From positions 1-64,000 of the forward strand of contig NZ_ANNG01000009.1 of assembly GCF_000466685.1 (NCBI RefSeq): 64,000 bases of DNA. Direction: 5' to 3'. Position 1 is the stretch's first letter. Each line of letters opens with the position of its first letter. A program made the translations under genes and the position numbers. Positions 1 to 64,000 of the stretch are shown one piece after another. Source of the stretch: Campylobacter concisus UNSWCS (GTDB lineage: Bacteria > Campylobacterota > Campylobacteria > Campylobacterales > Campylobacteraceae). A model generated the notes under the pieces. That model did no database searches. It saw only the letters and a program-made list of their open reading frames with translations, and was not told the DNA's origin.

Positions 1-599
1 TCTTTCTCAGGGTTCTCTACCTTACCAGTTACCTTAGTATCATCATTGTCGATTGGATCGATAGATGGTTTATTAGCTGGAGTAGTATCTATATTTGCTC
101 CAGTCCATGCAATGCCACCTGCTGCTCCACCGCTTACGCCACCTATCCTCTCAGCACCTGTTGCACTGTTTAGATCGCCTAAAGAGCGGAAATTTTCACT
201 GATATTTGAGTAGTGACCACCCTCATCAAATGACGCTGCTCCGAGGCTAACACCATCTCCGCCACCAGCTGCAGCTGCGTTACCACCAGCAGCAGTCTCC
301 TCTAGTTTTGTTAGATCCTCGCCGTTTAACAACGCTTTTTGCAAGTCACTTACATCAGCAACTGTGTTATCAGAATTTGCTAAAACACTATTATCTAGTT
401 TAACAGATTCATTACCTAAGATAGTTACATCTTTGCCGTTATCCATTGATACGACTGCTTTAGAAGCTGCTGAAGAAGTTTTTATCACCTCGCCAAGAAA
501 TAGAGCATCACCTACTTTTAATACTCTTTGTGCGCCGTTTTCATCTATAGCCACAACTAAGCCAGATACTTGCTTAATGACACCGATTTGAGTTGTCAT
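1..599 (-). CDS. LapA-like giant adhesin, N-terminal part (partial)
   Basis: This reading frame is open from an ATG at 599 to the window edge, about 199 codons, so only the N-terminus is present. It begins MTTQIGVIKQVSGLVVAIDE, followed by a short beta-rich domain ending near residue 70. That matches the retention module of LapA-type RTX adhesins exported by type I secretion and held in the outer membrane by a periplasmic plug. After about residue 85 the sequence becomes Gly/Ala/Asp/Asn-rich, as in the linker before the repeat region. There is no Sec signal peptide, as expected for type I export. An AAGGGG ribosome site lies just upstream. The rest (bacterial Ig-like or RTX repeats and a C-terminal secretion signal) is expected beyond the window but is not seen. 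Family assignment is by recognition of the retention module. Confidence 0.75.
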   Translation of the reverse strand, partial: MTTQIGVIKQVSGLVVAIDENGAQRVLKVGDALFLGEVIKTSSAASKAVVSMDNGKDVTILGNESVKLDNSVLANSDNTVADVSDLQKALLNGEDLTKLEETAAGGNAAAAGGGDGVSLGAASFDEGGHYSNISENFRSLGDLNSATGAERIGGVSGGAAGGIAWTGANIDTTPANKPSIDPIDNDDTKVTGKVENPEK

Positions 600-689
600 G
601 AAATCCCCTTAATGTTAGAATTTAATTAATTATAGGGAATTATAGTTCAAATCATTTAGTTTGTAAATTGTACTTTGGTACAATAATCG

Positions 690-1064
690 TTAATAAACTG
701 CGATAACCTCTATTTCTACGAGTGCATCTTTTGGCAAAGTCTTCACAGCTACCGTGCTTCTAGCTGGATATGGCTCTTTGAAAAATTTAGCGTATGTGAC
801 ATTTACTTTGGCAAAATCTGCCATATCTGCTAAAAAGATCGTAGTCTTTACAACATTATCAAAACTAAGTCCAGCTTCAGCCAAAATGTTTTGCAAATTT
901 GTAAGTGACTGCTGTGCCTGAGCCTCTACGCTACTACCTGCAAACTCGCCCTCTGGTGTGACGCCAAGCTGCCCTGAGATGAATAAAAATCCATTCGCGC
1001 TAATCGCCTGAGAGTATGGTCCGATCGCTTGTGGAGCGTTTTTTGTTGAAATTTGTTTTTTCAT
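690..1064 (-). CDS. ridA: RidA family enamine/imine deaminase
   Basis: The protein has 124 residues, the usual size for the YjgF/YER057c/UK114 family. RidA hydrolyses reactive 2-aminoacrylate-type enamines released by PLP enzymes in the cytoplasm and acts as a trimer. The family signature is intact: GPYSQA near residue 15, ISGQLG near 30, the conserved Arg in PARSTV (about residue 102) and the acidic residue in VEIEVIA near the C-terminus. The frame stays open to 1124, but the ATG at 1064 has a good AAAGGAGAAG site and gives the canonical N-terminus MKKQIS. It is a single gene, divergent from the neighbour at 1159. Confidence 0.93.
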   Translation of the reverse strand: MKKQISTKNAPQAIGPYSQAISANGFLFISGQLGVTPEGEFAGSSVEAQAQQSLTNLQNILAEAGLSFDNVVKTTIFLADMADFAKVNVTYAKFFKEPYPARSTVAVKTLPKDALVEIEVIAVY

Positions 1065-1128
1065 ATCTTCTCCTTTAAATTTTGGCAAAATCCTACTATA
1101 AATTTCTAAATTTTTAGGCACCAAAGGC

Positions 1129-1134
1129 TATAAT
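1129..1134 (+). promoter_or_regulatory. -10 box (TATAAT) for the gene at 1159
   Basis: The motif GGCTATAAT has the extended -10 form typical of Campylobacter sigma-70 promoters. It lies 24 bases upstream of the start codon. No clear -35 box is visible, which is normal in this lineage. Confidence 0.6.
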
Positions 1135-1158
1135 GAACAAAATTTCAAAAGGACAAAG

Positions 1159-1632
1159 ATGCAAATAACCCTTGCACCAAATGAATTTTTAGATGACTAC
1201 GTGCTTGGCGCTCAACTTGCCAAAAACGCCGGCATCTCATCAAATGCCTATCTTTTTTGGAAAAATGCGATCAGCGCTAAATTTGAAAACTCGCGCATCG
1301 TTTTTATTAGAAAAAAGAGCGTCCCAGAGAAATTTGCAAGCGCTTTACAAGCTTGCACGCCCTTAAATGGCCTCGTGCCAACTGGCGTTTTTTGCTCATT
1401 TACCTCGCTTGCTCCCTCACACCTCGTGGCGAAAAATGGCTCTAAAATTTATGAGCTTTTTGAATTTCATGAAATTTGCGGTATCAAATTTTTAAATTTA
1501 AAGAAATTTTATGATGATTTTAAGCTTAGCTACTCGTATAGGATTTACATCGAAAAGTGTAAATTTTTCTCGCCAGCGCCATTTGAAAAGCGCATAAAAC
1601 TGACTGAGACTATGTGTCTTGGCTACTACTAG
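1159..1632 (+). CDS. Hypothetical protein, 157 aa
   Basis: I do not recognise this protein. It is 157 residues long, starts at an ATG with AAAGGAC upstream, and sits behind a clear TATAAT box. There is no signal peptide or membrane segment. Several Cys and aromatic residues are scattered along it, and its many Phe/Lys codons match local codon use. Its 3' end overlaps the convergent gene ending at 1610 by 23 bases. It is probably a lineage-restricted cytoplasmic protein; coding status rests on promoter, ribosome site and an uninterrupted frame. Confidence 0.65.
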   Translation: MQITLAPNEFLDDYVLGAQLAKNAGISSNAYLFWKNAISAKFENSRIVFIRKKSVPEKFASALQACTPLNGLVPTGVFCSFTSLAPSHLVAKNGSKIYELFEFHEICGIKFLNLKKFYDDFKLSYSYRIYIEKCKFFSPAPFEKRIKLTETMCLGYY

Positions 1633-2149
1633 CCACCTCGAAAACGATTAACGCCTCTGTTTTGTAGCCACCACATCCATCTTTATATAGCAAAATTTCG
1701 TCGTTTTCTCTTTTGGCGTAAATTTTAATGTGAGCGGAGTTTGTACTCTCATCGTAGTCTTCGTATATAAATTTAAACTCCTCGCTACCTGGCGTGATAA
1801 ACTGCAGCGCCTGAAACGAAACAGCAAGCACTATCTCCTCGCTAATGCCACTTGTTCTAAATTTATCAGCCAGCTTCACTACAAACGACCCCACGTCGCT
1901 AAAATACTCCTCGCAGCTTTCATACTCGCTTTCAAAAACTACTATCTCATTTAGCGACCACTCATTTTGCGTCTTGTTTTGCTCAAATTTCTGCCTTTTT
2001 CTTATGGCAGCTTTTAAAAATATCCCTTGTGGTTTTGAGATAAAGCCCTCATTTAAAATTTGCTTTAGCTTTAAATTTACTAGCTCGCTTTTGGTTTTGG
2101 TAAAAAATTTAAGTAGTGGCTTTGCTTGATCGTTGTAAAAAGTTTTCAT
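1610..2149 (-). CDS. Hypothetical protein, 179 aa
   Basis: I do not recognise this protein. It is a 179-residue soluble protein with a basic, Lys-rich N-terminal third (residues 1-60) and an acidic middle. No signal peptide or membrane segment is visible. The C-terminal half contains a patch rich in Tyr and acidic residues (FIYEDYDES near residue 125) and a KDGCGGYK motif near residue 155. It follows the fumarase genes on the same strand but is separated from them by a hairpin, so it may be transcribed alone. The ribosome site is weak. Confidence 0.6.
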   Translation of the reverse strand: MKTFYNDQAKPLLKFFTKTKSELVNLKLKQILNEGFISKPQGIFLKAAIRKRQKFEQNKTQNEWSLNEIVVFESEYESCEEYFSDVGSFVVKLADKFRTSGISEEIVLAVSFQALQFITPGSEEFKFIYEDYDESTNSAHIKIYAKRENDEILLYKDGCGGYKTEALIVFEVASSSQDT

Positions 2150-2161
2150 TTTAGAAGAAAT

Positions 2162-2186
2162 TCCGCTAGCTTAGGCTGCTAGCGGA
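2162..2186 (-). terminator. Hairpin after the fumarase genes
   Basis: A perfect 9-bp stem (TCCGCTAGC with GCTAGCGGA) and a 7-base loop begin a few bases after the fumarase beta stop codon. The following tract is only moderately U-rich, so termination may be partial. Confidence 0.6.
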
Positions 2187-2192
2187 TCAAAT

Positions 2193-2753
2193 TTAGATTT
2201 TTTTGTAAGGTGCTTGGCCGACTTCGTAGAAGTTATTGCCCTCGCAGTCGATAGCGACTATCGCTGGGAAGTCCTCTACTGTGAGCCTTGCGACTGCCTC
2301 TGGTCCTAGCTCTGGGTATGCCAAGACTTCATATTTTTTTATACTTTGGCTAATGACCGCTCCAATGCCGCCGATAGCGACCATATAAACACAGCATGAT
2401 TTTTTCATCGCATCAACCACTGCATCATTGCGATATCCCTTGCCGATCATGCCATTTATGCCAACTTCATTGATCATAGTTGGTGTGTATTTGTCCATTC
2501 TGCCGCTTGTTGTTGGGCCTGCTGCGCCGATAGCTTGGTTTGGTTTAGCTGGTGTTGGTCCGACGTAGTAGATAGTCTCGCCCTTTAGCTCAACTGGCAA
2601 CTTCTCGCCACGTGCTAGAGCCTCTGTTAGTGCCTTGTGAGCGGCGTCACGAGCAGCGATGATAGTGCCTGAGATTAGGACATTGTCGCCTGCTTTTAGG
2701 CTTTTTACTACCTCTTTATCAAATGGTGCTGTTATTCTTTTTACTTCTGACAT
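2193..2753 (-). CDS. Class I fumarate hydratase, beta (C-terminal) subunit
   Basis: The 186-residue protein matches the C-terminal domain of Fe-S class I fumarases and L-tartrate dehydratases (TtdB/FumA C-terminal type). It interconverts fumarate and malate together with the alpha subunit encoded just upstream. Family features include VLISGTIIAARDAAHK near residue 25, the GPTTSGRMD segment near residue 80 and MIGKG near residue 105. The gene starts 9 bases after the alpha gene stop, so both are surely one transcript. Tartrate dehydratase cannot be excluded from sequence alone, but fumarase fits the TCA cycle of Campylobacter better. Confidence 0.9.
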   Translation of the reverse strand: MSEVKRITAPFDKEVVKSLKAGDNVLISGTIIAARDAAHKALTEALARGEKLPVELKGETIYYVGPTPAKPNQAIGAAGPTTSGRMDKYTPTMINEVGINGMIGKGYRNDAVVDAMKKSCCVYMVAIGGIGAVISQSIKKYEVLAYPELGPEAVARLTVEDFPAIVAIDCEGNNFYEVGQAPYKKI

Positions 2754-2762
2754 GTTATCTCC

Positions 2763-3608
2763 TTAAAGCTCGGCGTCTGCGTGGCGTGCAGCGTGGCAGT
2801 TGATATTTATGGCTACTGGTAGGCCTGCGATGTGAGTTGGATACCACTCGACATTTACTTTTATGGCAGTTGTATCGCCACCAAGCCCTTGAGGACCGAC
2901 GCCAGTTTTGCTAGCAAGCTCAAGAAGCTCATCTTCAAGTTTTGCATATCTAGCATCAGCATTTTTGCTATCTACTGGACGAACTGCGGCTTGCTTGGCT
3001 AGAAGTGCAGCTTTATCCATAGTGCCGCCTATGCCAACGCCTATTGTCATTGGAGGGCAAGCGTTTGGTCCAGCGTATTTTACAGCCTCTAAAAATACCT
3101 TTTTAACGCCCTCTATGCCATCAGCTGGCACAAGCATTTTTAGTATTGATTTGTTTTCACTACCAAAGCCTTTTGGAGCGACTTTTATCTTTAGCTTATC
3201 GCCTGGGACGATCCTAGTGTGGATGACCGCTGGAGTGTTGTTTGTGGTGTTTTTTCTCTCAAAAAGTGGCTCAGCAACGACTGATTTTCTAAGATAGCCC
3301 TCAGTGTAGCCCTTTGCAACGCCTTCGTTGATCGCATCTTCGATGTAACCGCCTTCTATATGCACATCCTGACCGATCTCGACAAAGACAACCGTCATGC
3401 CTGTATCTTGGCAAATAGGCGCAACGCCCTCTTCTGCTAGCTTGGCATTTTGCAAAATTTTGCCCAAGATATCTTTGCCTAGAGATGAGCTCTCAGTGGT
3501 TTGTGCTTTTGTAAAAGCAGCCTTTAGATCTGGTGTAACGACGTAACAGGCTTGTTTGCAAAGCTTTGCAACAGTCTCTTTTATATCTTTTACGTTTACC
3601 GTTCTCAT
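2763..3608 (-). CDS. Class I fumarate hydratase, alpha (N-terminal, Fe-S) subunit
   Basis: This 281-residue protein is the N-terminal, iron-sulfur half of a two-subunit class I fumarase. The three Cys that hold the [4Fe-4S] cluster in this family are visible: APICQDTGM (about residue 64), GPNACPPM (about residue 184) and NINCHAARH close to the C-terminus. The glycine-rich GVGIGGTMDKA stretch follows the second Cys. It is the first gene of a two-gene operon. The oxygen-labile Fe-S enzyme suits a microaerobic organism. The start is the ATG at 3608, preceded by AGGAGGATAA. Confidence 0.92.
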   Translation of the reverse strand: MRTVNVKDIKETVAKLCKQACYVVTPDLKAAFTKAQTTESSSLGKDILGKILQNAKLAEEGVAPICQDTGMTVVFVEIGQDVHIEGGYIEDAINEGVAKGYTEGYLRKSVVAEPLFERKNTTNNTPAVIHTRIVPGDKLKIKVAPKGFGSENKSILKMLVPADGIEGVKKVFLEAVKYAGPNACPPMTIGVGIGGTMDKAALLAKQAAVRPVDSKNADARYAKLEDELLELASKTGVGPQGLGGDTTAIKVNVEWYPTHIAGLPVAININCHAARHADAEL

Positions 3609-3766
3609 TTATCCTCCTCGTAAAAAACAATTTTTAATTATATAAATTATATGTAAAATTTAAGATTAAATTATAATATTAAATTTAATCACCCAACCTC
3701 GGTGTTTAAATACTCTTAAGCAACTTTGGATAAACTACAACAAACTTAAATTTCAAAGGAAAAGTT

Positions 3767-4330
3767 ATGAATTCGTTAGTCATCGTGATACTTGTTGTCG
3801 CAGTCATTTTTGTCTTTTTCATCAGCCTTTACAACTCGCTTGTTGCAAAGCAAAACCAGGTAAAAAGCGTGGAGGCTGGCATCGACGCACAGCTAAAAAG
3901 AAGATATGACCTTATACCAAATTTAGTAGCTACCGCAAAAGAGTACATGGTGCATGAAAAGAGCCTACTAGAAAACATCACTGCCCTTAGAGAGAGTGCT
4001 AGAAGCGCCTCTACAAATGAGGAGAAATTTGAGCTAAATAACAAAATTTCAGGCTTGCTAAATGGTTTAAGAGTGAGCGTAGAAAACTACCCAGATCTAA
4101 AAGCAAATCAAAATTTACTTCACATCCAAAGCACACTAAACGAGGTCGAAGAGCAAATTTCAGCTGCGCGCCGTGCTTACAACTCAGCTGTTGAAATTTA
4201 CAACAATGCCACACAGATGTTTCCTTCAAACATCGTAGCTTCAATGTTTGGCTTTCACAAAGATGTGTTTTTTGATATCCCTGAAAATGAAGCAGTTGCT
4301 CCAAACGTCGGTGATCTTTTTAAAAAATAA
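3767..4330 (+). CDS. LemA family protein
   Basis: The 187-residue protein has one N-terminal membrane segment (residues 3-25) and the LemA core: YNSLVAKQNQVK, then LKRRYDLIPNLVATAKEYM, and a C-terminal MFGFHKDVFFD. The N-terminus is predicted outside and the helical-bundle domain follows the anchor. LemA proteins are widespread and of uncertain role; several are linked to membrane stress or partner with neighbouring membrane proteins. The start has AAAGGAAAAG upstream. The DUF3137 gene follows after 9 bases, a pairing often seen in epsilonproteobacteria. Confidence 0.92.
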   Translation: MNSLVIVILVVAVIFVFFISLYNSLVAKQNQVKSVEAGIDAQLKRRYDLIPNLVATAKEYMVHEKSLLENITALRESARSASTNEEKFELNNKISGLLNGLRVSVENYPDLKANQNLLHIQSTLNEVEEQISAARRAYNSAVEIYNNATQMFPSNIVASMFGFHKDVFFDIPENEAVAPNVGDLFKK

Positions 4331-4339
4331 GGCATAAAA

Positions 4340-5230
4340 ATGCAAGCAGACGAACTAAAGGGCATCGATCTAAGCGATCTTGACGAGCTTGAAAAAGAGC
4401 GTCTTGCGATGGGGCAAAAAGCCTTTAAAATGATCGTTTATGGCTTTCTTGGCATCATAGTAGTAAGTGGTTTTTTGGCATCACTGCACCTTGGAAATTT
4501 ATTTTTCTTTTTGCTAATCGGCGGAGTTTTTTATCTTGGCAAGACGATAAATGGGCTAAAAAACGAGCTTATAGCAAAATTTAAACAAAAAGTAGTTGGC
4601 GTCATCGTAAAAAACTATGGTCTAAATTTCAGCGCAAATGGCGGACTAAATTTGAATGATTTTTATAAAATTTACGACGCTGATGTCAATAGACACTACG
4701 CAGAGGATATGATCTACGGACAGATCGATGAGACGCAGTTTAAGCTTTGCGATTTTTATGCGGCAAAAGAGGTAAAAGGTGAGAAACGCACCACTACAAC
4801 GGTGAAATTTCAAGGCATTTTGCTAAAGGCTGAGTTTAAAAAAGAGCTAAACGCCACGATCTACGTCTGTGATAAGAAGCGGACATCTGATCTAAGAAGC
4901 GATGGCGAGCTAGCTGTGATGGATAATCCTAAATTTAATGAGCTTTTTAAGACCTACACGACCGATCAGATCGCCGCTAGATACGCTCTGACGCCAAAGC
5001 TGATGGAAAATTTAACCACTCTAAGAACTAAATTTAACGCTCCACTCTCGGCAGTGTTTTTAAAAAATGAAATTTTCATCGCGATCGATCTTAGAAAGGA
5101 TAGCTTTGAGCCTGATCTTAAAAAGCCGATAAACAGCAACGAGAGCGTGCAAAACTACATCGCAGGAGTTAGCGACTTTGTGGAGATCGTGCGTGATCTG
5201 GAGCTAAACAAAAACATCTGGAAGAGCTAA
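4340..5230 (+). CDS. DUF3137 domain membrane protein
   Basis: This 296-residue protein has two hydrophobic segments back to back (about residues 31-48 and 53-66) and a long soluble C-terminal domain of the DUF3137 type, containing FKLCDFYAAKEVKG, FQGILLKAEFKK and a late LFIAIDLR-like strand. DUF3137 genes are commonly placed next to lemA, so a shared membrane function is inferred; the biochemical role is unknown. The spacing to lemA is 9 bases and to the next gene 9 bases, so all three are probably co-transcribed. Confidence 0.85.
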   Translation: MQADELKGIDLSDLDELEKERLAMGQKAFKMIVYGFLGIIVVSGFLASLHLGNLFFFLLIGGVFYLGKTINGLKNELIAKFKQKVVGVIVKNYGLNFSANGGLNLNDFYKIYDADVNRHYAEDMIYGQIDETQFKLCDFYAAKEVKGEKRTTTTVKFQGILLKAEFKKELNATIYVCDKKRTSDLRSDGELAVMDNPKFNELFKTYTTDQIAARYALTPKLMENLTTLRTKFNAPLSAVFLKNEIFIAIDLRKDSFEPDLKKPINSNESVQNYIAGVSDFVEIVRDLELNKNIWKS

Positions 5231-5239
5231 ATTTATAAA

Positions 5240-5911
5240 ATGCCAGATAAGACAAAGCTCGAAGAAGGCGACATATTTTACGTCTATAATGACTACTACA
5301 AGAGATATTTCTTTGGCAAAATATTAGCTGATATTAAAAACCGCCTTGTAAAGCGAGCGAATGAGGGCCTTCTTTGGCCGCTTGATTTTTTTAGTGATTG
5401 CTACTTGGTTGCTGTTTATAAAGATATAGCAGATACACCGGTGCTAAAAAGCCGTGAATTTATAATCCAGGGTAGCTTCATTTACAAAAGTAGTTTCAAC
5501 CGCAAAAATGAAGACGGCATAAAGTGGGTGTATTATGATCACGAAGATATCAACTACAAAGAGCTAGAATTTCCAGAGTATATCATCAGTAGCAATGATA
5601 AAATTTGCCTAGAGCGGGGAGAGCTTAGCATACCAACTGGCTTAACTCGCGCGCAATATGAAAATGAATTTAACATTACTGGCAGCAAAACTGGCGGCAT
5701 AAACTACTCAAATGCCCTGCTCTTACAAGGCTTGCCAGCGTATAAAGAGAGGATAGATTATAGCGATCTTCGCCTTTTGCCAGAGCTTCGTAAAAAGCTC
5801 TATGAGATGATAGGAGAGAACCCAGACACGCCCTACTACGAGCTAGCATTAAAGCACGGCAAAGATCTAGCACGCTTTTATCAAGATAAATTTACACATA
5901 AAAATAGATAA
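5240..5911 (+). CDS. Imm26-like hypothetical protein
   Basis: The protein has 223 residues and no signal peptide or membrane segment. Its opening, KLEEGDIFYVYNDYYKRYFF followed by GKIL, resembles the start of Imm26 immunity domains (K-x-GDIF-x-I-P, then YGFGRIL). That similarity is modest and covers mainly the first 60 residues. The C-terminal 70 residues are helical and charged. The gene sits 9 bases after the DUF3137 gene but has a weak ribosome site, so coupling to the upstream gene is possible. No toxin or polymorphic-toxin gene is visible nearby. The immunity role is therefore only a suggestion. Confidence 0.6.
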   Translation: MPDKTKLEEGDIFYVYNDYYKRYFFGKILADIKNRLVKRANEGLLWPLDFFSDCYLVAVYKDIADTPVLKSREFIIQGSFIYKSSFNRKNEDGIKWVYYDHEDINYKELEFPEYIISSNDKICLERGELSIPTGLTRAQYENEFNITGSKTGGINYSNALLLQGLPAYKERIDYSDLRLLPELRKKLYEMIGENPDTPYYELALKHGKDLARFYQDKFTHKNR

Positions 5912-6315
5912 GCAAATTTGGCTACAAAAGAGCTATTAAGAGGTGCTGCTAAAATTTAACAAAAGAAATTTGGCTCTCTCGCTGCAGCCTAGATGAGCAT
6001 GATAGAGAAATTTATGATGAAATTTCGTGACATCATATCTCCCCGCCAAGGCTAATAAACTTTAGTAAATTTAAATATCACAAGCAATATTACTCGGCTA
6101 CTTTTGCAAGCAGATAATAAATTTAAAACTAGCAAGCCATTTTAAAATTTATAACCAAATTTACAAAAAAGCAGTGCTAACGTTTTAGAGAGCTATTTAA
6201 AATGTGGTGTTGCTTTAAATTTTGTGGTTTTAAAAGTTAAATTTTGATGGCTTAGAGCCTTTAAAAACCGCAATGCCACTTAAATTTGCCCTATTTTTTT
6301 ATTATGTTTAGAGGT
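5912..6315. other. Intergenic region without a recognisable gene
   Basis: About 400 bases of very AT-rich DNA lie here, with stops in all frames and many AAATTT words. I see no tRNA, promoter of good quality or long repeat. It may be decayed coding sequence, but no family can be named. Confidence 0.6.
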
Positions 6316-6346
6316 TAAATTTAATGGCCAAAAGCCATTAAATTTA
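6316..6346 (-). terminator. Terminator after the CorC/HlyC gene
   Basis: A perfect 13-bp stem (TAAATTTAATGGC with its complement) and a 5-base loop directly follow the stop codon at 6351. The AT-rich outer arm supplies U tracts on both strands. Confidence 0.75.
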
Positions 6347-6350
6347 TAAA

Positions 6351-7691
6351 CTAAGCCTGAGCAGGCTCCTCTTCTTCTTTTATCTTTTTTCTAACTTTTA
6401 CACGTGAGATGCTGGCTCCATCCATCTTTCTCACCTCGTAGTAGCAGTTTTCATCCTCGATCTTGTCCCCAACGACTGGCAAACGACCGATAAGGTTAAA
6501 GACATATCCGCCGATCGTGACTTGATCGGTCTCTTCATCAAAGCTTATGCCAAGAAGCTCCTCAACACTCTCTAGATCGTATCTGCCTTGGAATTCATAG
6601 ATGTTTTCATTTATCTTTTTATAGTGTTGATCGACCTCATCGTGCTCGTCGTTAAAGTCGCCAAGCACCTCCTCCATGATATCCTCCATAGTAAGAAGTC
6701 CAGCCGTGCCGCCATACTCATCAACGACAAGTGCCGCTGAAATTTGCTCCTTGTTCATCATCACAAGCACCTTTGAGATAGAAAGGCTCTCAGGCACGAT
6801 GACAAATTTACGCACGATCGCGTCAAAGCTCTTCTCTTTATCCTCGCTAAAGTGTAGCTGCAAGATATCTCTAATGTGTATCATGCCCAAAATGATATCT
6901 TTTGAGCCGTCTATATAAGGATAGCGAGTATATTTTGACTCAAAAACGACTTGTAAATTTTCTTCAAAGCTCTTTTGTTTATTTATACAGATCATGTCGC
7001 GTCTTGGCGTCATAACCTCTTTTGCGACCGTGTCACTAAAATCAACTGCATTTTTGATGATCTCAGTCTCAAAGCTATCAAGCACACCGCCCTTTAAGCT
7101 CTCGCCAACGATGATTTTGATCTCCTCTTCAGAATGCGCTAGTTCATTCTCTTTTGCTGGTTGGATGCCTAAAATTTTAAGTCCAGATGTAGCTAGGATG
7201 TCAAAAAGTTTTATGATAGGCGAGAAAAGTATCCAGAAAAAGTGAAGCGGACGAGCGATTTTAAGCACTGCTGATTCTGATTTGGCTATGGCGACTGACT
7301 TTGGCACAAGCTCGCCCATAACTACGTGAAGTAGCGTGATAAGCGTAAATGCGATCGCAAAGCCGACTGTATGAACTAAGATATCGCTAAGATTAAAAAC
7401 ATTTTTAAGTGGGGCTTCTATGAGCCTTGCGACTGCTGGCTCACCGATCCAACCAAGGGCGAGCGAGCTTAGCGTGATGCCAAGCTGAGTGGCGCTAAGA
7501 TAGGTATCAAGCTTGTTTGACATCTCAAAGGCAAGCTGGGCGTTTGGCTTTTTCTCTTTGATAAGCTCTTCAAGTCTAGACTTGCGAACCTTAACAAGGG
7601 AAAATTCCGACAAAACAAAAAATGCGTTTAGTAAAATGAATATAATGGCAAGTATTACCATTAAAAGCGAGTTATCGCTACTGGGGTACAA
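6351..7691 (-). CDS. CorC/HlyC family CNNM-CBS membrane protein
   Basis: The 446-residue protein has the full architecture of the family. An N-terminal DUF21/CNNM membrane domain with about four hydrophobic segments covers residues 5-185 (SALALGWIGEPAVARLIE and GELVPKSVAIAKSE are typical). Two CBS domains follow (about 205-330, with VMTPRRDM and AALVVDEYGGTAGLLTMEDI). A C-terminal CorC_HlyC transporter-associated domain covers about 350-430. Members are linked to magnesium/cobalt efflux or resistance; the old name haemolysin is misleading. It is a single gene with its own terminator. The start at 7691 may not be exact; a start a few codons downstream (MVILAI) is possible. Confidence 0.9.
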   Translation of the reverse strand: MYPSSDNSLLMVILAIIFILLNAFFVLSEFSLVKVRKSRLEELIKEKKPNAQLAFEMSNKLDTYLSATQLGITLSSLALGWIGEPAVARLIEAPLKNVFNLSDILVHTVGFAIAFTLITLLHVVMGELVPKSVAIAKSESAVLKIARPLHFFWILFSPIIKLFDILATSGLKILGIQPAKENELAHSEEEIKIIVGESLKGGVLDSFETEIIKNAVDFSDTVAKEVMTPRRDMICINKQKSFEENLQVVFESKYTRYPYIDGSKDIILGMIHIRDILQLHFSEDKEKSFDAIVRKFVIVPESLSISKVLVMMNKEQISAALVVDEYGGTAGLLTMEDIMEEVLGDFNDEHDEVDQHYKKINENIYEFQGRYDLESVEELLGISFDEETDQVTIGGYVFNLIGRLPVVGDKIEDENCYYEVRKMDGASISRVKVRKKIKEEEEPAQA

Positions 7692-7861
7692 TTATGATCC
7701 TTAAGAGTTAAAAATTTTGGCTGATTATAGCGAATTTATATTTAGCGGTCAAATTAGCCGCGCCCAAAAGTAACAACGTTTCTTAAATTTAAGATTTATA
7801 AAAAGTTCTTAAATCATATTTTGGTAACATTATTTTCATCACTAAATTTATGGATTTTACA

Positions 7862-9175
7862 ATGAGCAAAAAGAATTTTTCATCACGCTGGGCTTTTATA
7901 TTAGCCTCAGTTGGTTCAGCCGTTGGTATGGCAAATGTTTGGGGCTTTCCTTACAAGCTAGGCACAAATGGTGGTGGAGCGTTTTTACTCATCTACATCT
8001 TTTTTGTGGCGCTTTTTTCTTACGTTGGCTTAAGCGCTGAGTATGCGATCGGCAGGCGCGCAAAGACTGGCACACTAGGATCATATAAATTTGCTTGGCA
8101 AAGTAGAAATTTAGGCGTCATCGGTAGCATCGTTGGCTGGCTCCCACTTGCTGGCTCACTTTGCATAGCCATCGGCTACGCTGTCATCATCGCTTACGTG
8201 CTAAAGGCCCTTACTCAGGCGCTTACTGGCTCATTTATGAGCGTTGATACAAATGTTTGGTTTAACTCATTTGCGCTTCATGAGTACTCAGTCCTGCCAT
8301 ATCACTTCATAGTCATTATTGGCACGCTTCTTACGCTATTTTTTGGAGCAAAAAGCATCGAAAAGACTAATAAAATAATGATGCCACTATTTTTCGTGTT
8401 ATTTGCCATTTTGGCTATAAATGTTGCGATGCTGCCAAACGCATTTGAGGGGTATAAATTTCTATTTATCCCTGACTTTAGTAAGCTTGAAGATCCGATG
8501 GTATGGGTCACTGCGATGGGTCAAGCCTTTTTCTCGCTCTCTATCACGGGATCAGGCATGATAGTTTATGGAGCATATCTTTCAAAGGATGAAGACATCG
8601 TCGAAAGCGCCAAAACTACGGCATTTTTTGATACGCTTGCAGCCCTTGTTGCAGCGCTTGTCATGATCCCAGCAGTCTTTGCCTACGCTATGGATCCAGC
8701 TGAGGGTCCAAAGCTACTTTTCGTAACGCTTCCTAAAATTTTACAAAATATGATCGGCGGTCAAATTTTTGCAATCATACTATTTACCGCGGTCATCTTT
8801 GGCGGTATCACATCGCTACAAAATATGTTTGAGGTCGTGGCTGAGTCGCTTATGCATAAATTCCCGCGCCTTAGTAGATTTTGGGTGCTTGCGCTGCTTT
8901 GTGTGGTTTGCTTTGGCTTTGGAGCGTTTATGGAGCCTATTAGCAGCTGGGGGCCTTGGATGGACTTTGTCTCTATCTACATCATCCCAATCGGCGCAGT
9001 CATCGGCGCAATATCTTGGTTTTGGATCATTAAAAAAGAAGAAATTTTAGACGAGGTAAATTCAGGAGCAAATAAAACTTACGGCTCATTTTGGTATTTT
9101 GTGGGTAAATTTATCTATGTGCCAATAGCCTTTTTGCTCTGCATCATCGCTATTAGCAAGGGAATTTCTTTTTAA
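7862..9175 (+). CDS. Sodium-dependent transporter, NSS (SNF) family
   Basis: The 437-residue inner-membrane protein belongs to the neurotransmitter:sodium symporter family, which moves amino acids or related compounds with Na+. The first helix carries the diagnostic SVGSAVGMANVWGFPYK, including the unwound substrate/Na+ site, and a FSLSITGSGMIVYGAY stretch marks helix 6. About 11 hydrophobic segments are visible, slightly fewer than the 12 of LeuT and common in bacterial short members. The frame opens at 7850, but the ATG at 7862 (MSKKNFSSRW) gives the usual N-terminus and has ATGGA about 8 bases upstream. Substrate is unknown. Confidence 0.9.
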   Translation: MSKKNFSSRWAFILASVGSAVGMANVWGFPYKLGTNGGGAFLLIYIFFVALFSYVGLSAEYAIGRRAKTGTLGSYKFAWQSRNLGVIGSIVGWLPLAGSLCIAIGYAVIIAYVLKALTQALTGSFMSVDTNVWFNSFALHEYSVLPYHFIVIIGTLLTLFFGAKSIEKTNKIMMPLFFVLFAILAINVAMLPNAFEGYKFLFIPDFSKLEDPMVWVTAMGQAFFSLSITGSGMIVYGAYLSKDEDIVESAKTTAFFDTLAALVAALVMIPAVFAYAMDPAEGPKLLFVTLPKILQNMIGGQIFAIILFTAVIFGGITSLQNMFEVVAESLMHKFPRLSRFWVLALLCVVCFGFGAFMEPISSWGPWMDFVSIYIIPIGAVIGAISWFWIIKKEEILDEVNSGANKTYGSFWYFVGKFIYVPIAFLLCIIAISKGISF

Positions 9176-9202
9176 CTTAGCCCATCAAAAGACGAGCTAA
9201 GT
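9175..9202. terminator. Hairpin between convergent genes
   Basis: Arms ACTTAGC and GCTAAGT enclose a 14-base loop right at the end of the transporter gene and 13 bases before the convergent DUF411 gene ends. It may serve both directions; the stem is short. Confidence 0.45.
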
Positions 9203-9214
9203 CTAAATTTGAAG

Positions 9215-9664
9215 TTATTTTAGCTTTTTAGAGCCGATGTAAGTAGCAAAGACCTCTTGCGAGCCATCTTTTTTAAAGAGTATGACGTCGTATTGCTCGG
9301 CTTTGCCGCCTTGCTCCATACCTTGACTCTCCATAGGCATGCCAGGCACTGCGATACCAACGACATCTTTTGGTTTAAGCTCTAGCAGGCGCTTGACCTC
9401 ATCAGCTGGCACGTGACCCTCGATAACGTAGCCATCAACGATAGCTGTGTGGCAGCTTGAAAGCTCTAGTGGCACGTGAAATTCTTTTTTAACCTTGACC
9501 ATATCATCTACTTTTATGGTCTCTTCGCTAAAGCCAGCCTTTTGCATAGCATTGGCCCAGTTGCCACAACAACCACAAGTTGGGCTTTTATAGACCTTCA
9601 TATCGGCCCCAAGCGCTAAGGTCGCACAAAGACTAAGAGCTAAAAATGCAAATTTCTTCATCAT
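9215..9664 (-). CDS. DUF411 periplasmic metal-binding protein
   Basis: The 149-residue protein begins with a Sec signal peptide (cleavage after ALGA, about residue 19) and then shows the DUF411 hallmark KSPTCGCCGNWANAM. Further landmarks are LSSCHTAIVDGYVIEGHVPA (about residues 73-92) and GIAVPGMPMESQGME near residue 107. The family is found close to copper-handling genes, and the Cys/His/Met residues suggest copper binding in the periplasm; this is inference. It is a single gene, about 1.3 kb from nothing obviously copper-related, although the nos copper enzymes lie further along. Confidence 0.85.
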   Translation of the reverse strand: MMKKFAFLALSLCATLALGADMKVYKSPTCGCCGNWANAMQKAGFSEETIKVDDMVKVKKEFHVPLELSSCHTAIVDGYVIEGHVPADEVKRLLELKPKDVVGIAVPGMPMESQGMEQGGKAEQYDVILFKKDGSQEVFATYIGSKKLK

Positions 9665-9739
9665 TTTCCTTTACGTTAAAATTTGCAAAATGATATAGTT
9701 TGGGTTTAAATTTTATATAAATGCTTAAACCTTGCCTGC

Positions 9740-9745
9740 TATAAT
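9740..9745 (+). promoter_or_regulatory. -10 box (TATAAT) for the SbmA-like gene
   Basis: A TATAAT lies 25 bases before the ATG at 9771. Because it falls inside the longer open frame beginning at 9732, it argues for the downstream start codon. Confidence 0.6.
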
Positions 9746-9770
9746 TGCCAAAATTTACAAAAGGCACTTT

Positions 9771-10739
9771 ATGTTTTCATCATTCTTTAAAGATAAAAAA
9801 TGGGCGCTTTGGGCTTACGGCGGAGCGATATTTATCATCTTACTACTTGTCTATCAAACGCATCTAAACGTCCGCATCAACGAGTGGTATAAAAATTTCT
9901 ACGACATCGTGCAAAACTCAAAGGATCACAAAGTAGATGAGTTTTGGCGCGAGATATTAAATTTCATAAAGATCGCCATGCCTTACGTCGTGACCTACAC
10001 GGTGATATCGTTCTTTGCGAGCCACTGGGTCTTTCGCTGGAGGGAGGCGATGACCTTTAAATACCTCAAATTTTGGCGAAACTGCCAAAATGACATCGAG
10101 GGTAGCTCACAGCGTATCCAAGAGGACATCTACCGCTTTGCTAAGATCATGGAGAGCCTTGGCGTGCAGGTTTTAAAGGCGTTTATGACGCTGATTGCCT
10201 TTATACCGGTGCTTTGGGAGCTAAGCAAGAGTGTGAGCCTACCTTACATCAAAGATATCGAGGGCTCGCTGGTTTATATCGCACTGCTAATTAGCATCGG
10301 AGGCCTCATCGTATCATGGTTTGTAGGCATAAAGCTACCACATCTTGAGTACAACAACCAAAAAGCAGAGGCGGCGTTTAGAAAAGAGTTAGTTTATGGC
10401 GAGGATGATAAGCTCAAATTTTGCCAGCCAAACGTCATGCTAGAGCTTTTTACAGGGGTCAAGCTAAACTACTACAAGCTATTTTTGCACTACGGCTACT
10501 TCAATCTTTGGCTCATCTCGTTTTCGCAAATTTTAGTCATCGTGCCTTACATAATCATGGGAAATGGCCTATTTAGCGGTGTCATCACGCTTGGTGTTTT
10601 GATCCAAGCTAGCAACGCTTTCTCACAGGTCAGAGAGAGTTTTAGCGTCTTTATCGATAACTGGACGACGATAACGGAGCTAAGATCGGTCAATAAGCGT
10701 TTGAGAGAATTTGAGAGAAATATAGACTACAAAGCGTAA
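9771..10739 (+). CDS. SbmA/BacA-like inner-membrane peptide transporter
   Basis: From the ATG at 9771 the protein has 322 residues. SbmA/BacA proteins import peptide antibiotics and peptide-like compounds using the proton gradient; they resemble an ABC exporter membrane domain without an ATPase. Family features seen are RINEWYKNFYDIVQN (about residues 32-46), FRWREAMTFKYL (about 86), SQRIQEDIYRFAK (about 113) and FIDNWTTITELRSVNKRL near the C-terminus. Membrane segments lie near residues 12-30, 65-85, 140-160, 175-195 and 245-285. The E. coli protein is about 80 residues longer. An AAAGGC site precedes the start. No ATP-binding domain is attached or adjacent. Confidence 0.85.
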   Translation: MFSSFFKDKKWALWAYGGAIFIILLLVYQTHLNVRINEWYKNFYDIVQNSKDHKVDEFWREILNFIKIAMPYVVTYTVISFFASHWVFRWREAMTFKYLKFWRNCQNDIEGSSQRIQEDIYRFAKIMESLGVQVLKAFMTLIAFIPVLWELSKSVSLPYIKDIEGSLVYIALLISIGGLIVSWFVGIKLPHLEYNNQKAEAAFRKELVYGEDDKLKFCQPNVMLELFTGVKLNYYKLFLHYGYFNLWLISFSQILVIVPYIIMGNGLFSGVITLGVLIQASNAFSQVRESFSVFIDNWTTITELRSVNKRLREFERNIDYKA

Positions 10740-10761
10740 AGGTTAAATTTATATACTGAAG

Positions 10762-10884
10762 AAACTCGGGCAAATTTTAAAATTTCATGAACGAGTAATT
10801 TCGGCTCTAAAATTTGAGCCAAGCTGCAGGTGAAGCCAAATTTTAGTAGTCAATTCTTGCGAGTAAATGAAATTTTAAAATTTG
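10762..10884 (+). repeat. Self-complementary dispersed repeat, copy A
   Basis: This is one of three copies of a sequence of about 125 bp, the others being at 18355 and 18670 in the same orientation. The ends are near-perfect inverted repeats built on CAAATTTTAAAATTTCAT, and the inner halves also pair imperfectly, so the whole unit could fold as one long hairpin. The shared core is CGAGTAATTTCGGCTCTAAA. It lies between the SbmA-like gene and the protease gene. It may be a MITE-like element or a repeated structured RNA; I recognise no named family. Confidence 0.85.
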
Positions 10885-10973
10885 CGCGATAGTAAATTTC
10901 TATTTTTGAAATCTCAAAATTTAAATTTATCCCTTCGTTTAACAATGCATATCCAACTCAGGCTATAATACGC

Positions 10974-10979
10974 CAAATT
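10974..10979 (+). promoter_or_regulatory. -10 box (TATAAT) for the M48 protease gene
   Basis: GGCTATAAT, the extended -10 form of this genome, lies 20 bases before the start codon at 11000. Confidence 0.6.
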
Positions 10980-10999
10980 TTAATCCAAAAAGGATGAAA

Positions 11000-11803
11000 A
11001 TGAAAAAAATTTTACTTACGTTATTAACAGCTAGCATGCTTATCACCGGCTGCACGAGCGTCACAAAGTCAGGCGTCGTGGGCGCAGATCGCAAGCAGTT
11101 CATGCTAGTATCTTCTGAAGCGATGGAGCAAAGCTCGGCTCAAGCCTACGTCAAGACGCTCACAGCTGCTAGAAGCAAGGGCGAGCTAAATGTCGATCCG
11201 ATCCTTACAAAAAGAGTTCAAGATATCGCAAAAAGACTGATCGCGCAAACTGGCGTTTTCAGAGAGGATGCCCTAAAATGGAAGTGGCAAGTAAATGTCA
11301 TAAACGAAGATACGCTAAATGCTTGGTGCATGCCAGGGGGCAGGATCGTCGTTTATAGCGGTATTATTAAAAAGCTAAATTTGACAGATGCACAGCTAGC
11401 AGCGGTCATGGGTCACGAGATCGCCCACGCACTTAGAGAGCACAGCAGGGAGCAAGCGAGCACCGACCAGCTCAAAAACATCGGCATCTTTGCAGTCGCA
11501 ACCGCCACAGGACTTGGCGACCTTGGCGCAAGCGCTCTAAATTTAGCCAGCCAATACACCATCTCGCTACCATTTTCTCGCTCACACGAGACCGAGGCTG
11601 ATCACATCGGCACCGAGCTAATGGCAAGAGCTGGGTACGATCCAAAAGAGGCGGTCGAAGTTTGGGTTAAGATGAGCAAGATGAGTGGTGGCAAAGTGCC
11701 TGAAATCCTAAGCACTCACCCATCAAACGAGAGCAGGATCAAAGACCTAAAAGAGATCGCAGCAAAGCTTGAGCCAGTATATCAAGCAGCCAAAAAAGGT
11801 TAG
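11000..11803 (+). CDS. M48 family metalloprotease, lipoprotein
   Basis: The 267-residue protein starts with a lipoprotein signal (MKKILLTLLTASMLITGC, lipid Cys at 18) and continues as a periplasmic zinc protease. The HEIAH zinc motif is at about residue 139 (MGHEIAHALREHSREQ), and the third ligand is expected in SHETEADHIG near residue 200. It resembles LoiP/YcaL-type peptidases that trim or degrade misfolded outer-membrane proteins. The frame opens at 10994, but there the AAGGA site would touch the start codon; the ATG at 11000 has correct spacing. The GNAT gene follows 2 bases after its stop codon. Confidence 0.92.
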   Translation: MKKILLTLLTASMLITGCTSVTKSGVVGADRKQFMLVSSEAMEQSSAQAYVKTLTAARSKGELNVDPILTKRVQDIAKRLIAQTGVFREDALKWKWQVNVINEDTLNAWCMPGGRIVVYSGIIKKLNLTDAQLAAVMGHEIAHALREHSREQASTDQLKNIGIFAVATATGLGDLGASALNLASQYTISLPFSRSHETEADHIGTELMARAGYDPKEAVEVWVKMSKMSGGKVPEILSTHPSNESRIKDLKEIAAKLEPVYQAAKKG

Positions 11804-11805
11804 GC

Positions 11806-12288
11806 TTGATCGAGCGAGCAAATTTAAGCGACCTTGAAGCGATCACGCAAATTTATAATGACTACATACTAGAAAGAAGTGCGACTGCTGATATGCGGCC
11901 AGTTAGCACAAAGGAGCGAGAGCCTTGGTTTAACGCCCACGGCGGCTCGCGCCCTATTTTTATCTACAAAGAAAATGATGAAATTTTAGGCTACTGCTCG
12001 CTAAGTGACTTTAACCCCAAGATCGCTTACGATATAAGCGTAGAGATAAGCATCTATGTCGCTAAAAAAGCCCTTAAAAAGGGCATCGGCAAGCAGCTTT
12101 TAGCCCACAGTCTAAATGAAGCTAGAGGGCTAAATTTAAAAAATATCATCGCACTAATCTTTAGCAAAAACGAAGCAAGCCTTGGGCTGTTTTTGAAATT
12201 TGGCTTTGAAAAATGGGGCGAACTGCCTGGCGTTTGCCTGATGGATGGCGAGTATAAAGATGTCGTTATCTTGGGGCTAAAGCTCTAA
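11806..12288 (+). CDS. GNAT family N-acetyltransferase, Pat/YncA-like
   Basis: The 160-residue protein has the single-domain layout of the phosphinothricin/methionine-sulfone acetyltransferase group. The acetyl-CoA loop is at VAKKALKKGIGKQLL (about residues 84-98, motif GIGKQL), and the C-terminal NEASLGLFLKFGFEKWGEL is the usual B-motif. The start is a TTG, 2 bases after the protease stop and preceded by AAAAAAGG; no ATG would give a full-length domain. Substrate is unknown. It is probably transcribed with the protease but has no clear functional link to it. Confidence 0.85.
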   Translation: MIERANLSDLEAITQIYNDYILERSATADMRPVSTKEREPWFNAHGGSRPIFIYKENDEILGYCSLSDFNPKIAYDISVEISIYVAKKALKKGIGKQLLAHSLNEARGLNLKNIIALIFSKNEASLGLFLKFGFEKWGELPGVCLMDGEYKDVVILGLKL

Positions 12289-12313
12289 AAGCCAAGCATT
12301 AAGCAAATGAAGA

Positions 12314-12319
12314 TATAAT
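12314..12319 (+). promoter_or_regulatory. -10 box (TATAAT) of tRNA-Ser
   Basis: TATAAT lies 12 bases before the first base of the mature tRNA, so transcription would begin a few bases upstream of it. No -35 consensus is seen. Confidence 0.55.
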
Positions 12320-12331
12320 CACCTTCTTCTT

Positions 12332-12419
12332 GGGTAGATGTCCGAGCGGTTTAAGGAGCACGCCTGGAACGCGTGTGTGGGGCAACTCACCGAGAGTTCG
12401 AATCTCTCTCTACCCGCCA
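12332..12419 (+). tRNA. tRNA-Ser (anticodon GGA)
   Basis: This is an 88-base class II tRNA. The acceptor stem GGGTAGA pairs with TCTACCC, the discriminator is G, and CCA is encoded. The anticodon arm GCACGC-CTGGAAC-GCGTGT gives anticodon GGA (serine, UCC/UCU codons). A long variable arm (GTGTGGGGCAACTCAC) and the T-loop GTTCGAATC complete the fold. Confidence 0.97.
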
Positions 12420-12475
12420 TAAATTTGACAAAATTTACTCTATTGTTTTAACACAAAAAAAATTAAAGGATCAAA

Positions 12476-14052
12476 ATGATCGAACACCTACTGCTATTTT
12501 TTGCACTACTAGCTATCATCATCGCTTTGGTAATGGTCTCAAACCACCTCAAAGTCGCCTATCCAGTGCTATTAGTCCTTGGCGGGCTTGCCATTAGCTT
12601 TGTGCCAAATTTACCAAGTATAAAGATCGATCCTGAGCTTATTTTCATCATATTTTTACCGCCACTTCTTTACGAGGCCGCGTGGGCAAACTCGCTAAAA
12701 GAACTCTTTAAATGGCGCCGCATGATCGGCAGTTTCGCCTTTATCGTGGTTTTCATAAGCGCAGCAGCAGTTGCAGTGATAGCAAATTTAGTGATCCCTG
12801 GCTTCTCGCTCGCCCTTGGCTTCATGCTAGGAGCTATCGTCTCGCCACCAGACGCGGTGAGCACGGCAGCTATCCTTAAATTTGTCAAAGCCCCACGCAG
12901 GATCAGCGCCATTTTGGAGGGCGAGAGCCTTTTAAACGATGCCTCCTCACTCATCATCTTTCGCTTCGCCGCAGTTGCAGTGACAACTGGGCAGTTTATC
13001 TGGTATAAGGCGGCTGCTAGCTTTGTTTGGATGGTGGTTGGCGGCGTTTTGGCTGGTCTTGTAGTGGCACTTGCGGCTTATTTTTTACATAAAATTTTGC
13101 CAACTGATGAAAACAGCGACACGATAATGACGATCACGACGCCTTATATCATGTATATCTTGGCTGAGGAGCTTGGCGCTAGCGGCGTTTTGGCGGTGGT
13201 TTGTGGCGGACTTTATCTCTCTCTACTAAGAAAAATGAAATTTTTACCGCTTCAACAAGGATCCACGCGGTGCCCGTTTGGAACAACTTTATTTTCTTGC
13301 TAAACGGCCTTGCCTTTACCATGATCGGCCTTGATCTGCCTGAAATTTTAGCAGGGCTAAAGCGTAGCGGCGTCTCGCTCTTTGAGGCGGTCTCTTACGG
13401 CGTTTTGGTCACTGCCGTGCTCATCGTTATCCGCCTCATGGCATCTTATGGCGCTGTTTATATCACGATGTTTATGAAGCGCTATATCAGCGTGGCGGAC
13501 GATCGCAATCCAGGCAAAGCGACGCCATTTATCGTTGGTTGGGCTGGCATGAGGGGCGTAGTCTCGCTGGCTGCGGCACTTTCTATCCCTGCCATGGCTG
13601 GGAGCGAGCCCTTTCCGCACAGAGACCTCATCTTGTTTATAACATTTGTCGTGATCTTACTAACGCTCGTAGTTCAGGGCTTAAGCTTGCCACTGCTCAT
13701 CAAAAGCGTGAAATTTCCAGACTTTAACGACCACATGCCAAATGAGCTTGCAAGGATCAAGATCAAAAAAGCACTTGCGCAGGCTTCGCTTAAATTTAAA
13801 AAAGAGAAATTTGTGGGCGATGAGAATTTCTTATTTCAAAAGTTTGAAGAGGTTTGGAATTTCGAGCTTGAGAGCGAAAATTTTGAGATCAGTGACGAGG
13901 CCAGACAGAGATATTTTGAAATTTTAGAGGAGCAAAGAAAGGCACTTTGCGAGCTGAACAAAGATCCAAAGATCGACGAAGAGGTGATTAGAACGTTTTT
14001 ATATCACATCGACCTTGAAGAGCAGAGGTGGCGTGCGCATAGCGAGCACTAA
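12476..14052 (+). pseudogene. CPA1-type Na+/H+ antiporter, interrupted by a frameshift
   Basis: Two overlapping frames together encode one antiporter of about 525 residues. The first (12476-13303) supplies the N-terminal helices, including FLPPLLYEAAWANS, the conserved SPPDAVS and LEGESLLNDASSL. The second, shifted by -1 and continuing to 14052, supplies FLLNGLAFTMIGLDLPEIL, GWAGMRGVVSLAAALSIP and a charged cytoplasmic tail of about 120 residues. The frames should join near 13220-13245, around CTCTCTCTACTAAGAAAAA, where one base seems to be missing. Sequence on both sides is well conserved, so the lesion is recent or a sequencing error. If real, the protein would stop after about 275 residues and be inactive. 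An AAAGGA site precedes the ATG. Confidence 0.85.
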
Positions 14053-14561
14053 AATTTTCTCCCAACATTGCAGCTTACCGCGCCGCAAAATCTCTTGCCA
14101 AATTTGGCCTCGACGATGAGCACAAGCACGAAAAATATCTTCTCATCGTTCATACGTGCGATCTGGCGCAGGGTCTGGCTGGCGTTATTAAATTTAACAT
14201 CATTTTCGCGCAAGCTCTTGCAAAACTCAGTCTCGTCAAAGCCAAGCATGCGCGAAATTTCACTAATAGTGTAAGGCTCAAGCGAGGCGATGATGCGGTC
14301 CATGTTACAGATAGTTGGATTTTTGCGGTGCGTGGTGACGTCGATTATCTCATTTACGAGCTTTACTAGCTTTCTTCTGCGGTTAAAAAGGTGTAAGATC
14401 ACGGCACAAACGATCAAAGCTCCTGCAAATTTGTGCGCGCTCATCATCCACTCACTATAATCACCCATGGCGAAATTTAGCCCAGTAAATGCAAGCAGAC
14501 AGATCCCACAAGCAAGAGCGCAAACAAGACAAAATTTATATATCACTTCTACTTTAAGCAA
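14049..14561 (-). CDS. Small membrane protein, possibly DUF4405/cytochrome-b561-like
   Basis: Starting at a TTG codon with AAGGA 7 bases upstream, the protein has 170 residues; the frame stays open to a GTG at 14594, where no ribosome site is seen. Two hydrophobic segments lie near residues 8-30 and 42-60. The second, HKFAGALIVCAVILHLFNRR, has two His about 15 residues apart, as in DUF4405-type haem-binding helices. The rest is a soluble helical domain with EPYTISEISRMLGFDETEF, which reads like a small helix-turn-helix. It follows the TonB receptor gene, so a link to iron or haem uptake is inferred. Its last 4 bases overlap the antiporter region. Confidence 0.7.
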   Translation of the reverse strand: MLKVEVIYKFCLVCALACGICLLAFTGLNFAMGDYSEWMMSAHKFAGALIVCAVILHLFNRRRKLVKLVNEIIDVTTHRKNPTICNMDRIIASLEPYTISEISRMLGFDETEFCKSLRENDVKFNNASQTLRQIARMNDEKIFFVLVLIVEAKFGKRFCGAVSCNVGRKF

Positions 14562-14615
14562 TGCAAATTCCTTAGTTTTCTTGAAATTATACACCTACTA
14601 TGCAAAAAATGAAGG

Positions 14616-14641
14616 GCGCCAACTAGAAATTTAGCTGGCGC
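14616..14641 (-). terminator. Hairpin after the TonB receptor gene
   Basis: The stem GCGCCA/TGGCGC, extended by an inner CTA/TAG pairing, starts 17 bases past the receptor stop codon. The downstream tract is A/U-rich. It may separate the receptor from the next gene. Confidence 0.5.
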
Positions 14642-14657
14642 GTTAGAGTAAATTTAG

Positions 14658-16773
14658 CTAAAACTTATAGTTAAAGCTGAGATTAAAGGTGCGTGGATCG
14701 CCATAAACCATCTTGTTTGCACCAATGCCCTCATAGTATTTTTTATTAAAGAGATTGTCGATATTTAGCTGCACGTCAAAGTTTTTGGCAAATTTATATC
14801 CAAACATCAAATTTGCCAAAGTGTAGCCCTTTTGCGTGATCTCGCTTGCGCCCTTGCCGGTGTAAATTTTACTCTTATACATAGCCCCAGCTCCTACTCT
14901 AAAGTCCCTAAATTCATACTTTGCAAATAAATTTGCCGTACTTCTTGATGAGTCGGTGGCGTATTTTTCACCATTAGCATCTTTTGCATTAAAGTGCGTT
15001 GCACCAAAGCTTAGGCTCAAGTTTTTAGTGATCTCGCCGTTTAGATCTAGCTCGACACCCTTACTTGTCACGCCTTTGCCAGCTTCATATATATCGGCAT
15101 TTGTCGCTGGATTTTTCTTGCCAGTCTTTACGCCAAGCTTGTCTTGCACGATCTTAAAGACACCAAGACTTGCTTGAAGTGCCCCGTCAAGATACTCGCC
15201 TTTGATGCCCACCTCATAGTCCTTGCCTTGGATCGGGTCAAGATATTTGTCGTTTGCATCCTTTAAGCTTTGAGGCTTAAATATGCTCGTGTAGCTCGCA
15301 TATAGAGTGTGGTTTGCTCCGATGTCGTAGGTGATGCCAAGATATGGCGTGATCTCATTTGTGAAATTTCTATTGTCTTTGCCACCCTCGATCTCGTATT
15401 TGTAGTAGCTAACCCTAGCACCTAGCAAAAATTTAAGCTCATCGGTGATTGATAGTTTATTTGCCGCATAAAATGCCTTTTGTATCGTTTTGTCTTTGTT
15501 GTTTTGATCTTCGTAAGGAAATTTTGGATCATCAAGGTGCAAGTTTTTAAAGTCTATCCTGCTTCTAGCTGTATAAGCAAGCCCAGCTGGCGTAGTCCTT
15601 TGCAGCCAGTAGCTACTTACCTTATCGCTACTTTTTTTATAGTTGTTATACATCGCGCCAAAGACAAACTCATGGGATAAATTTGCTATCTCGTAAGGGA
15701 TATTTGCATATGCATCGACGTTGTGGATGTTCTCCTCTCTTTTGTTTGCATAGGCGCTAAGACCACCTATGTTGCCGGTGCCATCTAAATTTACCGCTCC
15801 GCCGTAGTAGAGTAAATTTGAGTCAGTGTTTGCCCGCCTAAATGAGTAGCTTAAATTTAAGCTCGCTTCATTTTCAAAGTAGTGCTTAAAATCAGCGTAG
15901 AAATCAAGCGTTTTTATATCCCACCTAGTCCAAGGCTGAGAGAAAATTTCATTTTTACTAAAATTTGTCCTAGAGCCATCTGTGTAAAATGCTGGCATAC
16001 CGCCCCACCTAACCCCGTGGCGTCTTAGCTCTTGATAAAACGCACCAAGACTAAGCCATGAGTTATCGCCTATGTCGCTATCGACTACGCCGTAAATCGC
16101 GCTATTTTTACGGTTGTAATAATCCATATAAGAGTGCGACTTCTCATGCATAAAAGATAGCCTTGCTCTAACGCTTCCGCTCTCATTTACTGGCGTTTGC
16201 ACATCGCCATTTACGCCGTATCTATCGTATGAACCAGCACTTAGTCCAAAATTTCCTTTTAGCTCCTTTGAGTCTGCTCTTTTTCTTATGAAATTTAAGC
16301 TTGCAGCTGGGTTGCCAGCGCCTGCAAGCAGGCCATTTGCCCCTTTTACCACCTCGACTCTTTCATAAGGTAGCAAGCTCATATCATTTGCGCCAAGGCT
16401 AAAGCCGCCAAAGCTAGGCATCGAATCAAGCAAGTAATAATCTATCTTAAAGCCACGAGCCGTCGGATATACGCGCTCGTCCCATTTGTTTAGCGTGACG
16501 CCTGGGATATTTCTAAGAAGCACTTGATAGTCCTTGATGCCTTGATCTTTTAGCCTTGCTTCTGTTAGCACAGTTAGCGACTGTGGCGTTTGGCGAGAGG
16601 TTAAATTTAGCCTAGTTGTGCTCTTTACAAGCTCTTTTGCAAAGTAGTTTGCATCGTCTCTTCGCTCGCTCTCCACGACATCGACCGCTTCTAAAACCTT
16701 GTCATTTTCACTAGCATAAATTTGAGGCAACGCCAAAATTTAAAGCAACTAAGCTAAATAAAATTTTTTTCAT
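14658..16773 (-). pseudogene. TonB-dependent siderophore receptor, frameshifted in the signal peptide
   Basis: The mature part is a complete outer-membrane receptor of about 690 residues. It has a plug domain (TPQSLTVLTEARLKDQGIKD, then VKGANGLLAGAGNPAASLNF) and a 22-strand-type barrel ending in NLSFNYKF with terminal Phe. It resembles FhuE/FpvA-type ferric siderophore receptors. The real start is the ATG at 16773 behind AAAAGGAGAA, giving MKKILFSLVALN. A run of four T on the coding strand (AAAA at 16735-16738) then throws the frame into an early stop. With three T the frame reads on as LALPQIYASENDKV, a perfect signal peptide. So a single-base insertion silences the gene, or the assembly is wrong. 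It overlaps the PepSY gene by 20 bases. Confidence 0.85.
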
Positions 16774-17863
16774 TTTTTCTCCTTTTAAATTTTCTAAACC
16801 ACAGATAAAGCCCTGATATACTCAAAACTAACGGCGAGATGCCCACTATAAACCAGATAAATTTTGTACTTTGGTTGTAGTTTCCAAAGTGCGATCTTCT
16901 AAAGGCCGAGAGGATTTTCTCGCTTAAATTTGCATTTTTTATGTCTAGGACGCTAACTAGCTTGCCGCTATCTTTGTCATAAGTGATCACGCTTGAGTAT
17001 TCGTTATGCAAAAAGCTTTGCCACATCACGTGGCCAAAGATGCGGATGTTTGCCCCTTGCATGAAAGGCAGCGAGATGAAGTGTGGCTCAAAACCTTTTA
17101 TATCCTTTTTCGAGCTAGCGACCAGCTCATCAAGGGATAAACTTTTGTTGTAAATTTTTGCGTCTATTACGAAGTCATTTTTAAACTCTGGCGTGCGTGC
17201 CATCTGAAATTCCCACCAAGCGCCGCTTATGCAAATGAGCAGTAAAACTGGCGTGCAAAAAATTCCTATTATCTTGTGGATGTCGTTCATGAAAACATTT
17301 AGCCCATTTACGCGCAGTCTAAGCAGAGTTAGCCAAAATTTGCGGTAGATCACAAAGCCGCTAATGCAGATAAAAAATGTAAAAATAGCTGTTAGAAAAA
17401 GGATAATATTGCCACTTTTTTCAAGAAGAAGCTCCTCATGGATATGCGCTAAAACCCCGAAAAATCCCTCATCGTGTGCCAGTGGCTCGCTCTTTATCTT
17501 GCCACTAAAAGCGTCAAAATAGATAAATTTCCACTCTTTTTTGCTATCGTTATGCTCGATTAGCCAAATTTTGTCGCATTTTTTAGGGTTTGCATCGATG
17601 TTTATGCCAACCATCTCGTAGCCGCTAAGCTCGCTTGCGACGATACCTCTTAGCTCATCAAAGCTGATCCTTTTGCTCAAATTTTCTTTGTTTAAATTTA
17701 CATTTACGATATTTGGGATAAAAAGGCTGTTTAGCTCGTCTTTATAAACGAGGATCGCACCGCTAAAGCAAACTACGACAAGCGGGATAAAAAAGAGAAG
17801 CGACAAATATGCATGCACCTTGTAAAAAAGCTTTAAATTTAAAAATTTCACCCCTTTTGCCAC
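16754..17863 (-). CDS. PepSY-associated TM helix protein
   Basis: The 369-residue inner-membrane protein has four clear membrane segments (about residues 13-36, 148-170, 195-213 and 336-355). A PepSY-type periplasmic domain (IVASELSGYEMVGINIDANP) lies after the first helix. Typical landmarks are LNLKLFYKVHAYLS, VLAHIHEELL, FMNDIHKIIG and the final GLYLWFRKFKRR. Such proteins accompany siderophore receptors, where some reduce ferric siderophores (FpvG-like, cytochrome-like His pairs). It is the first gene of the operon and overlaps the receptor start. The start codon is uncertain: GTG at 17863 or GTG at 17851. Confidence 0.87.
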   Translation of the reverse strand: MAKGVKFLNLKLFYKVHAYLSLLFFIPLVVVCFSGAILVYKDELNSLFIPNIVNVNLNKENLSKRISFDELRGIVASELSGYEMVGINIDANPKKCDKIWLIEHNDSKKEWKFIYFDAFSGKIKSEPLAHDEGFFGVLAHIHEELLLEKSGNIILFLTAIFTFFICISGFVIYRKFWLTLLRLRVNGLNVFMNDIHKIIGIFCTPVLLLICISGAWWEFQMARTPEFKNDFVIDAKIYNKSLSLDELVASSKKDIKGFEPHFISLPFMQGANIRIFGHVMWQSFLHNEYSSVITYDKDSGKLVSVLDIKNANLSEKILSAFRRSHFGNYNQSTKFIWFIVGISPLVLSISGLYLWFRKFKRRKNEKNFI

Positions 17864-17926
17864 CTTTTTAAAAATTAGTTTTGATAACAGCTCGCAATTT
17901 TATAAGATTTTTGCTTTTATAATTTT

Positions 17927-17949
17927 TAAAACCATTATCAAAATATAAT
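17927..17949 (-). promoter_or_regulatory. Possible Fur-type operator upstream of the PepSY-TonB operon
   Basis: On the minus strand TTTTGATAATGGTTTTAAAA contains one intact GATAAT half-site and A/T-rich flanks, and a further TGATAAC-like half-site lies nearby at 17882. The location, about 65 bases before the PepSY gene, suits an operator. Only half of the consensus is good, so this is a guess supported by gene function. Confidence 0.35.
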
Positions 17950-18354
17950 TTTAAAAAGAAAGTGACGTTTGTGAAATTTGAGTTTGCAAAGGTAAAAAAT
18001 TTGATTTAAAAAAAGAGAGACAACTCCTCTTTGTGTAAGCGGAAAAGCCAGAAAAGGGGGAAGCAAAGTCTTAACCGCTACAAAAAGGAGGGCCCGTTTA
18101 GGACGATGAAATGTTATTATTTAAATATAAATTTTAATGAAATTTTTAGTTAATAAAAAAGAAATTATGCGTAATACTAAAGTCAATCGCGATATTTAGG
18201 CATTTTCTAAAGAAATTTCTCTTTTAAAATGGTAAAAATATATGCTTTGCATGAAAGCAAAATCACATTTGAAATTTCATTTTTATTACTATTAAACGTG
18301 ATTTGTAATGTTTAATTTAGCGACGTAAAAAGGTATCTCGCTAAATGCGCTTAA
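17950..18354. other. Gene-free region with degenerate G-rich segments
   Basis: No coding frame is convincing here. From about 18015 to 18105 there is a purine-rich stretch with AGAAAAGGGGGAAGCAAAG and CTACAAAAAGGAGGGCCC, which partly resembles the sequence at 19275-19310 (ATTACAAAAAGGAGG). It may be debris of a repeated element. The rest is AT-rich. Confidence 0.5.
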
Positions 18355-18478
18355 AAACTCGGACAAATTTTAAAATTTCATGAACGAGTAATTTCGGCTC
18401 TAAAATTTGAGCTAAGCGATAAGCGAAGCCAAATTTTAGTAGGTAACTCTTGTGAGTGAATGGGGTTTTAAAATTTGT
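18355..18478 (+). repeat. Self-complementary dispersed repeat, copy B
   Basis: This is the second copy of the unit at 10762. It shares ACAAATTTTAAAATTTCATG, the core CGAGTAATTTCGGCTCTAAA and GAAGCCAAATTTTAGTAG. Its right end is slightly degenerate (TGGGGTTTTAAAATTTG instead of TGAAATTTTAAAATTTG). It faces the same way as copy C, about 190 bases away. Confidence 0.85.
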
Positions 18479-18669
18479 AAAAATATAAAAATTTATTTGC
18501 GATACTTTTATTCAAAAGGGAGACAAGGGGACTCGAGTTACGGTCTGCTTGCAGTTGCGAGCCTGCGAAGCAAAGAAGCTCCCTTCCCCCTTAACAATCC
18601 CCTAAACCCGACGACGTTAGAAGTCGCATGCTTCAGTGCTTCGAACTGCATACGTCATTTATACCAGAC
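18479..18669. other. GC-richer structured module between repeat copies B and C
   Basis: This segment differs from the surrounding AT-rich DNA. It can form nested hairpins: GGGAG (18518) with CTCCC (18579), TGCTTGCAG with CTGCGAAGCA inside it, and ATG-CAGT with ACTG-CAT near 18630-18650. An open frame of 78 codons crosses it but starts inside repeat B and ends inside repeat C, so I do not call it a gene. It may be an inserted non-coding element or the interior of a composite one. Confidence 0.55.
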
Positions 18670-18793
18670 AAACTCGCGCAAATTTTAAAATTTCATGAAC
18701 GAGTAATTTCGGCTCTAAAATTTGAGCTAAGCTGCAAGCGAAGCCAAATTTTAGTAGTCAATTCTTGCGAGTGAATGAAAGTTTAAAATTTGC
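18670..18793 (+). repeat. Self-complementary dispersed repeat, copy C
   Basis: This third copy is closest to copy A: GCGCAAATTTTAAAATTTCA at the left, the same core, CAAGCGAAGCCAAATTTTAG, then ATGAAAGTTTAAAATTTGC at the right. It ends about 40 bases before the stop codon of the Sel1 gene, so it may also act as that gene's 3' structure. Confidence 0.85.
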
Positions 18794-18831
18794 AAATTTG
18801 CTTCGTCATACATATAAATTTAAGATAAATT

Positions 18832-19239
18832 TTAATTCTTAGGCACAAGCTCTAAGACGTTGCAGGCTCGTTTGCTGCCCATTTTGCAAGCTTTATCAAG
18901 GGCATTTGCAGATAGATCAAAGCTCTGCTCTACGCCGTTTCCTTGCAGATATTTTGTAGCAAGCTCGTAGCAAGCTTCGCTGCTGCCATTTTCGCAAAGC
19001 GACTTAAATATCTCATAAGATCTAACCATATCTCTCTCCACGCCAAGACCTCGCCCTAGCATGTCAGCATATAAAAAGCAAGAGGTTTTGTCTTTGTTCT
19101 CGCACTCGCTTGAAAGCTTTTTAGTAAAGCTCCCGCAAGCTTTTGCGTCACTTTTGTTGATGCAGTTTTGCATATTTTCATCCCAGTTTGCACTTAGAGA
19201 TAAAACGGCAAAGGCTAAAAATAAAATGGATTTTTTCAT
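18832..19239 (-). CDS. Secreted Sel1-like repeat protein (Hcp-type)
   Basis: From the ATG at 19239 (AAGGAAATTT upstream) the protein has 135 residues, with a signal peptide MKKSILFLAFAVLSLSA. Two to three Sel1-like repeats follow, visible as CFLYADMLGRGLGVERD and CYELATKYLQGNGVEQS, each with paired Cys typical of Helicobacter/Campylobacter cysteine-rich Hcp proteins. These are periplasmic or secreted and of uncertain role. The frame extends to 19314, but that stretch (KKPPFCNDPLSPKGG) is a translated G/C-rich hairpin and not a plausible N-terminus. Confidence 0.8.
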   Translation of the reverse strand: MKKSILFLAFAVLSLSANWDENMQNCINKSDAKACGSFTKKLSSECENKDKTSCFLYADMLGRGLGVERDMVRSYEIFKSLCENGSSEACYELATKYLQGNGVEQSFDLSANALDKACKMGSKRACNVLELVPKN

Positions 19240-19260
19240 AAATTTCCTTGAGAGAGATAA

Positions 19261-19283
19261 ACCCCCTTTGGGGGAAAGGGGGT
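19261..19283 (-). other. G/C hairpin in the leader of the Sel1 gene
   Basis: A 9-bp stem ACCCCCTTT/AAAGGGGGT with a five-base loop lies 22 bases upstream of the Sel1 start codon. It could terminate nos transcription (nosY ends at 19373) or control the Sel1 gene. Its U-tract is weak. Confidence 0.5.
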
Positions 19284-19372
19284 CATTACAAAAAGGAGGT
19301 TTCTTGTTGGACAATTGGAATAATACAAGCCTCGTCTAAATTTAAAGCCAACTCTTATTTAACAAAAAACAA

Positions 19373-20200
19373 TCAAACAAGATCTCTCTTGCTAAAGCCC
19401 AAATAGCCACAAACTAGCAAGATCGCACCAAGCAATAAAGGATAGATGATCGCATAAGCTACGAAGGTCGCTTTTGAAAATGTGCCTAAGATAAAGTAAG
19501 ACGCAGTGCCGATGACTGCTAAATTTGGATCAAAAAGGCTAAGCGCTGCTATCCTAAAAAGCTCGATCGGATTTAGCATAGCGATGGTGTAGATGACGTA
19601 CTCATCGACAGAGCTTCGCATAAGCAGTCCAATGAGTGCTAGGTCGATAAAAGCTAGCATGATAAGCCAGAGCAAAAACGCCACGCCCTGCCCTGTTTCT
19701 TGGTTTTTGATAAGGCTTGAGATAAAAAAGCCAAGCGATAAAAAGACGATACTTAGGCTAAAAAGTAGGCCAAAGTAAAGCACCAGCACGCTCCAAGGTA
19801 TCGACACGCCCTTTATAAAGCCAACCACCACGCAAAGCAAAAGCGAAAACAAAAGCGGCACAAAAACGACAAATGTCCGCCCAAGCGCCTTGCCAAAGTA
19901 GTACTCTTTAAGGCTTAGCGGGAAGCTTAGCACGTACTCAAGCAGGTTTGTGTCCCTGTCTTGATTTATACTTCTTACAGTTGAGATGAGGATAAATATC
20001 GGCACGATGATGACGCAAATTTGTATAAACAAAAGTAGCGCCCTTGTTAGTCCAGAAAAGCCAAGCACGCGCGAGTCGGTCACTCCACTAAATAAAAATC
20101 CTATCATCAAAGCAGAAAAAAGAAGCGCATATATCGCAAACCACCTCGAGCGAAACGACTCTTTGACGTCTAGTTTTGCTATTAAAAAAAGGTTATTCAC
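19373..20200 (-). CDS. nosY: NosY: ABC permease for NosZ maturation
   Basis: The 275-residue integral membrane protein has six hydrophobic segments (from about residue 17 to the C-terminus). It carries the ABC-2 permease features of NosY: RSRWFAIYALLFSA near the N-terminus, SINQDRDTNLLEYVLSFPLS (about 90) and GKALGRTF. With NosF and NosD it forms the complex that delivers sulfur or copper for the CuZ centre of nitrous oxide reductase. It overlaps the nosF stop by 8 bases. It is the last gene of the cluster here; no nosL follows. Confidence 0.92.
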   Translation of the reverse strand: MNNLFLIAKLDVKESFRSRWFAIYALLFSALMIGFLFSGVTDSRVLGFSGLTRALLLFIQICVIIVPIFILISTVRSINQDRDTNLLEYVLSFPLSLKEYYFGKALGRTFVVFVPLLFSLLLCVVVGFIKGVSIPWSVLVLYFGLLFSLSIVFLSLGFFISSLIKNQETGQGVAFLLWLIMLAFIDLALIGLLMRSSVDEYVIYTIAMLNPIELFRIAALSLFDPNLAVIGTASYFILGTFSKATFVAYAIIYPLLLGAILLVCGYLGFSKRDLV

Positions 20201-20846
20201 TCTTGCTCCTTAAATTTTCTTCTTTGATGATCTTGCCAAGGTCCATATAGACGCATCTATCAAGCAAATGAGCGATCTCATCTATGCGGTGTGAGATGAA
20301 AACTAGTGTCTTTTTTTGCGTGAAATTATCTAGCAAATTTTTAAAAGACTCCCTTGCTTTTACATCTAAATTTGCCGTTGGTTCGTCAAACATCAAGATT
20401 TCACTATCTTTGGCAAATGCGATGGCTATTAGCATCTTTTGCTTCATGCCGCCAGAGAGTTTGTAAAAGGACTTGTTTAAATTTGCATGCAGGTCAAGCT
20501 CCAAAAGCTTGCTAAATTTCTCAATATCTTCAAATTTTACATTTGAGCTTTTGCAGACAAACTCGCAAAGCTCACGTAGGCTAAATTTAAGCGGTGGCGG
20601 GGTTTGTGGCACAAATGAGATAAACTTTAGCGCCTCTTTTCTATCTTTTAGGGTATTTACGCCATTTATCGCGACGCTTCCGCTATTTGGCACAAACTCG
20701 CCCAAGATGATACGCATGAGCGAGCTTTTACCAGCTCCATTTTGCCCAAGTATCGCTATCTTTTCGCCAGCTTTTACATTTAGACTGACGTTATCAAGTA
20801 TCTTTTGCGAGCCAAAAATTTTCGTTACTTCTTTTATATCTATCAA
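20193..20846 (-). CDS. nosF: NosF: ABC ATPase for NosZ maturation
   Basis: The 217-residue cytoplasmic ATPase has Walker A GQNGAGKSS (about residue 35), the signature YKLSGGMKQKM (about 126), Walker B EILMFDEPTANLD (about 150) and the H-loop FISHRIDEI. It energises NosY and NosD during assembly of the copper-sulfur cluster. At 217 residues it is shorter than the roughly 300 of denitrifier NosF, as is usual in epsilonproteobacteria. The preceding nosH gene ends 9 bases upstream. Confidence 0.92.
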   Translation of the reverse strand: MIDIKEVTKIFGSQKILDNVSLNVKAGEKIAILGQNGAGKSSLMRIILGEFVPNSGSVAINGVNTLKDRKEALKFISFVPQTPPPLKFSLRELCEFVCKSSNVKFEDIEKFSKLLELDLHANLNKSFYKLSGGMKQKMLIAIAFAKDSEILMFDEPTANLDVKARESFKNLLDNFTQKKTLVFISHRIDEIAHLLDRCVYMDLGKIIKEENLRSKSE

Positions 20847-20855
20847 AAAATTTCC

Positions 20856-21755
20856 TTATATGAGTTTCTTAAAGCCGTTGTCAAATTTAAGCGCATCTTG
20901 GTGGCAAACGTCGATACACCTGCCACAAAGCGTGCAGTCAGCCCCAGCTATCCTAAAGAGCTTTTTACTATCATCAGTTTTTGCGCCCTTTTTTGTCATA
21001 AAAAGCACGTGTGGCACTAGGCAAACATCAGTGCAAACCAAGCAGTGGTCGCACTTTTCTTTATCCCAGCTGACCTTTATCGCATTTGGCTTAGCCAGTA
21101 GCGAATAGGTCGCTCCAACAGGGCAAACATATCTGCACCAAGCCCTGCGTGAGAAGAAAATCTCAACCACAAGCATAGCCACAACTAGCCATATAGCGTG
21201 AAAGTAGCCATAGATGATAAATCTTGAAAATATCCCAACGACGTTAAAAATTTCAAAGACAAGACTTGAGCTAGCAAAGCTAAGAGCCAAAAACAAAATG
21301 GTAAAGGCGTATCGCCACTTTGTGTCAAAAACTCGTGGTTTTACTATCTTTTTGGCGCGTAAATTTTCGTGAATTTTCTCAGCTATCTCGCTTATAAGTG
21401 AGTACGGGCAAACCCACGAGCAAAAGCCCCTGCCACCAAAAATGATGTAAAAGGCTAGGATACTAAGCGAGCCAATTAGTAAATTTACATGAATTTCATG
21501 CGTTGCTAAAAAGACTTGCAAGCTCATAAATGCATCTGCTAGGTGAAAGCCAAGTATCCTTGAGGCGCTGATGTCGCCCTCTAAAATTTGCACATCGACC
21601 CTGTAAGAGAGCACAAATAAAAGATGAACTAATACAATGGTAAAAATGCGCCAAAAACGTATGCTCGGGCGCTTTTTGCCATCTTTTGTAGTCGTTATTA
21701 GCGTGCTTAGAAAGCTTACATTTCTAATGGTCGCACGAACGTTATATTTATCCAT
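20856..21755 (-). CDS. nosH: NosH: NapH-like polyferredoxin membrane protein
   Basis: The 299-residue protein has four membrane helices and two cytoplasmic CX3CP motifs (CSWVCP, CRYVCPVG). Two C-terminal [4Fe-4S] motifs follow (CDHCLVCTDVCLVP and CTLCGRCIDVCHQ). It is homologous to NapH and is proposed to oxidise menaquinol and pass electrons through NosG towards the NosC cytochromes and NosZ. This replaces the NosR route of denitrifying proteobacteria. It starts 2 bases after nosC2 ends. Confidence 0.92.
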   Translation of the reverse strand: MDKYNVRATIRNVSFLSTLITTTKDGKKRPSIRFWRIFTIVLVHLLFVLSYRVDVQILEGDISASRILGFHLADAFMSLQVFLATHEIHVNLLIGSLSILAFYIIFGGRGFCSWVCPYSLISEIAEKIHENLRAKKIVKPRVFDTKWRYAFTILFLALSFASSSLVFEIFNVVGIFSRFIIYGYFHAIWLVVAMLVVEIFFSRRAWCRYVCPVGATYSLLAKPNAIKVSWDKEKCDHCLVCTDVCLVPHVLFMTKKGAKTDDSKKLFRIAGADCTLCGRCIDVCHQDALKFDNGFKKLI

Positions 21756-21757
21756 TT

Positions 21758-22222
21758 TTACTTTTTAAATTTAGAAATTTCATCAGCAAGGCTGTTTAGA
21801 TCGCTGTCACTAACGTTTGTTAGCAGTCCCTTCATAAGCGTGTTTTGCACCTTGCCAGCCTTATAATCAGCCAGTTTTTTAAGAAGCTCGTCCTTGCTTA
21901 GATGAGTGATATCAGGCGCTACGACGCCTTTGCCATTTGCGCCGTGGCACGGGGCGCAAGAGGTTAGATATTGCTTGCTAACGCCTTCATTTTGAGCCTT
22001 AGCTACGCTTAGACTTAGCTCTTTTACCTTTTTTAGCTCATCTTCGCTGGCAAATTCCTCGCTAGACTTTGGCTGCTGATTTGAGATATTTTGCTCCACC
22101 TTTGGCGTGGCGACTTTTGCTACGGATTTCTCCTTTTTAGGCGGAGTTTGGCTTAGCATAAACACCATGATACCGCATATCAGCACCGCTAAAATGATCG
22201 TTATGATTTTTCCGATTTTCAT
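21758..22222 (-). CDS. nosC2: NosC2: membrane-anchored monohaem cytochrome c
   Basis: The 154-residue protein has an N-terminal membrane anchor (residues 5-24) and one haem site CAPCH at residues 89-93, followed by GANGKGVVAPDI and a C-terminal KGLLTNVSDSDLNSLADEI. The axial Met is likely in NTLMKG. It is one of two consecutive small cytochromes of the epsilonproteobacterial nos cluster. It probably shuttles electrons from NosG/H to NosZ. Start and stop codons overlap those of nosC1 and nosH within a few bases, indicating translational coupling. Confidence 0.88.
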   Translation of the reverse strand: MKIGKIITIILAVLICGIMVFMLSQTPPKKEKSVAKVATPKVEQNISNQQPKSSEEFASEDELKKVKELSLSVAKAQNEGVSKQYLTSCAPCHGANGKGVVAPDITHLSKDELLKKLADYKAGKVQNTLMKGLLTNVSDSDLNSLADEISKFKK

Positions 22223-22770
22223 TGTTTGCTCCTAAATTGCGCATTAAAATCGCTTATCTCTTTAGCTAAATTTCTTATCTCACTCTCGTCCATTTTCTTA
22301 ACAAGATCACGCATCAAAACATTTACCTTTTCCTTGCTCTTGTAGGCGTTTATCATCTTGAAAATTTCATCCTCGCTCTTTGTTAAAAGAGATGGTCCGA
22401 TGATGCCATTTGCGTAGTCATCGTGGCAGGCTGAGCACTTTGTGATGAAGTCCTTGCTAAGTCTGCCCTTTATAAGTCTTAAATTTATACTTTGAAGCGG
22501 GCTTTTTACCATGGCAAGCGCTCCGATCTGACGACTTACGTTGTTGTCTTCAAGTCCAAATTTAACGCTTTTTTCGCCGTGCATGTCGTATTTTATAAAT
22601 TCATTTTGCTTATTTGCACTCTCGTTGTTTTCATTTTTTTCGACCTTTATGCTAGCACTTGTCGCTACTTTTGCACCTTGCTCGCTAGCAGCCTTTTGCG
22701 CTTTGTCCTCACTCTTTTCACAGCCGACAAATAGCAATGCAGCAGCTACTAAAGGTATTATTGCTCTCAT
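22219..22770 (-). CDS. nosC1: NosC1: monohaem cytochrome c lipoprotein
   Basis: The 183-residue protein begins with a lipoprotein signal (LLFVGC, lipid Cys at 17). A low-complexity Lys/Asn/Glu linker follows, then one haem site CSACH at residues 112-116. The haem domain ends with NVLMRDLVKKMDESEIRNLA, which is clearly paralogous to the end of NosC2. It probably works in series or in parallel with NosC2. The gene overlaps both neighbours by 4 bases. Confidence 0.88.
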   Translation of the reverse strand: MRAIIPLVAAALLFVGCEKSEDKAQKAASEQGAKVATSASIKVEKNENNESANKQNEFIKYDMHGEKSVKFGLEDNNVSRQIGALAMVKSPLQSINLRLIKGRLSKDFITKCSACHDDYANGIIGPSLLTKSEDEIFKMINAYKSKEKVNVLMRDLVKKMDESEIRNLAKEISDFNAQFRSKQ

Positions 22771-23444
22771 TTTTTCTCCTTGTAAATTTCATCATAGCTC
22801 ATCTTTGGGGCGATATTTATGATCTTTGCTGGGCAGACCTCAGCGCAAACGCCACAACCAACGCAGCCATTTTTTATAAGTGGTAAATTTGCCTCGCTCA
22901 TTGCTATCGCGCTATCGCCAACTGGACAAAGCGTGACGCAAAGATCGCAAATTTGACCGATCTTGCCTTTTATCTTATCTTTTAGCGCCTCTTCTCTGTC
23001 GTTATAGGCTTTGCGATCAAGCAGATCTTTAACGCCAGCTTCGCTTAAATTTTCTCTTTTCACGCTCAAACAGGCTGCCGTGTCACTTAAAACCGCAACG
23101 CCCATTTTGACATCACCAACAACCTTTGTGGCGTGATCGAGCGCACCGCTAGGACAGGCTAGCACGCATGGGAAAAGGTCACACAAGTAGCAGCCTCGCT
23201 CTTTGGCGTCGATGTGAGCTGAGCCACTTGAGTAGCCATCTTCTATGTCAAGTAAATTTATGCTGTGATAAGGGCAGACTTGCACGCACTGACCGCATTT
23301 TACGCAAAGATCATCAAAGTCATCAACAGCACCTGGCGGTCTAAGATAGAGTTTGTCGCCACTACTTTTTGGCAAAAACTTGCCTATGGCGTATCCAGCC
23401 ACAGCTGCGGCTGAGCCTATTATCATAAAATTTCTTCTATCCAC
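22767..23444 (-). CDS. nosG: NosG: NapG-like periplasmic ferredoxin
   Basis: The 225-residue protein has a twin-arginine type N-terminus (MDRRNFMIIGSAAAV) and four ferredoxin motifs: CVKCGQCVQVCP (about 48), CYLCDLFPCVLACP (about 85), CDLCVTLCP (about 165) and CVGCGVCAEVCP (about 194). It is homologous to NapG and is thought to accept electrons from NosH at the membrane and pass them to the cytochromes NosC1/C2. It overlaps nosD by 8 bases. Confidence 0.92.
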   Translation of the reverse strand: MDRRNFMIIGSAAAVAGYAIGKFLPKSSGDKLYLRPPGAVDDFDDLCVKCGQCVQVCPYHSINLLDIEDGYSSGSAHIDAKERGCYLCDLFPCVLACPSGALDHATKVVGDVKMGVAVLSDTAACLSVKRENLSEAGVKDLLDRKAYNDREEALKDKIKGKIGQICDLCVTLCPVGDSAIAMSEANLPLIKNGCVGCGVCAEVCPAKIINIAPKMSYDEIYKEKK

Positions 23445-24693
23445 GTTTCGCCTTTAAAGCGTTGAAATTTGAAACATCAAGCGGTTTTATCCTAGGCGAA
23501 CTATCTTCAAGTAGCTTTATGGGCTCAGAAAATGGAGCGAGTTTAGCTAAGAAATTTAAGACGCTAAAGACGCTAGAACCATAGAAAAACTGCAAATTTG
23601 GATAGTACTGCCAGAGCTGATCGATGTATGAGAGGTGCAAAAATGGCGTGTCGCCGTAGCCATCTTTATCTCTATCAAAGCTCTCATACTCGTCATAATA
23701 GTTCTTGCTCCATCTATTTAGTAGCATCTTTTCGCCTGGGGTGTCGTTTACGACGATGTCCATGTTGCCGATAAAGTCGTTGTTTTCAAAGATGCTTGTG
23801 CCTTGCGTAGCGTGAAAATAGACGCCAACTACGTTGTGTAAAATTTTATTGCCTATAAAATTTATAGTTGATCCCGGCTGAAAGGGCGAGTTATCAAGCA
23901 AGATGCCACGCGCGTTATAGACAAGGGTGTTATTTTCTATCGTAAAGTCAGACACGTCCTTTAGTCCGATGCCGATACCAAAGGCGCCGTCACTATCCAT
24001 AACTAGGTTATTTTTTATATTTGAGCTAGCTGAATACATAAAAAACATACCAACAGCGTTGCCGATAAATTCGTTATTTTCGACTAAATTTTGATTAGCA
24101 TACATAAAATGCAGAGAGTATCTGCTACCAACTGCTTTGTTGCTTAAAAATTTATTGTGACTTGCATACCATGCGACCATGTCACGGCTGTCGCGGATAT
24201 TGTTGTGCTCGATCAAATTTTCATGGCTATACCAAAGTCTCACCGCATCGCCTCTAAAGCCAAGGCTAGCGCCCTTTTTTGAGGTAATGTTGTTTTCAGT
24301 GATCTTTGAGCTACTGCACTCTTTAAAGTCAATCCCAAAAAGCACATCGCTTATGTCGTTTTTAGAAATTTCAACGTTATTTGCCTTGTCACAGCCTATG
24401 CCAGCGTCAAGCTCGCCAAGATCGTTGCCACTGCCACTTATCTTTAAATTTTTAAGTGTCACGTTTGAAGCGATGATCTTTATAACGCTGCCCTTGCCGT
24501 CACCTTTTATGTGGGCATTTTTGCCCTCGCCGATGATAGTAAGAGGCTTAGAAATGATTATATTTCCTTCATAAACGGCATCCCCCAGCTTTATCACATC
24601 GCCAGGGCTAGCGTTGTTTATCGCATCTTGAAGGACGTTTGCAAAGCCAAAAAGTGGCAAAAAAACAAGGGCAAATTTAGAAAATTTACGCAT
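23437..24693 (-). CDS. nosD: NosD: periplasmic copper-sulfur cluster assembly protein
   Basis: The 418-residue protein has a signal peptide (cleaved after GFA, about residue 18). It then forms a right-handed parallel beta-helix with CASH-type repeats (for example LVENNEFIGNAVGMFFMYSA, then NIKNNLV). The conserved C-terminal part includes LNRWSKNYYDEYESFDRDKD and FLHLSYIDQLWQYYPNLQFF. NosD works with the NosFY transporter to assemble the CuZ site of NosZ. Length is close to that of other NosD proteins. It overlaps nosB by 8 bases. Confidence 0.93.
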   Translation of the reverse strand: MRKFSKFALVFLPLFGFANVLQDAINNASPGDVIKLGDAVYEGNIIISKPLTIIGEGKNAHIKGDGKGSVIKIIASNVTLKNLKISGSGNDLGELDAGIGCDKANNVEISKNDISDVLFGIDFKECSSSKITENNITSKKGASLGFRGDAVRLWYSHENLIEHNNIRDSRDMVAWYASHNKFLSNKAVGSRYSLHFMYANQNLVENNEFIGNAVGMFFMYSASSNIKNNLVMDSDGAFGIGIGLKDVSDFTIENNTLVYNARGILLDNSPFQPGSTINFIGNKILHNVVGVYFHATQGTSIFENNDFIGNMDIVVNDTPGEKMLLNRWSKNYYDEYESFDRDKDGYGDTPFLHLSYIDQLWQYYPNLQFFYGSSVFSVLNFLAKLAPFSEPIKLLEDSSPRIKPLDVSNFNALKAKRG

Positions 24694-25441
24694 TTAGCTC
24701 TTTTTTCTTTGAAAATACTGCAAGTATGCAAAGCACGCTCATCACCATCATCACCCAAAAGCCGATAGTTGGATAAGAGTGCGTTGTAAAGTGCGCCACG
24801 CTACCATCGCCTAAGACTGTTGGCATAAATGGCTTGATCTTAAAGGCGCCCCACTCTTGCATATTGTGTCCATACCAGTATAGCCAGCCCACAAATGCGC
24901 TCATAAATAGCACAGGTGCGATGATGGTTGGCACCATGAGAAGTGAGTTAAATTTACCGTCATAGTATAAAAACGCAAGCATGCAAAGTGTGGCGATAAG
25001 TAGATAATAAGGTGCGATCGCTCGCTCGACATTGCCGCCATGCTCCATAGGATACATGCCGATGTAGTGGTTTATCGTATTCATCTCGTGTACGTCGCCA
25101 CTATATCCATCTACGTGAAAATATACTGGGATGCCATCTGGAAAGGCTGCCTTTGGATAGTTTGGCGCTTCAAGAGATACGTACCAGATAGGGAGTGATG
25201 GCGTGCCGATCTCTGCTTTTTGCTCGATCATCTTGTGAAGATCGCTTGCCACCTCTTTTGGCAAAAGGTGGTTTTTATACTGAAATGAGCTATAAAGATC
25301 GTAGATAGTGTAAGCATAAGATGGTAGCTCGTCGCCGTTAGCTATACGCTCTTTTGCTCCATGCCAGCCAAGAACTGGCAGAGTAAAACAAACGCTCATG
25401 ATGATTAGTGCAACAATGGTATAAATTTTATATTTACTCAT
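24686..25441 (-). CDS. nosB: NosB: membrane protein of the clade II nos cluster
   Basis: The 251-residue protein lies directly after nosZ, the position of nosB in Wolinella and related bacteria. It has an N-terminal membrane segment (about 5-25), a periplasmic domain with APNYPKAAFPDGIPVYFHVD, and three further helices (about 150-245). His/Met/Trp residues such as WLYWYGHNMQEWGAF are conspicuous at the periplasmic side. Its role is unproven; it is proposed to support electron transfer or NosZ maturation. An AAAGGAGAGA site precedes the ATG. Confidence 0.85.
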   Translation of the reverse strand: MSKYKIYTIVALIIMSVCFTLPVLGWHGAKERIANGDELPSYAYTIYDLYSSFQYKNHLLPKEVASDLHKMIEQKAEIGTPSLPIWYVSLEAPNYPKAAFPDGIPVYFHVDGYSGDVHEMNTINHYIGMYPMEHGGNVERAIAPYYLLIATLCMLAFLYYDGKFNSLLMVPTIIAPVLFMSAFVGWLYWYGHNMQEWGAFKIKPFMPTVLGDGSVAHFTTHSYPTIGFWVMMVMSVLCILAVFSKKKELNA

Positions 25442-25498
25442 AATCTCTCCTTTAAATTTTAAAATTTAGCCTAGCAAAAGTTAAATTTTAAAATTTAA

Positions 25499-25518
25499 AA
25501 GGGGCAAAAATGCCCCTT
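25499..25518 (-). terminator. Hairpin between nosZ and nosB
   Basis: A GC-rich stem AAGGGGCA/TGCCCCTT followed by TTTAAATTTT on the minus strand lies 5 bases past the nosZ stop. It has the form of an intrinsic terminator but sits inside the cluster, so it probably lets only part of transcription continue and raises NosZ over its accessory proteins. Confidence 0.7.
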
Positions 25519-25522
25519 AAAA

Positions 25523-28111
25523 CTACATGCCTGCGTTTTCGTCTATCCATTTTAGATACTGGATGATATTTTTGATCTCTTCGTCACTCATGTGCTGATT
25601 TGGCATTCTAAGTTTAAAGAAATCAATCATCGCTTTAACGTAGTCGTCGTTATAGAATTTAGCAGGGTCTTTTATAAAGTCTGCTACCCATTTTTCGCCA
25701 TTTTCATGTCTTAGCAAGACACCAGTTAGGTCTGGACCTGAGCTTACTTGACCGATAACGTGGCAGCCATTACATCCACCTTTTAGATAAGCTTCTTCGC
25801 CTTTTGCAGCAGCTGGGCTCATCGGAGTTGCGATCTCTTTAGCTAGGTTGTTTTTAGCTCTTAGACCAACGTCGGCGGTTTTTACCATGTATTGCCATAC
25901 TTGGTACTCCCAAAGGATAGCGCCATTTACGTCGCCTTTTTTGTAAGCTTCGTCAGCTTTAGCTTTTACCTCTTTGATGTGGCCGTATTGATCAAGTGCG
26001 TCATCGACCAAAGCTTTTACTTTTGGATATTTCTCATAATGTTTCTCTTTTAGGTATTTAACAACCTCTTGGATAACATCATCAGTTGCTTTGTTAGTTG
26101 CGATTACTTTGTCGTACTCAGCTTTCAAAGCCTCTGGGCTTAGAGTTTTTAGCTTGCTATTTTTTGCAGATTCATATTTTTTATTTGGATCTTTAACAAG
26201 CAAATAACCCATCATCTCAAGGTGAAGTGCTGAACAAAACTCGGTGCAGTAGTATGGGAAGACACCTTCCATATCAGCTACGAAATTTACTGAAGCAGTT
26301 TTGCCAGGCTCAAGTGAAGCGTGGATGTTGTAAAGGTCGATGCCAAAGCCGTGAGTCTCATCTTGAGCGCGCTCTAGGTTTGTTAGGTGAATTGTTACAT
26401 TATCGCCTTTATTTACCTCGATGTGCTCCGGGTTGATGTGGCTTCTGATCATTGTTGCATAGACAGTTACGTTTTTGCCGTTTCTCTCAACTCTTTCTTG
26501 ACCAGCTAGTGTTGCAAATGGGCTTGCCTCGCCTGTTCTTGAGTTTGTACCCATGTTGTAAGTAAGCGCTGGAGTTAGCTTGCTAGCAGCTATTGAGACA
26601 ACGTCGTGTGGCTCACCAAGTGGGATTGGCATATCATAGATTAGCTCCATTTTTGGACCATTGATGTCTATTAACTGGTGGTTTTGTGGATGGAGTGGGC
26701 CAACTGGGTTGAAGCGATCGATTGAAAGTTTATCAAGTGCGATTGCATATTTGCCAACTGGTTTTGCTGATTTGCCCTCCATTGTGTCAAGGTGACCGAT
26801 GTTGTAATGAACATTTACTTTATCAAGCACTTTTAAATTTTTGTAGTCCCATTTTACGATTTGGCTATCAACGTAAAGTGAAGTATAGACTACGCCATCT
26901 TGTGAGTCAAATGATGTGTGCAGTGGTCCAAGGCCAAGTTCGACTTGTCCGTGCATTGTCTTTTCTCTATCTAAGATAGGTATGCCGTATGGGTCAGTGC
27001 CAGCGAACTCTTTTTTGTCGATTAGCTCTTTGATCTTTTTAAAGTCATAAACTGATGCGTGAGTATCAAGCTTACCACCAACGATGATGTATCTACCATC
27101 TGGTGTTACGTCACAACCGTGTGGGCTCTTTGACTCTGGGATCAAAAACAGTGCTCCAGCTTTTACAGCAGCCTCTATCGTGACCACTCTGTGACCATTT
27201 ACAACTTTGTAGTTTTTCTTGTCTTGTGCAAGTTTTTCTAAAATTTGCCAGTTATAAACGTGCAAGAAGTCGGTGTCATTTCTACTAGCGCCTGCCTCAA
27301 ATGGAGGAAGACCTTTTTCGATACCACCTGTATACATCTCAGTGTTTATTGAGTTTGTAAAGCCCCAGCCGTAGCTCTCGCCCTTACCAGCGTCGCTTAG
27401 GTCTTGCCAGTATGGAGGAAGCTCAAGAGAGAAAGATGCTTTCTCGTCGATCTTACCTTTTGGATAGTCAAATTTCCAAAATGTCACAGCGCCTCTATAA
27501 ACGGCTTCGTAGTCGTCCATTGAGTGGTAGTTGTCATCAAGTGGAGCTGCGTACTGGCTAGCTTCGATGACATACTCGCTGTTTGGAGTAATGAAGCTAC
27601 CACCGTGCTCACTCTTCATGATAGGGTTTACGACCATTTGAGTTGTCTCAAAGTCTTTTAAATTTATAACAGCGATCCTTGGGTTTGCCTTGTCGTTGAT
27701 AAATAGATAATCACCAACATACTCACCATTTTTCTCAGTGAAATTTGGGTGGTGTGTATCGCCCCAAGTTATCTCTTTGCCCCTGATGTTGCCTTGTTTT
27801 AAAACAGCTTTTGACTCATCATCATAGCCATATCCTTGCCAAGGCTCTGGGGTGAAAACGCCGATGTATTTGTAAATTCTCATCGACGGAACGCCATAAA
27901 CTAGCACTTGACCACTCTGCCCGCCAGATGAAAAGACGATGAAATCATCTTTTTTACCGCTTGGCTGGTAAGTCTTAGCAGCTGCAAGGACATCTTTTTC
28001 GCTTAGCCCGCGCTCTTTCATGACTTTTTCAAGGTCACTACTAGCAGCACAAGCAGCAGTTAAAGATAGCCCAAGCAGTGCAGCACTTGCGACACAAAAT
28101 AACTTTTGCAT
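25523..28111 (-). CDS. nosZ: NosZ: clade II nitrous oxide reductase with cytochrome c domain
   Basis: This 862-residue periplasmic enzyme reduces N2O to N2. A Sec-type signal peptide (LLGLSLTAACAA) marks it as clade II, not the Tat-exported clade I. The seven-bladed propeller holds the CuZ histidines, seen in DTHHPNF (about 118), SEHGGSF, SPHGCDV, LGPLHTSFD and EPHDV. The CuA domain has CTEFCSALHLEM with the two Cys at 622 and 626. A C-terminal monohaem domain (CNGCH at 780-784) extends the protein beyond the roughly 640 residues of clade I enzymes. This c-NosZ form is typical of Campylobacter and Wolinella. It is preceded by AAAGGAGAGT. Confidence 0.97.
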   Translation of the reverse strand: MQKLFCVASAALLGLSLTAACAASSDLEKVMKERGLSEKDVLAAAKTYQPSGKKDDFIVFSSGGQSGQVLVYGVPSMRIYKYIGVFTPEPWQGYGYDDESKAVLKQGNIRGKEITWGDTHHPNFTEKNGEYVGDYLFINDKANPRIAVINLKDFETTQMVVNPIMKSEHGGSFITPNSEYVIEASQYAAPLDDNYHSMDDYEAVYRGAVTFWKFDYPKGKIDEKASFSLELPPYWQDLSDAGKGESYGWGFTNSINTEMYTGGIEKGLPPFEAGASRNDTDFLHVYNWQILEKLAQDKKNYKVVNGHRVVTIEAAVKAGALFLIPESKSPHGCDVTPDGRYIIVGGKLDTHASVYDFKKIKELIDKKEFAGTDPYGIPILDREKTMHGQVELGLGPLHTSFDSQDGVVYTSLYVDSQIVKWDYKNLKVLDKVNVHYNIGHLDTMEGKSAKPVGKYAIALDKLSIDRFNPVGPLHPQNHQLIDINGPKMELIYDMPIPLGEPHDVVSIAASKLTPALTYNMGTNSRTGEASPFATLAGQERVERNGKNVTVYATMIRSHINPEHIEVNKGDNVTIHLTNLERAQDETHGFGIDLYNIHASLEPGKTASVNFVADMEGVFPYYCTEFCSALHLEMMGYLLVKDPNKKYESAKNSKLKTLSPEALKAEYDKVIATNKATDDVIQEVVKYLKEKHYEKYPKVKALVDDALDQYGHIKEVKAKADEAYKKGDVNGAILWEYQVWQYMVKTADVGLRAKNNLAKEIATPMSPAAAKGEEAYLKGGCNGCHVIGQVSSGPDLTGVLLRHENGEKWVADFIKDPAKFYNDDYVKAMIDFFKLRMPNQHMSDEEIKNIIQYLKWIDENAGM

Positions 28112-28123
28112 TTACTCTCCTTT

Positions 28124-28942
28124 TTAAAATGAATTTATCTCTAAACTCTTTATCTTATTACTTAGATCCACGCCAACAAGCACGTTTTTATCTATAAAAA
28201 TTTCTTTTATCTCGCCACTAAAAAGCTCTTTTTTGCCCTTTAGCTTAAAGCTTTTGTCAAATTTATAGATCACTCCGTCCTCGCCAGCTACTAAAACCTC
28301 ATCTCCCACGCACGCAAGAGCTGAAATTTTAGATCTTAAAACTTGCTTTTTAGCTCCACTTTTAAGATCTAAAATTTCTCCGTTTCTAAAGCCTATGAAA
28401 ATTTCATCATCGCTAAATTTACAGGCACTCACTGGCGCAAAGCCAACGCTTTTTTGCTCTTTTGCGTTAAGCTTGCTATCAAGCAAAAATGCCTTGCCAT
28501 TAAAGCTTGTAAAAAACACTCCCTCACCAAGCGGCAAAAAGCTAGAAATTTTATAAACATTGTTAAAATTTTTTGATATAAATTTTTTAGAACTCTTGTC
28601 AAAAATGGCGATTGTTACGACATTTGCCATATCGCAAGCGACGTAAATTTTCTCTTTATCCAGCAAGATATTTGAAACCTTACAGCCAACATTTGGCAGA
28701 GCAAATAAAAATTCCTTCTCGCTAGCTACCTTTACGATCTCGTTGTTTAAATTTGCAACGTAAAAAGAGCTCTCATCGTAAGCACATCTTTGATCTTTGT
28801 AAATTTTCTCCTTTAGTCCTAGGCTTTTTGTCTCGCCATCTTTTACAAAGATGATGTTTTGACTATTTTCATCGACAAAACAGCCTTTATCCTCAGCAAA
28901 AAGCGCCATCAAAGATAAGCTAAGACATAGCAGAAATTTCAT
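28124..28942 (-). CDS. Periplasmic beta-propeller protein at the head of the nos cluster
   Basis: The 272-residue protein has a signal peptide (cleaved after LFA, about residue 16). The rest is made of short repeating beta blades (for example SFYVANLNNEIVKVA, KIYVACDMANVVTIA, EIFIGFRNGEILDLK, EVLVAGEDGVIYKFD), a small WD40/YVTN-like propeller. NapL, found in the nap clusters of the same bacteria, is a similar propeller, so this is probably a nos-linked counterpart. Function is unknown. It ends 12 bases before nosZ and is the first gene of the cluster, so it is expected to be co-transcribed. Confidence 0.75.
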   Translation of the reverse strand: MKFLLCLSLSLMALFAEDKGCFVDENSQNIIFVKDGETKSLGLKEKIYKDQRCAYDESSFYVANLNNEIVKVASEKEFLFALPNVGCKVSNILLDKEKIYVACDMANVVTIAIFDKSSKKFISKNFNNVYKISSFLPLGEGVFFTSFNGKAFLLDSKLNAKEQKSVGFAPVSACKFSDDEIFIGFRNGEILDLKSGAKKQVLRSKISALACVGDEVLVAGEDGVIYKFDKSFKLKGKKELFSGEIKEIFIDKNVLVGVDLSNKIKSLEINSF

Positions 28943-29335
28943 TATCTAGGTTGCTTTCATCGTAAATTTAAAATTAACAAAAATATACATATTCATATCT
29001 TAAAAGCAAATTAGAAGTTAATTTGTTTTCTTAAGCTTTTAAAGAAAAATATCAATAATTTTTTTTAAATTTTGCCATTTACAATAAATAGACTTTGGAA
29101 TTTAACGGATAGAAATATACTTTTGATAAAATTTATTATCTATAAAAATTCGTATTTTAGGTATTTTATGCATTAAAATTTAAATTATAAATATTTTTTT
29201 AAAAAAATTATTTAAATTAGATAATTATATTAAGAAATGAAAAAATCCTCTTGCCTTTTGAGCAAAGCTTAATTTTTAGATTTTTGATATTTTTTTGCTT
29301 AAATTTACTGATAACTTAAATTTGCTTAAATAGGC
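28943..29335. promoter_or_regulatory. Divergent control region between the nos cluster and moaC
   Basis: This 390-base AT-rich region must hold the promoter of the nos cluster. Two palindromes stand out. The first, at 28999-29035, has long arms (CTTAA..CAAATT with AATTTG..TTAAG). The second, at 29124-29141, is GATAA-N6-TTATC. The second resembles sites of Fur or Crp/Fnr-type regulators but matches neither consensus fully. No coding sequence is seen. Confidence 0.5.
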
Positions 29336-29341
29336 TATAAT
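29336..29341 (+). promoter_or_regulatory. -10 box (TATAAT) for moaC
   Basis: GGCTATAAT lies 21 bases before the moaC ATG, in the same extended form as other promoters in the window. Confidence 0.6.
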
Positions 29342-29362
29342 CTGCCAAAAAAAGGAGAGATA

Positions 29363-29836
29363 ATGCTAACACATTTAGATGAAAAAGACCGTCCAAAGAT
29401 GGTCGATGTAAGCCCAAAAGATCCCACAAAAAGAGTAGCAACTGCTAGCGGGATCATCAAAATGAGCAAAGATGCTTTTAAGGCGATCAAAGAAAATACC
29501 GGCAAAAAAGGCCCAGTCATCCAAACAGCTGTCGTCGCTGCGATAATGGGCGCTAAAAAGACAAGCGAGCTAATACCTATGTGCCATCCACTGGCCATTT
29601 TGGGTGTGGATTGTGACATCGAGGAGCTGCCTGAAATTTGCGCTTTTAAGCTTTATGTGAGCGTCAAGATAGAGGGCAAAACAGGCGTTGAGATGGAGGC
29701 GCTAACAGGCGTGAGCGTGGGACTTTTGACCATTTACGACATGGTAAAAGCCATAGATAAGGGCATGGAGATCAGTAACATCGTGCTAGAGAGCAAAACA
29801 GGAGGCAAAAGTGGCGAATATATGCGATCTAAATAA
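29363..29836 (+). CDS. moaC: Cyclic pyranopterin monophosphate synthase MoaC
   Basis: The 157-residue protein catalyses formation of cyclic pyranopterin monophosphate in molybdenum cofactor synthesis, after MoaA. Family motifs are complete: [18 protein letters not shown] (about residues 13-30), the active-site block [11 protein letters not shown] (about 73), [20 protein letters not shown] (about 115-134) and the Lys-containing KTGGKSG near the end. An AAAGGAGAG site precedes the ATG. It overlaps the DUF493 gene by 26 bases. The cofactor serves Nap, formate dehydrogenase and similar enzymes. Confidence 0.95.
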
Positions 29837-30077
29837 CAAAAAGGCAAAAATCGACTACCCAACACACTGGGAGTATAAAGTGATATTTGACGCTGGCGTA
29901 AATGCCGAAGAGAAGGTAAAAGAGATAGTAAAAGATAGAGAATTTAAGCTAGTTTTTTCAAAATTTAGCAAAGATAAAAAATACGCTAGCTACGATTTAG
30001 CCGTGCTAGTTTTAAGCGAAGAAGAGAGGCTGGAGATTTTTTCAGCGCTAAAACACGAAGCAAAATACGTTTTATAA
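29811..30077 (+). CDS. DUF493 (YbeD-like) family protein
   Basis: The 88-residue protein has the ferredoxin-like fold family features of DUF493: [16 protein letters not shown] near residue 14 and the C-terminal [18 protein letters not shown]. It starts at a GTG inside moaC, with AGGAGG 6 bases upstream. The role is unknown; E. coli YbeD is linked to lipoate metabolism only by gene neighbourhood. The overlap with moaC and the short gap to the next gene indicate one transcript. Confidence 0.85.
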
Positions 30078-30086
30078 GGCAAAAAT

Positions 30087-31325
30087 ATGGATAAACTTGA
30101 GCAAAATTTACGTGATTATAAAGATAGCGAGGGGCTACTAACTAGCATAAAGGCTCTTTGCAACGACTTTTTTAGGGACGTCTCAGACAAAGACGAAAAC
30201 ACACTGCCTGATCTTTTGAAGCAAAAAATGAACGAGCTTTACGACAAGATGGACAAAGAGAACCTCATAAATGCTAAAAACCTAAAAAGCGCTATGGAGG
30301 GGATAAATCAAGCTCTAGTTAGCGGCGAAGAGAAGGGGCTTTATGAGCTATTTGATAAAAGAGATGAGATAAATAGAGCGATCGAGGCAAAGCGTGAAGA
30401 GATAAAAAATAGGCTAAAAATTTCATTTGAAGCGGCCGAAGAGGTCGTAAAAGATAGAAATTTTGGCGAAAAAGAGGAAATTTTAGAGCTTTTAAATAAC
30501 GCCATTATTAGAGAAACGAGAATGCTTGGCATCTTAAAAGAGAGCGCTCAAATCGCCTTTTTAACAACACTTGAGGGCGCAAAGGATGTCGAAGAGACCG
30601 CTGGTGCGATAGCTAAAAATATGACCTACGCTGCGATAAGAGGCGGGGAGTTTAGCAAAGAGCGAATGTTTGAAATTTCAAAAAATATCATCAGTGCAGC
30701 TGGAAATTTAGCAAATGAGGGGCATATATTTGCAAAAGAGCTCATAAAAGGCGCGATAAATGGCACAAGAGATGGCATTTTAAGAGCTATAGAAAAGCTA
30801 AAAGATGAGGCGAAATTTGCTCCAGATGAGCTAAGGCTAAACTCACAGCTTTTAAATTTAAAAAACGTGGATGAAGAGTTTATAGCGCTTCTTAAAGAGC
30901 TTGAAAATGAATTTGACGGCGTGGCTAAAAGCGAGATCGAAAGCGTGATAAATAGCGAACTTGATACAAATCTAGCAAAATTTAAACGCATAAGCGATCA
31001 AGCGATGGAGCAGATCAGCTCAAGGCTTGAAGAGCTAAAGTCAAACGGCGTTGCAAAGCTTATGAGTGAGGCGAACAATAAATTTGAAGCTCTAAAACAA
31101 GAGCTAAACGACAAGAGCAAAAAGCTAAAGCTAAATTTTGACGCAAACGATAAGCTTGAAGGCCTCAAACAAGATATCGCAGAGTTTGAGAAAAAGGCAA
31201 ATGATAAGCTTGAAGACATCAAACAAATGGATATAAAATCAGAAGCTAAGAAATTTGGTGACAGAGCATATCAAGCCGCAAAAGACTTCATAAACGTCAT
31301 AAAAAAAGATAAAAAAGAGGAGTAA
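30087..31325 (+). CDS. Helical coiled-coil protein, DUF6781-like
   Basis: The 412-residue protein is almost wholly alpha-helical and charged, with no signal peptide or membrane anchor. The middle (about residues 95-225) contains alternating Gly/Ala helices such as FLTTLEGAKDVEETAGAIAK and AKELIKGAINGTRDGILRAI, which resemble the DUF6781 pattern of glycine-zipper repeats. The C-terminal third (about 270-400) is long coiled coil with repeated NDKLEGLKQDI- and NDKLEDIKQMD-like units. The role is unknown; membrane-associated or stress-linked function is only a guess. It follows the DUF493 gene by 9 bases. Confidence 0.7.
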   Translation: MDKLEQNLRDYKDSEGLLTSIKALCNDFFRDVSDKDENTLPDLLKQKMNELYDKMDKENLINAKNLKSAMEGINQALVSGEEKGLYELFDKRDEINRAIEAKREEIKNRLKISFEAAEEVVKDRNFGEKEEILELLNNAIIRETRMLGILKESAQIAFLTTLEGAKDVEETAGAIAKNMTYAAIRGGEFSKERMFEISKNIISAAGNLANEGHIFAKELIKGAINGTRDGILRAIEKLKDEAKFAPDELRLNSQLLNLKNVDEEFIALLKELENEFDGVAKSEIESVINSELDTNLAKFKRISDQAMEQISSRLEELKSNGVAKLMSEANNKFEALKQELNDKSKKLKLNFDANDKLEGLKQDIAEFEKKANDKLEDIKQMDIKSEAKKFGDRAYQAAKDFINVIKKDKKEE

Positions 31326-31378
31326 ATTTGCCAAGCTTTTTGGCAAATTTATCATTTTGGCTAGGTCTTAGCCTAGCC
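31324..31378. terminator. Two tandem hairpins between convergent genes
   Basis: The first hairpin has the stem AAATTTGCCAA/TTGGCAAATTT (31324-31350). The second has GGCTAGG/CCTAGCC (31359-31378) followed by TTTT. Together they end the moaC transcript and, read the other way, the uppP transcript. Confidence 0.8.
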
Positions 31379-31393
31379 TTTTACAACTTAAAT

Positions 31394-32188
31394 TTATAAA
31401 AACAGATAGAGCAAAAACGCACCCAAGATCAAGCGGTAGATGACAAAAGGAAGCATCCTGATCCTTGAGATGATCCCCATAAATAGCTTCACGCAGATAT
31501 AAGCACTAACTGCACTTATGATGACGCCAAGGGCGATGTCGCTCCAAGGAAGCGCGTTTGGATCTTTTATAAGCTTGATACTCTCAAGTCCGCCAGCTAG
31601 GATGATGACAGGTATCGAAAGTAAAAATGAGAAATTTGCACTGCCTTTGTGGCTAAATCCTAAAAAAAGTGCCGCTGTCATCGTTATGCCTGATCTTGAG
31701 ACGCCAGGGATGAGCGCCACAGCCTGCGCTAAGCCTATGATGAGAGCAAATTTTATGGTCATTTCGTATTCGCTTTTGTTTGTTGAGCGAAGATCAGCAA
31801 AGTAAAGTGCGATACCAAAGATGATCGTTGTAACTGCGATCACAACGCCACTTCTTGCGTACTCTTCGATCACGTTGTTAAACAAAAGTCCAAAGATGCC
31901 AACTGGGATAGTGGCAAATCCCACGCACCAGACAAGCAAGCTATCGCCCACCATCTTTCTTTGTGCTATCGAGGCAAAAAAGTCGCGAAGTAGCTTAAAA
32001 ATCGTATCTTTAAAATAAAAAAGTATCGCGCTTAGCGTACCAACATGCACTGCCACGTCAAAAGCAAGCCCTTGATCTGGCCAGCCAAGTAGCTTTGGCA
32101 CCAAGATGAGATGAGCCGAGCTGGATATCGGCAAAAACTCGCTTATGCCTTGCACCAAGGCCAAAACGATAACATGAGAAATTTCCAT
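31394..32188 (-). CDS. uppP: Undecaprenyl-diphosphate phosphatase UppP (BacA)
   Basis: The 264-residue inner-membrane enzyme regenerates undecaprenyl phosphate, the lipid carrier for peptidoglycan and glycans, and can confer bacitracin tolerance. The two active-site motifs are clear: QGISEFLPISSSAHL (residues 12-26) and LIPGVSRSGITM (about 160). Seven to eight hydrophobic segments are visible. The start is the ATG at 32188 with AAAAAGG upstream; the extra upstream codons of the open frame lack the family N-terminus. tkt lies upstream behind a hairpin. Confidence 0.95.
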   Translation of the reverse strand: MEISHVIVLALVQGISEFLPISSSAHLILVPKLLGWPDQGLAFDVAVHVGTLSAILFYFKDTIFKLLRDFFASIAQRKMVGDSLLVWCVGFATIPVGIFGLLFNNVIEEYARSGVVIAVTTIIFGIALYFADLRSTNKSEYEMTIKFALIIGLAQAVALIPGVSRSGITMTAALFLGFSHKGSANFSFLLSIPVIILAGGLESIKLIKDPNALPWSDIALGVIISAVSAYICVKLFMGIISRIRMLPFVIYRLILGAFLLYLFL

Positions 32189-32217
32189 AAAATACCTTTT
32201 TGATTTTAGATTGCAGC

Positions 32218-32235
32218 TGGGGATTTTACTCCCCA
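32218..32235 (-). terminator. Hairpin after tkt
   Basis: The stem TGGGGA/TCCCCA with a 6-base loop lies 10 bases past the tkt stop. The downstream U-tract is poor, so it may be partial. Confidence 0.5.
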
Positions 32236-32245
32236 AAGTTAAATT

Positions 32246-34156
32246 TTATATAAGTTCGCTAGCAAAATTTGCAAGCTTTTGCGGAGTAAATCCGAAGTGG
32301 TCAAATAGCTCGTTCGCCTTGCCACTGGCGCCAAAGCTGTTCATGCCATAAACCGCGTCAGCAAATTTATACCACTCATAGCCAGTTGCGGCCTCAACTG
32401 CGATGATCGTTGTATTTTTATCTAAAATTCTAGCCACATACTCAGCTGGTTGCTCGCAAAGTAGGTCAAAACAAGGCGCTGATACGATATTTGCACCCAC
32501 ACCTTGCTCAGCTAGAAGTGCAGCTGCTTTTACACAGAGTGAGACCTCGCTGCCGCTTGCTATAAATGTGATCTTCGCATCTTTTGCCGAGCTTAAAAGA
32601 TATGCGCCGTTGCCAACCTCGCCAAATTCGCCTTTTGCAAGTGGATCAAGCCCTTGGCGACTAAGCACAAATGCACTTGGAGCGTTTAAATTTAGAGCCG
32701 CTTGCCAGCTAGCTGCGTTTTCGTTGCCGTCAGCTGGGCGGAAAGTGTAGAAATTTGGCATCGCTCTAAATGTGCTAAGCTGCTCGATAGGCTGATGCGT
32801 TGGACCATCTTCGCCAACGCCGATACTATCGTGCGTAAAGACAAAAAAGTGCTTGATGCCCATTAGCGCTGCTATCCTTGCACTTGGCTTTAAATAGTCG
32901 CTAAAGATGAAAAATGTCGCTGAAAATGGCAAGAAAAGGCCGTATCTGGCGATGCCATTGTTGATCGCTGCCATGGCGTGCTCTCTGATACCGTAGTGGA
33001 TATTTTTGCCATTTGGGAAGTCACCCATGCCCTTTAGCTCAGTCTTGTTTGAAGGAGCAAGATCTGCGCTACCGCCGATAAAGCCAGGGAGTTTTTTAGC
33101 TATCTCATTTAAAATGACGTGGTTTGTATCTCTTGTGGCTAGTTTTTTGTCGCTAAAGTCTGGAAATTCGATCTTGCTAAAGTCTGGATTTAGAAGTGAG
33201 TTTAGTAAATTTTTGCCCTCAGTACTTAGCGCCTCAACCTTTTTGTTCCACATAGCCTCTTCAAGATCGCCCTTTTCTACTGCGCCTCTAAATCTTAAAA
33301 GCACGTCCTCGTCAATGGCAAATTTCTTCTCAGGATCAAAGCCAGCTGCGGCCTTTGCCTTTTTAATGATCTCCTCGCCAAGTGGTGCGCCGTGGCTGTG
33401 GTGGCTGCCCTCAAGCTCCATTGCGCCGCGTGCTATGCGCGTGTTTGCGATGATGAGATATGGCGACTCTTTCTCGTTTGCTTGCTCAAGCGCAAATTCG
33501 ATCTGGTTATAGTCGTGTCCGTCGATGCGTGCGACCTCCCAGCCCTGCGCCTCAAACCTAGCCTTGACGTCCTCGCTAAATGCGATCGCTGTATCGCCCT
33601 CGATCGTGATGTTGTTTGAATCATAGATGAGCACAAGGTTGTCTAGTCTTAAATTTCCTGCGATTGAACATGCCTCGTAGCTTATGCCCTCTTCAAGGTC
33701 GCCGTCGCCGCAAAGGCAGTAAATTTTATGATCGATTATTTTATTATCTGGCTCATTTAGCACGTTTGCAGCGTATTTTTCTGCCATGGCTAGACCAACT
33801 GCATTTGCTACGCCTTGACCAAGTGGGCCAGTAGCCATCTCAACGCCTGGAGTGTGAATTTCTGGGTGTCCTGGGGTATTTGAGCCAAGCTGACGGAAAT
33901 TTTTAAGCTCATCTAGGCTTAGATCGTAGCCGCTTAGGTGCAAAAAGCTATAAACCAAGCTTGATGCGTGACCACCGCTAAAAACGAGCCTATCCCTGTT
34001 TAGCCATTTTGGATTTTTAGGATTGTGTTTTAAAAAGTTGCTTAAAACCACCATGATATCGGCTAGGCCCATAGGAGCACCTGGGTGTCCGCTGTTAGCG
34101 TTTTGCACCATATCAGCGCACAAAAATCTTATAGTATCGGCTTGTTTTTTTAGCAT
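32246..34156 (-). CDS. tkt: Transketolase
   Basis: The 636-residue thiamine-diphosphate enzyme moves two-carbon units between sugar phosphates in the non-oxidative pentose phosphate pathway. This is essential where glycolysis is incomplete, as in Campylobacter. Landmarks are ANSGHPGAPMGLADI (about 20-34), the ThDP-binding GDGDLEEGISYEA through YDSNNITIEGD (about 150-190), FTHDSIGVGEDGPTHQPIEQ (about 441-460) and a C-terminal GYEWYKFAD. Length is usual for the family. ispA-type and PDZ genes follow upstream on the same strand, a conserved Campylobacter arrangement. Confidence 0.97.
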   Translation of the reverse strand: MLKKQADTIRFLCADMVQNANSGHPGAPMGLADIMVVLSNFLKHNPKNPKWLNRDRLVFSGGHASSLVYSFLHLSGYDLSLDELKNFRQLGSNTPGHPEIHTPGVEMATGPLGQGVANAVGLAMAEKYAANVLNEPDNKIIDHKIYCLCGDGDLEEGISYEACSIAGNLRLDNLVLIYDSNNITIEGDTAIAFSEDVKARFEAQGWEVARIDGHDYNQIEFALEQANEKESPYLIIANTRIARGAMELEGSHHSHGAPLGEEIIKKAKAAAGFDPEKKFAIDEDVLLRFRGAVEKGDLEEAMWNKKVEALSTEGKNLLNSLLNPDFSKIEFPDFSDKKLATRDTNHVILNEIAKKLPGFIGGSADLAPSNKTELKGMGDFPNGKNIHYGIREHAMAAINNGIARYGLFLPFSATFFIFSDYLKPSARIAALMGIKHFFVFTHDSIGVGEDGPTHQPIEQLSTFRAMPNFYTFRPADGNENAASWQAALNLNAPSAFVLSRQGLDPLAKGEFGEVGNGAYLLSSAKDAKITFIASGSEVSLCVKAAALLAEQGVGANIVSAPCFDLLCEQPAEYVARILDKNTTIIAVEAATGYEWYKFADAVYGMNSFGASGKANELFDHFGFTPQKLANFASELI

Positions 34157-34264
34157 ATGATCTCCTTTTATTGCGTCAGATTATACAAAAAAGTGATTAA
34201 AACTTGCCTTGCATTTTTGCCCAAAATGTCTAAAAAGTGATATAAATTTACTAAATTTACGCGC

Positions 34265-35164
34265 TTATCTTAGGTGCTTGTCCGTAAGCTCTAAGATCAT
34301 CTTTGCTATGCCAGCATCTATCTGTTTTAGTGCCTCTTCTATCTGGCAAATTAGCTCATCTTTTTTCTTTTTTGCGCCAGATAGACCTAGTAAATTTGTA
34401 AATGAATTTTTCGCTAAGTCGTTGTGCACGGGCTTTCCAGCGGCCGCCTCGTCGCTTGTAAGGTCGATGATATCGTCTTGTATCTGAAAAGCAAGCCCAA
34501 GCTTTAGGCCGATAACGTAAATTTTCTCGCACTCATTTTCAGTTAAATTTGCTATTACTGCGCCCATTTTTAGGCTAGCAGCGATGAGTTTCGCGGTTTT
34601 GTGGATGTGTAAAAATACTAGCTCATCAAGGCTTAGCATCTTACCAGAGAGGCCAAATTTAGCCTTTGCTCTTTTTATATCCTCTTTATTTGTATTTTCA
34701 AAAAAACAATCAAGCGCCTGACCTAGCACCATGCCGCTAACGCCAGCATTTTCGCTTAAAATTTCCACGCATTTTATTCGTGTTTGCGCTGGCAGATCAG
34801 CACGTGAAATTTCATAAAAAGCATGCGTATTTAGCGCATCTCCTGCAAGTATCGCAGTAGTCTCGTCGTATGTTACGTGAAGCGTTGGTGTGCCACGTCT
34901 TAGGCATGCATTATCCATCGAAGGCAGATCATCGTGGATGAGCGAGTATGTGTGCATCATCTCAAGCCCCAAAGCCACTCTCATCGCCTTTTGCGTGAGG
35001 CTTTTATCCACATTTTCGACCACACCAAGAAGCAAAAGCGCCCTAAAGTGCTTGCCTCCAGCCTTTAGCATAACGCCAAGCGCCTCCTCGTAGTAAGGGT
35101 GAAAGCCAGACGCCTTTGGCAAATTTGCGTTTAGAAATTTTACAAAGTCCTCAAGTAGGCTCAT
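34265..35164 (-). CDS. ispA: Polyprenyl (farnesyl/geranyl) diphosphate synthase
   Basis: The 299-residue isoprenoid synthase condenses IPP with allylic diphosphates in the cytoplasm, feeding undecaprenyl and quinone side chains. The first Asp-rich motif is in LIHDDLPSMDNACLRRG (about residue 80) and the second in LAFQIQDDIID (about 224). Two small residues before the first motif suggest farnesyl or geranylgeranyl length, but chain length is not proven. It overlaps the upstream PDZ gene by 4 bases. The family length is typical. Confidence 0.92.
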   Translation of the reverse strand: MSLLEDFVKFLNANLPKASGFHPYYEEALGVMLKAGGKHFRALLLLGVVENVDKSLTQKAMRVALGLEMMHTYSLIHDDLPSMDNACLRRGTPTLHVTYDETTAILAGDALNTHAFYEISRADLPAQTRIKCVEILSENAGVSGMVLGQALDCFFENTNKEDIKRAKAKFGLSGKMLSLDELVFLHIHKTAKLIAASLKMGAVIANLTENECEKIYVIGLKLGLAFQIQDDIIDLTSDEAAAGKPVHNDLAKNSFTNLLGLSGAKKKKDELICQIEEALKQIDAGIAKMILELTDKHLR

Positions 35165-36270
35165 TTTGGCACTCTTGCAAAGAACTGAAAGTCATTTCTA
35201 CTAAACAAAAGGACGAAATTTTGCAGATCGCCGATCTTTTCTAAAAGCTCCTCGCGGTCGCTCACGCTCTCTTTGTTGTAGCCTAAAATTTTATCGCCGA
35301 TCTTTATGCCAAAAATTTCTGCATTTGACTTTGGCTCGACCTTAGTAACAACTAAATTTTTATCGACCGTGATACCATAATCCACCAAAACTTTATCATC
35401 AAGCAAGCTCTCAGGCGACTTTGGCATGACGTTTAAATTTGGCAGATCAAGGCTTGAAGGGGCGTTTATTTCTAAGCTTTGGTTAAATTTCACCTCGCCG
35501 CTTACTGGCACTTGAAAGAGTAGCTGCTCTCTATCACGCTTTACTATGATGTCTAGTCTTGCGCCCTTTGGAGCAAAAAGCACCATCTCATTTAGCTCTC
35601 TTAGGCTCTTTGGCTTGATGCCATTTATCGTAACAAGCTCATCATCTACCATCATCATCTTGCCGCGACCCAAAGGATCAACAAGGCCAACAAAGAATTT
35701 ATCCTCTTTTTGTAAGAATTTCACGCCGATATCGCCGTAATAGACGTCATCGTAAGATACAAAGTGCTTTAAATAGCGGTTTGGTATAAATTTATCAGCT
35801 CCAACAGCTATGCCTATCATCTTACAACAAGGCGTGTTTATCTCGCCAGTTGCGTTATACTCGAAGCTTAGCGTGTCAAAGTCGCCTAAATTTTGCCCTA
35901 AAGACTTGATGTGACCCATGACGGTGTTGTTTGCGTCATTTAAGATGCCAACCCAAGTGCTCTTTTTTATGCGCTCCTCGTTGGTCTCATCAGCCATCAC
36001 GACAGGGCTTAGCTCCTTGCTAGAGCGGACCAAAAAGAGCTGCAAATATGGATCAAATTTGACATATTCACCAAGTGGCGCTCCCTCGCTTTTTGGCACT
36101 GCGATCAAATTTTTAGTGATAGCCACGCCAAAGTGTTTATTTACCGAGACGATTGAGTTTTTGTTCTTTTCAAAGCAGGCGTTAAAGTCCTCTTGCGTAG
36201 GCCTAGGATCGGCATTTAGGCAAAGCGCTGATAGCAAAAAAGCAAGGGCAAATTTATAATTTAGTCTCAT
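35161..36270 (-). CDS. Periplasmic PDZ-domain protein
   Basis: The 369-residue protein has a signal peptide (cleaved after LNA, about residue 20). A central region weakly resembles an inactive trypsin-like fold (residues 30-200, without a catalytic triad). Two PDZ-like segments follow: LGRGKMMMVDDELVTINGIK near 200-240 and a C-terminal PDZ with VEPKSNAEIFGIKIGDKIL (about 310-335). It may bind peptides or partner proteins; no protease activity is predicted. The neighbourhood tkt-ispA-this gene-ybaB is conserved in Campylobacter. It overlaps ybaB by 4 bases. Confidence 0.8.
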   Translation of the reverse strand: MRLNYKFALAFLLSALCLNADPRPTQEDFNACFEKNKNSIVSVNKHFGVAITKNLIAVPKSEGAPLGEYVKFDPYLQLFLVRSSKELSPVVMADETNEERIKKSTWVGILNDANNTVMGHIKSLGQNLGDFDTLSFEYNATGEINTPCCKMIGIAVGADKFIPNRYLKHFVSYDDVYYGDIGVKFLQKEDKFFVGLVDPLGRGKMMMVDDELVTINGIKPKSLRELNEMVLFAPKGARLDIIVKRDREQLLFQVPVSGEVKFNQSLEINAPSSLDLPNLNVMPKSPESLLDDKVLVDYGITVDKNLVVTKVEPKSNAEIFGIKIGDKILGYNKESVSDREELLEKIGDLQNFVLLFSRNDFQFFARVPK

Positions 36271-36581
36271 TTTATCCCCATCGAAGCAAGGTCGCCAAGC
36301 ATCCTTGAAGCGGTGTTTTTCTTATCGGCCTCAACTGATTTTAGCACGTCATTTACAGCGCTTATTAGCAAAATTTGCATGCTCTCTTTATCTTCAAGCA
36401 AGCTATCATCTATGCTGATATCAAGTATCTCGCCGCTGCCGTTTGCTCTCACGCTTACCAGCCCACCGCCGCTTTTTGCGCCAAATTCTTTATTTTTGCT
36501 CTCTTCTTCCATCTGTTTGGCTTGCTTTTGCACATCCTCAAGCATCTGCCCCATCTTTGAAAAGTCAAATCCCTCAAACAT
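36267..36581 (-). CDS. YbaB/EbfC family nucleoid-associated protein
   Basis: The 104-residue protein matches the YbaB/EbfC family: an N-terminal helix (MGQMLEDVQKQAKQMEEES) and the core VSVRANGSGEILDISIDDSL. These small dimers bind DNA with little specificity and may help organise the nucleoid. In many bacteria the gene lies with dnaX and recR; here it lies between panD and the PDZ gene. It starts 3 bases after panD. Confidence 0.93.
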   Translation of the reverse strand: MFEGFDFSKMGQMLEDVQKQAKQMEEESKNKEFGAKSGGGLVSVRANGSGEILDISIDDSLLEDKESMQILLISAVNDVLKSVEADKKNTASRMLGDLASMGIK

Positions 36582-36584
36582 CGC

Positions 36585-36932
36585 CTACTCCTTTATGATC
36601 TCGTTTTTGTTATTTACATGCACGATGGTTGGCTTAAATTTCTTAGCCTTTTTAAATTTCATACTAGCATAAGCCACGATGATGACCACGTCGCCAACGC
36701 AGACCTTTCTAGCAGCTGCGCCGTTTAGACAAATTTCGCCTTTTTTGCCCTTGATCACGTAGGTGGCAAATCTCTCGCCGTTATTTACGTCTAAAATTTC
36801 AACCTTTTGATTTTCTATCAAATTTGCAGCCTTTATAAGCTCCTCGCTGATGCTGATCGAGCCAACATAGTTTAAATTTGCGTCTGTTACGACGGCTCTG
36901 TGGATTTTGCTAGCTAAAATTTCTATTGTCAT
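36585..36932 (-). CDS. panD: Aspartate 1-decarboxylase PanD
   Basis: The 115-residue proenzyme makes beta-alanine for pantothenate and coenzyme A. The self-cleavage site is intact: NYVGSIS with Gly24-Ser25, where Ser25 becomes the pyruvoyl cofactor. Other family features are [26 protein letters not shown] (about 50-61) and [13 protein letters not shown]. It sits in the run murE-lipoprotein-panD-ybaB on one strand. Confidence 0.96.
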
Positions 36933-36949
36933 TTTCTGCCTTGTTTAGT

Positions 36950-37519
36950 TTATTTGCACTCTATCACTGGTCTGTTTGCTAAAAATTTCTCGTTAAATTT
37001 CTCTGCCTTTAGCGTCTTTTCTAGCTCGTCAAGGGTTTTGAAATTTCTAGCAAAAGATACGCCAACTAGTCCACACTCGCTCGTTTTGGCAACGTCTAGA
37101 GTTATCTCGTAGCTGTTAAATTTTGGATTATTTGGCTCTGGATAGTAAATTTCCTCACGGTAAGAGCTGTCGCTACCTATCTTTTCTATCTTAAATTTGC
37201 CCTTTTTTGGATCTGTGGTTTTTTTTATCGCTGTTATAAAATCATCTATGTTTTTGATGCTTGGCGCATAGGTAACGCTGATTAGCTTACTCCATCCATA
37301 GCCGCCCTCATCTTCCAAATAATACTCCACCGTAAATTCATTTTGGTATTTTTGGTGATAAATTTGGCCGTCATACTCTATATTTTGAGGTAGGTTGCTC
37401 ACCAGATAGCTCTTTTGGTTTGCGCTAGATTGTAGCTTTTGCGGCTCTTTTTGAGCAGTGGCACATCCTAGCAATAGTGCAACGCAAGTAGCCGTAAAGG
37501 CTAAATTTAAAATTTTCAT
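36950..37519 (-). CDS. Hypothetical lipoprotein, 189 aa
   Basis: I do not recognise the family. The N-terminus is a lipoprotein signal (LAFTATCVALLLGCATA, lipid Cys at 19), so the protein should be anchored in the inner or outer membrane facing the periplasm. The mature part is mixed alpha/beta with several Tyr-rich strands (EYDGQIYHQKYQNEFTVEYY) and one further Cys pair (SECGLVG and the terminal ECK) that could form a disulphide. It lies between murE and panD with gaps of 18 and 17 bases, probably in one transcript. Confidence 0.75.
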   Translation of the reverse strand: MKILNLAFTATCVALLLGCATAQKEPQKLQSSANQKSYLVSNLPQNIEYDGQIYHQKYQNEFTVEYYLEDEGGYGWSKLISVTYAPSIKNIDDFITAIKKTTDPKKGKFKIEKIGSDSSYREEIYYPEPNNPKFNSYEITLDVAKTSECGLVGVSFARNFKTLDELEKTLKAEKFNEKFLANRPVIECK

Positions 37520-37537
37520 CGTTTTTCCTTTCGTAAG

Positions 37538-38821
37538 TTATCTAGATAAAATTTCAAGCACCACTTCTTTGTCGCTAAATGGGTGCTTGACACCCTTTAT
37601 CTCCTGATATGGCTCGTCACCTTTGCCAAGTATGACAAGCGCCCAGCCGGGCTCAAGCTTGCTAATGGCTAGAGCGATCGCCTCTTTGCGGTTGGCGTTT
37701 CGTATCAAATTTTCATTTTGGCTCATGCCAGCGCAAATTTCATCGATTATACTCTCTGGCTCTTCGCTTCTTGGATTGTCACTTGTGACTATGCAAATTC
37801 TTGCGTATTTTTGGGCTATCGCTCCCATTTTAGGGCGTTTTGTCCTATCTCTGTCGCCGCCTGCGCCAAAGACTGCGATCAAATTTAGATGTCTAAGCGA
37901 GTTTAGCACCTTTTCGATGCCATCAGGCGTATGGGCAAAATCCACGATGACTAGCGGATCGGTGCTAACGACCTCCATCCTGCCGCTCACACCTTTAAAT
38001 TTACTTATCGCCTTTGAAAGTGCGGCTGCGTCTGGGCGCTCTAGCAGGCAAACTGCTCCAAGAGCGGCAATTAGATTGTAAAGATTAAACTCACCTTGAA
38101 GGCTTGAGTCTATCTCGACATCGCCATTTGGCGTCTTGATGACCGCGTCTATGCCGTCCTTTAGCCCATAAACTATCGGTGCAAAGCTGGCTGGCTTTTT
38201 GAGCGCGTATGTGTAGGCGTTTTTTGGGTTAAATTTAACTCCGCCATCATCAATGTTTATGAGCTTTACGCTCTCATCGTCAAAGAAGCTTGACTTTACC
38301 CTAGCATACTCCTCCATGCTCTTGTGGTAGTCGAGATGGTCTTGAGTTAAATTTGTAAAAATTTTAAGGGCAAATTTCAAGCTCTCTATGCGTTTTTGAG
38401 CGATCGCGTGCGAGCTAACCTCCATCACGAAGTACTCACAGCCATGCTCGCTGGCTGCTTTGAGGTATGAGAGCGTCTTTAAAATGGCACTTGTCGTAAG
38501 CGCCTTGTCATCTATCTGCTCACCCTCTATAAATGCCCCTCTGGTGCCACTTAGGCCGCATTTTTTACCTAAATTTCGCAAAGTCTCGTAGATAGCCGCA
38601 GCCGTTGTGGTCTTGCCATTGGTGCCCGTGATGCCAACTATCTTTAAATTTTCATCGATCTTTAAAAGCTTTTTGCACTCTTCAAGGGTGATTAACTTAG
38701 CGCCCTTTTTTGCCGCAGCTTCTGCAAATTTTGCATTTGCAGTAGTTTGCACAAAGTATGCACCCTGCTCGCACTCGTTTGAGTCATCTGTTATGAAGCT
38801 ATTTTCTACTGATATTTTCAT
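37538..38821 (-). CDS. murE: UDP-MurNAc-tripeptide synthetase MurE
   Basis: The 427-residue ligase adds meso-diaminopimelate to UDP-MurNAc-Ala-Glu during peptidoglycan synthesis. It has the ATP site GITGTNGKTTTAAA (about residues 63-76), then FTNLTQDHLDYHKSMEEYA (about 157), FKGVSGRMEVV, and VTSDNPRSEEP. The DNPR motif is the diaminopimelate signature. The E. coli enzyme is about 495 residues; this shorter N-terminal domain is usual in epsilonproteobacteria. It overlaps the end of the upstream gene by 23 bases. Confidence 0.95.
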   Translation of the reverse strand: MKISVENSFITDDSNECEQGAYFVQTTANAKFAEAAAKKGAKLITLEECKKLLKIDENLKIVGITGTNGKTTTAAAIYETLRNLGKKCGLSGTRGAFIEGEQIDDKALTTSAILKTLSYLKAASEHGCEYFVMEVSSHAIAQKRIESLKFALKIFTNLTQDHLDYHKSMEEYARVKSSFFDDESVKLINIDDGGVKFNPKNAYTYALKKPASFAPIVYGLKDGIDAVIKTPNGDVEIDSSLQGEFNLYNLIAALGAVCLLERPDAAALSKAISKFKGVSGRMEVVSTDPLVIVDFAHTPDGIEKVLNSLRHLNLIAVFGAGGDRDRTKRPKMGAIAQKYARICIVTSDNPRSEEPESIIDEICAGMSQNENLIRNANRKEAIALAISKLEPGWALVILGKGDEPYQEIKGVKHPFSDKEVVLEILSR

Positions 38822-39353
38822 CGTTTTGTCTTTTTTGTATCTCTTTAAAAAGCTGATCTATACGCTCGTCGCCGCCAAACATCACCGCCGCACTCTCAAG
38901 GTAGTTCATGCTCATGTCGATGAAGTCATTTTTTATCAAATTTCCTAAAAATTCCAAAAAATCGTCTTTGTTTGAGATCATGACCTTGGTTGAGAACATG
39001 ATGTTTTCAAAGACCTTTTTAAAGCTGCCGTCCTTATAAACAGCCCTTTTAAAGTCCTCGTAGCTGATCGCGTCTTGCTCTTCAAAGTACTCGCTCTCCT
39101 CATCTCTGGACTCTAAAATTTTTAAAATTTCCTCCACGCCCTCGTCGTCTTCGCCGGCTCTTACCTTAGCCATATAGTAGTCAAACAAGAGCTTTGCCTC
39201 TTCGGCATTTTCCTCGCCAAGAGAGCAAATTTGTATCAAAAATAGCAAATTTTTCTCCTGCGTCTTTTCGTAGGCTAGTGAAAAGTAAAAGATCGCATCT
39301 TTAAATTTAGAGCGTTTGAAATATTTTATGCCTATTTTTTTATAATCTATCAA
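38799..39353 (-). CDS. Helical TPR-like hypothetical protein
   Basis: The protein has 184 residues when started at a TTG (MIDYKKIGIKYFKR) that has AGGA 8 bases upstream; the frame also opens at an ATG at 39380 without a good site. The first 60 residues form a TPR-like helix pair (YFKRSKFKDAIFYFSLAYEK). The rest is acidic and helical, with a central EEILKILESRDEESEYFEEQ. It is a conserved partner of the NifU-type gene and murE in Campylobacter (from memory of C. jejuni gene order). Function is unknown. It overlaps both neighbours. Confidence 0.75.
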   Translation of the reverse strand: MIDYKKIGIKYFKRSKFKDAIFYFSLAYEKTQEKNLLFLIQICSLGEENAEEAKLLFDYYMAKVRAGEDDEGVEEILKILESRDEESEYFEEQDAISYEDFKRAVYKDGSFKKVFENIMFSTKVMISNKDDFLEFLGNLIKNDFIDMSMNYLESAAVMFGGDERIDQLFKEIQKRQNDENISRK

Positions 39354-39615
39354 TGTCAAATTCCTCGCCGATTGGGACATTTATGACCTCAAGCTCTGGA
39401 TGAATGTCGATGCGAAGCTGCCTTTCAAGGCCGTATTTTAGCGTGGTCGTGCTAGCCGCGCATCCGTGACAATGTCCTGTGAGTCTTACGTAAATTTTGC
39501 CGTTTTTTATGCCAAGTAGCTCCATGCCGCCGCCGTCATTTTCAAGCATCGGTAGCACCTTTTGCAAACTCGCAGTCACTGGTTTTAAAAGCTCTTCATC
39601 ACTAAATGGGATCAT
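39340..39615 (-). CDS. NifU C-terminal domain Fe-S protein
   Basis: The 91-residue protein is a stand-alone NifU C-terminal (NFU) domain: VLPMLENDGGGMELLGIKNG, then RLTGHCHGCAASTTTLKYGL with the CxxC pair at about 52-55. NFU proteins carry Fe-S clusters to target enzymes. It probably complements the NifS/NifU assembly route of Campylobacter. The gene is first of the row ending in ispA and tkt. Its 3' end overlaps the next gene by 14 bases. Confidence 0.92.
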   Translation of the reverse strand: MIPFSDEELLKPVTASLQKVLPMLENDGGGMELLGIKNGKIYVRLTGHCHGCAASTTTLKYGLERQLRIDIHPELEVINVPIGEEFDIDRL

Positions 39616-39727
39616 ATTTTTTCCTTAAATTTTTTAGCTATTATAGCAGATAAAGTGCAAACAAACGTTTTCTAGGCTTTTGGCGTGGGCGTTTTGGCTT
39701 TAAATTTTGGTGGTTTTTTGTGAGAAA

Positions 39728-39747
39728 AAAGGGCAAATTTGCCCTTT
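39728..39747 (-). terminator. Terminator of the ABC transporter operon
   Basis: A perfect palindrome AAAGGGCAAATTTGCCCTTT begins 4 bases after the stop codon of the binding-protein gene. It is followed by a U-tract on the minus strand (TTTCTCAC). Confidence 0.75.
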
Positions 39748-39751
39748 AAGT

Positions 39752-40672
39752 TTAGTTTAGTAGAAGTGATTTTATATCTATTTTATGCTCTATCATCTTA
39801 CTTTCAAGCATAAATTCTTGCGTAGCCTCAAGCGCTTTTATATCATCAGCCGTGATCTTTGAGCTAAAGTCGTACTGAGGATACATGCTCTTTACCGCCT
39901 CTATACTAAGCCCAGTCTCTTCAGCCGTAAATTTAAGCGCCTCATTCTCGTTTGCTTTGATGTAGGCCAAAATTTCATCCTGAGCCTTTTTAAATTTCTC
40001 AACTATGTCTTTGTGCTTTTTGTAAAACTCTCCGCTTGTTGCCGTGACGATAACTGGTGTGATGACACCTTTGCCAGTTGTCACTACATTTAGGCCTGAT
40101 TTTTGAGCATTGTAGGCCGCTGGTCCTGCAAGAAGTGCTGCATCGACGCTGCCGTTTTCAACTGCAGCTTGCGCAGCTGGGATACCCATAGAGATGAACT
40201 CTACGTCGTTTATACTAAGTCCGCCAAGAGCTAGGTATCTCACCAAGAGCTCGTTTAAGATCGTGCCTTTTGGGCCTGCTACTTTTTTGCCTTTTAGATC
40301 TTTTGGCGACTTGATGTTTTGGTCTTTAGAAAATATAACAAAGGCCTCTGGTGCCCTTGAATAGGCACTTATGATCTTTATATCAGCCTTATTTGCAGCT
40401 GCAAGTATGACCGAAGTGCCACCCACGCAGTTTAAAAACTGGAGCGAATTTGAAGCGAGTGCTTGCGTTTGCTTAGCACCTGAGGTGATCTCAGAGTACT
40501 CAACCGGCACGCCAAAAGACTTCGCATAAAAGCCTTTAAATTTATCGACGATCGATGGGACGTTTAGCGGCGATTTGACGTAGGTCATGCCGATCTTATC
40601 TAGCCCTTCGCTTGCATTTGCGACTAGGCAAAGCAAAGAGGCCGCGCACAAAACTTTAAAAAACTTTCTCAT
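39752..40672 (-). CDS. NitT/TauT-type ABC substrate-binding protein
   Basis: The 306-residue periplasmic protein has a signal peptide (cleaved near VANA, residue 20) and the NMT1/SsuA-like fold: an early MTYVKSPLNVPSIVDKFKGF, then SPKDLKGKKVAGPKGTILNE and AAVENGSVDAALLAGPAA. Relatives bind sulfonates, taurine, nitrate or thiamine precursors; the ligand cannot be told here. It is the last gene of the operon, 75 bases after the ATPase gene, and has AAAAGGAGCA upstream. Confidence 0.88.
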   Translation of the reverse strand: MRKFFKVLCAASLLCLVANASEGLDKIGMTYVKSPLNVPSIVDKFKGFYAKSFGVPVEYSEITSGAKQTQALASNSLQFLNCVGGTSVILAAANKADIKIISAYSRAPEAFVIFSKDQNIKSPKDLKGKKVAGPKGTILNELLVRYLALGGLSINDVEFISMGIPAAQAAVENGSVDAALLAGPAAYNAQKSGLNVVTTGKGVITPVIVTATSGEFYKKHKDIVEKFKKAQDEILAYIKANENEALKFTAEETGLSIEAVKSMYPQYDFSSKITADDIKALEATQEFMLESKMIEHKIDIKSLLLN

Positions 40673-40747
40673 ACTTGCTCCTTTTAAAAATTTTCAAGAT
40701 TATATAATTTTTTGCTTCATTTTGGTTTTAATTATCATTTTATTTGT

Positions 40748-41440
40748 CTAAATTTCACTCAAAATTTTGCGTTTTATCGCTATTAGCTCCTCGCTTAGCA
40801 GATCTCTTGGCCTTGCTAAATTTGATAGATCATAGTTTGACTTTATCCCGCCCTTTTCAAGCAAGATGATCTCATCAGCTAAAAATAGCGCCTCATCGAT
40901 GTTGTGAGTGACGAAAAGGATGGTTTTACCGGCTTGTATTTTTAAAATTTCAGCCTGCATGCTAGCTCTAGTAAACGCGTCAAGCGCGGCAAATGGCTCA
41001 TCCATTAGGATCAAATTTGCCTCATACGCAAGCACTCTAGCAAGCGAAACGCGCGAGCTCATGCCACCAGAGAGCTGCGAAACTGCGGCAAATTTAAAGT
41101 CGCTAAGCCCTATCATAGATATCAGACTATCGATCTTTGAGGCTTCAATCTCCTGCTTTTTAAGAGGAAAAACGATATTTTCATAGACGTTTAGAAACGG
41201 CATGAGGCGGGGCTCTTGAAAGACAAAGCCGATCTTTGCTTGCTCTTTAAATTTTATCTCGCCCTGACTTACGCTCTCAAGGCCAGCGATAAGGCGTAAA
41301 AGCGTGGTTTTGCCACAACCGCTTCTGCCAAGTATGACGGTGATCTTATCTTTTTTTATGCTCAAATTTAGCTCTCTTAAAACGTCGATACGCTTTTCGC
41401 CTATAAAAAAATGCTTGGATAAATTTGAAATTTCTATCAT
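40748..41440 (-). CDS. NitT/TauT-type ABC transporter ATP-binding protein
   Basis: The 230-residue ATPase has Walker A GRSGCGKTT (about residue 37), the signature SQLSGGMSSRVSLARVLA (about 122), Walker B LILMDEPFAALD (about 144) and the switch His in FVTHNIDEAL. It belongs to the SsuB/TauB/ThiZ group that powers import of sulfonates, nitrate or pyrimidine precursors. It overlaps the permease gene by 4 bases. Confidence 0.92.
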   Translation of the reverse strand: MIEISNLSKHFFIGEKRIDVLRELNLSIKKDKITVILGRSGCGKTTLLRLIAGLESVSQGEIKFKEQAKIGFVFQEPRLMPFLNVYENIVFPLKKQEIEASKIDSLISMIGLSDFKFAAVSQLSGGMSSRVSLARVLAYEANLILMDEPFAALDAFTRASMQAEILKIQAGKTILFVTHNIDEALFLADEIILLEKGGIKSNYDLSNLARPRDLLSEELIAIKRKILSEI

Positions 41441-42186
41441 TTCTCACCTCGCAAAAGGCTAAATTTCGCTATCAAAAGCAAAAAGAGCCTATCTATGAGC
41501 ACGCCGCAAATGCCGATCGTAAAAATGCCCACAAATATCCTATCCGCGCGTGAGAGCTCCTCTGCGTCGAGTATAAGATATCCCAGCCCACTTGAAGCCG
41601 CTATCATCTCAGCTCCGATGATCGCGCGCATGGCGTAGCCAAAGCCTATTCGCATGCCGACAAAGATATCTTTTAGCGCGCTTTTTAAGATGATCTTATA
41701 AAAAATTTCAAATTTACTAAAGCCAAAAATTTTACCAACCTCGATGAGCTTTATATCGCAGCTTGTTAGCCCCTTTTGGATACTTAGAAACATCGGGAAA
41801 AACGAAGCTAGGATGATAATGATAATCTTTGGCGTCTCGTTTATGCCAAACCAAAGCACCAAAATGGCGATCAAACTAAGCGGCGGGATGTTTCTAAAAA
41901 ACTCCAGTATCCACTCGTAATAAACACTGATCTTTGGCAAAAGTGCCGCTATACCGCCAAGCACGAGCGCCAAGGCAAACGAGAGAGCATATCCTGCAAA
42001 TATGCGCTTAAAGCTGATAATGGTGTGCGTAGCAAGCTCGCCGCTTAGGCTCATGCTACACATCGTTTTTATCGTAGCTATCGGACTTGGCAAGATATAT
42101 GGTGTGAAAATTTCTAGCTCGCAAACGACCTGCCAGATGGCAAAGATCGCTAGGATCAAAATGCTCTTTTTAAAAATTTCTTTCAC
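41437..42186 (-). CDS. NitT/TauT-type ABC transporter permease
   Basis: The 249-residue protein has six hydrophobic segments and the BPD_transp_1 landmark EVGKIFGFSKFEIFYKIILK followed by RIGFGYAMRAIIGAEMI. An early PYILPSPIATI is also typical of SsuC/TauC/ThiX permeases. It overlaps the ATPase gene by 4 bases and the hydrogenase-like gene by 4 bases, which argues that all four products act in one process. Confidence 0.92.
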   Translation of the reverse strand: MKEIFKKSILILAIFAIWQVVCELEIFTPYILPSPIATIKTMCSMSLSGELATHTIISFKRIFAGYALSFALALVLGGIAALLPKISVYYEWILEFFRNIPPLSLIAILVLWFGINETPKIIIIILASFFPMFLSIQKGLTSCDIKLIEVGKIFGFSKFEIFYKIILKSALKDIFVGMRIGFGYAMRAIIGAEMIAASSGLGYLILDAEELSRADRIFVGIFTIGICGVLIDRLFLLLIAKFSLLRGEK

Positions 42187-42794
42187 AGCCCATCTCCGTT
42201 GTGACAGCCGTTTTCGCAGTATAAAAGCTCGATGATCTGGTAGTTTTTAAGCTCGCTAAATTTATATGAAAGGGCGTTTTCTATCTTCTCTTTACTGCTA
42301 AGACTTAGTGTTTTTACGTCCAAATTTGTGAAAAATCCCGGCGGTATCGGACTTTGCTCGATGTTGCGCATCTTTAAATTTATAGCGTTTTGCTCCATAA
42401 AGCTTTTCCATGTCAAAAATGTGGTTCGCTCCAAATTTAGCCCCCTGCCAAGCTCTGCCAAGTCCTCGCAAGGTGTGGTCACGTAAAGCCACTCGTTCTC
42501 TTTTAGCTTTGCGCTTAGCTCAAGCGCGCTTTCTATTAAAATGGGGTTTAAATTTGAGATGAGATCGGCCTGCTCTTTGAAATTTGCCCTGATGAAATTT
42601 ACAGCCCTCGGACAGCGGCTATCGTAAATAAGCTCACTTTGCGCAAGAGCGTTTTTGTATGCGTTTTTTACGCTTTTAACGTGGTCTTTTTCACACTCTA
42701 CTACGCTAAAACCTTTGTCTTGCAAAATTTCTTTAAGTGCTGCAAAGTCGTAGATACTTTTTACAACAGGATTTAACCAAACCACTTTTTTCAT
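42183..42794 (-). CDS. Small protein resembling the [FeFe]-hydrogenase H-cluster domain
   Basis: The 203-residue protein has no signal peptide or membrane segment. It resembles the C-terminal catalytic domain of iron-only hydrogenases in three places: DSRCPRAVNFIRANF (Cys61, like the TSCCPxW block), VTTPCEDLAEL (Cys109, like MPCxxKxxE) and LLYCENGCHNGDGL (Cys193 and Cys197, like ACxxGCxxGGG). All four Cys that hold the [4Fe-4S] part of the H-cluster are thus kept. The region in between also follows the family (SNLNPILIESALELSA, SPIPPGFF), but N-terminal ferredoxin domains are absent. It heads an ABC-transporter operon. The ATG at 42794 has GGGAG upstream. A hydrogenase activity is not implied. 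Confidence 0.7.
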   Translation of the reverse strand: MKKVVWLNPVVKSIYDFAALKEILQDKGFSVVECEKDHVKSVKNAYKNALAQSELIYDSRCPRAVNFIRANFKEQADLISNLNPILIESALELSAKLKENEWLYVTTPCEDLAELGRGLNLERTTFLTWKSFMEQNAINLKMRNIEQSPIPPGFFTNLDVKTLSLSSKEKIENALSYKFSELKNYQIIELLYCENGCHNGDGL

Positions 42795-42898
42795 GAAAAC
42801 TCCCGTCAAATTTAAAGCAAAATGTAATAATTAAAATCAAAATTGTATCACTTGAAAGTAAAAAGATGGCTTTGGAGGTTAAATTTATAAGAAAACGG

Positions 42899-43873
42899 CT
42901 AGACTTTTACGTCTAAATTTCGCTTTTTTTGGCTTTTCTCCATTAGCTTTAGTATGTCTATGCCGTTTTTTTCAAGGCGCATCAGCTCCTTAAGATAGGC
43001 AAATTTCTCATCTTTATTGATATCGTAGGTCGCTAGTTTCTCGCTTCGGCCAATCACTGAGGCATAGACCTTGTTGCCGTCAAGCTTGTCGGTGTTTTGC
43101 ACATTGTAAAGCGACAGCACGCCCTCTATCACCTCTTTAAATTTCGCGCCACTCTTCATACCAGCCTTCATCAGCGTTAAAAATCTCTGCCTGCTCTCAT
43201 CGTCAGTGAAATTTATACTTTGCATTGTCTCATATTCTATCGGTGGCTTGTTCGTGCTAGTTAGCATTGAGATAGCCTTCTTGCCTATCGTAATACTCTC
43301 AACGCCGACCCTCTCGCCAAGATATTGTCTCAGCGCATAGTCCAGCCACTTGTCCTTAAACTCCTCGACGCTCATGTCCTTATCCAGTATCTCAAAGCCC
43401 TCCACGTGGCTTTTGCGGCCAAGTCCGAGCAAGGTGCCGCTATCATCTTTTGACGTGTACTCTTTTGCGAAGAGATCGACGTTTGTTGGATAGTATCCGA
43501 TGATCGATTCGTAAAGCCTTCCAAAACCAAGCGCCTCGGTCTGACTAACAAAGCTTTTAAGCTCGTTTATCTCATCTTGACTCATTTGCTTGTCGTATCC
43601 CATGAGCTTGCCCCAGATGCTTATCTTGCCATTAGCGGCCATGCCTGTGAGCGAGTTGTCTTTAGCAAATTTTAGTGGCTCATCATCTTTGTTAAATTTA
43701 CTCTCGCTCGTGCGACCTAAATTTATCTGATTGGTGTTTTTGGCTAATTTTTGAGATGATAAATTTAAAGAATTTTCGTCCGCACTAGGCTTGATATGGC
43801 TAGCACTTTGCTCCCTAATGTTTTGAAAGCCGCTATATAAATTTACATTAGCTCCATTTACGCCACCTATCAT
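42899..43873 (-). CDS. Hypothetical protein, 324 aa
   Basis: I do not recognise the family. From the ATG at 43873 (AAAGGA 6 bases upstream) the protein has 324 residues. The first 90 are Ser/Asn-rich and probably disordered (for example SAHIKPSADENS-like stretches). From about 95 it is helical and acidic, with MGYDKQMSQDEINELKSFVS, FGRLYESIIGYYP and a Lys-rich C-terminus. No signal peptide or membrane anchor is visible. The YDINKDEKFAYLKEL segment near the end looks like a degenerate EF-hand loop (D-x-N-x-D-E). It stands alone. Confidence 0.65.
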   Translation of the reverse strand: MIGGVNGANVNLYSGFQNIREQSASHIKPSADENSLNLSSQKLAKNTNQINLGRTSESKFNKDDEPLKFAKDNSLTGMAANGKISIWGKLMGYDKQMSQDEINELKSFVSQTEALGFGRLYESIIGYYPTNVDLFAKEYTSKDDSGTLLGLGRKSHVEGFEILDKDMSVEEFKDKWLDYALRQYLGERVGVESITIGKKAISMLTSTNKPPIEYETMQSINFTDDESRQRFLTLMKAGMKSGAKFKEVIEGVLSLYNVQNTDKLDGNKVYASVIGRSEKLATYDINKDEKFAYLKELMRLEKNGIDILKLMEKSQKKRNLDVKV

Positions 43874-44678
43874 TTCAAATCCTTTGCGAGATAGTTTAAA
43901 CAAATATCGTCTTTTTAAAATAATTTTTGATACAAAAGCAAATTTAGAAATTTATGGAGCTTTTTGCTTTTAAATTTAGGTTGTTTGAAGCTGGCTAATT
44001 TTTAAATATTTTATTATTTTGCTATTTTTTTAAAAATTACCTGCGCCATTTTTATTGCATTTGACCAATATATTTGGTTTTGACTGTAAGTCATATATTT
44101 AGAGCAAATTTACACCATCTCTGCCCTCGCAGCCACATTACCAAGCCATTTTTGTAGTCTATCAAAATTTAGAATTTTGCAACTTTTTGGATTATAAATT
44201 TTAAATTTGTTTTTTGGATAATTTAAATTTGAGATAGTTTGTCTGGATAATTTGCCCTGCTTTTGCATCATAAATAAACTTCGCAAACTAGCTTATAAAT
44301 TCCCTCAAAATGCAAATAACCCACCTAAAGCAAATATCACGAAAAATCAACGAAGCAAAATTTAAAAACCAACTAGCTCTAAATTTAGAAATTTATGGTG
44401 TTAGCTTTGAAATTTAATAGATAAGTTGAGCTAGAACTTTAAAACCTCATTTTTGAGGTTTTTGGCATAAATTAAAGAGCGTCTGCTCATTTTTTGTGCT
44501 TTAAAACCGCTATAAATTTACTTACACCAACTATTTTAACCTATCGAAGCACCTCATTTAAAAGCCACGAAATCAAATTTGTAATGTTCCGACTTGTAAA
44601 TTTGCCACAGCCTAAAATGGATAAATTTAAAACAAAATTTTAAAAAAATAAACGTAAAAAGATAAATTTAGAAAGAAA
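43874..44678. other. Long AT-rich intergenic region without a confident gene
   Basis: About 800 bases contain stops in all frames. Two features stand out. One is a hairpin at 44441-44463. The other is a short minus-strand remnant at 44110-44166 that reads FDRLQKWLGNVAARAEMV and a stop, similar to the last helix of glutathione S-transferases; no further part of such a gene is readable. The words AAATTTAGAAATTTATGG recur at 43943 and 44388. Confidence 0.5.
44441..44463. terminator. Isolated terminator-like hairpin
   Basis: The stem AAAACCTCA/TGAGGTTTT with a 4-5 base loop has T-runs on both sides, so it could work in either direction. No gene ends close to it, which may mean that a small transcript or a lost gene is present. 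Confidence 0.55.
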
Positions 44679-44699
44679 AGAGAGCCAGATAGGCTCTCT
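44679..44699 (-). terminator. Terminator of the ribosomal superoperon
   Basis: The 8-bp stem AGAGAGCC/GGCTCTCT with a 5-base loop starts 6 bases after the rplQ stop and is followed on the minus strand by TTTTCTTTC. It closes the S10-spc-alpha transcription unit. Confidence 0.88.
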
Positions 44700-44704
44700 G
44701 GGGA

Positions 44705-45061
44705 TTATTCAGCTACTAGCTCTATATAAGCCATCTCAGCTGCGTCGCCTCTGCGAACGCGAGTTTTGATGATCCTTGTATAGCCACCGTTGCGCTCTTT
44801 AAATTTTGGAGCTACTTCAGTAACTAGCTTATTTGTAGTCTCTTTGTCTTGCAATGAAGCAAATACTGCTCTGTGAGCGTTAGAGTCGCCCTTTCTAGCT
44901 CTTGTGATAAGCTTTTCAACATAGCTTCTAAGCTCTTTTGCTTTTGGTAAAGTTGTCTCTATCTTTTCGCTTTTGATGATAGCTATCGCTAAATTCTTAA
45001 GCAATGCAGATCTATGAGATGACGTTCTACCAAGTTTGCGATATCCGTGTTTATGTCTCAT
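44705..45061 (-). CDS. rplQ: Ribosomal protein L17
   Basis: The 118-residue 50S protein starts [20 protein letters not shown], the conserved L17 N-terminus, and contains [17 protein letters not shown] (about 28-44) and a late [20 protein letters not shown]. It is the last gene of the superoperon, 11 bases after rpoA, as in most bacteria. Confidence 0.97.
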
Positions 45062-45072
45062 CTATTGTCCTT

Positions 45073-46089
45073 TTATTCTTTTGCACTCATTTGTGATTTT
45101 AGCTCGGTTATTTTCTTTCTGAGTTGCTCTTTGCTATCTTTTAACACATCGACACCAACTGGATAGCCTATCTCTTCCATAACCGCTTTTATCTCTTCAA
45201 GAGATTTTTTACCTAAATTTTTAAGCTCTTTAAGCTCGTTTTCGTCCATCAACGCAAGCTCACCGATAAATCTAATCTCAGCCTTATCAAGGCAGTTAAA
45301 GCTTCTAGCGCTTAAATTTAGATCTTCTACACTAGAAAGTAGCTTTGAAAACTCGCCGCTTGCACTTGAGCTAGCAACTGGAGCGCTAACATCAATATCT
45401 AAAATTCCTTTAAATACTGACATTTGCTGATACATAGCTTCTAAACAATTTTTAAAAGCTTCTACTGGACCAACTTGACCATCAGTTGTTATCGTAAATA
45501 CGATTTTCTCGTAGTCTGGGTCATCTTCAACCAAGACGTTTTGTATATCGTAAACTGCTTTTTTAACTGGTGTAAAGAAAGCGTCAAGTGCGATAAAGTC
45601 GTCTTCGATCTCTTCTCTGATCTCTTCACTAGGAACATATCCGATACCTTTTTGGATGATGACTGAGAAATTTAACTCAGCATCTTCGTTGATAGTCGCA
45701 AGATATGCGTCTGGATTAACGATCTCAACTAGGTCGTTATTTAGATCAGCCCCAGTTATCTCTTTTGGTCCTTTAAAGCTATACTCTATAACTTCACGCT
45801 CACTGCTACTTTTTAACTTAAATCTGATCTTTTTCAAATTTATAATAAAAAACGCTACGTCTTCAAGCATGCCGCGCATACTATCAAATTCGTGGCTAAC
45901 GCCTTTTATCTTTACACCAATAGGAGCAAAACCTACCGTACTTGTGTAAAGAAGGCGGCGAAGCGGGTGAGCCAAAGTAACAGCATAACCTGCTTCAAAA
46001 GGATATGCTGTAATGTTAGCTACATTTTCGCTAACACTTTTAACTTCAATTTCAGTTGGCATATAAGCTGATGTAGTAATCTTTCTCAT
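45073..46089 (-). CDS. rpoA: RNA polymerase alpha subunit
   Basis: The 338-residue protein has the N-terminal assembly domain (residues 1-230; [20 protein letters not shown]) and the C-terminal DNA- and activator-binding domain (about 255-320; [20 protein letters not shown], then [20 protein letters not shown]). The two are joined by a Ser/Ala linker. It sits between rpsD and rplQ, as in the classic alpha operon. Confidence 0.98.
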
Positions 46090-46103
46090 CTCTATACCCT
46101 CTA

Positions 46104-46730
46104 TTATTTCGAATAAAGCTCTACTATAAATCTTTCCTCAACAGGAATGATAACCTCTTCTCTTTCTGGATTTCTAGTGAAAATTCCAAATTTTTTCTCT
46201 TTTTCCACATCTACCCATGCAACGATGCCAGTTTGAGCTGTAAGATCGATCGCACGAACGATTTGTGGATTGTTTTTAGATTTCTCAGCAACTTCTACTT
46301 TAGAGCCTGGTTCCACTCTGTAAGATGGGATATCCACTCTCTTGCCATTTACTAAAATATGTCCGTGAGTTACAAGCTGGCGAGCAAAACGACGAGTTGT
46401 TGCAAAGCCCATTCTGTAAACAACATTGTCTAATCTCTGCTCTAGTAGTTGAACCAAAAGAGCACCAGTGTTGCCCTCGCGGCGTGCTGCTTCTTGGAAC
46501 AATCTTCTAAATTGTTTCTCTGAAACACCATACATAAATTTAGCTTTTTGTTTCTCACGAAGTTGTAAGCCATATTCGCTTATTTTTGCTCTTCTTTGTC
46601 CATGTTGTCCTGGTGCATAAGGTCTTTTTTCTAAAGCACTTTTACCAGCAAGTCTTCTTTCGCCTTTTAACGCAAGAGACACACCAAGACGTCTTTCTAA
46701 TTTTTCAACAGGTCCTGTATATCTAGCCAT
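46104..46730 (-). CDS. rpsD: Ribosomal protein S4
   Basis: The 208-residue 30S assembly protein begins [16 protein letters not shown] and holds the S4 RNA-binding fold [20 protein letters not shown] (about 95-114) followed by [20 protein letters not shown]. The N-terminal zinc-type Cys of some S4 proteins are absent, the common C-minus form. The E. coli homologue represses the alpha operon; whether this one does is unknown. Confidence 0.97.
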
Positions 46731-46755
46731 AATAATTTCTCCTAATTTTCTCTAA

Positions 46756-47148
46756 TTATACGCGGCGGCGTTTTGGCGGTCTGCAACCATTGTGTGGTAA
46801 AGGTGTGATATCTTTGAAGAAAGTTACTTTTATACCTTCAACACCACCTACACTCTTAACAGCCGTTTCACGTCCGCTACCTGGACCTTGAACCTTAATG
46901 CCAACTTCTTTAATGCCGTGCTCTTTTGCTTTATTTAAAGCATCTTCTACGGCTTGTTGAGCTGCATAAGGAGTTGATTTTTTACTACCTTTAAAGCCTA
47001 AGCCGCCTGCACTACTCCATGCGATAGCATTTCCCATTTCATCAGTTACAGTTACCATAGTATTGTTAAATGTTGCACTGATATAAACGATACCTTTGGC
47101 TATGCTTTTTCTAACTACTTTTTTCTTAACAATTTTTCTTTTCGCCAT
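46756..47148 (-). CDS. rpsK: Ribosomal protein S11
   Basis: The 130-residue 30S protein has a basic N-terminus and the S11 signature [20 protein letters not shown] (about 19-38), then [20 protein letters not shown] and the C-terminal [17 protein letters not shown]. It lines the mRNA exit region of the platform. It lies 25 bases before rpsD and 22 after rpsM. Confidence 0.97.
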
Positions 47149-47170
47149 TTATTATCCTTTAACCCTTGCC

Positions 47171-47539
47171 TTACTTAGTAGCCGCGCCGACAGTTTTACG
47201 TCTGCCTTTTCTGGTTCTAGCATTAGTTTTAGTCTTTTGACCACGAACAGGAAGACCTTTTCTGTGGCGAAGACCTCTGTAACTTCCAAGATCCATAAGA
47301 GCTTTGATATCCATAGCAACTTGTTTTCTCAAATCACCCTCAACGACGTGGTGCTCTTGAATTTCTTTACGGATAGCTGCTGCTTCGTCTTCGCTAAGCT
47401 CATAAACTCTCTTGTCGTAAGAAATTCCAGCTGCGTCAAGAATTTGACGAGATTTGTAAAGACCTATACCATAGATATAAGTCAAACCGTACTCTATTCT
47501 CTTTTTGTTTGGTAAATCTACACCTGCAATACGTGCCAT
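47171..47539 (-). CDS. rpsM: Ribosomal protein S13
   Basis: The 122-residue 30S head protein has the conserved start [20 protein letters not shown], the [17 protein letters not shown] helix-hairpin-helix (about 25-41) and the C-terminal [20 protein letters not shown] with a basic tail that contacts tRNA. The frame order [24 protein letters not shown] is standard. Confidence 0.97.
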
Positions 47540-47542
47540 GCC

Positions 47543-47656
47543 TTATCCTTGTCTTTGTTTATGTTTTGGATTTTCGCAGATAACACGAATTATGCCACTA
47601 CGTTTGACAATTTTACATTTGTCACACATCTTCTTTACAGAAGGACGAACTTTCAT
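47543..47656 (-). CDS. rpmJ: Ribosomal protein L36
   Basis: This short gene encodes 37 residues, starting [20 protein letters not shown] and ending with PKHKQRQG. The zinc ligands CDKC, a later Cys (VIC) and His (KH) are all present, so it is the zinc-binding form of L36. It lies 3 bases before rpsM, preceded by AGGAGACT. It is found at its usual place between infA and rpsM. Confidence 0.96.
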
Positions 47657-47845
47657 TTTAGTCTCCTAAAAATTTATTCCACTTTTTTAGGGGCTGCATC
47701 AGGTCTAAAGAAATAATTTAAACCAACTATTTTCAAAATAAGTGGGGAACTTTGAAAATAATTCTTCATACAGCTTTTCGCAAAGCTTGGATTTTATCCA
47801 AAACCAGCTTTAAATTTACTTAGCATATTTGCCACAAAATCAAAT
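47657..47845. other. Unusually long spacer between infA and rpmJ
   Basis: Most spacers in this operon are under 25 bases; this one is 189. It holds a 31-codon open frame on the minus strand (47674-47769, MKNYFQSSPLILKIVGLNYF and 11 more) with no good ribosome site, and GGATAAAAT, which could be a -10 box for an internal promoter. I do not call a gene. Confidence 0.5.
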
Positions 47846-48064
47846 TTACTTATATCTATAAGTGATCCTGCCCTTGTCTAGGCTATATGGCGTAAGTTCT
47901 ACTTTTACGCGGTCGCCAGGCATTATCTTTATATAATGCATTCTCATCTTTCCGGCGATATGACATAAAATTATATGTTTGTTGTCGAGCTCAACTTTAA
48001 AAGTTGCATTTGGCAGTGCTTCAACAACATTTCCATCAATCTCAATGACATCGTCTTTTGCCAC
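47846..48064 (-). CDS. infA: Translation initiation factor IF-1
   Basis: The 72-residue S1/OB-fold protein has the conserved [20 protein letters not shown], the RNA-binding [20 protein letters not shown] (about 38-57) and the final GRITYRYK. It occupies the ribosomal A site during initiation. Its place after map in the spc operon is usual. Confidence 0.97.
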
Positions 48065-48097
48065 AAATTCTCCTTTCTTTAAATTTTTCTCTAAATT

Positions 48098-48856
48098 TCA
48101 CGCTTGACTTAAAATTTCAGCTTTGCCATTAACTATCGCCATACAATGCTCATAATGGCTAGTTCTCAAACCATCTTTTGAGGTTACTTTCCAGTTATCA
48201 CTTCCCAAAACTGGTGTGCCATCTTTTTGGCAGATCATCGGCTCTATACAAAAAACCATTCCCTCTTTTATCTTTGGTCCAGCTTTTGGGTTGTTTCCTT
48301 CAAGATAGTTTGGAATTTCTGGCTCTTCGTGTGGCCTTTTACCTATGCCATGGCCGCAATATCCGCGCAAAGGCACATAGCCTCTGCCTAGTATAAATTT
48401 CTCAAGCTCGTAGCTAATCTCTTTAAAATGCATACCAGCTCTTATAAAATCAATCGCAAAATATAGCGCATCTTTTGAGCAAGCGATCAAAGCCTCGTCA
48501 TCTTTTGAAATTTTACCAACTCCAAAAGTCCTAGCCGAATCGCCAAAATAACCATCTAAATTTGAGCCAATATCAACACTAACGATATCGCCCTCTTTTA
48601 GTTTGTATTCGTTTGGAATTCCGTGTATTACCACTTCATTGACGCTTATGCAAGCTGCATTTGGAAAGCCATAAAGTCCCTTAAAGGCTGGTTTTGCCCC
48701 GGCAGCTCTTATCATATCTTCACAAATTTTATCTATCTCAAGAAGTGAAATTCCAGGTTTTATGATCGTAGAAACATGATCAAGTGTTCGAGCGACGATC
48801 TTATTCGCCGCTCTCATTTTCTCTATCTCAGCTGGTCTTTTTAGCGTGATAGCCAT
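48098..48856 (-). CDS. map: Methionine aminopeptidase, type I
   Basis: The 252-residue cytoplasmic metalloenzyme removes the initiator methionine. The metal ligands are seen in SVDIGSNLDGYFGDSA (Asp pair near 94 and 105), GHGIGKRPHEEPEIP (His near 168 and neighbours), FCIEPMI (Glu near 202) and the last Glu in SHYEHCMAI (near 233). It lies 1 base after secY and 33 before infA. Confidence 0.97.
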   Translation of the reverse strand: MAITLKRPAEIEKMRAANKIVARTLDHVSTIIKPGISLLEIDKICEDMIRAAGAKPAFKGLYGFPNAACISVNEVVIHGIPNEYKLKEGDIVSVDIGSNLDGYFGDSARTFGVGKISKDDEALIACSKDALYFAIDFIRAGMHFKEISYELEKFILGRGYVPLRGYCGHGIGKRPHEEPEIPNYLEGNNPKAGPKIKEGMVFCIEPMICQKDGTPVLGSDNWKVTSKDGLRTSHYEHCMAIVNGKAEILSQA

Positions 48857-48857
48857 T

Positions 48858-50120
48858 TTATAGACCTACTGCACTTAGAGTTTGGTATTTGTTTGTATAA
48901 GACTGAGCTTCTATACGTCTCATCGTATCAAGTGCTACTGAAACCACGATAAGAACTGATGTACCGCCAAAATAAAATGGTACGCCCATAGTCTTGACAA
49001 GTACCCAAGGTAGTGTTGAAATGATACCTAAGTATAAAGCTCCACCTAAAGTTAGTCTGCCAGCTACTTCGTTTAGATAGCTAGCAGTACTTTCGCCTGG
49101 TCTAACACCAGGGATAAACCCGCCTTGTTTTTTCAAATTTTCACTTATATCTTTTGTGTTAAAGACGATAGATGCGTAGAAAAACGCAAAGAAGATAATA
49201 AATAAAAATGTTAAAACATTAAACATATAGCCATTTGGACTTAAAAAGTCGTTGATAGCCTGGATTACTGGATTTGTGCTAGCCTGCAAAATAGTGCTTG
49301 GAAACATCAAAATCGCACTAGCAAATATCGGTGGGATAACGCCACTTAAATTTACTTTGATCGGTATATAGTTCATTATACGCTTGTTTTGATTTTCCAT
49401 TATCACTTTTCTTGAGTAAGAAATAGGGATACGTCTTTCGCCCATCTCGACAAAGATAATAGCACCAATTGTCGCTAGAATAATCACCAAAATAGCGATG
49501 ACTGTTAGGAAATTCATCTCAGAAGTATTTACCAAATTTACAGTTCCGCCGATCGCACTAGGTATGCCAGAGACGATGCCCGCAAAGATGATAAGACTTA
49601 TACCATTGCCTATACCGCGCTGTGTGATCTGCTCACCTATCCACATAAGTAGCATAGTGCCAGTTAGCATAGACACAGCAGAGATCGCGATAAATAAATT
49701 CATATCTATCATGATAGCTTGCTCGCCACCACGACCGCTTAAGCTTTGAAGTCCGATAGAGACGCCGATTGATTGTACAAGAGTGATAACGATAGTCGCA
49801 TAACGTATGATTTGCATATATTTTTGCATACCGTCGCGCTCTTTTTTCATCTGACCTAACTTTGGAAATGTCGCTGCTAGAAGCTCCATGATGATCGAAG
49901 CTGTGATGTAAGGCATGATGCCCAGAGATATGATACTTAAACGCTCAGCGGCCTTACCACTAAACATATTAAATAGACCCAAGGCGTTGCTATTGTTTGA
50001 ATTGAAAAATTCTTTAATTACGTCGACATTAACACCAGGAACTGGCACATAAGCCAGTATCCTGTATGCGAACAAAAATGCCAACGTGATTAAAATCTTG
50101 TTGGTCAGTGTTTTATCCAT
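48858..50120 (-). CDS. secY: Protein translocase subunit SecY
   Basis: The 420-residue channel protein of the Sec translocon has ten membrane segments. Landmarks are FAYRILAYVPVPGVNVD near the N-terminus, FNMFSGKAAERLSIISLGIM (the plug region, about 50-69), MWIGEQITQRGIGNGISLII (about 160) and GFIPGVRPGESTASYLNEVA (about 335). It shares one base with the rplO stop codon, so translation is coupled. Confidence 0.98.
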   Translation of the reverse strand: MDKTLTNKILITLAFLFAYRILAYVPVPGVNVDVIKEFFNSNNSNALGLFNMFSGKAAERLSIISLGIMPYITASIIMELLAATFPKLGQMKKERDGMQKYMQIIRYATIVITLVQSIGVSIGLQSLSGRGGEQAIMIDMNLFIAISAVSMLTGTMLLMWIGEQITQRGIGNGISLIIFAGIVSGIPSAIGGTVNLVNTSEMNFLTVIAILVIILATIGAIIFVEMGERRIPISYSRKVIMENQNKRIMNYIPIKVNLSGVIPPIFASAILMFPSTILQASTNPVIQAINDFLSPNGYMFNVLTFLFIIFFAFFYASIVFNTKDISENLKKQGGFIPGVRPGESTASYLNEVAGRLTLGGALYLGIISTLPWVLVKTMGVPFYFGGTSVLIVVSVALDTMRRIEAQSYTNKYQTLSAVGL

Positions 50121-50521
50121 TATTTTGTTCCGCTAACGCTAACGTTCTCGTCTTTGATCTTTGAAGCAAGAGCTTTTGCGCTTGCACCGATTAGTTTTAT
50201 CTTAGTAACGCTCTTTGAAATTTTATGAACGCTAGCTATTGTTGCGATTGAAATTTCCGCAAGCTCTTTTATAGCTACGATCTTTTCAACATTGATAACA
50301 TAAGGTTTTTCAAATTTAGAAGCAAAGCCCACCTTTGGAAGACGTCTTTGAAGTGGTTGTTGTCCGCCCTCAAAGCCTCTTTTTTCATTGTAGCCTTTTC
50401 TTGCTCTTTGACCTTTGTTACCTTTGCCAGCAGTTTTGCCATTGCCACTGCCTTGACCACGACCTATTCTTTTAGTTGCATGAGTTGAACCTGCAGCAGG
50501 TGTTAATTTTTCTAATGCCAT
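50120..50521 (-). CDS. rplO: Ribosomal protein L15
   Basis: The 133-residue 50S protein begins [20 protein letters not shown] and contains the Gly-rich [19 protein letters not shown] loop (about 21-39) and [12 protein letters not shown]. It follows rpsE directly with a 15-base gap; rpmD (L30), which lies between them in many bacteria, is missing, as is typical of epsilonproteobacteria. Confidence 0.96.
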
Positions 50522-50536
50522 CTTAACTCCTTTCTC

Positions 50537-50980
50537 TTAGCTTTTTAGCAAACTAAGTGCTTTTATAGTAGCACGAACGACGTTTGCTGAGTTGTTTGAG
50601 CCAAGTGATTTAGTAAGGATATCCTTAATACCTGCAAGCTCGATAATAGGACGCGCACTACCACCAGCAATAACACCAGTACCTTCGCTAGCTGGGCGAA
50701 GTAGCATTCTACTTGCGTTGTATTTTACCTCTACATCATGAGGGATAGTTGTGCCCTTGATCTTAACGTGGATAATATTTTTAAATGCGTCATCAATCGC
50801 TTTTCTCATCGCATCTGGTACCTCTTTAGCTTTGCCATATCCAAAGCCAACTAGGCCATTTCTATTACCAACAACAACTAAAGCTGTAAATCTAAATCTA
50901 CGACCACCTTTAACAACCTTTGTAACCCGACCGATATCGACGATTACTTCTTCAAATTCTTCTCTATTATATTTTTCCAT
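50537..50980 (-). CDS. rpsE: Ribosomal protein S5
   Basis: The 147-residue 30S protein has the double-stranded RNA-binding N-terminal domain with [20 protein letters not shown] (about 19-38) and the C-terminal [20 protein letters not shown]. It acts in translational accuracy. The spacing to rplR is 15 bases. Confidence 0.97.
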
Positions 50981-50995
50981 CGATTTTCCTTTGGG

Positions 50996-51352
50996 TTATA
51001 GCTTGATGCCATTTTCTCTTAAAGCTTCAGCGAATGCTGCGATAACGCCATGGTATAAATAACCATTTCTATCAAAAATTGCAACATCTATCTTCTTAGC
51101 TTTCAAAGCCTTAGCAAATTCTTTAGCTAAAGTGACCGCACCTTCTTTATTTGCTTTTATGCCTATTTTTCTACCATCAACTGCAGCTAGTGTAGTAGCT
51201 GTAACGTCGTCAATCGCTTGAACATAAAGAGTTCTGTTTGATTTGAAAATAGAAACTCTTGGGCAAGTTGCAACACCAGAAATTTTACCTCTGATTCTTC
51301 TTTTTCTCTTAATTCTAAGAGCGATTTTTCTTTTTAGTACTTTTGCTGTCAT
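50996..51352 (-). CDS. rplR: Ribosomal protein L18
   Basis: The 118-residue 5S rRNA-binding protein shows the L18 core [14 protein letters not shown]-like segment (here [20 protein letters not shown]) and a C-terminal [20 protein letters not shown]. The basic N-terminus binds rRNA. It follows rplF by 10 bases. Confidence 0.97.
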
Positions 51353-51362
51353 TTACCGCTCC

Positions 51363-51899
51363 TTACTTCTTAGATGTCTTGCCCGCTTTGCGGATGATAC
51401 GTTCTTCTAGATATTTAACGCCCTTGCCTTTATATGGCTCAGGTGGTCTAAATCCTCTAACTTGAGCAGCCACTTGACCTACTACTTGTTTGTCGTCACC
51501 TTTGATAGTAATAACGTTTTTATCAACGCTAGCTTCAACGCCTGCTGGTAGCTCATAGTTAATAAGGTGTGAAAAACCAAGAGAAAGCTCTAAAATTTTA
51601 CCTTTTGCAGCTGCTTTGTAACCAACGCCGTTGATCTCAAGCTGGCGAGTAAAGCCATGAGTGATACCAGTTACGATGTTGTTAGCAAGTGCTCTATATG
51701 TTCCCCAGTAAGCTCTGCTTTGGCGATCTTCGCCCTTTGGAGCAAAAACTATATGACCATTTTCTATCTTGACATCAACGTGACCTTTTGTGTCAAGCTC
51801 TTTTAAGTGATTGCCCTTTTTAAATTTTAGGACATTATTTTCAACACTAACGTCTACACCACTTGGGATAGCGATAGGCTGTTTTCCAATACGTGACAT
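51363..51899 (-). CDS. rplF: Ribosomal protein L6
   Basis: The 178-residue 50S protein has two L6 repeats: [20 protein letters not shown] at the N-terminus and the C-terminal [20 protein letters not shown]. It lies near the sarcin-ricin loop. The gap to the upstream rpsH gene is 197 bases, the largest spacer inside this operon. Confidence 0.97.
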
Positions 51900-52096
51900 T
51901 TTTTTCCTTTACTTGTCTAGGGTGTTCCTACATTTACGAATAAACACCACAATGCCGTAAATTTGATCGTCAAATTTGACGAAACCTTCATTTGAATTTC
52001 AAAATTTAGCTTTGGCGAAATATAAAATTTCACCTAGCTAAAAAGAAATTTTAACCTTAAGTTATAAGGTCAAAATAGCGTTTTTAACGCAGTTTG
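51900..52096. other. Long structured spacer between rpsH and rplF
   Basis: On the transcribed (minus) strand the first hairpin, GCGTT-AAA-AACGC, lies at about 52069-52084. A second, ACCTTA/TAAGGT, lies near 52053-52070. A third palindromic stretch AAATTTGACGATCAAATTT occurs near 51955-51985. An unsupported frame of 24 codons crosses the end. It may be an RNA-processing or attenuation site, or decayed insertion. Confidence 0.5.
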
Positions 52097-52492
52097 TTAC
52101 CAAACGGTACAAAGAACCTCGCCGCCAACGCCAGCTTTACTTGCTTCAATACCGCTCATAACGCCTTTGCTTGTGCTAACGATAACTGTTCCGTAACCAT
52201 TTTTAAAACGCTTAATGTCGTCTTTACCTTGATAAACACGGCGACCAGGTTTTGAAACCCTTTTAAGCTCGTTTATAACGCTTCTGCCGTACTCATCATA
52301 CTTTAAAACTACGTTTATAAATTTCTTGTTACCTTCTTCGATAACGTTGTAGCTCTCTACATAGCCTTTTGCTGCAAGGATAGAAAGAGTAGCCTCAACA
52401 ACCTTAGAATGAAGCAATTTCGCAGTCTCAAGTCTTCTCATACTTGCATTTCTAATGCGTGTTAATCCATCTGATATTAAATCGTTCAACAT
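52097..52492 (-). CDS. rpsH: Ribosomal protein S8
   Basis: The 131-residue 30S protein begins [20 protein letters not shown] and ends with the conserved [11 protein letters not shown]; the [20 protein letters not shown] block lies at about 81-100. In E. coli S8 represses the spc operon by binding mRNA. The large spacer that follows may be relevant to control here, but no S8 site was identified. Confidence 0.97.
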
Positions 52493-52501
52493 TTCTCTTC
52501 C

Positions 52502-52687
52502 TTACCAACTTGCTTTTTTAAGACCAGGTATTAGGCCTTCGTTAGCCATTTTTCTTAGGCAAACACGGCAAATTCCAAAATCTTTATAAACAGAGTGCGG
52601 ACGACCGCAAATTTGGCATCTAGTATAGCCGCGAACCGCAAATTTTGGCTTGCGTGCAGCTTTTGCTATCATTGATTTCTTTGCCAT
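52502..52687 (-). CDS. rpsN: Ribosomal protein S14, zinc-binding type
   Basis: The 61-residue protein starts [20 protein letters not shown] at the ATG at 52687; the frame is open further but the added residues are not family-like. It has the zinc form [20 protein letters not shown] (CxxC-x12-CxxC) common in short S14 proteins. It lies 1 base after rplE and 9 before rpsH. Confidence 0.96.
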
Positions 52688-52688
52688 T

Positions 52689-53234
52689 TTACTTTCCTTT
52701 TGCAAACGGCACACCAAATAGCTCTAGCAATTTGAATGCCTCTTTATCGTTTTTAGCCGTAGTAGCAATCGTAATATTCATACCATGAGTTCGTAAAATT
52801 TTATCATACTCAACCTCTGGAAACATTAGCTGCTCACTAAGACCGAAGTTATAGTTTCCACGTCCATCAAAGCCATTTTTTGGAAGACCACGGAAGTCTT
52901 TAACTCTTGGAAGAGCAACACTGATTAGCTTATCTAAGAAAGCATACATTTGCTCTTTTCTCAAAGTTACTTTGATACCAACAGGGAAACCTTCGCGAAC
53001 TTTAAAGCCAGCAACTGATTTTTTAGCATCAGTGATAACTGCTTTTTGTCCAGCGATAAGTGAAATGGTATCAGCCATATTTTGAAGCACTTTTTGATCT
53101 TTCGCAGAGTCTCCAGCACCTACACTGATCACGATTTTCTCGAGCGCAGGGATAAGCATTGGATTTTTGATGTCAAATTCTTTTACGAGAGCTGGCTTGA
53201 TAGTTTCGTTAAATTTATCTTTTAATCTACTCAT
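52689..53234 (-). CDS. rplE: Ribosomal protein L5
   Basis: The 181-residue 5S rRNA-binding protein has [20 protein letters not shown] near residues 28-47, the conserved [20 protein letters not shown] (about 111-130) and the final [13 protein letters not shown]. It forms an intersubunit bridge. It lies 5 bases after rplX. Confidence 0.97.
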
Positions 53235-53239
53235 ATCTC

Positions 53240-53476
53240 TTATCCTTCAACTTTCGCGACGTTTGATATGTCAATTGGCATCTCTTTATTTACGTGACCA
53301 CCATTTGGAGTTTTTTCGCTTGGTTTGATAGCTTTTTTAGCTACTTTGCATCCCTCAACTATAACCTGACCTTTTTTTGCAAGAACTGCTAAAATTTTAC
53401 CAGTTTTGCCTTTATCGTCACCAGCGATGATCTTTACAGTATCGCCTTTTTTGACTTTAAATTTTACATTAGCCAT
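53240..53476 (-). CDS. rplX: Ribosomal protein L24
   Basis: The 78-residue KOW-domain protein shows [20 protein letters not shown] (about 8-27) and the typical [18 protein letters not shown] end. It helps start 50S assembly. Its start shares one base with the rplN stop. Confidence 0.96.
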
Positions 53477-53844
53477 TATAAAACCTCCGGAGCTAGCGAA
53501 ACAATCTTCATAAAGTTAGCATATCTAACTTCACGTCCAACTGGTCCAAAAATACGAGTGCCGACTGGCTCTTTTTTGCTATCAAGTATAACAGCTGCGT
53601 TCTCATCAAAGCGGATTAGCGAACCATTATCTCTTTGAACCTCTCTTTTAGTTCTTACAACAACAGCTTTTACAACCTGTCCTTTTTTGATCTTGCCATT
53701 TGGAAGAGCTTTTTTAACAGAGCAAACTATGATATCGCCAAGTGTAGCGTATCTTCTTTTGCTGCCGCCAAGAACTTTTATACACATTAACTCTTTTGCG
53801 CCGCTGTTATCAGCAACTGCAAGTCTTGTAAAACTTTGAATCAT
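53476..53844 (-). CDS. rplN: Ribosomal protein L14
   Basis: The 122-residue protein starts [20 protein letters not shown] and holds the L14 motif [20 protein letters not shown] (about 57-76), with [11 protein letters not shown] near the C-terminus. It shares one base with rpsQ at its start and with rplX at its end. Confidence 0.97.
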
Positions 53845-54095
53845 TACTCAACTCCCTTTGCTAATACAGCTTTTAAGCGAAAATTCTTGCGAGCTGAAAG
53901 TGGCCTGCACTCAACTGCAACAACTGTATCGCCTGCTCTTGTCTCATTTTTCTCATCATGAACTAAATACTTTTTAAAGCGTTTTACAAATTTATGGTAT
54001 CTTGGGTGCATAACGCGTCTTTCTACCAAAATAGTAGCTGTTTTATCTCCAGCTTTTTGTAAAACAACACCTTGAATTTCTCTTTTTAATGCCAT
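53844..54095 (-). CDS. rpsQ: Ribosomal protein S17
   Basis: The 83-residue OB-fold protein starts [20 protein letters not shown] at the ATG at 54095; eight extra upstream codons overlap rpmC and are not needed. The family block [20 protein letters not shown] is present (about 30-49). It lies 1 base after rpmC. Confidence 0.96.
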
Positions 54096-54096
54096 T

Positions 54097-54291
54097 TTAC
54101 GCCCCTTGTCTTGTTGCACTAATTGCAGTGTTGATCTGAGCTATCTCTTTGCGAACAGCACTAATCTCATTAGGGTTGCTTAACTGCATAGTTTTTAGCT
54201 TTTGTCTCAATGTAAATAAAAGCACCTTTTTCTCTTTTAGCAACGCGTTTAATTCTGCAACGCTCTTATCTTTTAACTCAGTATATTTCAT
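54097..54291 (-). CDS. rpmC: Ribosomal protein L29
   Basis: The 64-residue two-helix protein begins [20 protein letters not shown] and contains [20 protein letters not shown]. The ATG at 54291 is favoured over a GTG two codons earlier. It overlaps the rplP end by 14 bases, a conserved feature of this operon. Confidence 0.95.
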
Positions 54292-54703
54292 TTTCACTCT
54301 CTCGCGTTACAAATTTTGATTTGAATGGAAGTTTGTGTAGAGCCAAAGTTAAAGCTTCACGAGCCAACTCTTCGTCAACACCAGCCATTTCAAATATTAT
54401 ACGACCAGGTTTAATGTTCATAACCCACTCTTCAACTCCTGCCTTACCTTTACCCATACGAGTTTGTAGAGGTTTTTTAGTAAGTGGCTTGTCAGGGAAA
54501 ACCCTAATCCAAATTTTAGCCTGTCTCTTTACGTGACGAGTTAGAGCTTGACGAGCAGCTTCTATTTGGCGTGAATTTACTCTACCAGCCTCAACAGCTT
54601 TAAGCGCAAATTCGCCAGTTGCTAAAGATGCTCCACGAGTCGCATAACCACGGTTGCGACCTTTCATTTGCTTACGAAATTTCGTTCTTTTAGGCATCAA
54701 CAT
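54278..54703 (-). CDS. rplP: Ribosomal protein L16
   Basis: The 141-residue protein starts [20 protein letters not shown]; the first ATG has AGAGG about 10 bases upstream, and related Campylobacter L16 proteins also begin MLMPKR. The core [20 protein letters not shown] (about 72-91) and [13 protein letters not shown] are standard. L16 organises the A site of the 50S subunit. Confidence 0.96.
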
Positions 54704-54705
54704 AA

Positions 54706-55404
54706 TTATTTACCTCTTCTTGCTCTACGTGTTTTCTTAGGTGCCTCTTCTTCAGTTTTCTCAGGTTGAACACCTTTTTGAAGAACCTCACCTTTAAAAA
54801 TCCATACTTTAATACCTATGTTTCCATAAGTTGTATGAGCCTCAGCTACACCGTAATCTATCTTTGCTCTAAGAGTATGAAGCGGAACGCGACCTTCTAG
54901 ATACCACTCGGTTCTTGCCATCTCAGCGCCACCTAAACGACCAGCAACTGAAATTTTGATACCTTTAGCGCCTGATTTTTGAGCACCTTGGATAACTTTT
55001 TTCATAGCACGTCTAAATGCGACACGCTTTTCAAGTTGCATAGCTACGTTTTCAGCAGCAAGTTGAGCTGAAGCTTGAGCTTTTCTTTCTTCTTTGATAT
55101 TTACATTTACTTCTTTACCGATAAGTTTGCTAACTTCGTTCTTTAGGTTTTCAACATCTTGGCCTTTTTTGCCGATGATGATACCAGGACGAGCTGCAAC
55201 TACGGTTACACGAAGTTTTTTAGCCGTTCTTTCGATTAAAATTTGGCTAATTCCTGCATAGTAAAGTTTTTTCTTTAAAAATGCACGAATTTTGTAATCT
55301 TCACCGATATTTTCAGGAAGACTTTGTTTGGTTGGAAACCATCTAGATTCCCAGTTGCGGTTAATTCCTAGTCTAAGACCTATTGGATTTACTTTTTGTC
55401 CCAT
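54706..55404 (-). CDS. rpsC: Ribosomal protein S3
   Basis: The 232-residue 30S protein begins [20 protein letters not shown]. It contains the KH domain with [20 protein letters not shown] (about 68-87), the C-terminal [20 protein letters not shown] and a basic Lys/Arg tail. It lines the mRNA entry tunnel and has helicase activity in E. coli. Confidence 0.97.
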
Positions 55405-55405
55405 A

Positions 55406-55738
55406 TTATGCTTCCTTCTTTTCAGGTTTAGATACTTCTACCATTACATGAGAAGTAGGTTTGCGAATTTTGCTCGCTGTTCCTCTTGCTCTTGGTCTAA
55501 ATCTCTTTAATACAGGACCAGCGTCAACGCGGCAACTAGTTACTACAACTTCTTCTGGCTCAAATCCGCCATTTGCTACTGCTGAGCTAATAGCGTTTGC
55601 TATAAATTTAGCACCACGATTTGGCATAAATTGCAAGCTTGCAAGTGCTAGCTCGGCATTCATACCTTGAACTTCTCTTGCTATAAGTCTTGCTTTTGTA
55701 GGAGAAAGTCTTACGAATTTTATAATTGCTTTACTCAT
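55406..55738 (-). CDS. rplV: Ribosomal protein L22
   Basis: The 110-residue protein starts [20 protein letters not shown] and carries the exit-tunnel loop within [20 protein letters not shown] (about 64-83) and [18 protein letters not shown]. Changes in this loop give macrolide resistance elsewhere; the loop here looks normal. It is 1 base before rpsC. Confidence 0.97.
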
Positions 55739-55749
55739 ATTATCTCCCC

Positions 55750-56031
55750 TTACTTGCCGATTTTCTTTTGCACTGAGCCTTTGTGACCCTTAAATGTGCG
55801 TGTTGGAGCAAATTCGCCAAGTTTATAGCCTATATGATTTTCTGTAACATATACAGGAATAAAGCTCTTGCCATTATGAACGTTAAATGTTAGTCCAATC
55901 ATTTCAGGTACAATCGTGCTACGTCTTGACCAAGTCTTGATTGGTTTGTTATCGTTTGCATTTTTTGCGGCAATAACTTTTTTCATTACATGATCATCTA
56001 CGAAAGGACCTTTTTTGAGTGATCTTGCCAT
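55750..56031 (-). CDS. rpsS: Ribosomal protein S19
   Basis: The 93-residue 30S head protein begins [20 protein letters not shown]. It has the conserved [20 protein letters not shown] (about 32-51) and [13 protein letters not shown]-like block (here [18 protein letters not shown]). The gap to rplB is 2 bases. Confidence 0.97.
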
Positions 56032-56033
56032 CT

Positions 56034-56867
56034 CTATTTTCCTTTCCTTCTTGAAATTATAAGCTTATCGCTAGCTTTTTTACGGCGAGTCTTAGCACCT
56101 TTAGTTGGTTTACCCCATGGAGTAACTGGGTGACGGCCTGAATTTTTCTTACCTTCACCACCACCGTGTGGGTGATCAACTGGGTTCATAGCAGAACCAC
56201 GTGTTTGTGGGCGGATACCGCGGTAGCGATTACGTCCAGCTTTACCTATAGTGATGTTAGCCCAGTCTTCGTTGCCAACTACACCGATACTTGCCATACA
56301 CTCAGCTAGTACTTGTCTCATCTCGCCACTTGGCATTCTTAAGATAACGTACTTCTCTTCTTTACCCATTAGCTGAGCATAACCACCAGCTGAACGAGCT
56401 ATCTGAGCGCCTTTGCCAGGTTTTAGCTCTACGTTATGAACGATAGTACCAACTGGGATAAATCTTAATTTCATAGCGTTGCCTGGTTTAATATCTAGTG
56501 AGCCCTCATCGATAGATGCGATAACGTCGCCAACATTTAGGCCATTTGGTCTAATGATATAGCGTTTTTCGCCATCTTTGTAAGCTATAAGAGCGATACG
56601 GCAGTTTCTGTTTGGATCGTACTCGATCGCTTCAACTTTACCTTCTATACCAAATTTGCGACGTTTGAAGTCGATGATACGATAAAGTTTTTTTGCACCT
56701 GCTTCTTTATGTCTTGAAGTTATACGACCATTATTGTTTCTACCACCAGTTGCAGGTAGTTTAACAAGCAAGCTTCTAACACTTGGTTTAGCTGTTATAT
56801 CTTCAGAGCTTAGTCCAGTCATATATCTACGACTAGGTGTATATGGTTTATATGATTTTATAGCCAT
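56034..56867 (-). CDS. rplB: Ribosomal protein L2
   Basis: The 277-residue 50S protein near the peptidyl-transferase centre has [20 protein letters not shown] (about 42-61), the [20 protein letters not shown] block and the signature [20 protein letters not shown] (about 226-245), including the conserved His. It lies 1 base after rplW. Confidence 0.98.
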
Positions 56868-56868
56868 C

Positions 56869-57150
56869 TTACGCCTCCGTATTTTCTAGGCTTACGCCTT
56901 CAGGTAACTTAACGTAGAATTTCTTTATCTCGTCACGTTGGCCTGCTCTTCCTCTAAAACGCTTAACCTTGCCGCTAATTCTAAGTGAATTTACGCGAAC
57001 AGGCGTTACTCCAAAATACTCTTGTAAAACCGCTTTTAAGCTGTTTTTTGTAACTCTTGGTGAAGTTTGGATAACAACAACGCCTTGTTCTTGAAGGCCT
57101 AGAGTTTTTTCTGTATAAATAATTGTTTTGATATCAGTTATATCCGCCAT
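56869..57150 (-). CDS. rplW: Ribosomal protein L23
   Basis: The 93-residue tunnel-exit protein begins [20 protein letters not shown] and shows [20 protein letters not shown] (about 25-44) and [20 protein letters not shown]. It docks signal recognition particle and trigger factor. It starts 1 base after rplD. Confidence 0.96.
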
Positions 57151-57151
57151 T

Positions 57152-57766
57152 TTAGCCCTCTTTTGTTATAGTTTTTAGTGCAGCTTTTTCAATAATAACC
57201 GAACTAAATGTAGAGACAAGATAAGCATTTACCTCATTTGCATCTACTACATAGCAGTTTGCTAAATTTCTAAAAGCAAGTAGTGTTTTATCGTCTAGTA
57301 AATCTTTAACGATAAGCGCGTCTTTTACTTTTAAATTTTTGATGATATTAGCTGCATCTTTTGTCTTTCCAGACTCGATTGAGATGCTATCTACTGCGAA
57401 AATTTTACCATCTTGTGCTTTTACTGCCAAAGCGTACTCAAGAGCTAGTCTTTTTTGTTTTTTATTGACTTTTTGAAAATAGTTTTTCTCGTTTGTTGGA
57501 CCAAATGCAACTGCACCGCCTACCCAAACGTTAGTTCTAGTTGAACCCGCTCTTGCACCACCACGTCCTTTTTGTCTCCATGGTTTTTTACCACCACCGC
57601 TTACAAAAGCACGGCTTTTAGTATGAGCCGAATTTGCTCTTATACCAGCAAGGTAAGATTTTACATAAAGATATAGGTTGTGCGGATTTACTTCAGCGTA
57701 GCTTGCAGGAAGCTCTAACTCGCCTGAATTTTCAAATTTATCGTTTAATACGTGAATTTTACTCAT
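57152..57766 (-). CDS. rplD: Ribosomal protein L4
   Basis: The 204-residue protein has the long loop [20 protein letters not shown] (about 51-70) that reaches the exit tunnel and a globular domain ending [11 protein letters not shown]. In E. coli L4 represses the S10 operon through the leader; a leader hairpin is present here but differs in form. It overlaps rplC by 4 bases. Confidence 0.97.
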
Positions 57767-58341
57767 TTTACAATCCTTATTTTACCCATTGCACCATTGT
57801 GACCAGGAACGCAACCTTTTACAACTACGATGCCATTTTGAGCGTCAAAGCTTATCAGCTCGTTTTTAACAGTAACTTTCTCATTGCCCATGTGTCCTGC
57901 CATTTTCATACCTGGTTGAACACGACCTGGCCATTCGCAGTTACCAATTGATCCGTGGCGTCTGTGGAAACGTGAGCCGTGGCTTTTTGGACCACCACCG
58001 AAACCATGTCTTTTTACCACACCTTGGTAGCCTCTACCTTTTGAGTTAAAGCTAACTTTTAAAATTTTAGCCTCATTTAATGGTGTAAAGTCTAGGTTTC
58101 CAACTTCGCTATTAGCTACTTCAAGCGTAGCGAATTTGTTAAATTCTGCTGTCAGATTGTATTTCTTTTGCTGACCAGCGATAGCTTTGTTGTTTGCTTT
58201 AGTGTGGGCATACGCTACGATAGCACGTTTGTTTTCGTCGATCTCACATACTTTAGCCTCAACTAGCTTAAGTAGTGTAACTGGCGTACTCTTCGTGGCA
58301 ATCGTTCTACTCATGCCTATTTTTTCTACAATATATTCCAT
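57763..58341 (-). CDS. rplC: Ribosomal protein L3
   Basis: The 192-residue 50S protein has [20 protein letters not shown] (about 98-117) and the [20 protein letters not shown] block (about 139-158). It starts [14 protein letters not shown]. It is 20 bases after rpsJ and overlaps rplD by 4. Confidence 0.97.
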
Positions 58342-58361
58342 ACTCTTATCCTTTTGTCCGC

Positions 58362-58670
58362 TTATTTCATCGCACGAACTTCGACATTAACTTCTGGAGC
58401 TAGGTCGAGTTTTGTTAGGCTATCTACAGTTTCTGGAGTAGCAGCTACGATGTCAAGCATACGAGCGTGTATTCTCATCTCAAACTGCTCACGTGAGTCT
58501 TTGTTGATGTGTGGAGATTTTAAGACTGTATAGCGTTTGATCTTTGTAGGCATTGGTACCGGGCCACGAACGTCGGCACCTGTTCGTTTGACAGCTTCTA
58601 CGATTGCTGCAACAGTGCGGTCTAGAACTCTATGGTCGTAAGCTTTTAGCTTTAACCTGATTCTTTCCAT
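58362..58670 (-). CDS. rpsJ: Ribosomal protein S10
   Basis: The 102-residue protein starts [20 protein letters not shown] at the ATG at 58670, preceded by AAAGGAAAAC; the upstream codons of the open frame belong to the leader. [20 protein letters not shown] (about 40-59) is typical. It is the first gene of the S10 operon; the homologue also acts with NusB in transcription antitermination. Confidence 0.97.
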
Positions 58671-58780
58671 GTGTTTTCCTTTAAAAAGAACTTGTCGCAA
58701 ACTCGCGACCTCTTTACATCAAAATAACTCGCATAGGATCAAGCGATCGTACGAGCAAGACATAGGTCTTTCGTAAAGAG
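58671..58780 (-). promoter_or_regulatory. Structured 5' leader of the S10 operon
   Basis: The expected transcript starts near 58780. Its first bases, CTCTTTAC (58773-58780), are complementary to GTAAAGAG at 58710-58717, closing a domain of about 70 bases. Next is a hairpin GTCGC-GAGTTT-GCGAC at 58694-58709. The leader ends with a ribosome site. Such a fold suggests leader-mediated control, but the E. coli L4 target is not recognisable. Confidence 0.6.
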
Positions 58781-58786
58781 ATAGGG

Positions 58787-58816
58787 ATTTTACAAAAAAG
58801 CTATTATAGTTGTCAA
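58787..58816 (-). promoter_or_regulatory. Promoter of the S10 superoperon
   Basis: On the minus strand TTGACA (58811-58816) and TAAAAT (58787-58792) are separated by 18 bases. A clear -35 box is rare in this genome and suits a strongly expressed ribosomal operon. Confidence 0.7.
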
Positions 58817-59003
58817 GAAAAACGCTATTTTTTGTTGAATTTTGATTAATTATTTCCTTTTTATAAGGAAAGTATCTTGCAAATGGAGAATTTATTTTTC
58901 AAAAATTTTATAAATTTCTAGTCTAAATTTTTATTTTTTATTTCTAAATTTTGTTTATTTTTTAAAATTTAAAGCAATATTTTCCTTTTTAAAAGGAAGT
59001 GGC

Positions 59004-59009
59004 TATAAT
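59004..59009 (+). promoter_or_regulatory. -10 box (TATAAT) for the AAA ATPase gene
   Basis: GGCTATAAT lies 25 bases before the TTG start at 59034. The AT-rich stretch 58830-59000, with repeated TTTCCTTTTTATAAGGAAA-like words, has no gene. Confidence 0.6.
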
Positions 59010-59033
59010 TTCAAAAAGCCAAAAAGGTCAAAT

Positions 59034-60128
59034 TTGAAAAGTTTAGAAACGCTCTATCAAGCACCCATTAAAAATGCTAAATTTATCCCCAGAAAATATG
59101 AGATCATCTCGCCAAAAACGCTTATCATTGGCGCTATATCAAGTGGCAAAACAGCCCTTGTTTATGAGTTTTTGAGCCATTATAAAAGCGAGGAGAGGCT
59201 TTATATAAATTTAGACGATCTAAGGATAGATAGAGCCTCGCTTTTAGCAAATTTAAAAGATTTTTTAGAAAAAAACACCCAGATAAAGGTGCTCGCAGTT
59301 GAAAATTTACAAGGCGCTTATCTTATAAATTTAGACTTTTTAAAGGGCAATGCACTTGAAAATATCATCCTTACAAGCAAGGAATTTTCACTCTCGCTTG
59401 AGGGCTTTGCACGCATAAATTTAAACTATCTCGACTACGAGGAATTTATACTATTTTTTAAGAAAAATTTAGACCAAGACCTGCTTTTTAGCTACTTTTT
59501 AGCCCATGGCAACGAGATAGCAAGCGCCTTTTTGGACTCCAGCGAGGTCACGGCACACTTGCAACAGCTCTTAAGAGCAAATTTAAACGAGCAAAGCATC
59601 GCTATCTTAAAAGAGTGCGCGACAAAGTGCCACGACACAATAAGCGCCTTTGGGATTTATAAAAACCTAAAAGAGCAGATGAAAATTTCAAAAGATAGCG
59701 TTTATAGCGCGATAAATTTGCTAAATGAGAGTGGATACGTGGAGTTTGTGCCAAATTTAGATGAGAGTAGCACGAGCAAGAAAATTTACTTTACAAATTT
59801 CGCACTTCGCAACGCTTTGTGTCTAAAAAAGGACTTTTTGGCAGTCTTTGCAAATGTCGTTTTTTGCGAGCTGCTTAAATTTAAAGATGAAATTTACTAC
59901 ACAAAAGAGATCGATTTTTTCCTTGCCAAAAAGAAGCTTGCAATCATTTGCGTGCCATTTTCTGCACCAGAGATCGTCTTTTTGAAATTTAAAAAACTCC
60001 ACGCGAGCCTAAAAGAGCTAGGCGTTAGCAAACTTCAAATCATCAGCGTCGCAAACCAAGCCGAGCAAAGCATCGAGGGGATAAAGTGCGAGATCTTGCC
60101 ATTTTCTAGGTGGAGCCTAGGTTTATAA
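59034..60128 (+). CDS. AAA ATPase with DUF234/DUF4143-like C-terminus
   Basis: The 364-residue protein begins at a TTG with AAAAAGG upstream. Walker A is GAISSGKTAL (about residues 33-42). The expected Walker B (VLAVENLQG, about 85) has Glu-Asn in place of Asp-Glu. A winged-helix-like segment (MKISKDSVYSAINLLNESGY, about 213-232) follows. The C-terminal domain has YYTKEIDFFLAKKKLAIICV, the place where related proteins carry the E-(V/I)-D...E-x-K nuclease motif; here the last acidic-x-Lys part is missing. Relatives are archaeal-type ATPases of unknown role. It is a single gene with its own promoter. Confidence 0.8.
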   Translation: MKSLETLYQAPIKNAKFIPRKYEIISPKTLIIGAISSGKTALVYEFLSHYKSEERLYINLDDLRIDRASLLANLKDFLEKNTQIKVLAVENLQGAYLINLDFLKGNALENIILTSKEFSLSLEGFARINLNYLDYEEFILFFKKNLDQDLLFSYFLAHGNEIASAFLDSSEVTAHLQQLLRANLNEQSIAILKECATKCHDTISAFGIYKNLKEQMKISKDSVYSAINLLNESGYVEFVPNLDESSTSKKIYFTNFALRNALCLKKDFLAVFANVVFCELLKFKDEIYYTKEIDFFLAKKKLAIICVPFSAPEIVFLKFKKLHASLKELGVSKLQIISVANQAEQSIEGIKCEILPFSRWSLGL

Positions 60129-60179
60129 ATTTAAACTCTTTGTTTGATTATCATTTTAAAAGTCTAGGGATAAAATAGT

Positions 60180-60185
60180 TATAAT
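60180..60185 (+). promoter_or_regulatory. -10 box (TATAAT) for the gene at 60209
   Basis: TATAAT lies 23 bases before the ATG and drives the secreted-protein/rnhB pair. Confidence 0.5.
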
Positions 60186-60208
60186 CAAAAAAACTATAAA
60201 GGACGGAC

Positions 60209-61063
60209 ATGAGAGCATTTTTTGGGATCTTATTTATCGCTGTAAGCCTTTTTGGCTATGAGATAAACCACGAAAACTGGGCTAAATTTTATAAATTTAG
60301 TGGCGATGCAAATGGTGTGAAATTTGAAGTTTATATGAACTATTTTAAAGATGAATTTGAAAATTTCAAACAAACCAAGAGCTTTAAGGTCCCGCCTAAG
60401 ATAAGCGGCCACATCTTTTTTGACGGCACAAAATACGACTATGAAAAGGGCTCTTTTGAGCAAAATGGCAGTGAAATTTCTTCATTAAATGCAGTCTCAG
60501 ACAAGATAAATTTAGACGTTAAAAACGAAAACGGCGAGCTAAAAGGCAAGATAATCGTCAAAAACAAAGCCTACAACGCCACCGTAAAAGAAGAAAAAGA
60601 GTATGAGATCCTAAATATCGGCATCCAAATGACCGAGTCAAACGGCACAAGATACGAAGCGATCACTAACGACATCTTCGCTAAAGACTCCGCCAAAAAA
60701 TACAAAAACAAGCTTCTTGCAGAGTTTTACGACCTAAAAAGCGAGCGCAAAAAATGGCCAAATAGCCAGTATGAGAGCCTAAAAGAGATCTACTACATCA
60801 ACGACAAGATCAAGAGCGTTTGCACCTATAAAAATGAAAAAACAAACTGCGAAGTGATCTCACTTGCGACAAACAAAAAGCTAAAGCTAAAGCAAATCTT
60901 TAAAGATATAAACGACAGCCACCTAAAAGCGATCCTTGCAACCGCTGGCGTGAGCGATAACTTCGTGCTTTCGCCGCTTGGGCTTACATTTTTAAACGAA
61001 GAGCAGATCAGCGTGCCACTTGAGGAGCTAAGACCTTACTTTAGCGATGAAGTCGGGCTGTAA
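60209..61063 (+). CDS. Secreted protein of unknown function, 284 aa
   Basis: The protein has a signal peptide ([14 protein letters not shown], cleavage about residue 16). I do not recognise a family with confidence. The N-terminal half is beta-rich ([20 protein letters not shown]). The C-terminal part ([20 protein letters not shown], then PLEELRPYF) resembles the end of DUF3298/RsiV-type domains, where a similar Y/L-E-E-L-x-P-Y pattern occurs. A Cys pair ([14 protein letters not shown]) could form a disulphide. Its stop shares one base with the rnhB start, and an AAAGGACGG site precedes the ATG. Confidence 0.75.
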
Positions 61064-61617
61064 TGGCTAAAATTTGTGGTATCGACGAGGCTGGACGTGG
61101 GGCGCTGGCTGGACCACTAAGTGTGGCTGCTTGCGTGCTAAATAGCGAAATTTCTGGCCTAAACGACTCCAAAAAACTAACCGCAAAAAGGCGCGAAGAG
61201 CTCTTTAAAGAGATCACAAAAAGCTCAAATTTCCTCATCGCCTACTTCTCAAACACCCAGATAGACGAGCTTGGGCTAAGCGAGTGCCTAAGGCGTGCGC
61301 TCAAACTTTTCAAGGCGCATTTTGAGGGCTTTGAGATCATTTATGATGGAAATTTAGACTACGGCGTTGGCATCACGACGATGATAAAGGCTGATGGCAA
61401 GGTCGCTGGGGTAAGTGCAGCCAGCATCCTAGCAAAAGTAAGCCGTGACCGCTTGATGAACGGCTGGGATAAATTTTACCCAGCATACGGCTTTGCAGGG
61501 CACAAAGGATATGGCACAAAGTCACACCTAGAAGCCATAGCTAAATTTGGCTACTCAGACTTTCATAGAAAAAGCTTTGTCATAAAGCCAAAACTAGCTC
61601 AAAGCTCGCTATTTTAG
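61063..61617 (+). CDS. rnhB: Ribonuclease HII
   Basis: The 184-residue enzyme removes RNA from DNA-RNA hybrids, including single ribonucleotides. The catalytic block is [14 protein letters not shown] (Asp and Glu near residues 7-8), followed by [13 protein letters not shown] (about 35), an Asp in IIYDGNLDY (about 95) and [20 protein letters not shown] (about 110-129). Translation is coupled to the upstream gene by a 1-base overlap. Its end overlaps the convergent DUF4153 gene by 9 bases. Confidence 0.96.
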
Positions 61618-63186
61618 CAACGCATCCTCCATATAAAAAAGCACGCTTGCATCATAAAATTTATAAACTCCGTTTTCTTGCATGATTTCCATAGAGCGCA
61701 GAACAAAGGCGCGCTTGCCTACTTCAAAGAGCAAAAGCTGCTCTTTTAGCCGCTCAAATACCTCAGCGCCAAAGTCGCCATCTGGCTTTAAATTTAGACT
61801 TGCGAGCGCCTTTTCTAGGTGTTTTTGCATATTTATGCTGACGCTTTCATTATCTAGCTGCATAACGAGCTCGTCTCCATTTGTGCTGCTTGTGATGGGC
61901 GTTTTGATGGTCGCATCTTTAACGTTTATAGCTATGCCACTAAAATCTATACTAAATATCTGCCAATTTTTCTGTTCAGCTACCTCAAGACCCACTATAA
62001 ATTTTTTATTTTCTAGTGCAAATTTATCGCCATTTTCTACTAAAAAGTCAAATTTATCTTGCAAAAAGTAGAGCTTCTCTTTGCCTATCTTACTCACGTC
62101 GCCACTTAGCAAGCCGCTACTATCAAGTAAATTTAGCGCTCTTAACTCTCTTAGTAAAAGCTCTTTTTGAGAATTTAGCACAAGCTGCTTTGTATCAAGG
62201 ACAAAATGGGTGAAAAATATGCCAAATATCATGAAAAATGCTAGAAATTTATAAGAGAAATTTCTAAGAAATATCATCACAAAATAGCTCAAATTTGCAA
62301 ATATCACGCAGGCGATGAGATATATCCTGGGCTCACTTAGGCCGTACTCGCCGACCCTATGCAAAACGCCCCACCAAAGCATTATGCTAGGCAAGATGAC
62401 AAAAAGTGGCAAGAGCTTAAAAATTTGATCATAAATTTGGCTTTTGATAAGTAAATTTAGCCCTCTTAAAACAAAGCCGGCTATCAAGCAGGCAAGCACG
62501 ATATAGGCCACTCCGCCTCGTGGCAGCTCAAGCAAAACAAGCCTATAAATGCAGTATAAATTTAAAAGCGCCACATAGATGATAAGCACGGGATTTAGGA
62601 TGAAATTTATGGCGATCTTGATGAAATTTAAGAGCCTGTACTCGCTAAATTTACTCTCAAAAAAGATAAATAGACAAGGCAGACCAAAAGAGGCCAGTGT
62701 CAGATAGAGCCTTTGCGTCCTGTGGCTGGTTAGAAGCTCTAAATCAAAAAGGTAGTTAAGCCCTGCACAAACAGCCACAATGCCAAGAAAAAATAGGTGA
62801 AAAAGGGCAAATGAGATGAGTAAATTTAAAAGTCTTGCTAGGCTCCCTCTTATAAATTTCTCATTATCATTGGCAAAATTTAAAGAAAATAAAAGCACAA
62901 AAGCCATGATATAAAGTGCCACAAGATCGCTGGCATGACCGCTTAGCTTAAGGCCAAAAAAGTAAAGTGTTGCGCCAAATATCAAAAAATATAAAGGGAG
63001 TAAAATTTGCCTTTTATTTAGATAGATAGCGACCAAAAGCAGTGGCTCAAGCAGCCAAAAACCTCTGTAATCCCCAATGATCTGACTTGAACTAAGAAAG
63101 ATGGTAGGCAGACTAAACGCCAAAATGGTAAGAAACAAAATTTTTTTATCAGCAAATGCAGCTTTTAGCTCGGTGATGATATGCAA
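61609..63186 (-). CDS. DUF4153 membrane protein
   Basis: The 525-residue protein has about 11 hydrophobic segments in residues 15-335 and a soluble C-terminal domain. The segment [20 protein letters not shown] (about 276-295) is the DUF4153 hallmark. The C-terminal part ([20 protein letters not shown]) is predicted outside the membrane and contains beta strands. Function of DUF4153 proteins is not known. The frame begins with [15 protein letters not shown] at 63186. Confidence 0.82.
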
Positions 63187-63208
63187 GGTCGTCCTTTAAA
63201 GGATGAAA

Positions 63209-63231
63209 TTTAGCCACATCGCGTGGCTAAA
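63209..63231. terminator. Hairpin upstream of the DUF4153 gene
   Basis: The stem TTTAGCCAC/GTGGCTAAA with a 5-base loop stands in the 91-base spacer between frr and the DUF4153 gene. With the next hairpin it makes a tandem terminator. Confidence 0.65.
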
Positions 63232-63240
63232 ATGGGGGTT

Positions 63241-63269
63241 TAGAAATTTGCAAGAGGCGCAAATTTCTA
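63241..63269 (-). terminator. Terminator of frr
   Basis: A perfect 11-bp stem TAGAAATTTGC/GCAAATTTCTA with a 7-base loop follows 8 bases after the frr stop codon. Confidence 0.75.
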
Positions 63270-63277
63270 AATGAAAT

Positions 63278-63835
63278 TTATACTTTTAAAAGCTCGGCTT
63301 CTTTCTCTTTTACGAGAGTGTCGATCTTTGCGGTGTAGGTGTCAGTTATCTTTTGAACCTCATCTTGTCCCTTTTTGCTCTCGTCTTCAGTTATAGCCTT
63401 GTCTTTTTCAAGCTTTTTGACCTCGTCGTTTGCGTCTTTTCTAACGTTTCTTATGCTAACTTTTGCCTTTTCGCCCATAGCTTTTGCGTGTTTTGCGTTT
63501 TCTTGGCGTTGCTCGACGGTCATTGGTGGGAAAAATAGCTTAACGCTCTCGCCGTCGCTGTTTGGATTGACGCCGATATTTGCAGCTTGGATGGCTGATG
63601 AGATCGCTTTTATCATGCTCTTTTCCCAAGGCGTGATAGCGATAGTCGAAGCGTCGCTTGTAAGCACGGTGGCTACTTGATTAAGCGGAGTTGGCGAGCC
63701 GTAATAATCGACCATGACATTATCTAGGATGTTGATATTTACCTTGCCAGTTCTAAGCGTTGTAAAATCGCGTTTTAAAGAAGCGATCGCCTTTTCGCAA
63801 CCCTCTTTTTGGGTATCGTAAATTTTATTTAGCAT
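63278..63835 (-). CDS. frr: Ribosome recycling factor
   Basis: The 185-residue protein releases ribosomes from mRNA after termination with EF-G. Landmarks are [20 protein letters not shown] (about 34-53), [17 protein letters not shown] (about 74-90) and [20 protein letters not shown] (about 109-128). Length is the family norm. It overlaps the end of an upstream gene by 11 bases. Confidence 0.97.
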
Positions 63836-64000
63836 TGGTGTCCTTTATTAGAAGTTTTGTGCTTCTGTGATGATCTACTTTTAGCGACATTAACACTTTG
63901 CGTTTATCAAGTGGTGGGTTAAATTTACACTCAAAAACGCCATTTGTCATAGGTACTTTTCTAAAGCCGTCAAAGCCAGTCATGAAAAAACTGCCCTCAC
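63825..64000 (-). CDS. C-terminal fragment of an unidentified gene (partial)
   Basis: A minus-strand frame is open from the window edge to a TAA at 63825-63827, 57 residues. It includes [20 protein letters not shown] and ends [12 protein letters not shown]. It overlaps the frr start by 11 bases, as coupled genes do. I do not recognise it; it is not SecG, which often precedes frr in relatives. Codon use fits the neighbourhood. Confidence 0.6.

Follow-up and report, generated by a model that had tools for sequence, protein, structure and literature searches.

H-domains are known from hydrogenases, from presumed sensors and from the eukaryotic assembly factors Nar1/NARF. In the [FeFe]-hydrogenases (PF02906; groups A-G) the domain carries the L1, L2 and L3 motifs in that order with four cubane cysteines, and in the sensory-type proteins (groups C/D) it is accompanied by C-terminal PAS or kinase domains and by N-terminal Fe-S clusters. 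In the Nar1/NARF (IOP1) proteins, which are not hydrogenases, the H-domain retains a [4Fe-4S] cluster but no diiron unit. Nar1 also carries a second cluster site at its N-terminus and functions in the cytosolic Fe-S assembly of eukaryotes. Even the sensory hydrogenases conserve both the ligating residues and those that stabilise the [2Fe] cofactor through hydrogen bonds (PMC10055695). As for the maturation genes, a 2024 study of hydF neighbourhoods uncovered ammonia-lyases, with hydE/hydF lying together with aspA, and the word "transporter" is absent from its main text (PMC11736057).

Here we analysed a window of 64,000 nucleotides from Campylobacter concisus UNSWCS (contig NZ_ANNG01000009.1, positions 1 to 64,000), in which a compact H-domain protein, named HCL in this work, is encoded by the ORF 42794-42183 at the head of an importer operon. 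Our data indicate that HCL is probably a hydrogenase-derived iron-sulphur protein with a new, import-linked job. An earlier note, made from the sequence alone, had drawn attention to the H-cluster-like motifs and to the neighbouring transporter; the specific remodelling of the diiron pocket and the presence of relatives of the transporter beside hydE/hydF in Clostridia, both described below, were absent from it. No paper on the HCL-importer pair was found in the literature searched.

Results

HCL is a short protein with the motifs and the predicted fold of an H-domain

The HCL gene (42183..42794, minus strand) starts with an ATG at 42794, runs to 42183 and encodes a single domain of 203 residues with no second Cys cluster and no ferredoxin domains. 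Its five cysteines occupy positions 34, 61, 109, 193 and 197, and the last four lie in the contexts of the H-cluster motifs, as the earlier note had stated together with the lack of ferredoxin domains; both claims hold for the ORF. According to the alignments, the L1-equivalent motif DSRCP (residues 58-62; 42609..42623, minus strand) contributes C61 as the first cubane ligand position, the L2-equivalent motif TTPC (residues 106-109; 42468..42479, minus strand) contributes C109 as the second, and the L3-equivalent motif ELLYCENGCHNGDG (residues 189-202; 42189..42230, minus strand) contains C193 and C197, in the context CENGCHNGDG, as the equivalents of the third ligand and of the bridging ligand. 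The spaced pattern CP-x(40-70)-PC-x(60-160)-CxxGC appeared in none of 200,000 shuffles of HCL, and the HCL frame is the sole stop-free frame of the window that contains it. The closest homologues with a named organism come from Campylobacter concisus (93% identity) and C. showae (85%), and the gene is under purifying selection, with a dN/dS of 0.11-0.17 in three Campylobacter comparisons.

The Pfam model Fe_hyd_lg_C (PF02906) matched HCL with 27.7 bits, above its curated cut-off of 22.1, and matched the homologues of G638 and G1142 with 45.9 and 37.3 bits, in two stretches each, while some other homologues scored below the cut-off. HCL stays far under the cut-offs of all curated hydrogenase subfamily models (TIGR04105, 19.1 vs 450 bits; TIGR02512, 11.8 vs 406 bits). 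Comparison with hhalign of 17 HCL sequences against a mixed [FeFe]-hydrogenase set gave a probability of 98.1% and an E-value of 1.3e-13 over 188 columns, and all four cysteines lined up with their counterparts. When an HCL-only profile was searched against 398 Bacillota genomes, the next-best matches were mostly larger ORFs of about 475-880 aa, and those inspected were [FeFe]-hydrogenase-like, many of them with sensory-type C-terminal regions. A weak HCL-like match in G119 was HtpG, a false positive, and the plasmid search gave no relative.

The AlphaFold2 model of HCL, built from four sequences and with one good model out of five, reached a pLDDT of 76 and a pTM of 0.71 and was poor at the L3 end, where residues 198-203 fall below a pLDDT of 50. 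Its top eight PDB matches in Foldseek, CpI and TmHydABC being among the best, are all [FeFe]-hydrogenases (probability 0.99-1.00, query-normalised TM-score 0.52-0.67, with modest E-values of about 1e-3). The model of a second query, the Clostridium homologue P0002, was poor (pLDDT 63.5) and again placed hydrogenases on top, at low probability. When the A1 profile was compared with PDB sequences, it reached only E 0.46, to HydA1, and the fold claim is therefore not based on this search. As a prediction, the H-domain fold of HCL is thus supported by several agreeing lines of weak to moderate strength together with a strong profile-profile result, and the two checks suggested in the earlier note, a search with the iron-hydrogenase profile and structure prediction, both led to the [FeFe]-hydrogenase domain.

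The cubane cysteines are kept and the diiron pocket is changed

Conservation was scored on an alignment of 17 sequences and on a second, more diverse alignment of 14. Every aligned homologue from Campylobacter and Clostridia has C61, C109, C193 and C197, and Cys34 varies among them; loss of the four cysteines in orthologues, which the earlier note had named as a finding that would speak against its reading, was not observed. The invariant set comprises N8, P9, D58, R60, C61, P62, P84, C109, W129, S148, P149, G153, F155, E189, C193, G196 and C197.

HCL therefore resembles the [FeFe]-hydrogenase H-domain in its predicted fold, in the order of L1, L2 and L3, in the four cubane cysteines, in the pocket prolines P9 and P84 (the equivalents of CpI P231 and P324) and in an SP...GFF/GG segment that precedes L3. 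In contrast, it has about 200 residues, lacks ferredoxin, PAS and kinase domains, and all three motifs differ, since L1 changes from TSCCP to D(S/A)RCP, L2 from PCxxK to PCxxL and the Met of L3 to Leu. The residues of the diiron pocket are also changed. In CpI numbering, A230 corresponds to N8, S232 to V10, S323 to N83 or Glu and M497 to L191; the place of C299, the proton-relay Cys of CpI, is taken by the invariant R60, and that of K358, the Lys at +3 of the L2 cysteine in hydrogenases, by the nearly invariant L112. Given the dN/dS values reported above, loss of the diiron pocket with retention of the cubane ligands represents a specific pattern and not general decay. Judged by these residues, HCL is not a hydrogenase, as both the diiron cradle and the protonation residues have been lost.

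The genome of C. concisus UNSWCS lacks the H-cluster maturases

In the own genome, a 177-contig draft assembly that is 99.96% complete, the best matches for HydE, HydF and HydG reached 55, 104 and 176 bits, against curated cut-offs of 254.6, 325.6 and 312.2, respectively, the match to the HydG model being probably ThiH. The same genome contained no ordinary PF02906 protein or [FeFe]-hydrogenase. A complete H-cluster in HCL is therefore unlikely, and the caution that the earlier note had expressed on this point, together with its proposal to look for HydE/F/G, is borne out. Among the HCL-bearing Campylobacter, G105 has HydE and G111 has HydF and a hydrogenase; HydE fell under the cut-off in all those tested except G105. 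From this absence of maturases it follows that HCL is independent of HydEFG.

HCL heads the operon of a NitT/TauT-type importer

HCL is the first of four genes that run on the minus strand, followed by a permease, an ATPase and a binding protein. The NitT/TauT (SsuC/TauC-like) ABC permease (41437..42186; PF00528, 87.6 bits) begins with a GTG that shares 4 bp (GTGA) with the HCL stop, which corroborates the overlap claimed in the earlier note, and it scores 140 bits with the SsuC model, under the cut-off of that model. The ABC transporter ATPase (40748..41440; PF00005, 106.5 bits) overlaps the permease by another 4 bp. The periplasmic substrate-binding protein (39752..40672; PF09084, 83.5 bits) is NMT1/SsuA-like, has a Sec-signal-like N-terminal stretch, reaches 156.6 bits with the SsuA aliphatic sulfonate binding family model TIGR01728, slightly below the cut-off of 163.5, and has the taurine-binding protein 6ssy as nearest solved relative. 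With PF09084, PF00528 and PF00005 above cut-off in one operon, the three proteins constitute a NitT/TauT-type importer. They match TauABC, SsuABC and the NCBIfam "Sao" systems in permease, ATPase and NMT1/SsuA-type binding protein; the differences are that the transporter scores well below the taurine, sulfonate and Sao equivalog cut-offs, that an H-domain protein stands at the head of the operon and that relatives of the transporter neighbour hydE/hydF.

Upstream of HCL, the alignment of 16 Campylobacter loci revealed a conserved block, TGATACAATTTTGATTTTAATTATTA (42825..42850, minus strand), whose TACAAT may be a -10 element. The block is conserved before HCL in Campylobacter, and the HCL upstream region of a second genus of the family contains TTGACA...ATTATGATAAT; the comparison covered the window and the HCL upstream regions of L034-L036. 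This conserved block could correspond to a regulated promoter. A consensus scan for Fur boxes, allowing up to 3 mismatches, found none at the HCL promoter, and matches in the window were at chance level. At the Rfam gathering threshold the HCL loci searched contained no riboswitch, only an unrelated T-box, and a permissive riboswitch scan of the window stretch produced sub-threshold matches only. Further along the window, about 800 bases (43904-44704) between a weakly Cj0814-like gene (42899-43903) and rplQ contain no ORF longer than 58 aa.

The pairing of HCL with the importer is conserved across two phyla

Full-length HCL was present in 35 of 150 Campylobacter-family genomes and the full-length binding protein in 34 of them, all 34 of which also have HCL. 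The exception is G113 (L128, 3579-4483), with an intact HCL and a permease truncated at about residue 81; this locus has neither ATPase nor binding protein, and its HCL was perhaps recently orphaned from the transporter. Three genomes, G015, G049 and G115 (L129, L130, L131), have no HCL and retain only 3' remnants of the binding-protein gene, located between rplQ and a NifU-like gene, which indicates that the HCL-transporter locus was lost there as a block. In a wider phylum sample of 288 genomes, 2 of the 57 genera have HCL. The gene order of the window is found again, at an HCL identity of about 35-40%, both in Clostridia and in the second genus of the family, and the conservation of the gene pair, whose verification the earlier note had recommended, therefore extends over two phyla.

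In Clostridia we compared 20 complete transporter loci, of which the sample of the G150 family supplied 8 (including G150 itself), the wider sample of Bacillota one (G638) and the class sample the remaining 11. In 10 of these loci HCL lies directly before the permease; the other 10 are without it, and HCL is thus no obligatory component of transport. The genome G325 (L056, 3090-5135, minus strand) has an FAD-dependent oxidoreductase with a Rieske domain after HCL, on the same strand, and no permease; at E 1e-30 no binding protein was found in this genome, in which HCL lies on a short contig. The tree of the binding proteins did not support the idea that HCL was gained only once, since HCL is scattered over it with 6 changes. 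This distribution fits HCL as an old partner that has been repeatedly lost or exchanged.

Other genes accompany some of these transporters. Directly downstream of the binding protein, L058 (3625-4176, minus strand) and L079 (926-1459, minus strand) encode a conserved protein of 177-183 aa, 42% identical between these two distant Bacillota, for which Pfam gave no family above cut-off and which, judged by eye, may be FmdE-like. Near the transporter, three Clostridia have genes (L149, 4006-5292; L155, 4546-6192; L059, 10600-12528) that, again by eye, may encode hybrid-cluster proteins (hydroxylamine/NO reductase family); their position may be due to chance.

Relatives of the transporter adjoin hydE and hydF in Clostridia

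The genes hydE and/or hydF adjoin the transporter in 4 of the 20 clostridial loci. G292 (L058, 4181-10247) has, on one strand, a TM1266-type regulator, HydF, HydE, HCL, permease, ATPase and binding protein; G198 (L126, 5098-10016) has HydE, HydF, permease, ATPase and binding protein; G331 (L127, 5718-9575) has permease, ATPase, binding protein and HydF; and G862 (L154, 4231-9192) has HydE, permease, ATPase and binding protein, its HydF lying on the other strand and following a putative aspartate ammonia-lyase gene. In this last feature G862 resembles the published hyd maturation neighbourhoods (PMC11736057). All seven maturase proteins of the four loci pass the NCBIfam cut-offs, and the place of HCL is taken by maturase genes in G198 and G862. 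As the four gene orders differ, the linkages look independently assembled. A rough binomial calculation, assuming random placement, genomes of about 3 Mb and independent loci, gave 2.4e-5 for this linkage. The association of an ABC transporter with hydE/hydF appears to be unreported in the literature searched.

Discussion

We propose that HCL is a pared-down H-domain with one predicted [4Fe-4S] cluster on C61, C109, C193 and C197, which would act as the cytoplasmic partner of the dedicated NitT/TauT-type importer of its own operon. The reading to which we give an even chance is that this cubane-only H-domain, not a hydrogenase, handles or senses the imported compound in its emptied pocket. The cargo would be a small, probably anionic compound, which is compatible with the Arg of HCL and with the kinship of the binding protein to SsuA/TauA, and a connection of this compound with Fe-S or H-cluster chemistry is probable because relatives of the transporter adjoin hydE/hydF in Clostridia; Campylobacter would use it without HydEFG. 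The compound, a fragment of it or a metal complex would dock next to the cubane in the vacated diiron cavity, near C197 and the invariant N8, R60, W129 and S148, the pattern of conservation suggesting a lining of Asn8, Arg60, Leu112 and perhaps Trp129 and Ser148. There the cluster might reduce the compound or give it electrons, accept it as a ligand on the side of C197, or sense it. Because half of the clostridial transporters are without HCL, downstream handling or sensing is likelier than a role in transport. The earlier note had already suggested a cytoplasmic Fe-S or redox protein that acts on the imported compound or senses it, a reading that our results support in part and sharpen.

Several other explanations were weighed against this one. 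HCL could leave the compound unchanged and work as an Fe-S sensor or regulator of the transporter, responding to iron, redox state or the imported ligand and gating the ATPase or permease, or signalling substrate status in the way proposed for sensory-type H-domains and H2. We regard this as possible, if on balance unlikely: the next-best matches of the HCL profile include PAS-bearing sensory-type hydrogenase-like proteins, HCL is the first gene, with its 4-bp overlap with the permease, and half of the transporter loci in Clostridia do without it, but Pfam finds in it no output domain (PAS, kinase or DNA-binding), it has neither the C-terminal domains nor the N-terminal clusters of group C/D proteins, and the strict conservation of the pocket residues points to a small ligand bound there and not to a pure redox relay. 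That HCL is an Fe-S cluster or metal carrier or scaffold in the manner of Nar1/NARF, with the importer supplying iron or a metal-chelate, seems to us decidedly unlikely. The cubane-only logic of Nar1 and the one locus where a CobW-type GTPase and HydE/HydF share a gene run agree with such a function; nevertheless, HCL, tied to a bacterial importer, lacks the Nar1-type N-terminal ferredoxin-like [4Fe-4S] cysteines, its only extra one being the non-conserved Cys34, the binding protein is of the NMT1/SsuA group and not of a known iron-binding family, and no Fur-box-like pattern with up to 3 mismatches lies at the HCL promoter.

A mere passenger, functionally unlinked to the transporter, would explain why HCL is missing from half of the transporter loci in Clostridia and why G325 and G113 keep it without an adjacent working transporter. 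This explanation, already disfavoured, is improbable in view of the position ahead of the permease that HCL shares among Campylobacter, the second genus and Clostridia (about 35-40% protein identity), of its co-occurrence with the binding protein in 34 of 34 genomes and of the joint loss in Campylobacter genomes that keep only binding-protein remnants. Even harder to credit is a working mini-hydrogenase with a full H-cluster, matured by an unfamiliar route or from an imported diiron precursor. The four H-cluster cysteines, the pocket prolines P9 and P84, the conserved L3 motif and the transporter relatives adjoining hydE/hydF might be read in this way; against it, the equivalents of C299, K358, M497, A230, S232 and S323 are all changed in HCL, although [2Fe]-stabilising residues are kept even in sensory hydrogenases (PMC10055695), and the own genome is without HydE, HydF and HydG.

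A more specific and unlikely version of our proposal is that the importer brings in a compound for building the H-cluster, or a related iron-organic cofactor, and that HCL is the hydrogenase-derived acceptor whose empty diiron pocket is loaded with it or with one of its fragments. If true, this would reveal an unrecognised branch of H-cluster supply, kept by Campylobacter after losing, or without ever having had, HydEFG.

HCL thus defines a non-hydrogenase H-domain family with an importer as partner, for which we hypothesize the function set out above. A minimal bacterial cubane-only H-domain whose diiron pocket has been rebuilt systematically and which is tied by its operon to one importer would represent a further use of the H-domain fold, and HCL could show what role an H-domain plays without the diiron unit. 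The linkage with hydE/hydF, in turn, raises the question of whether the synthesis or salvage of the H-cluster in Clostridia depends on an imported compound.
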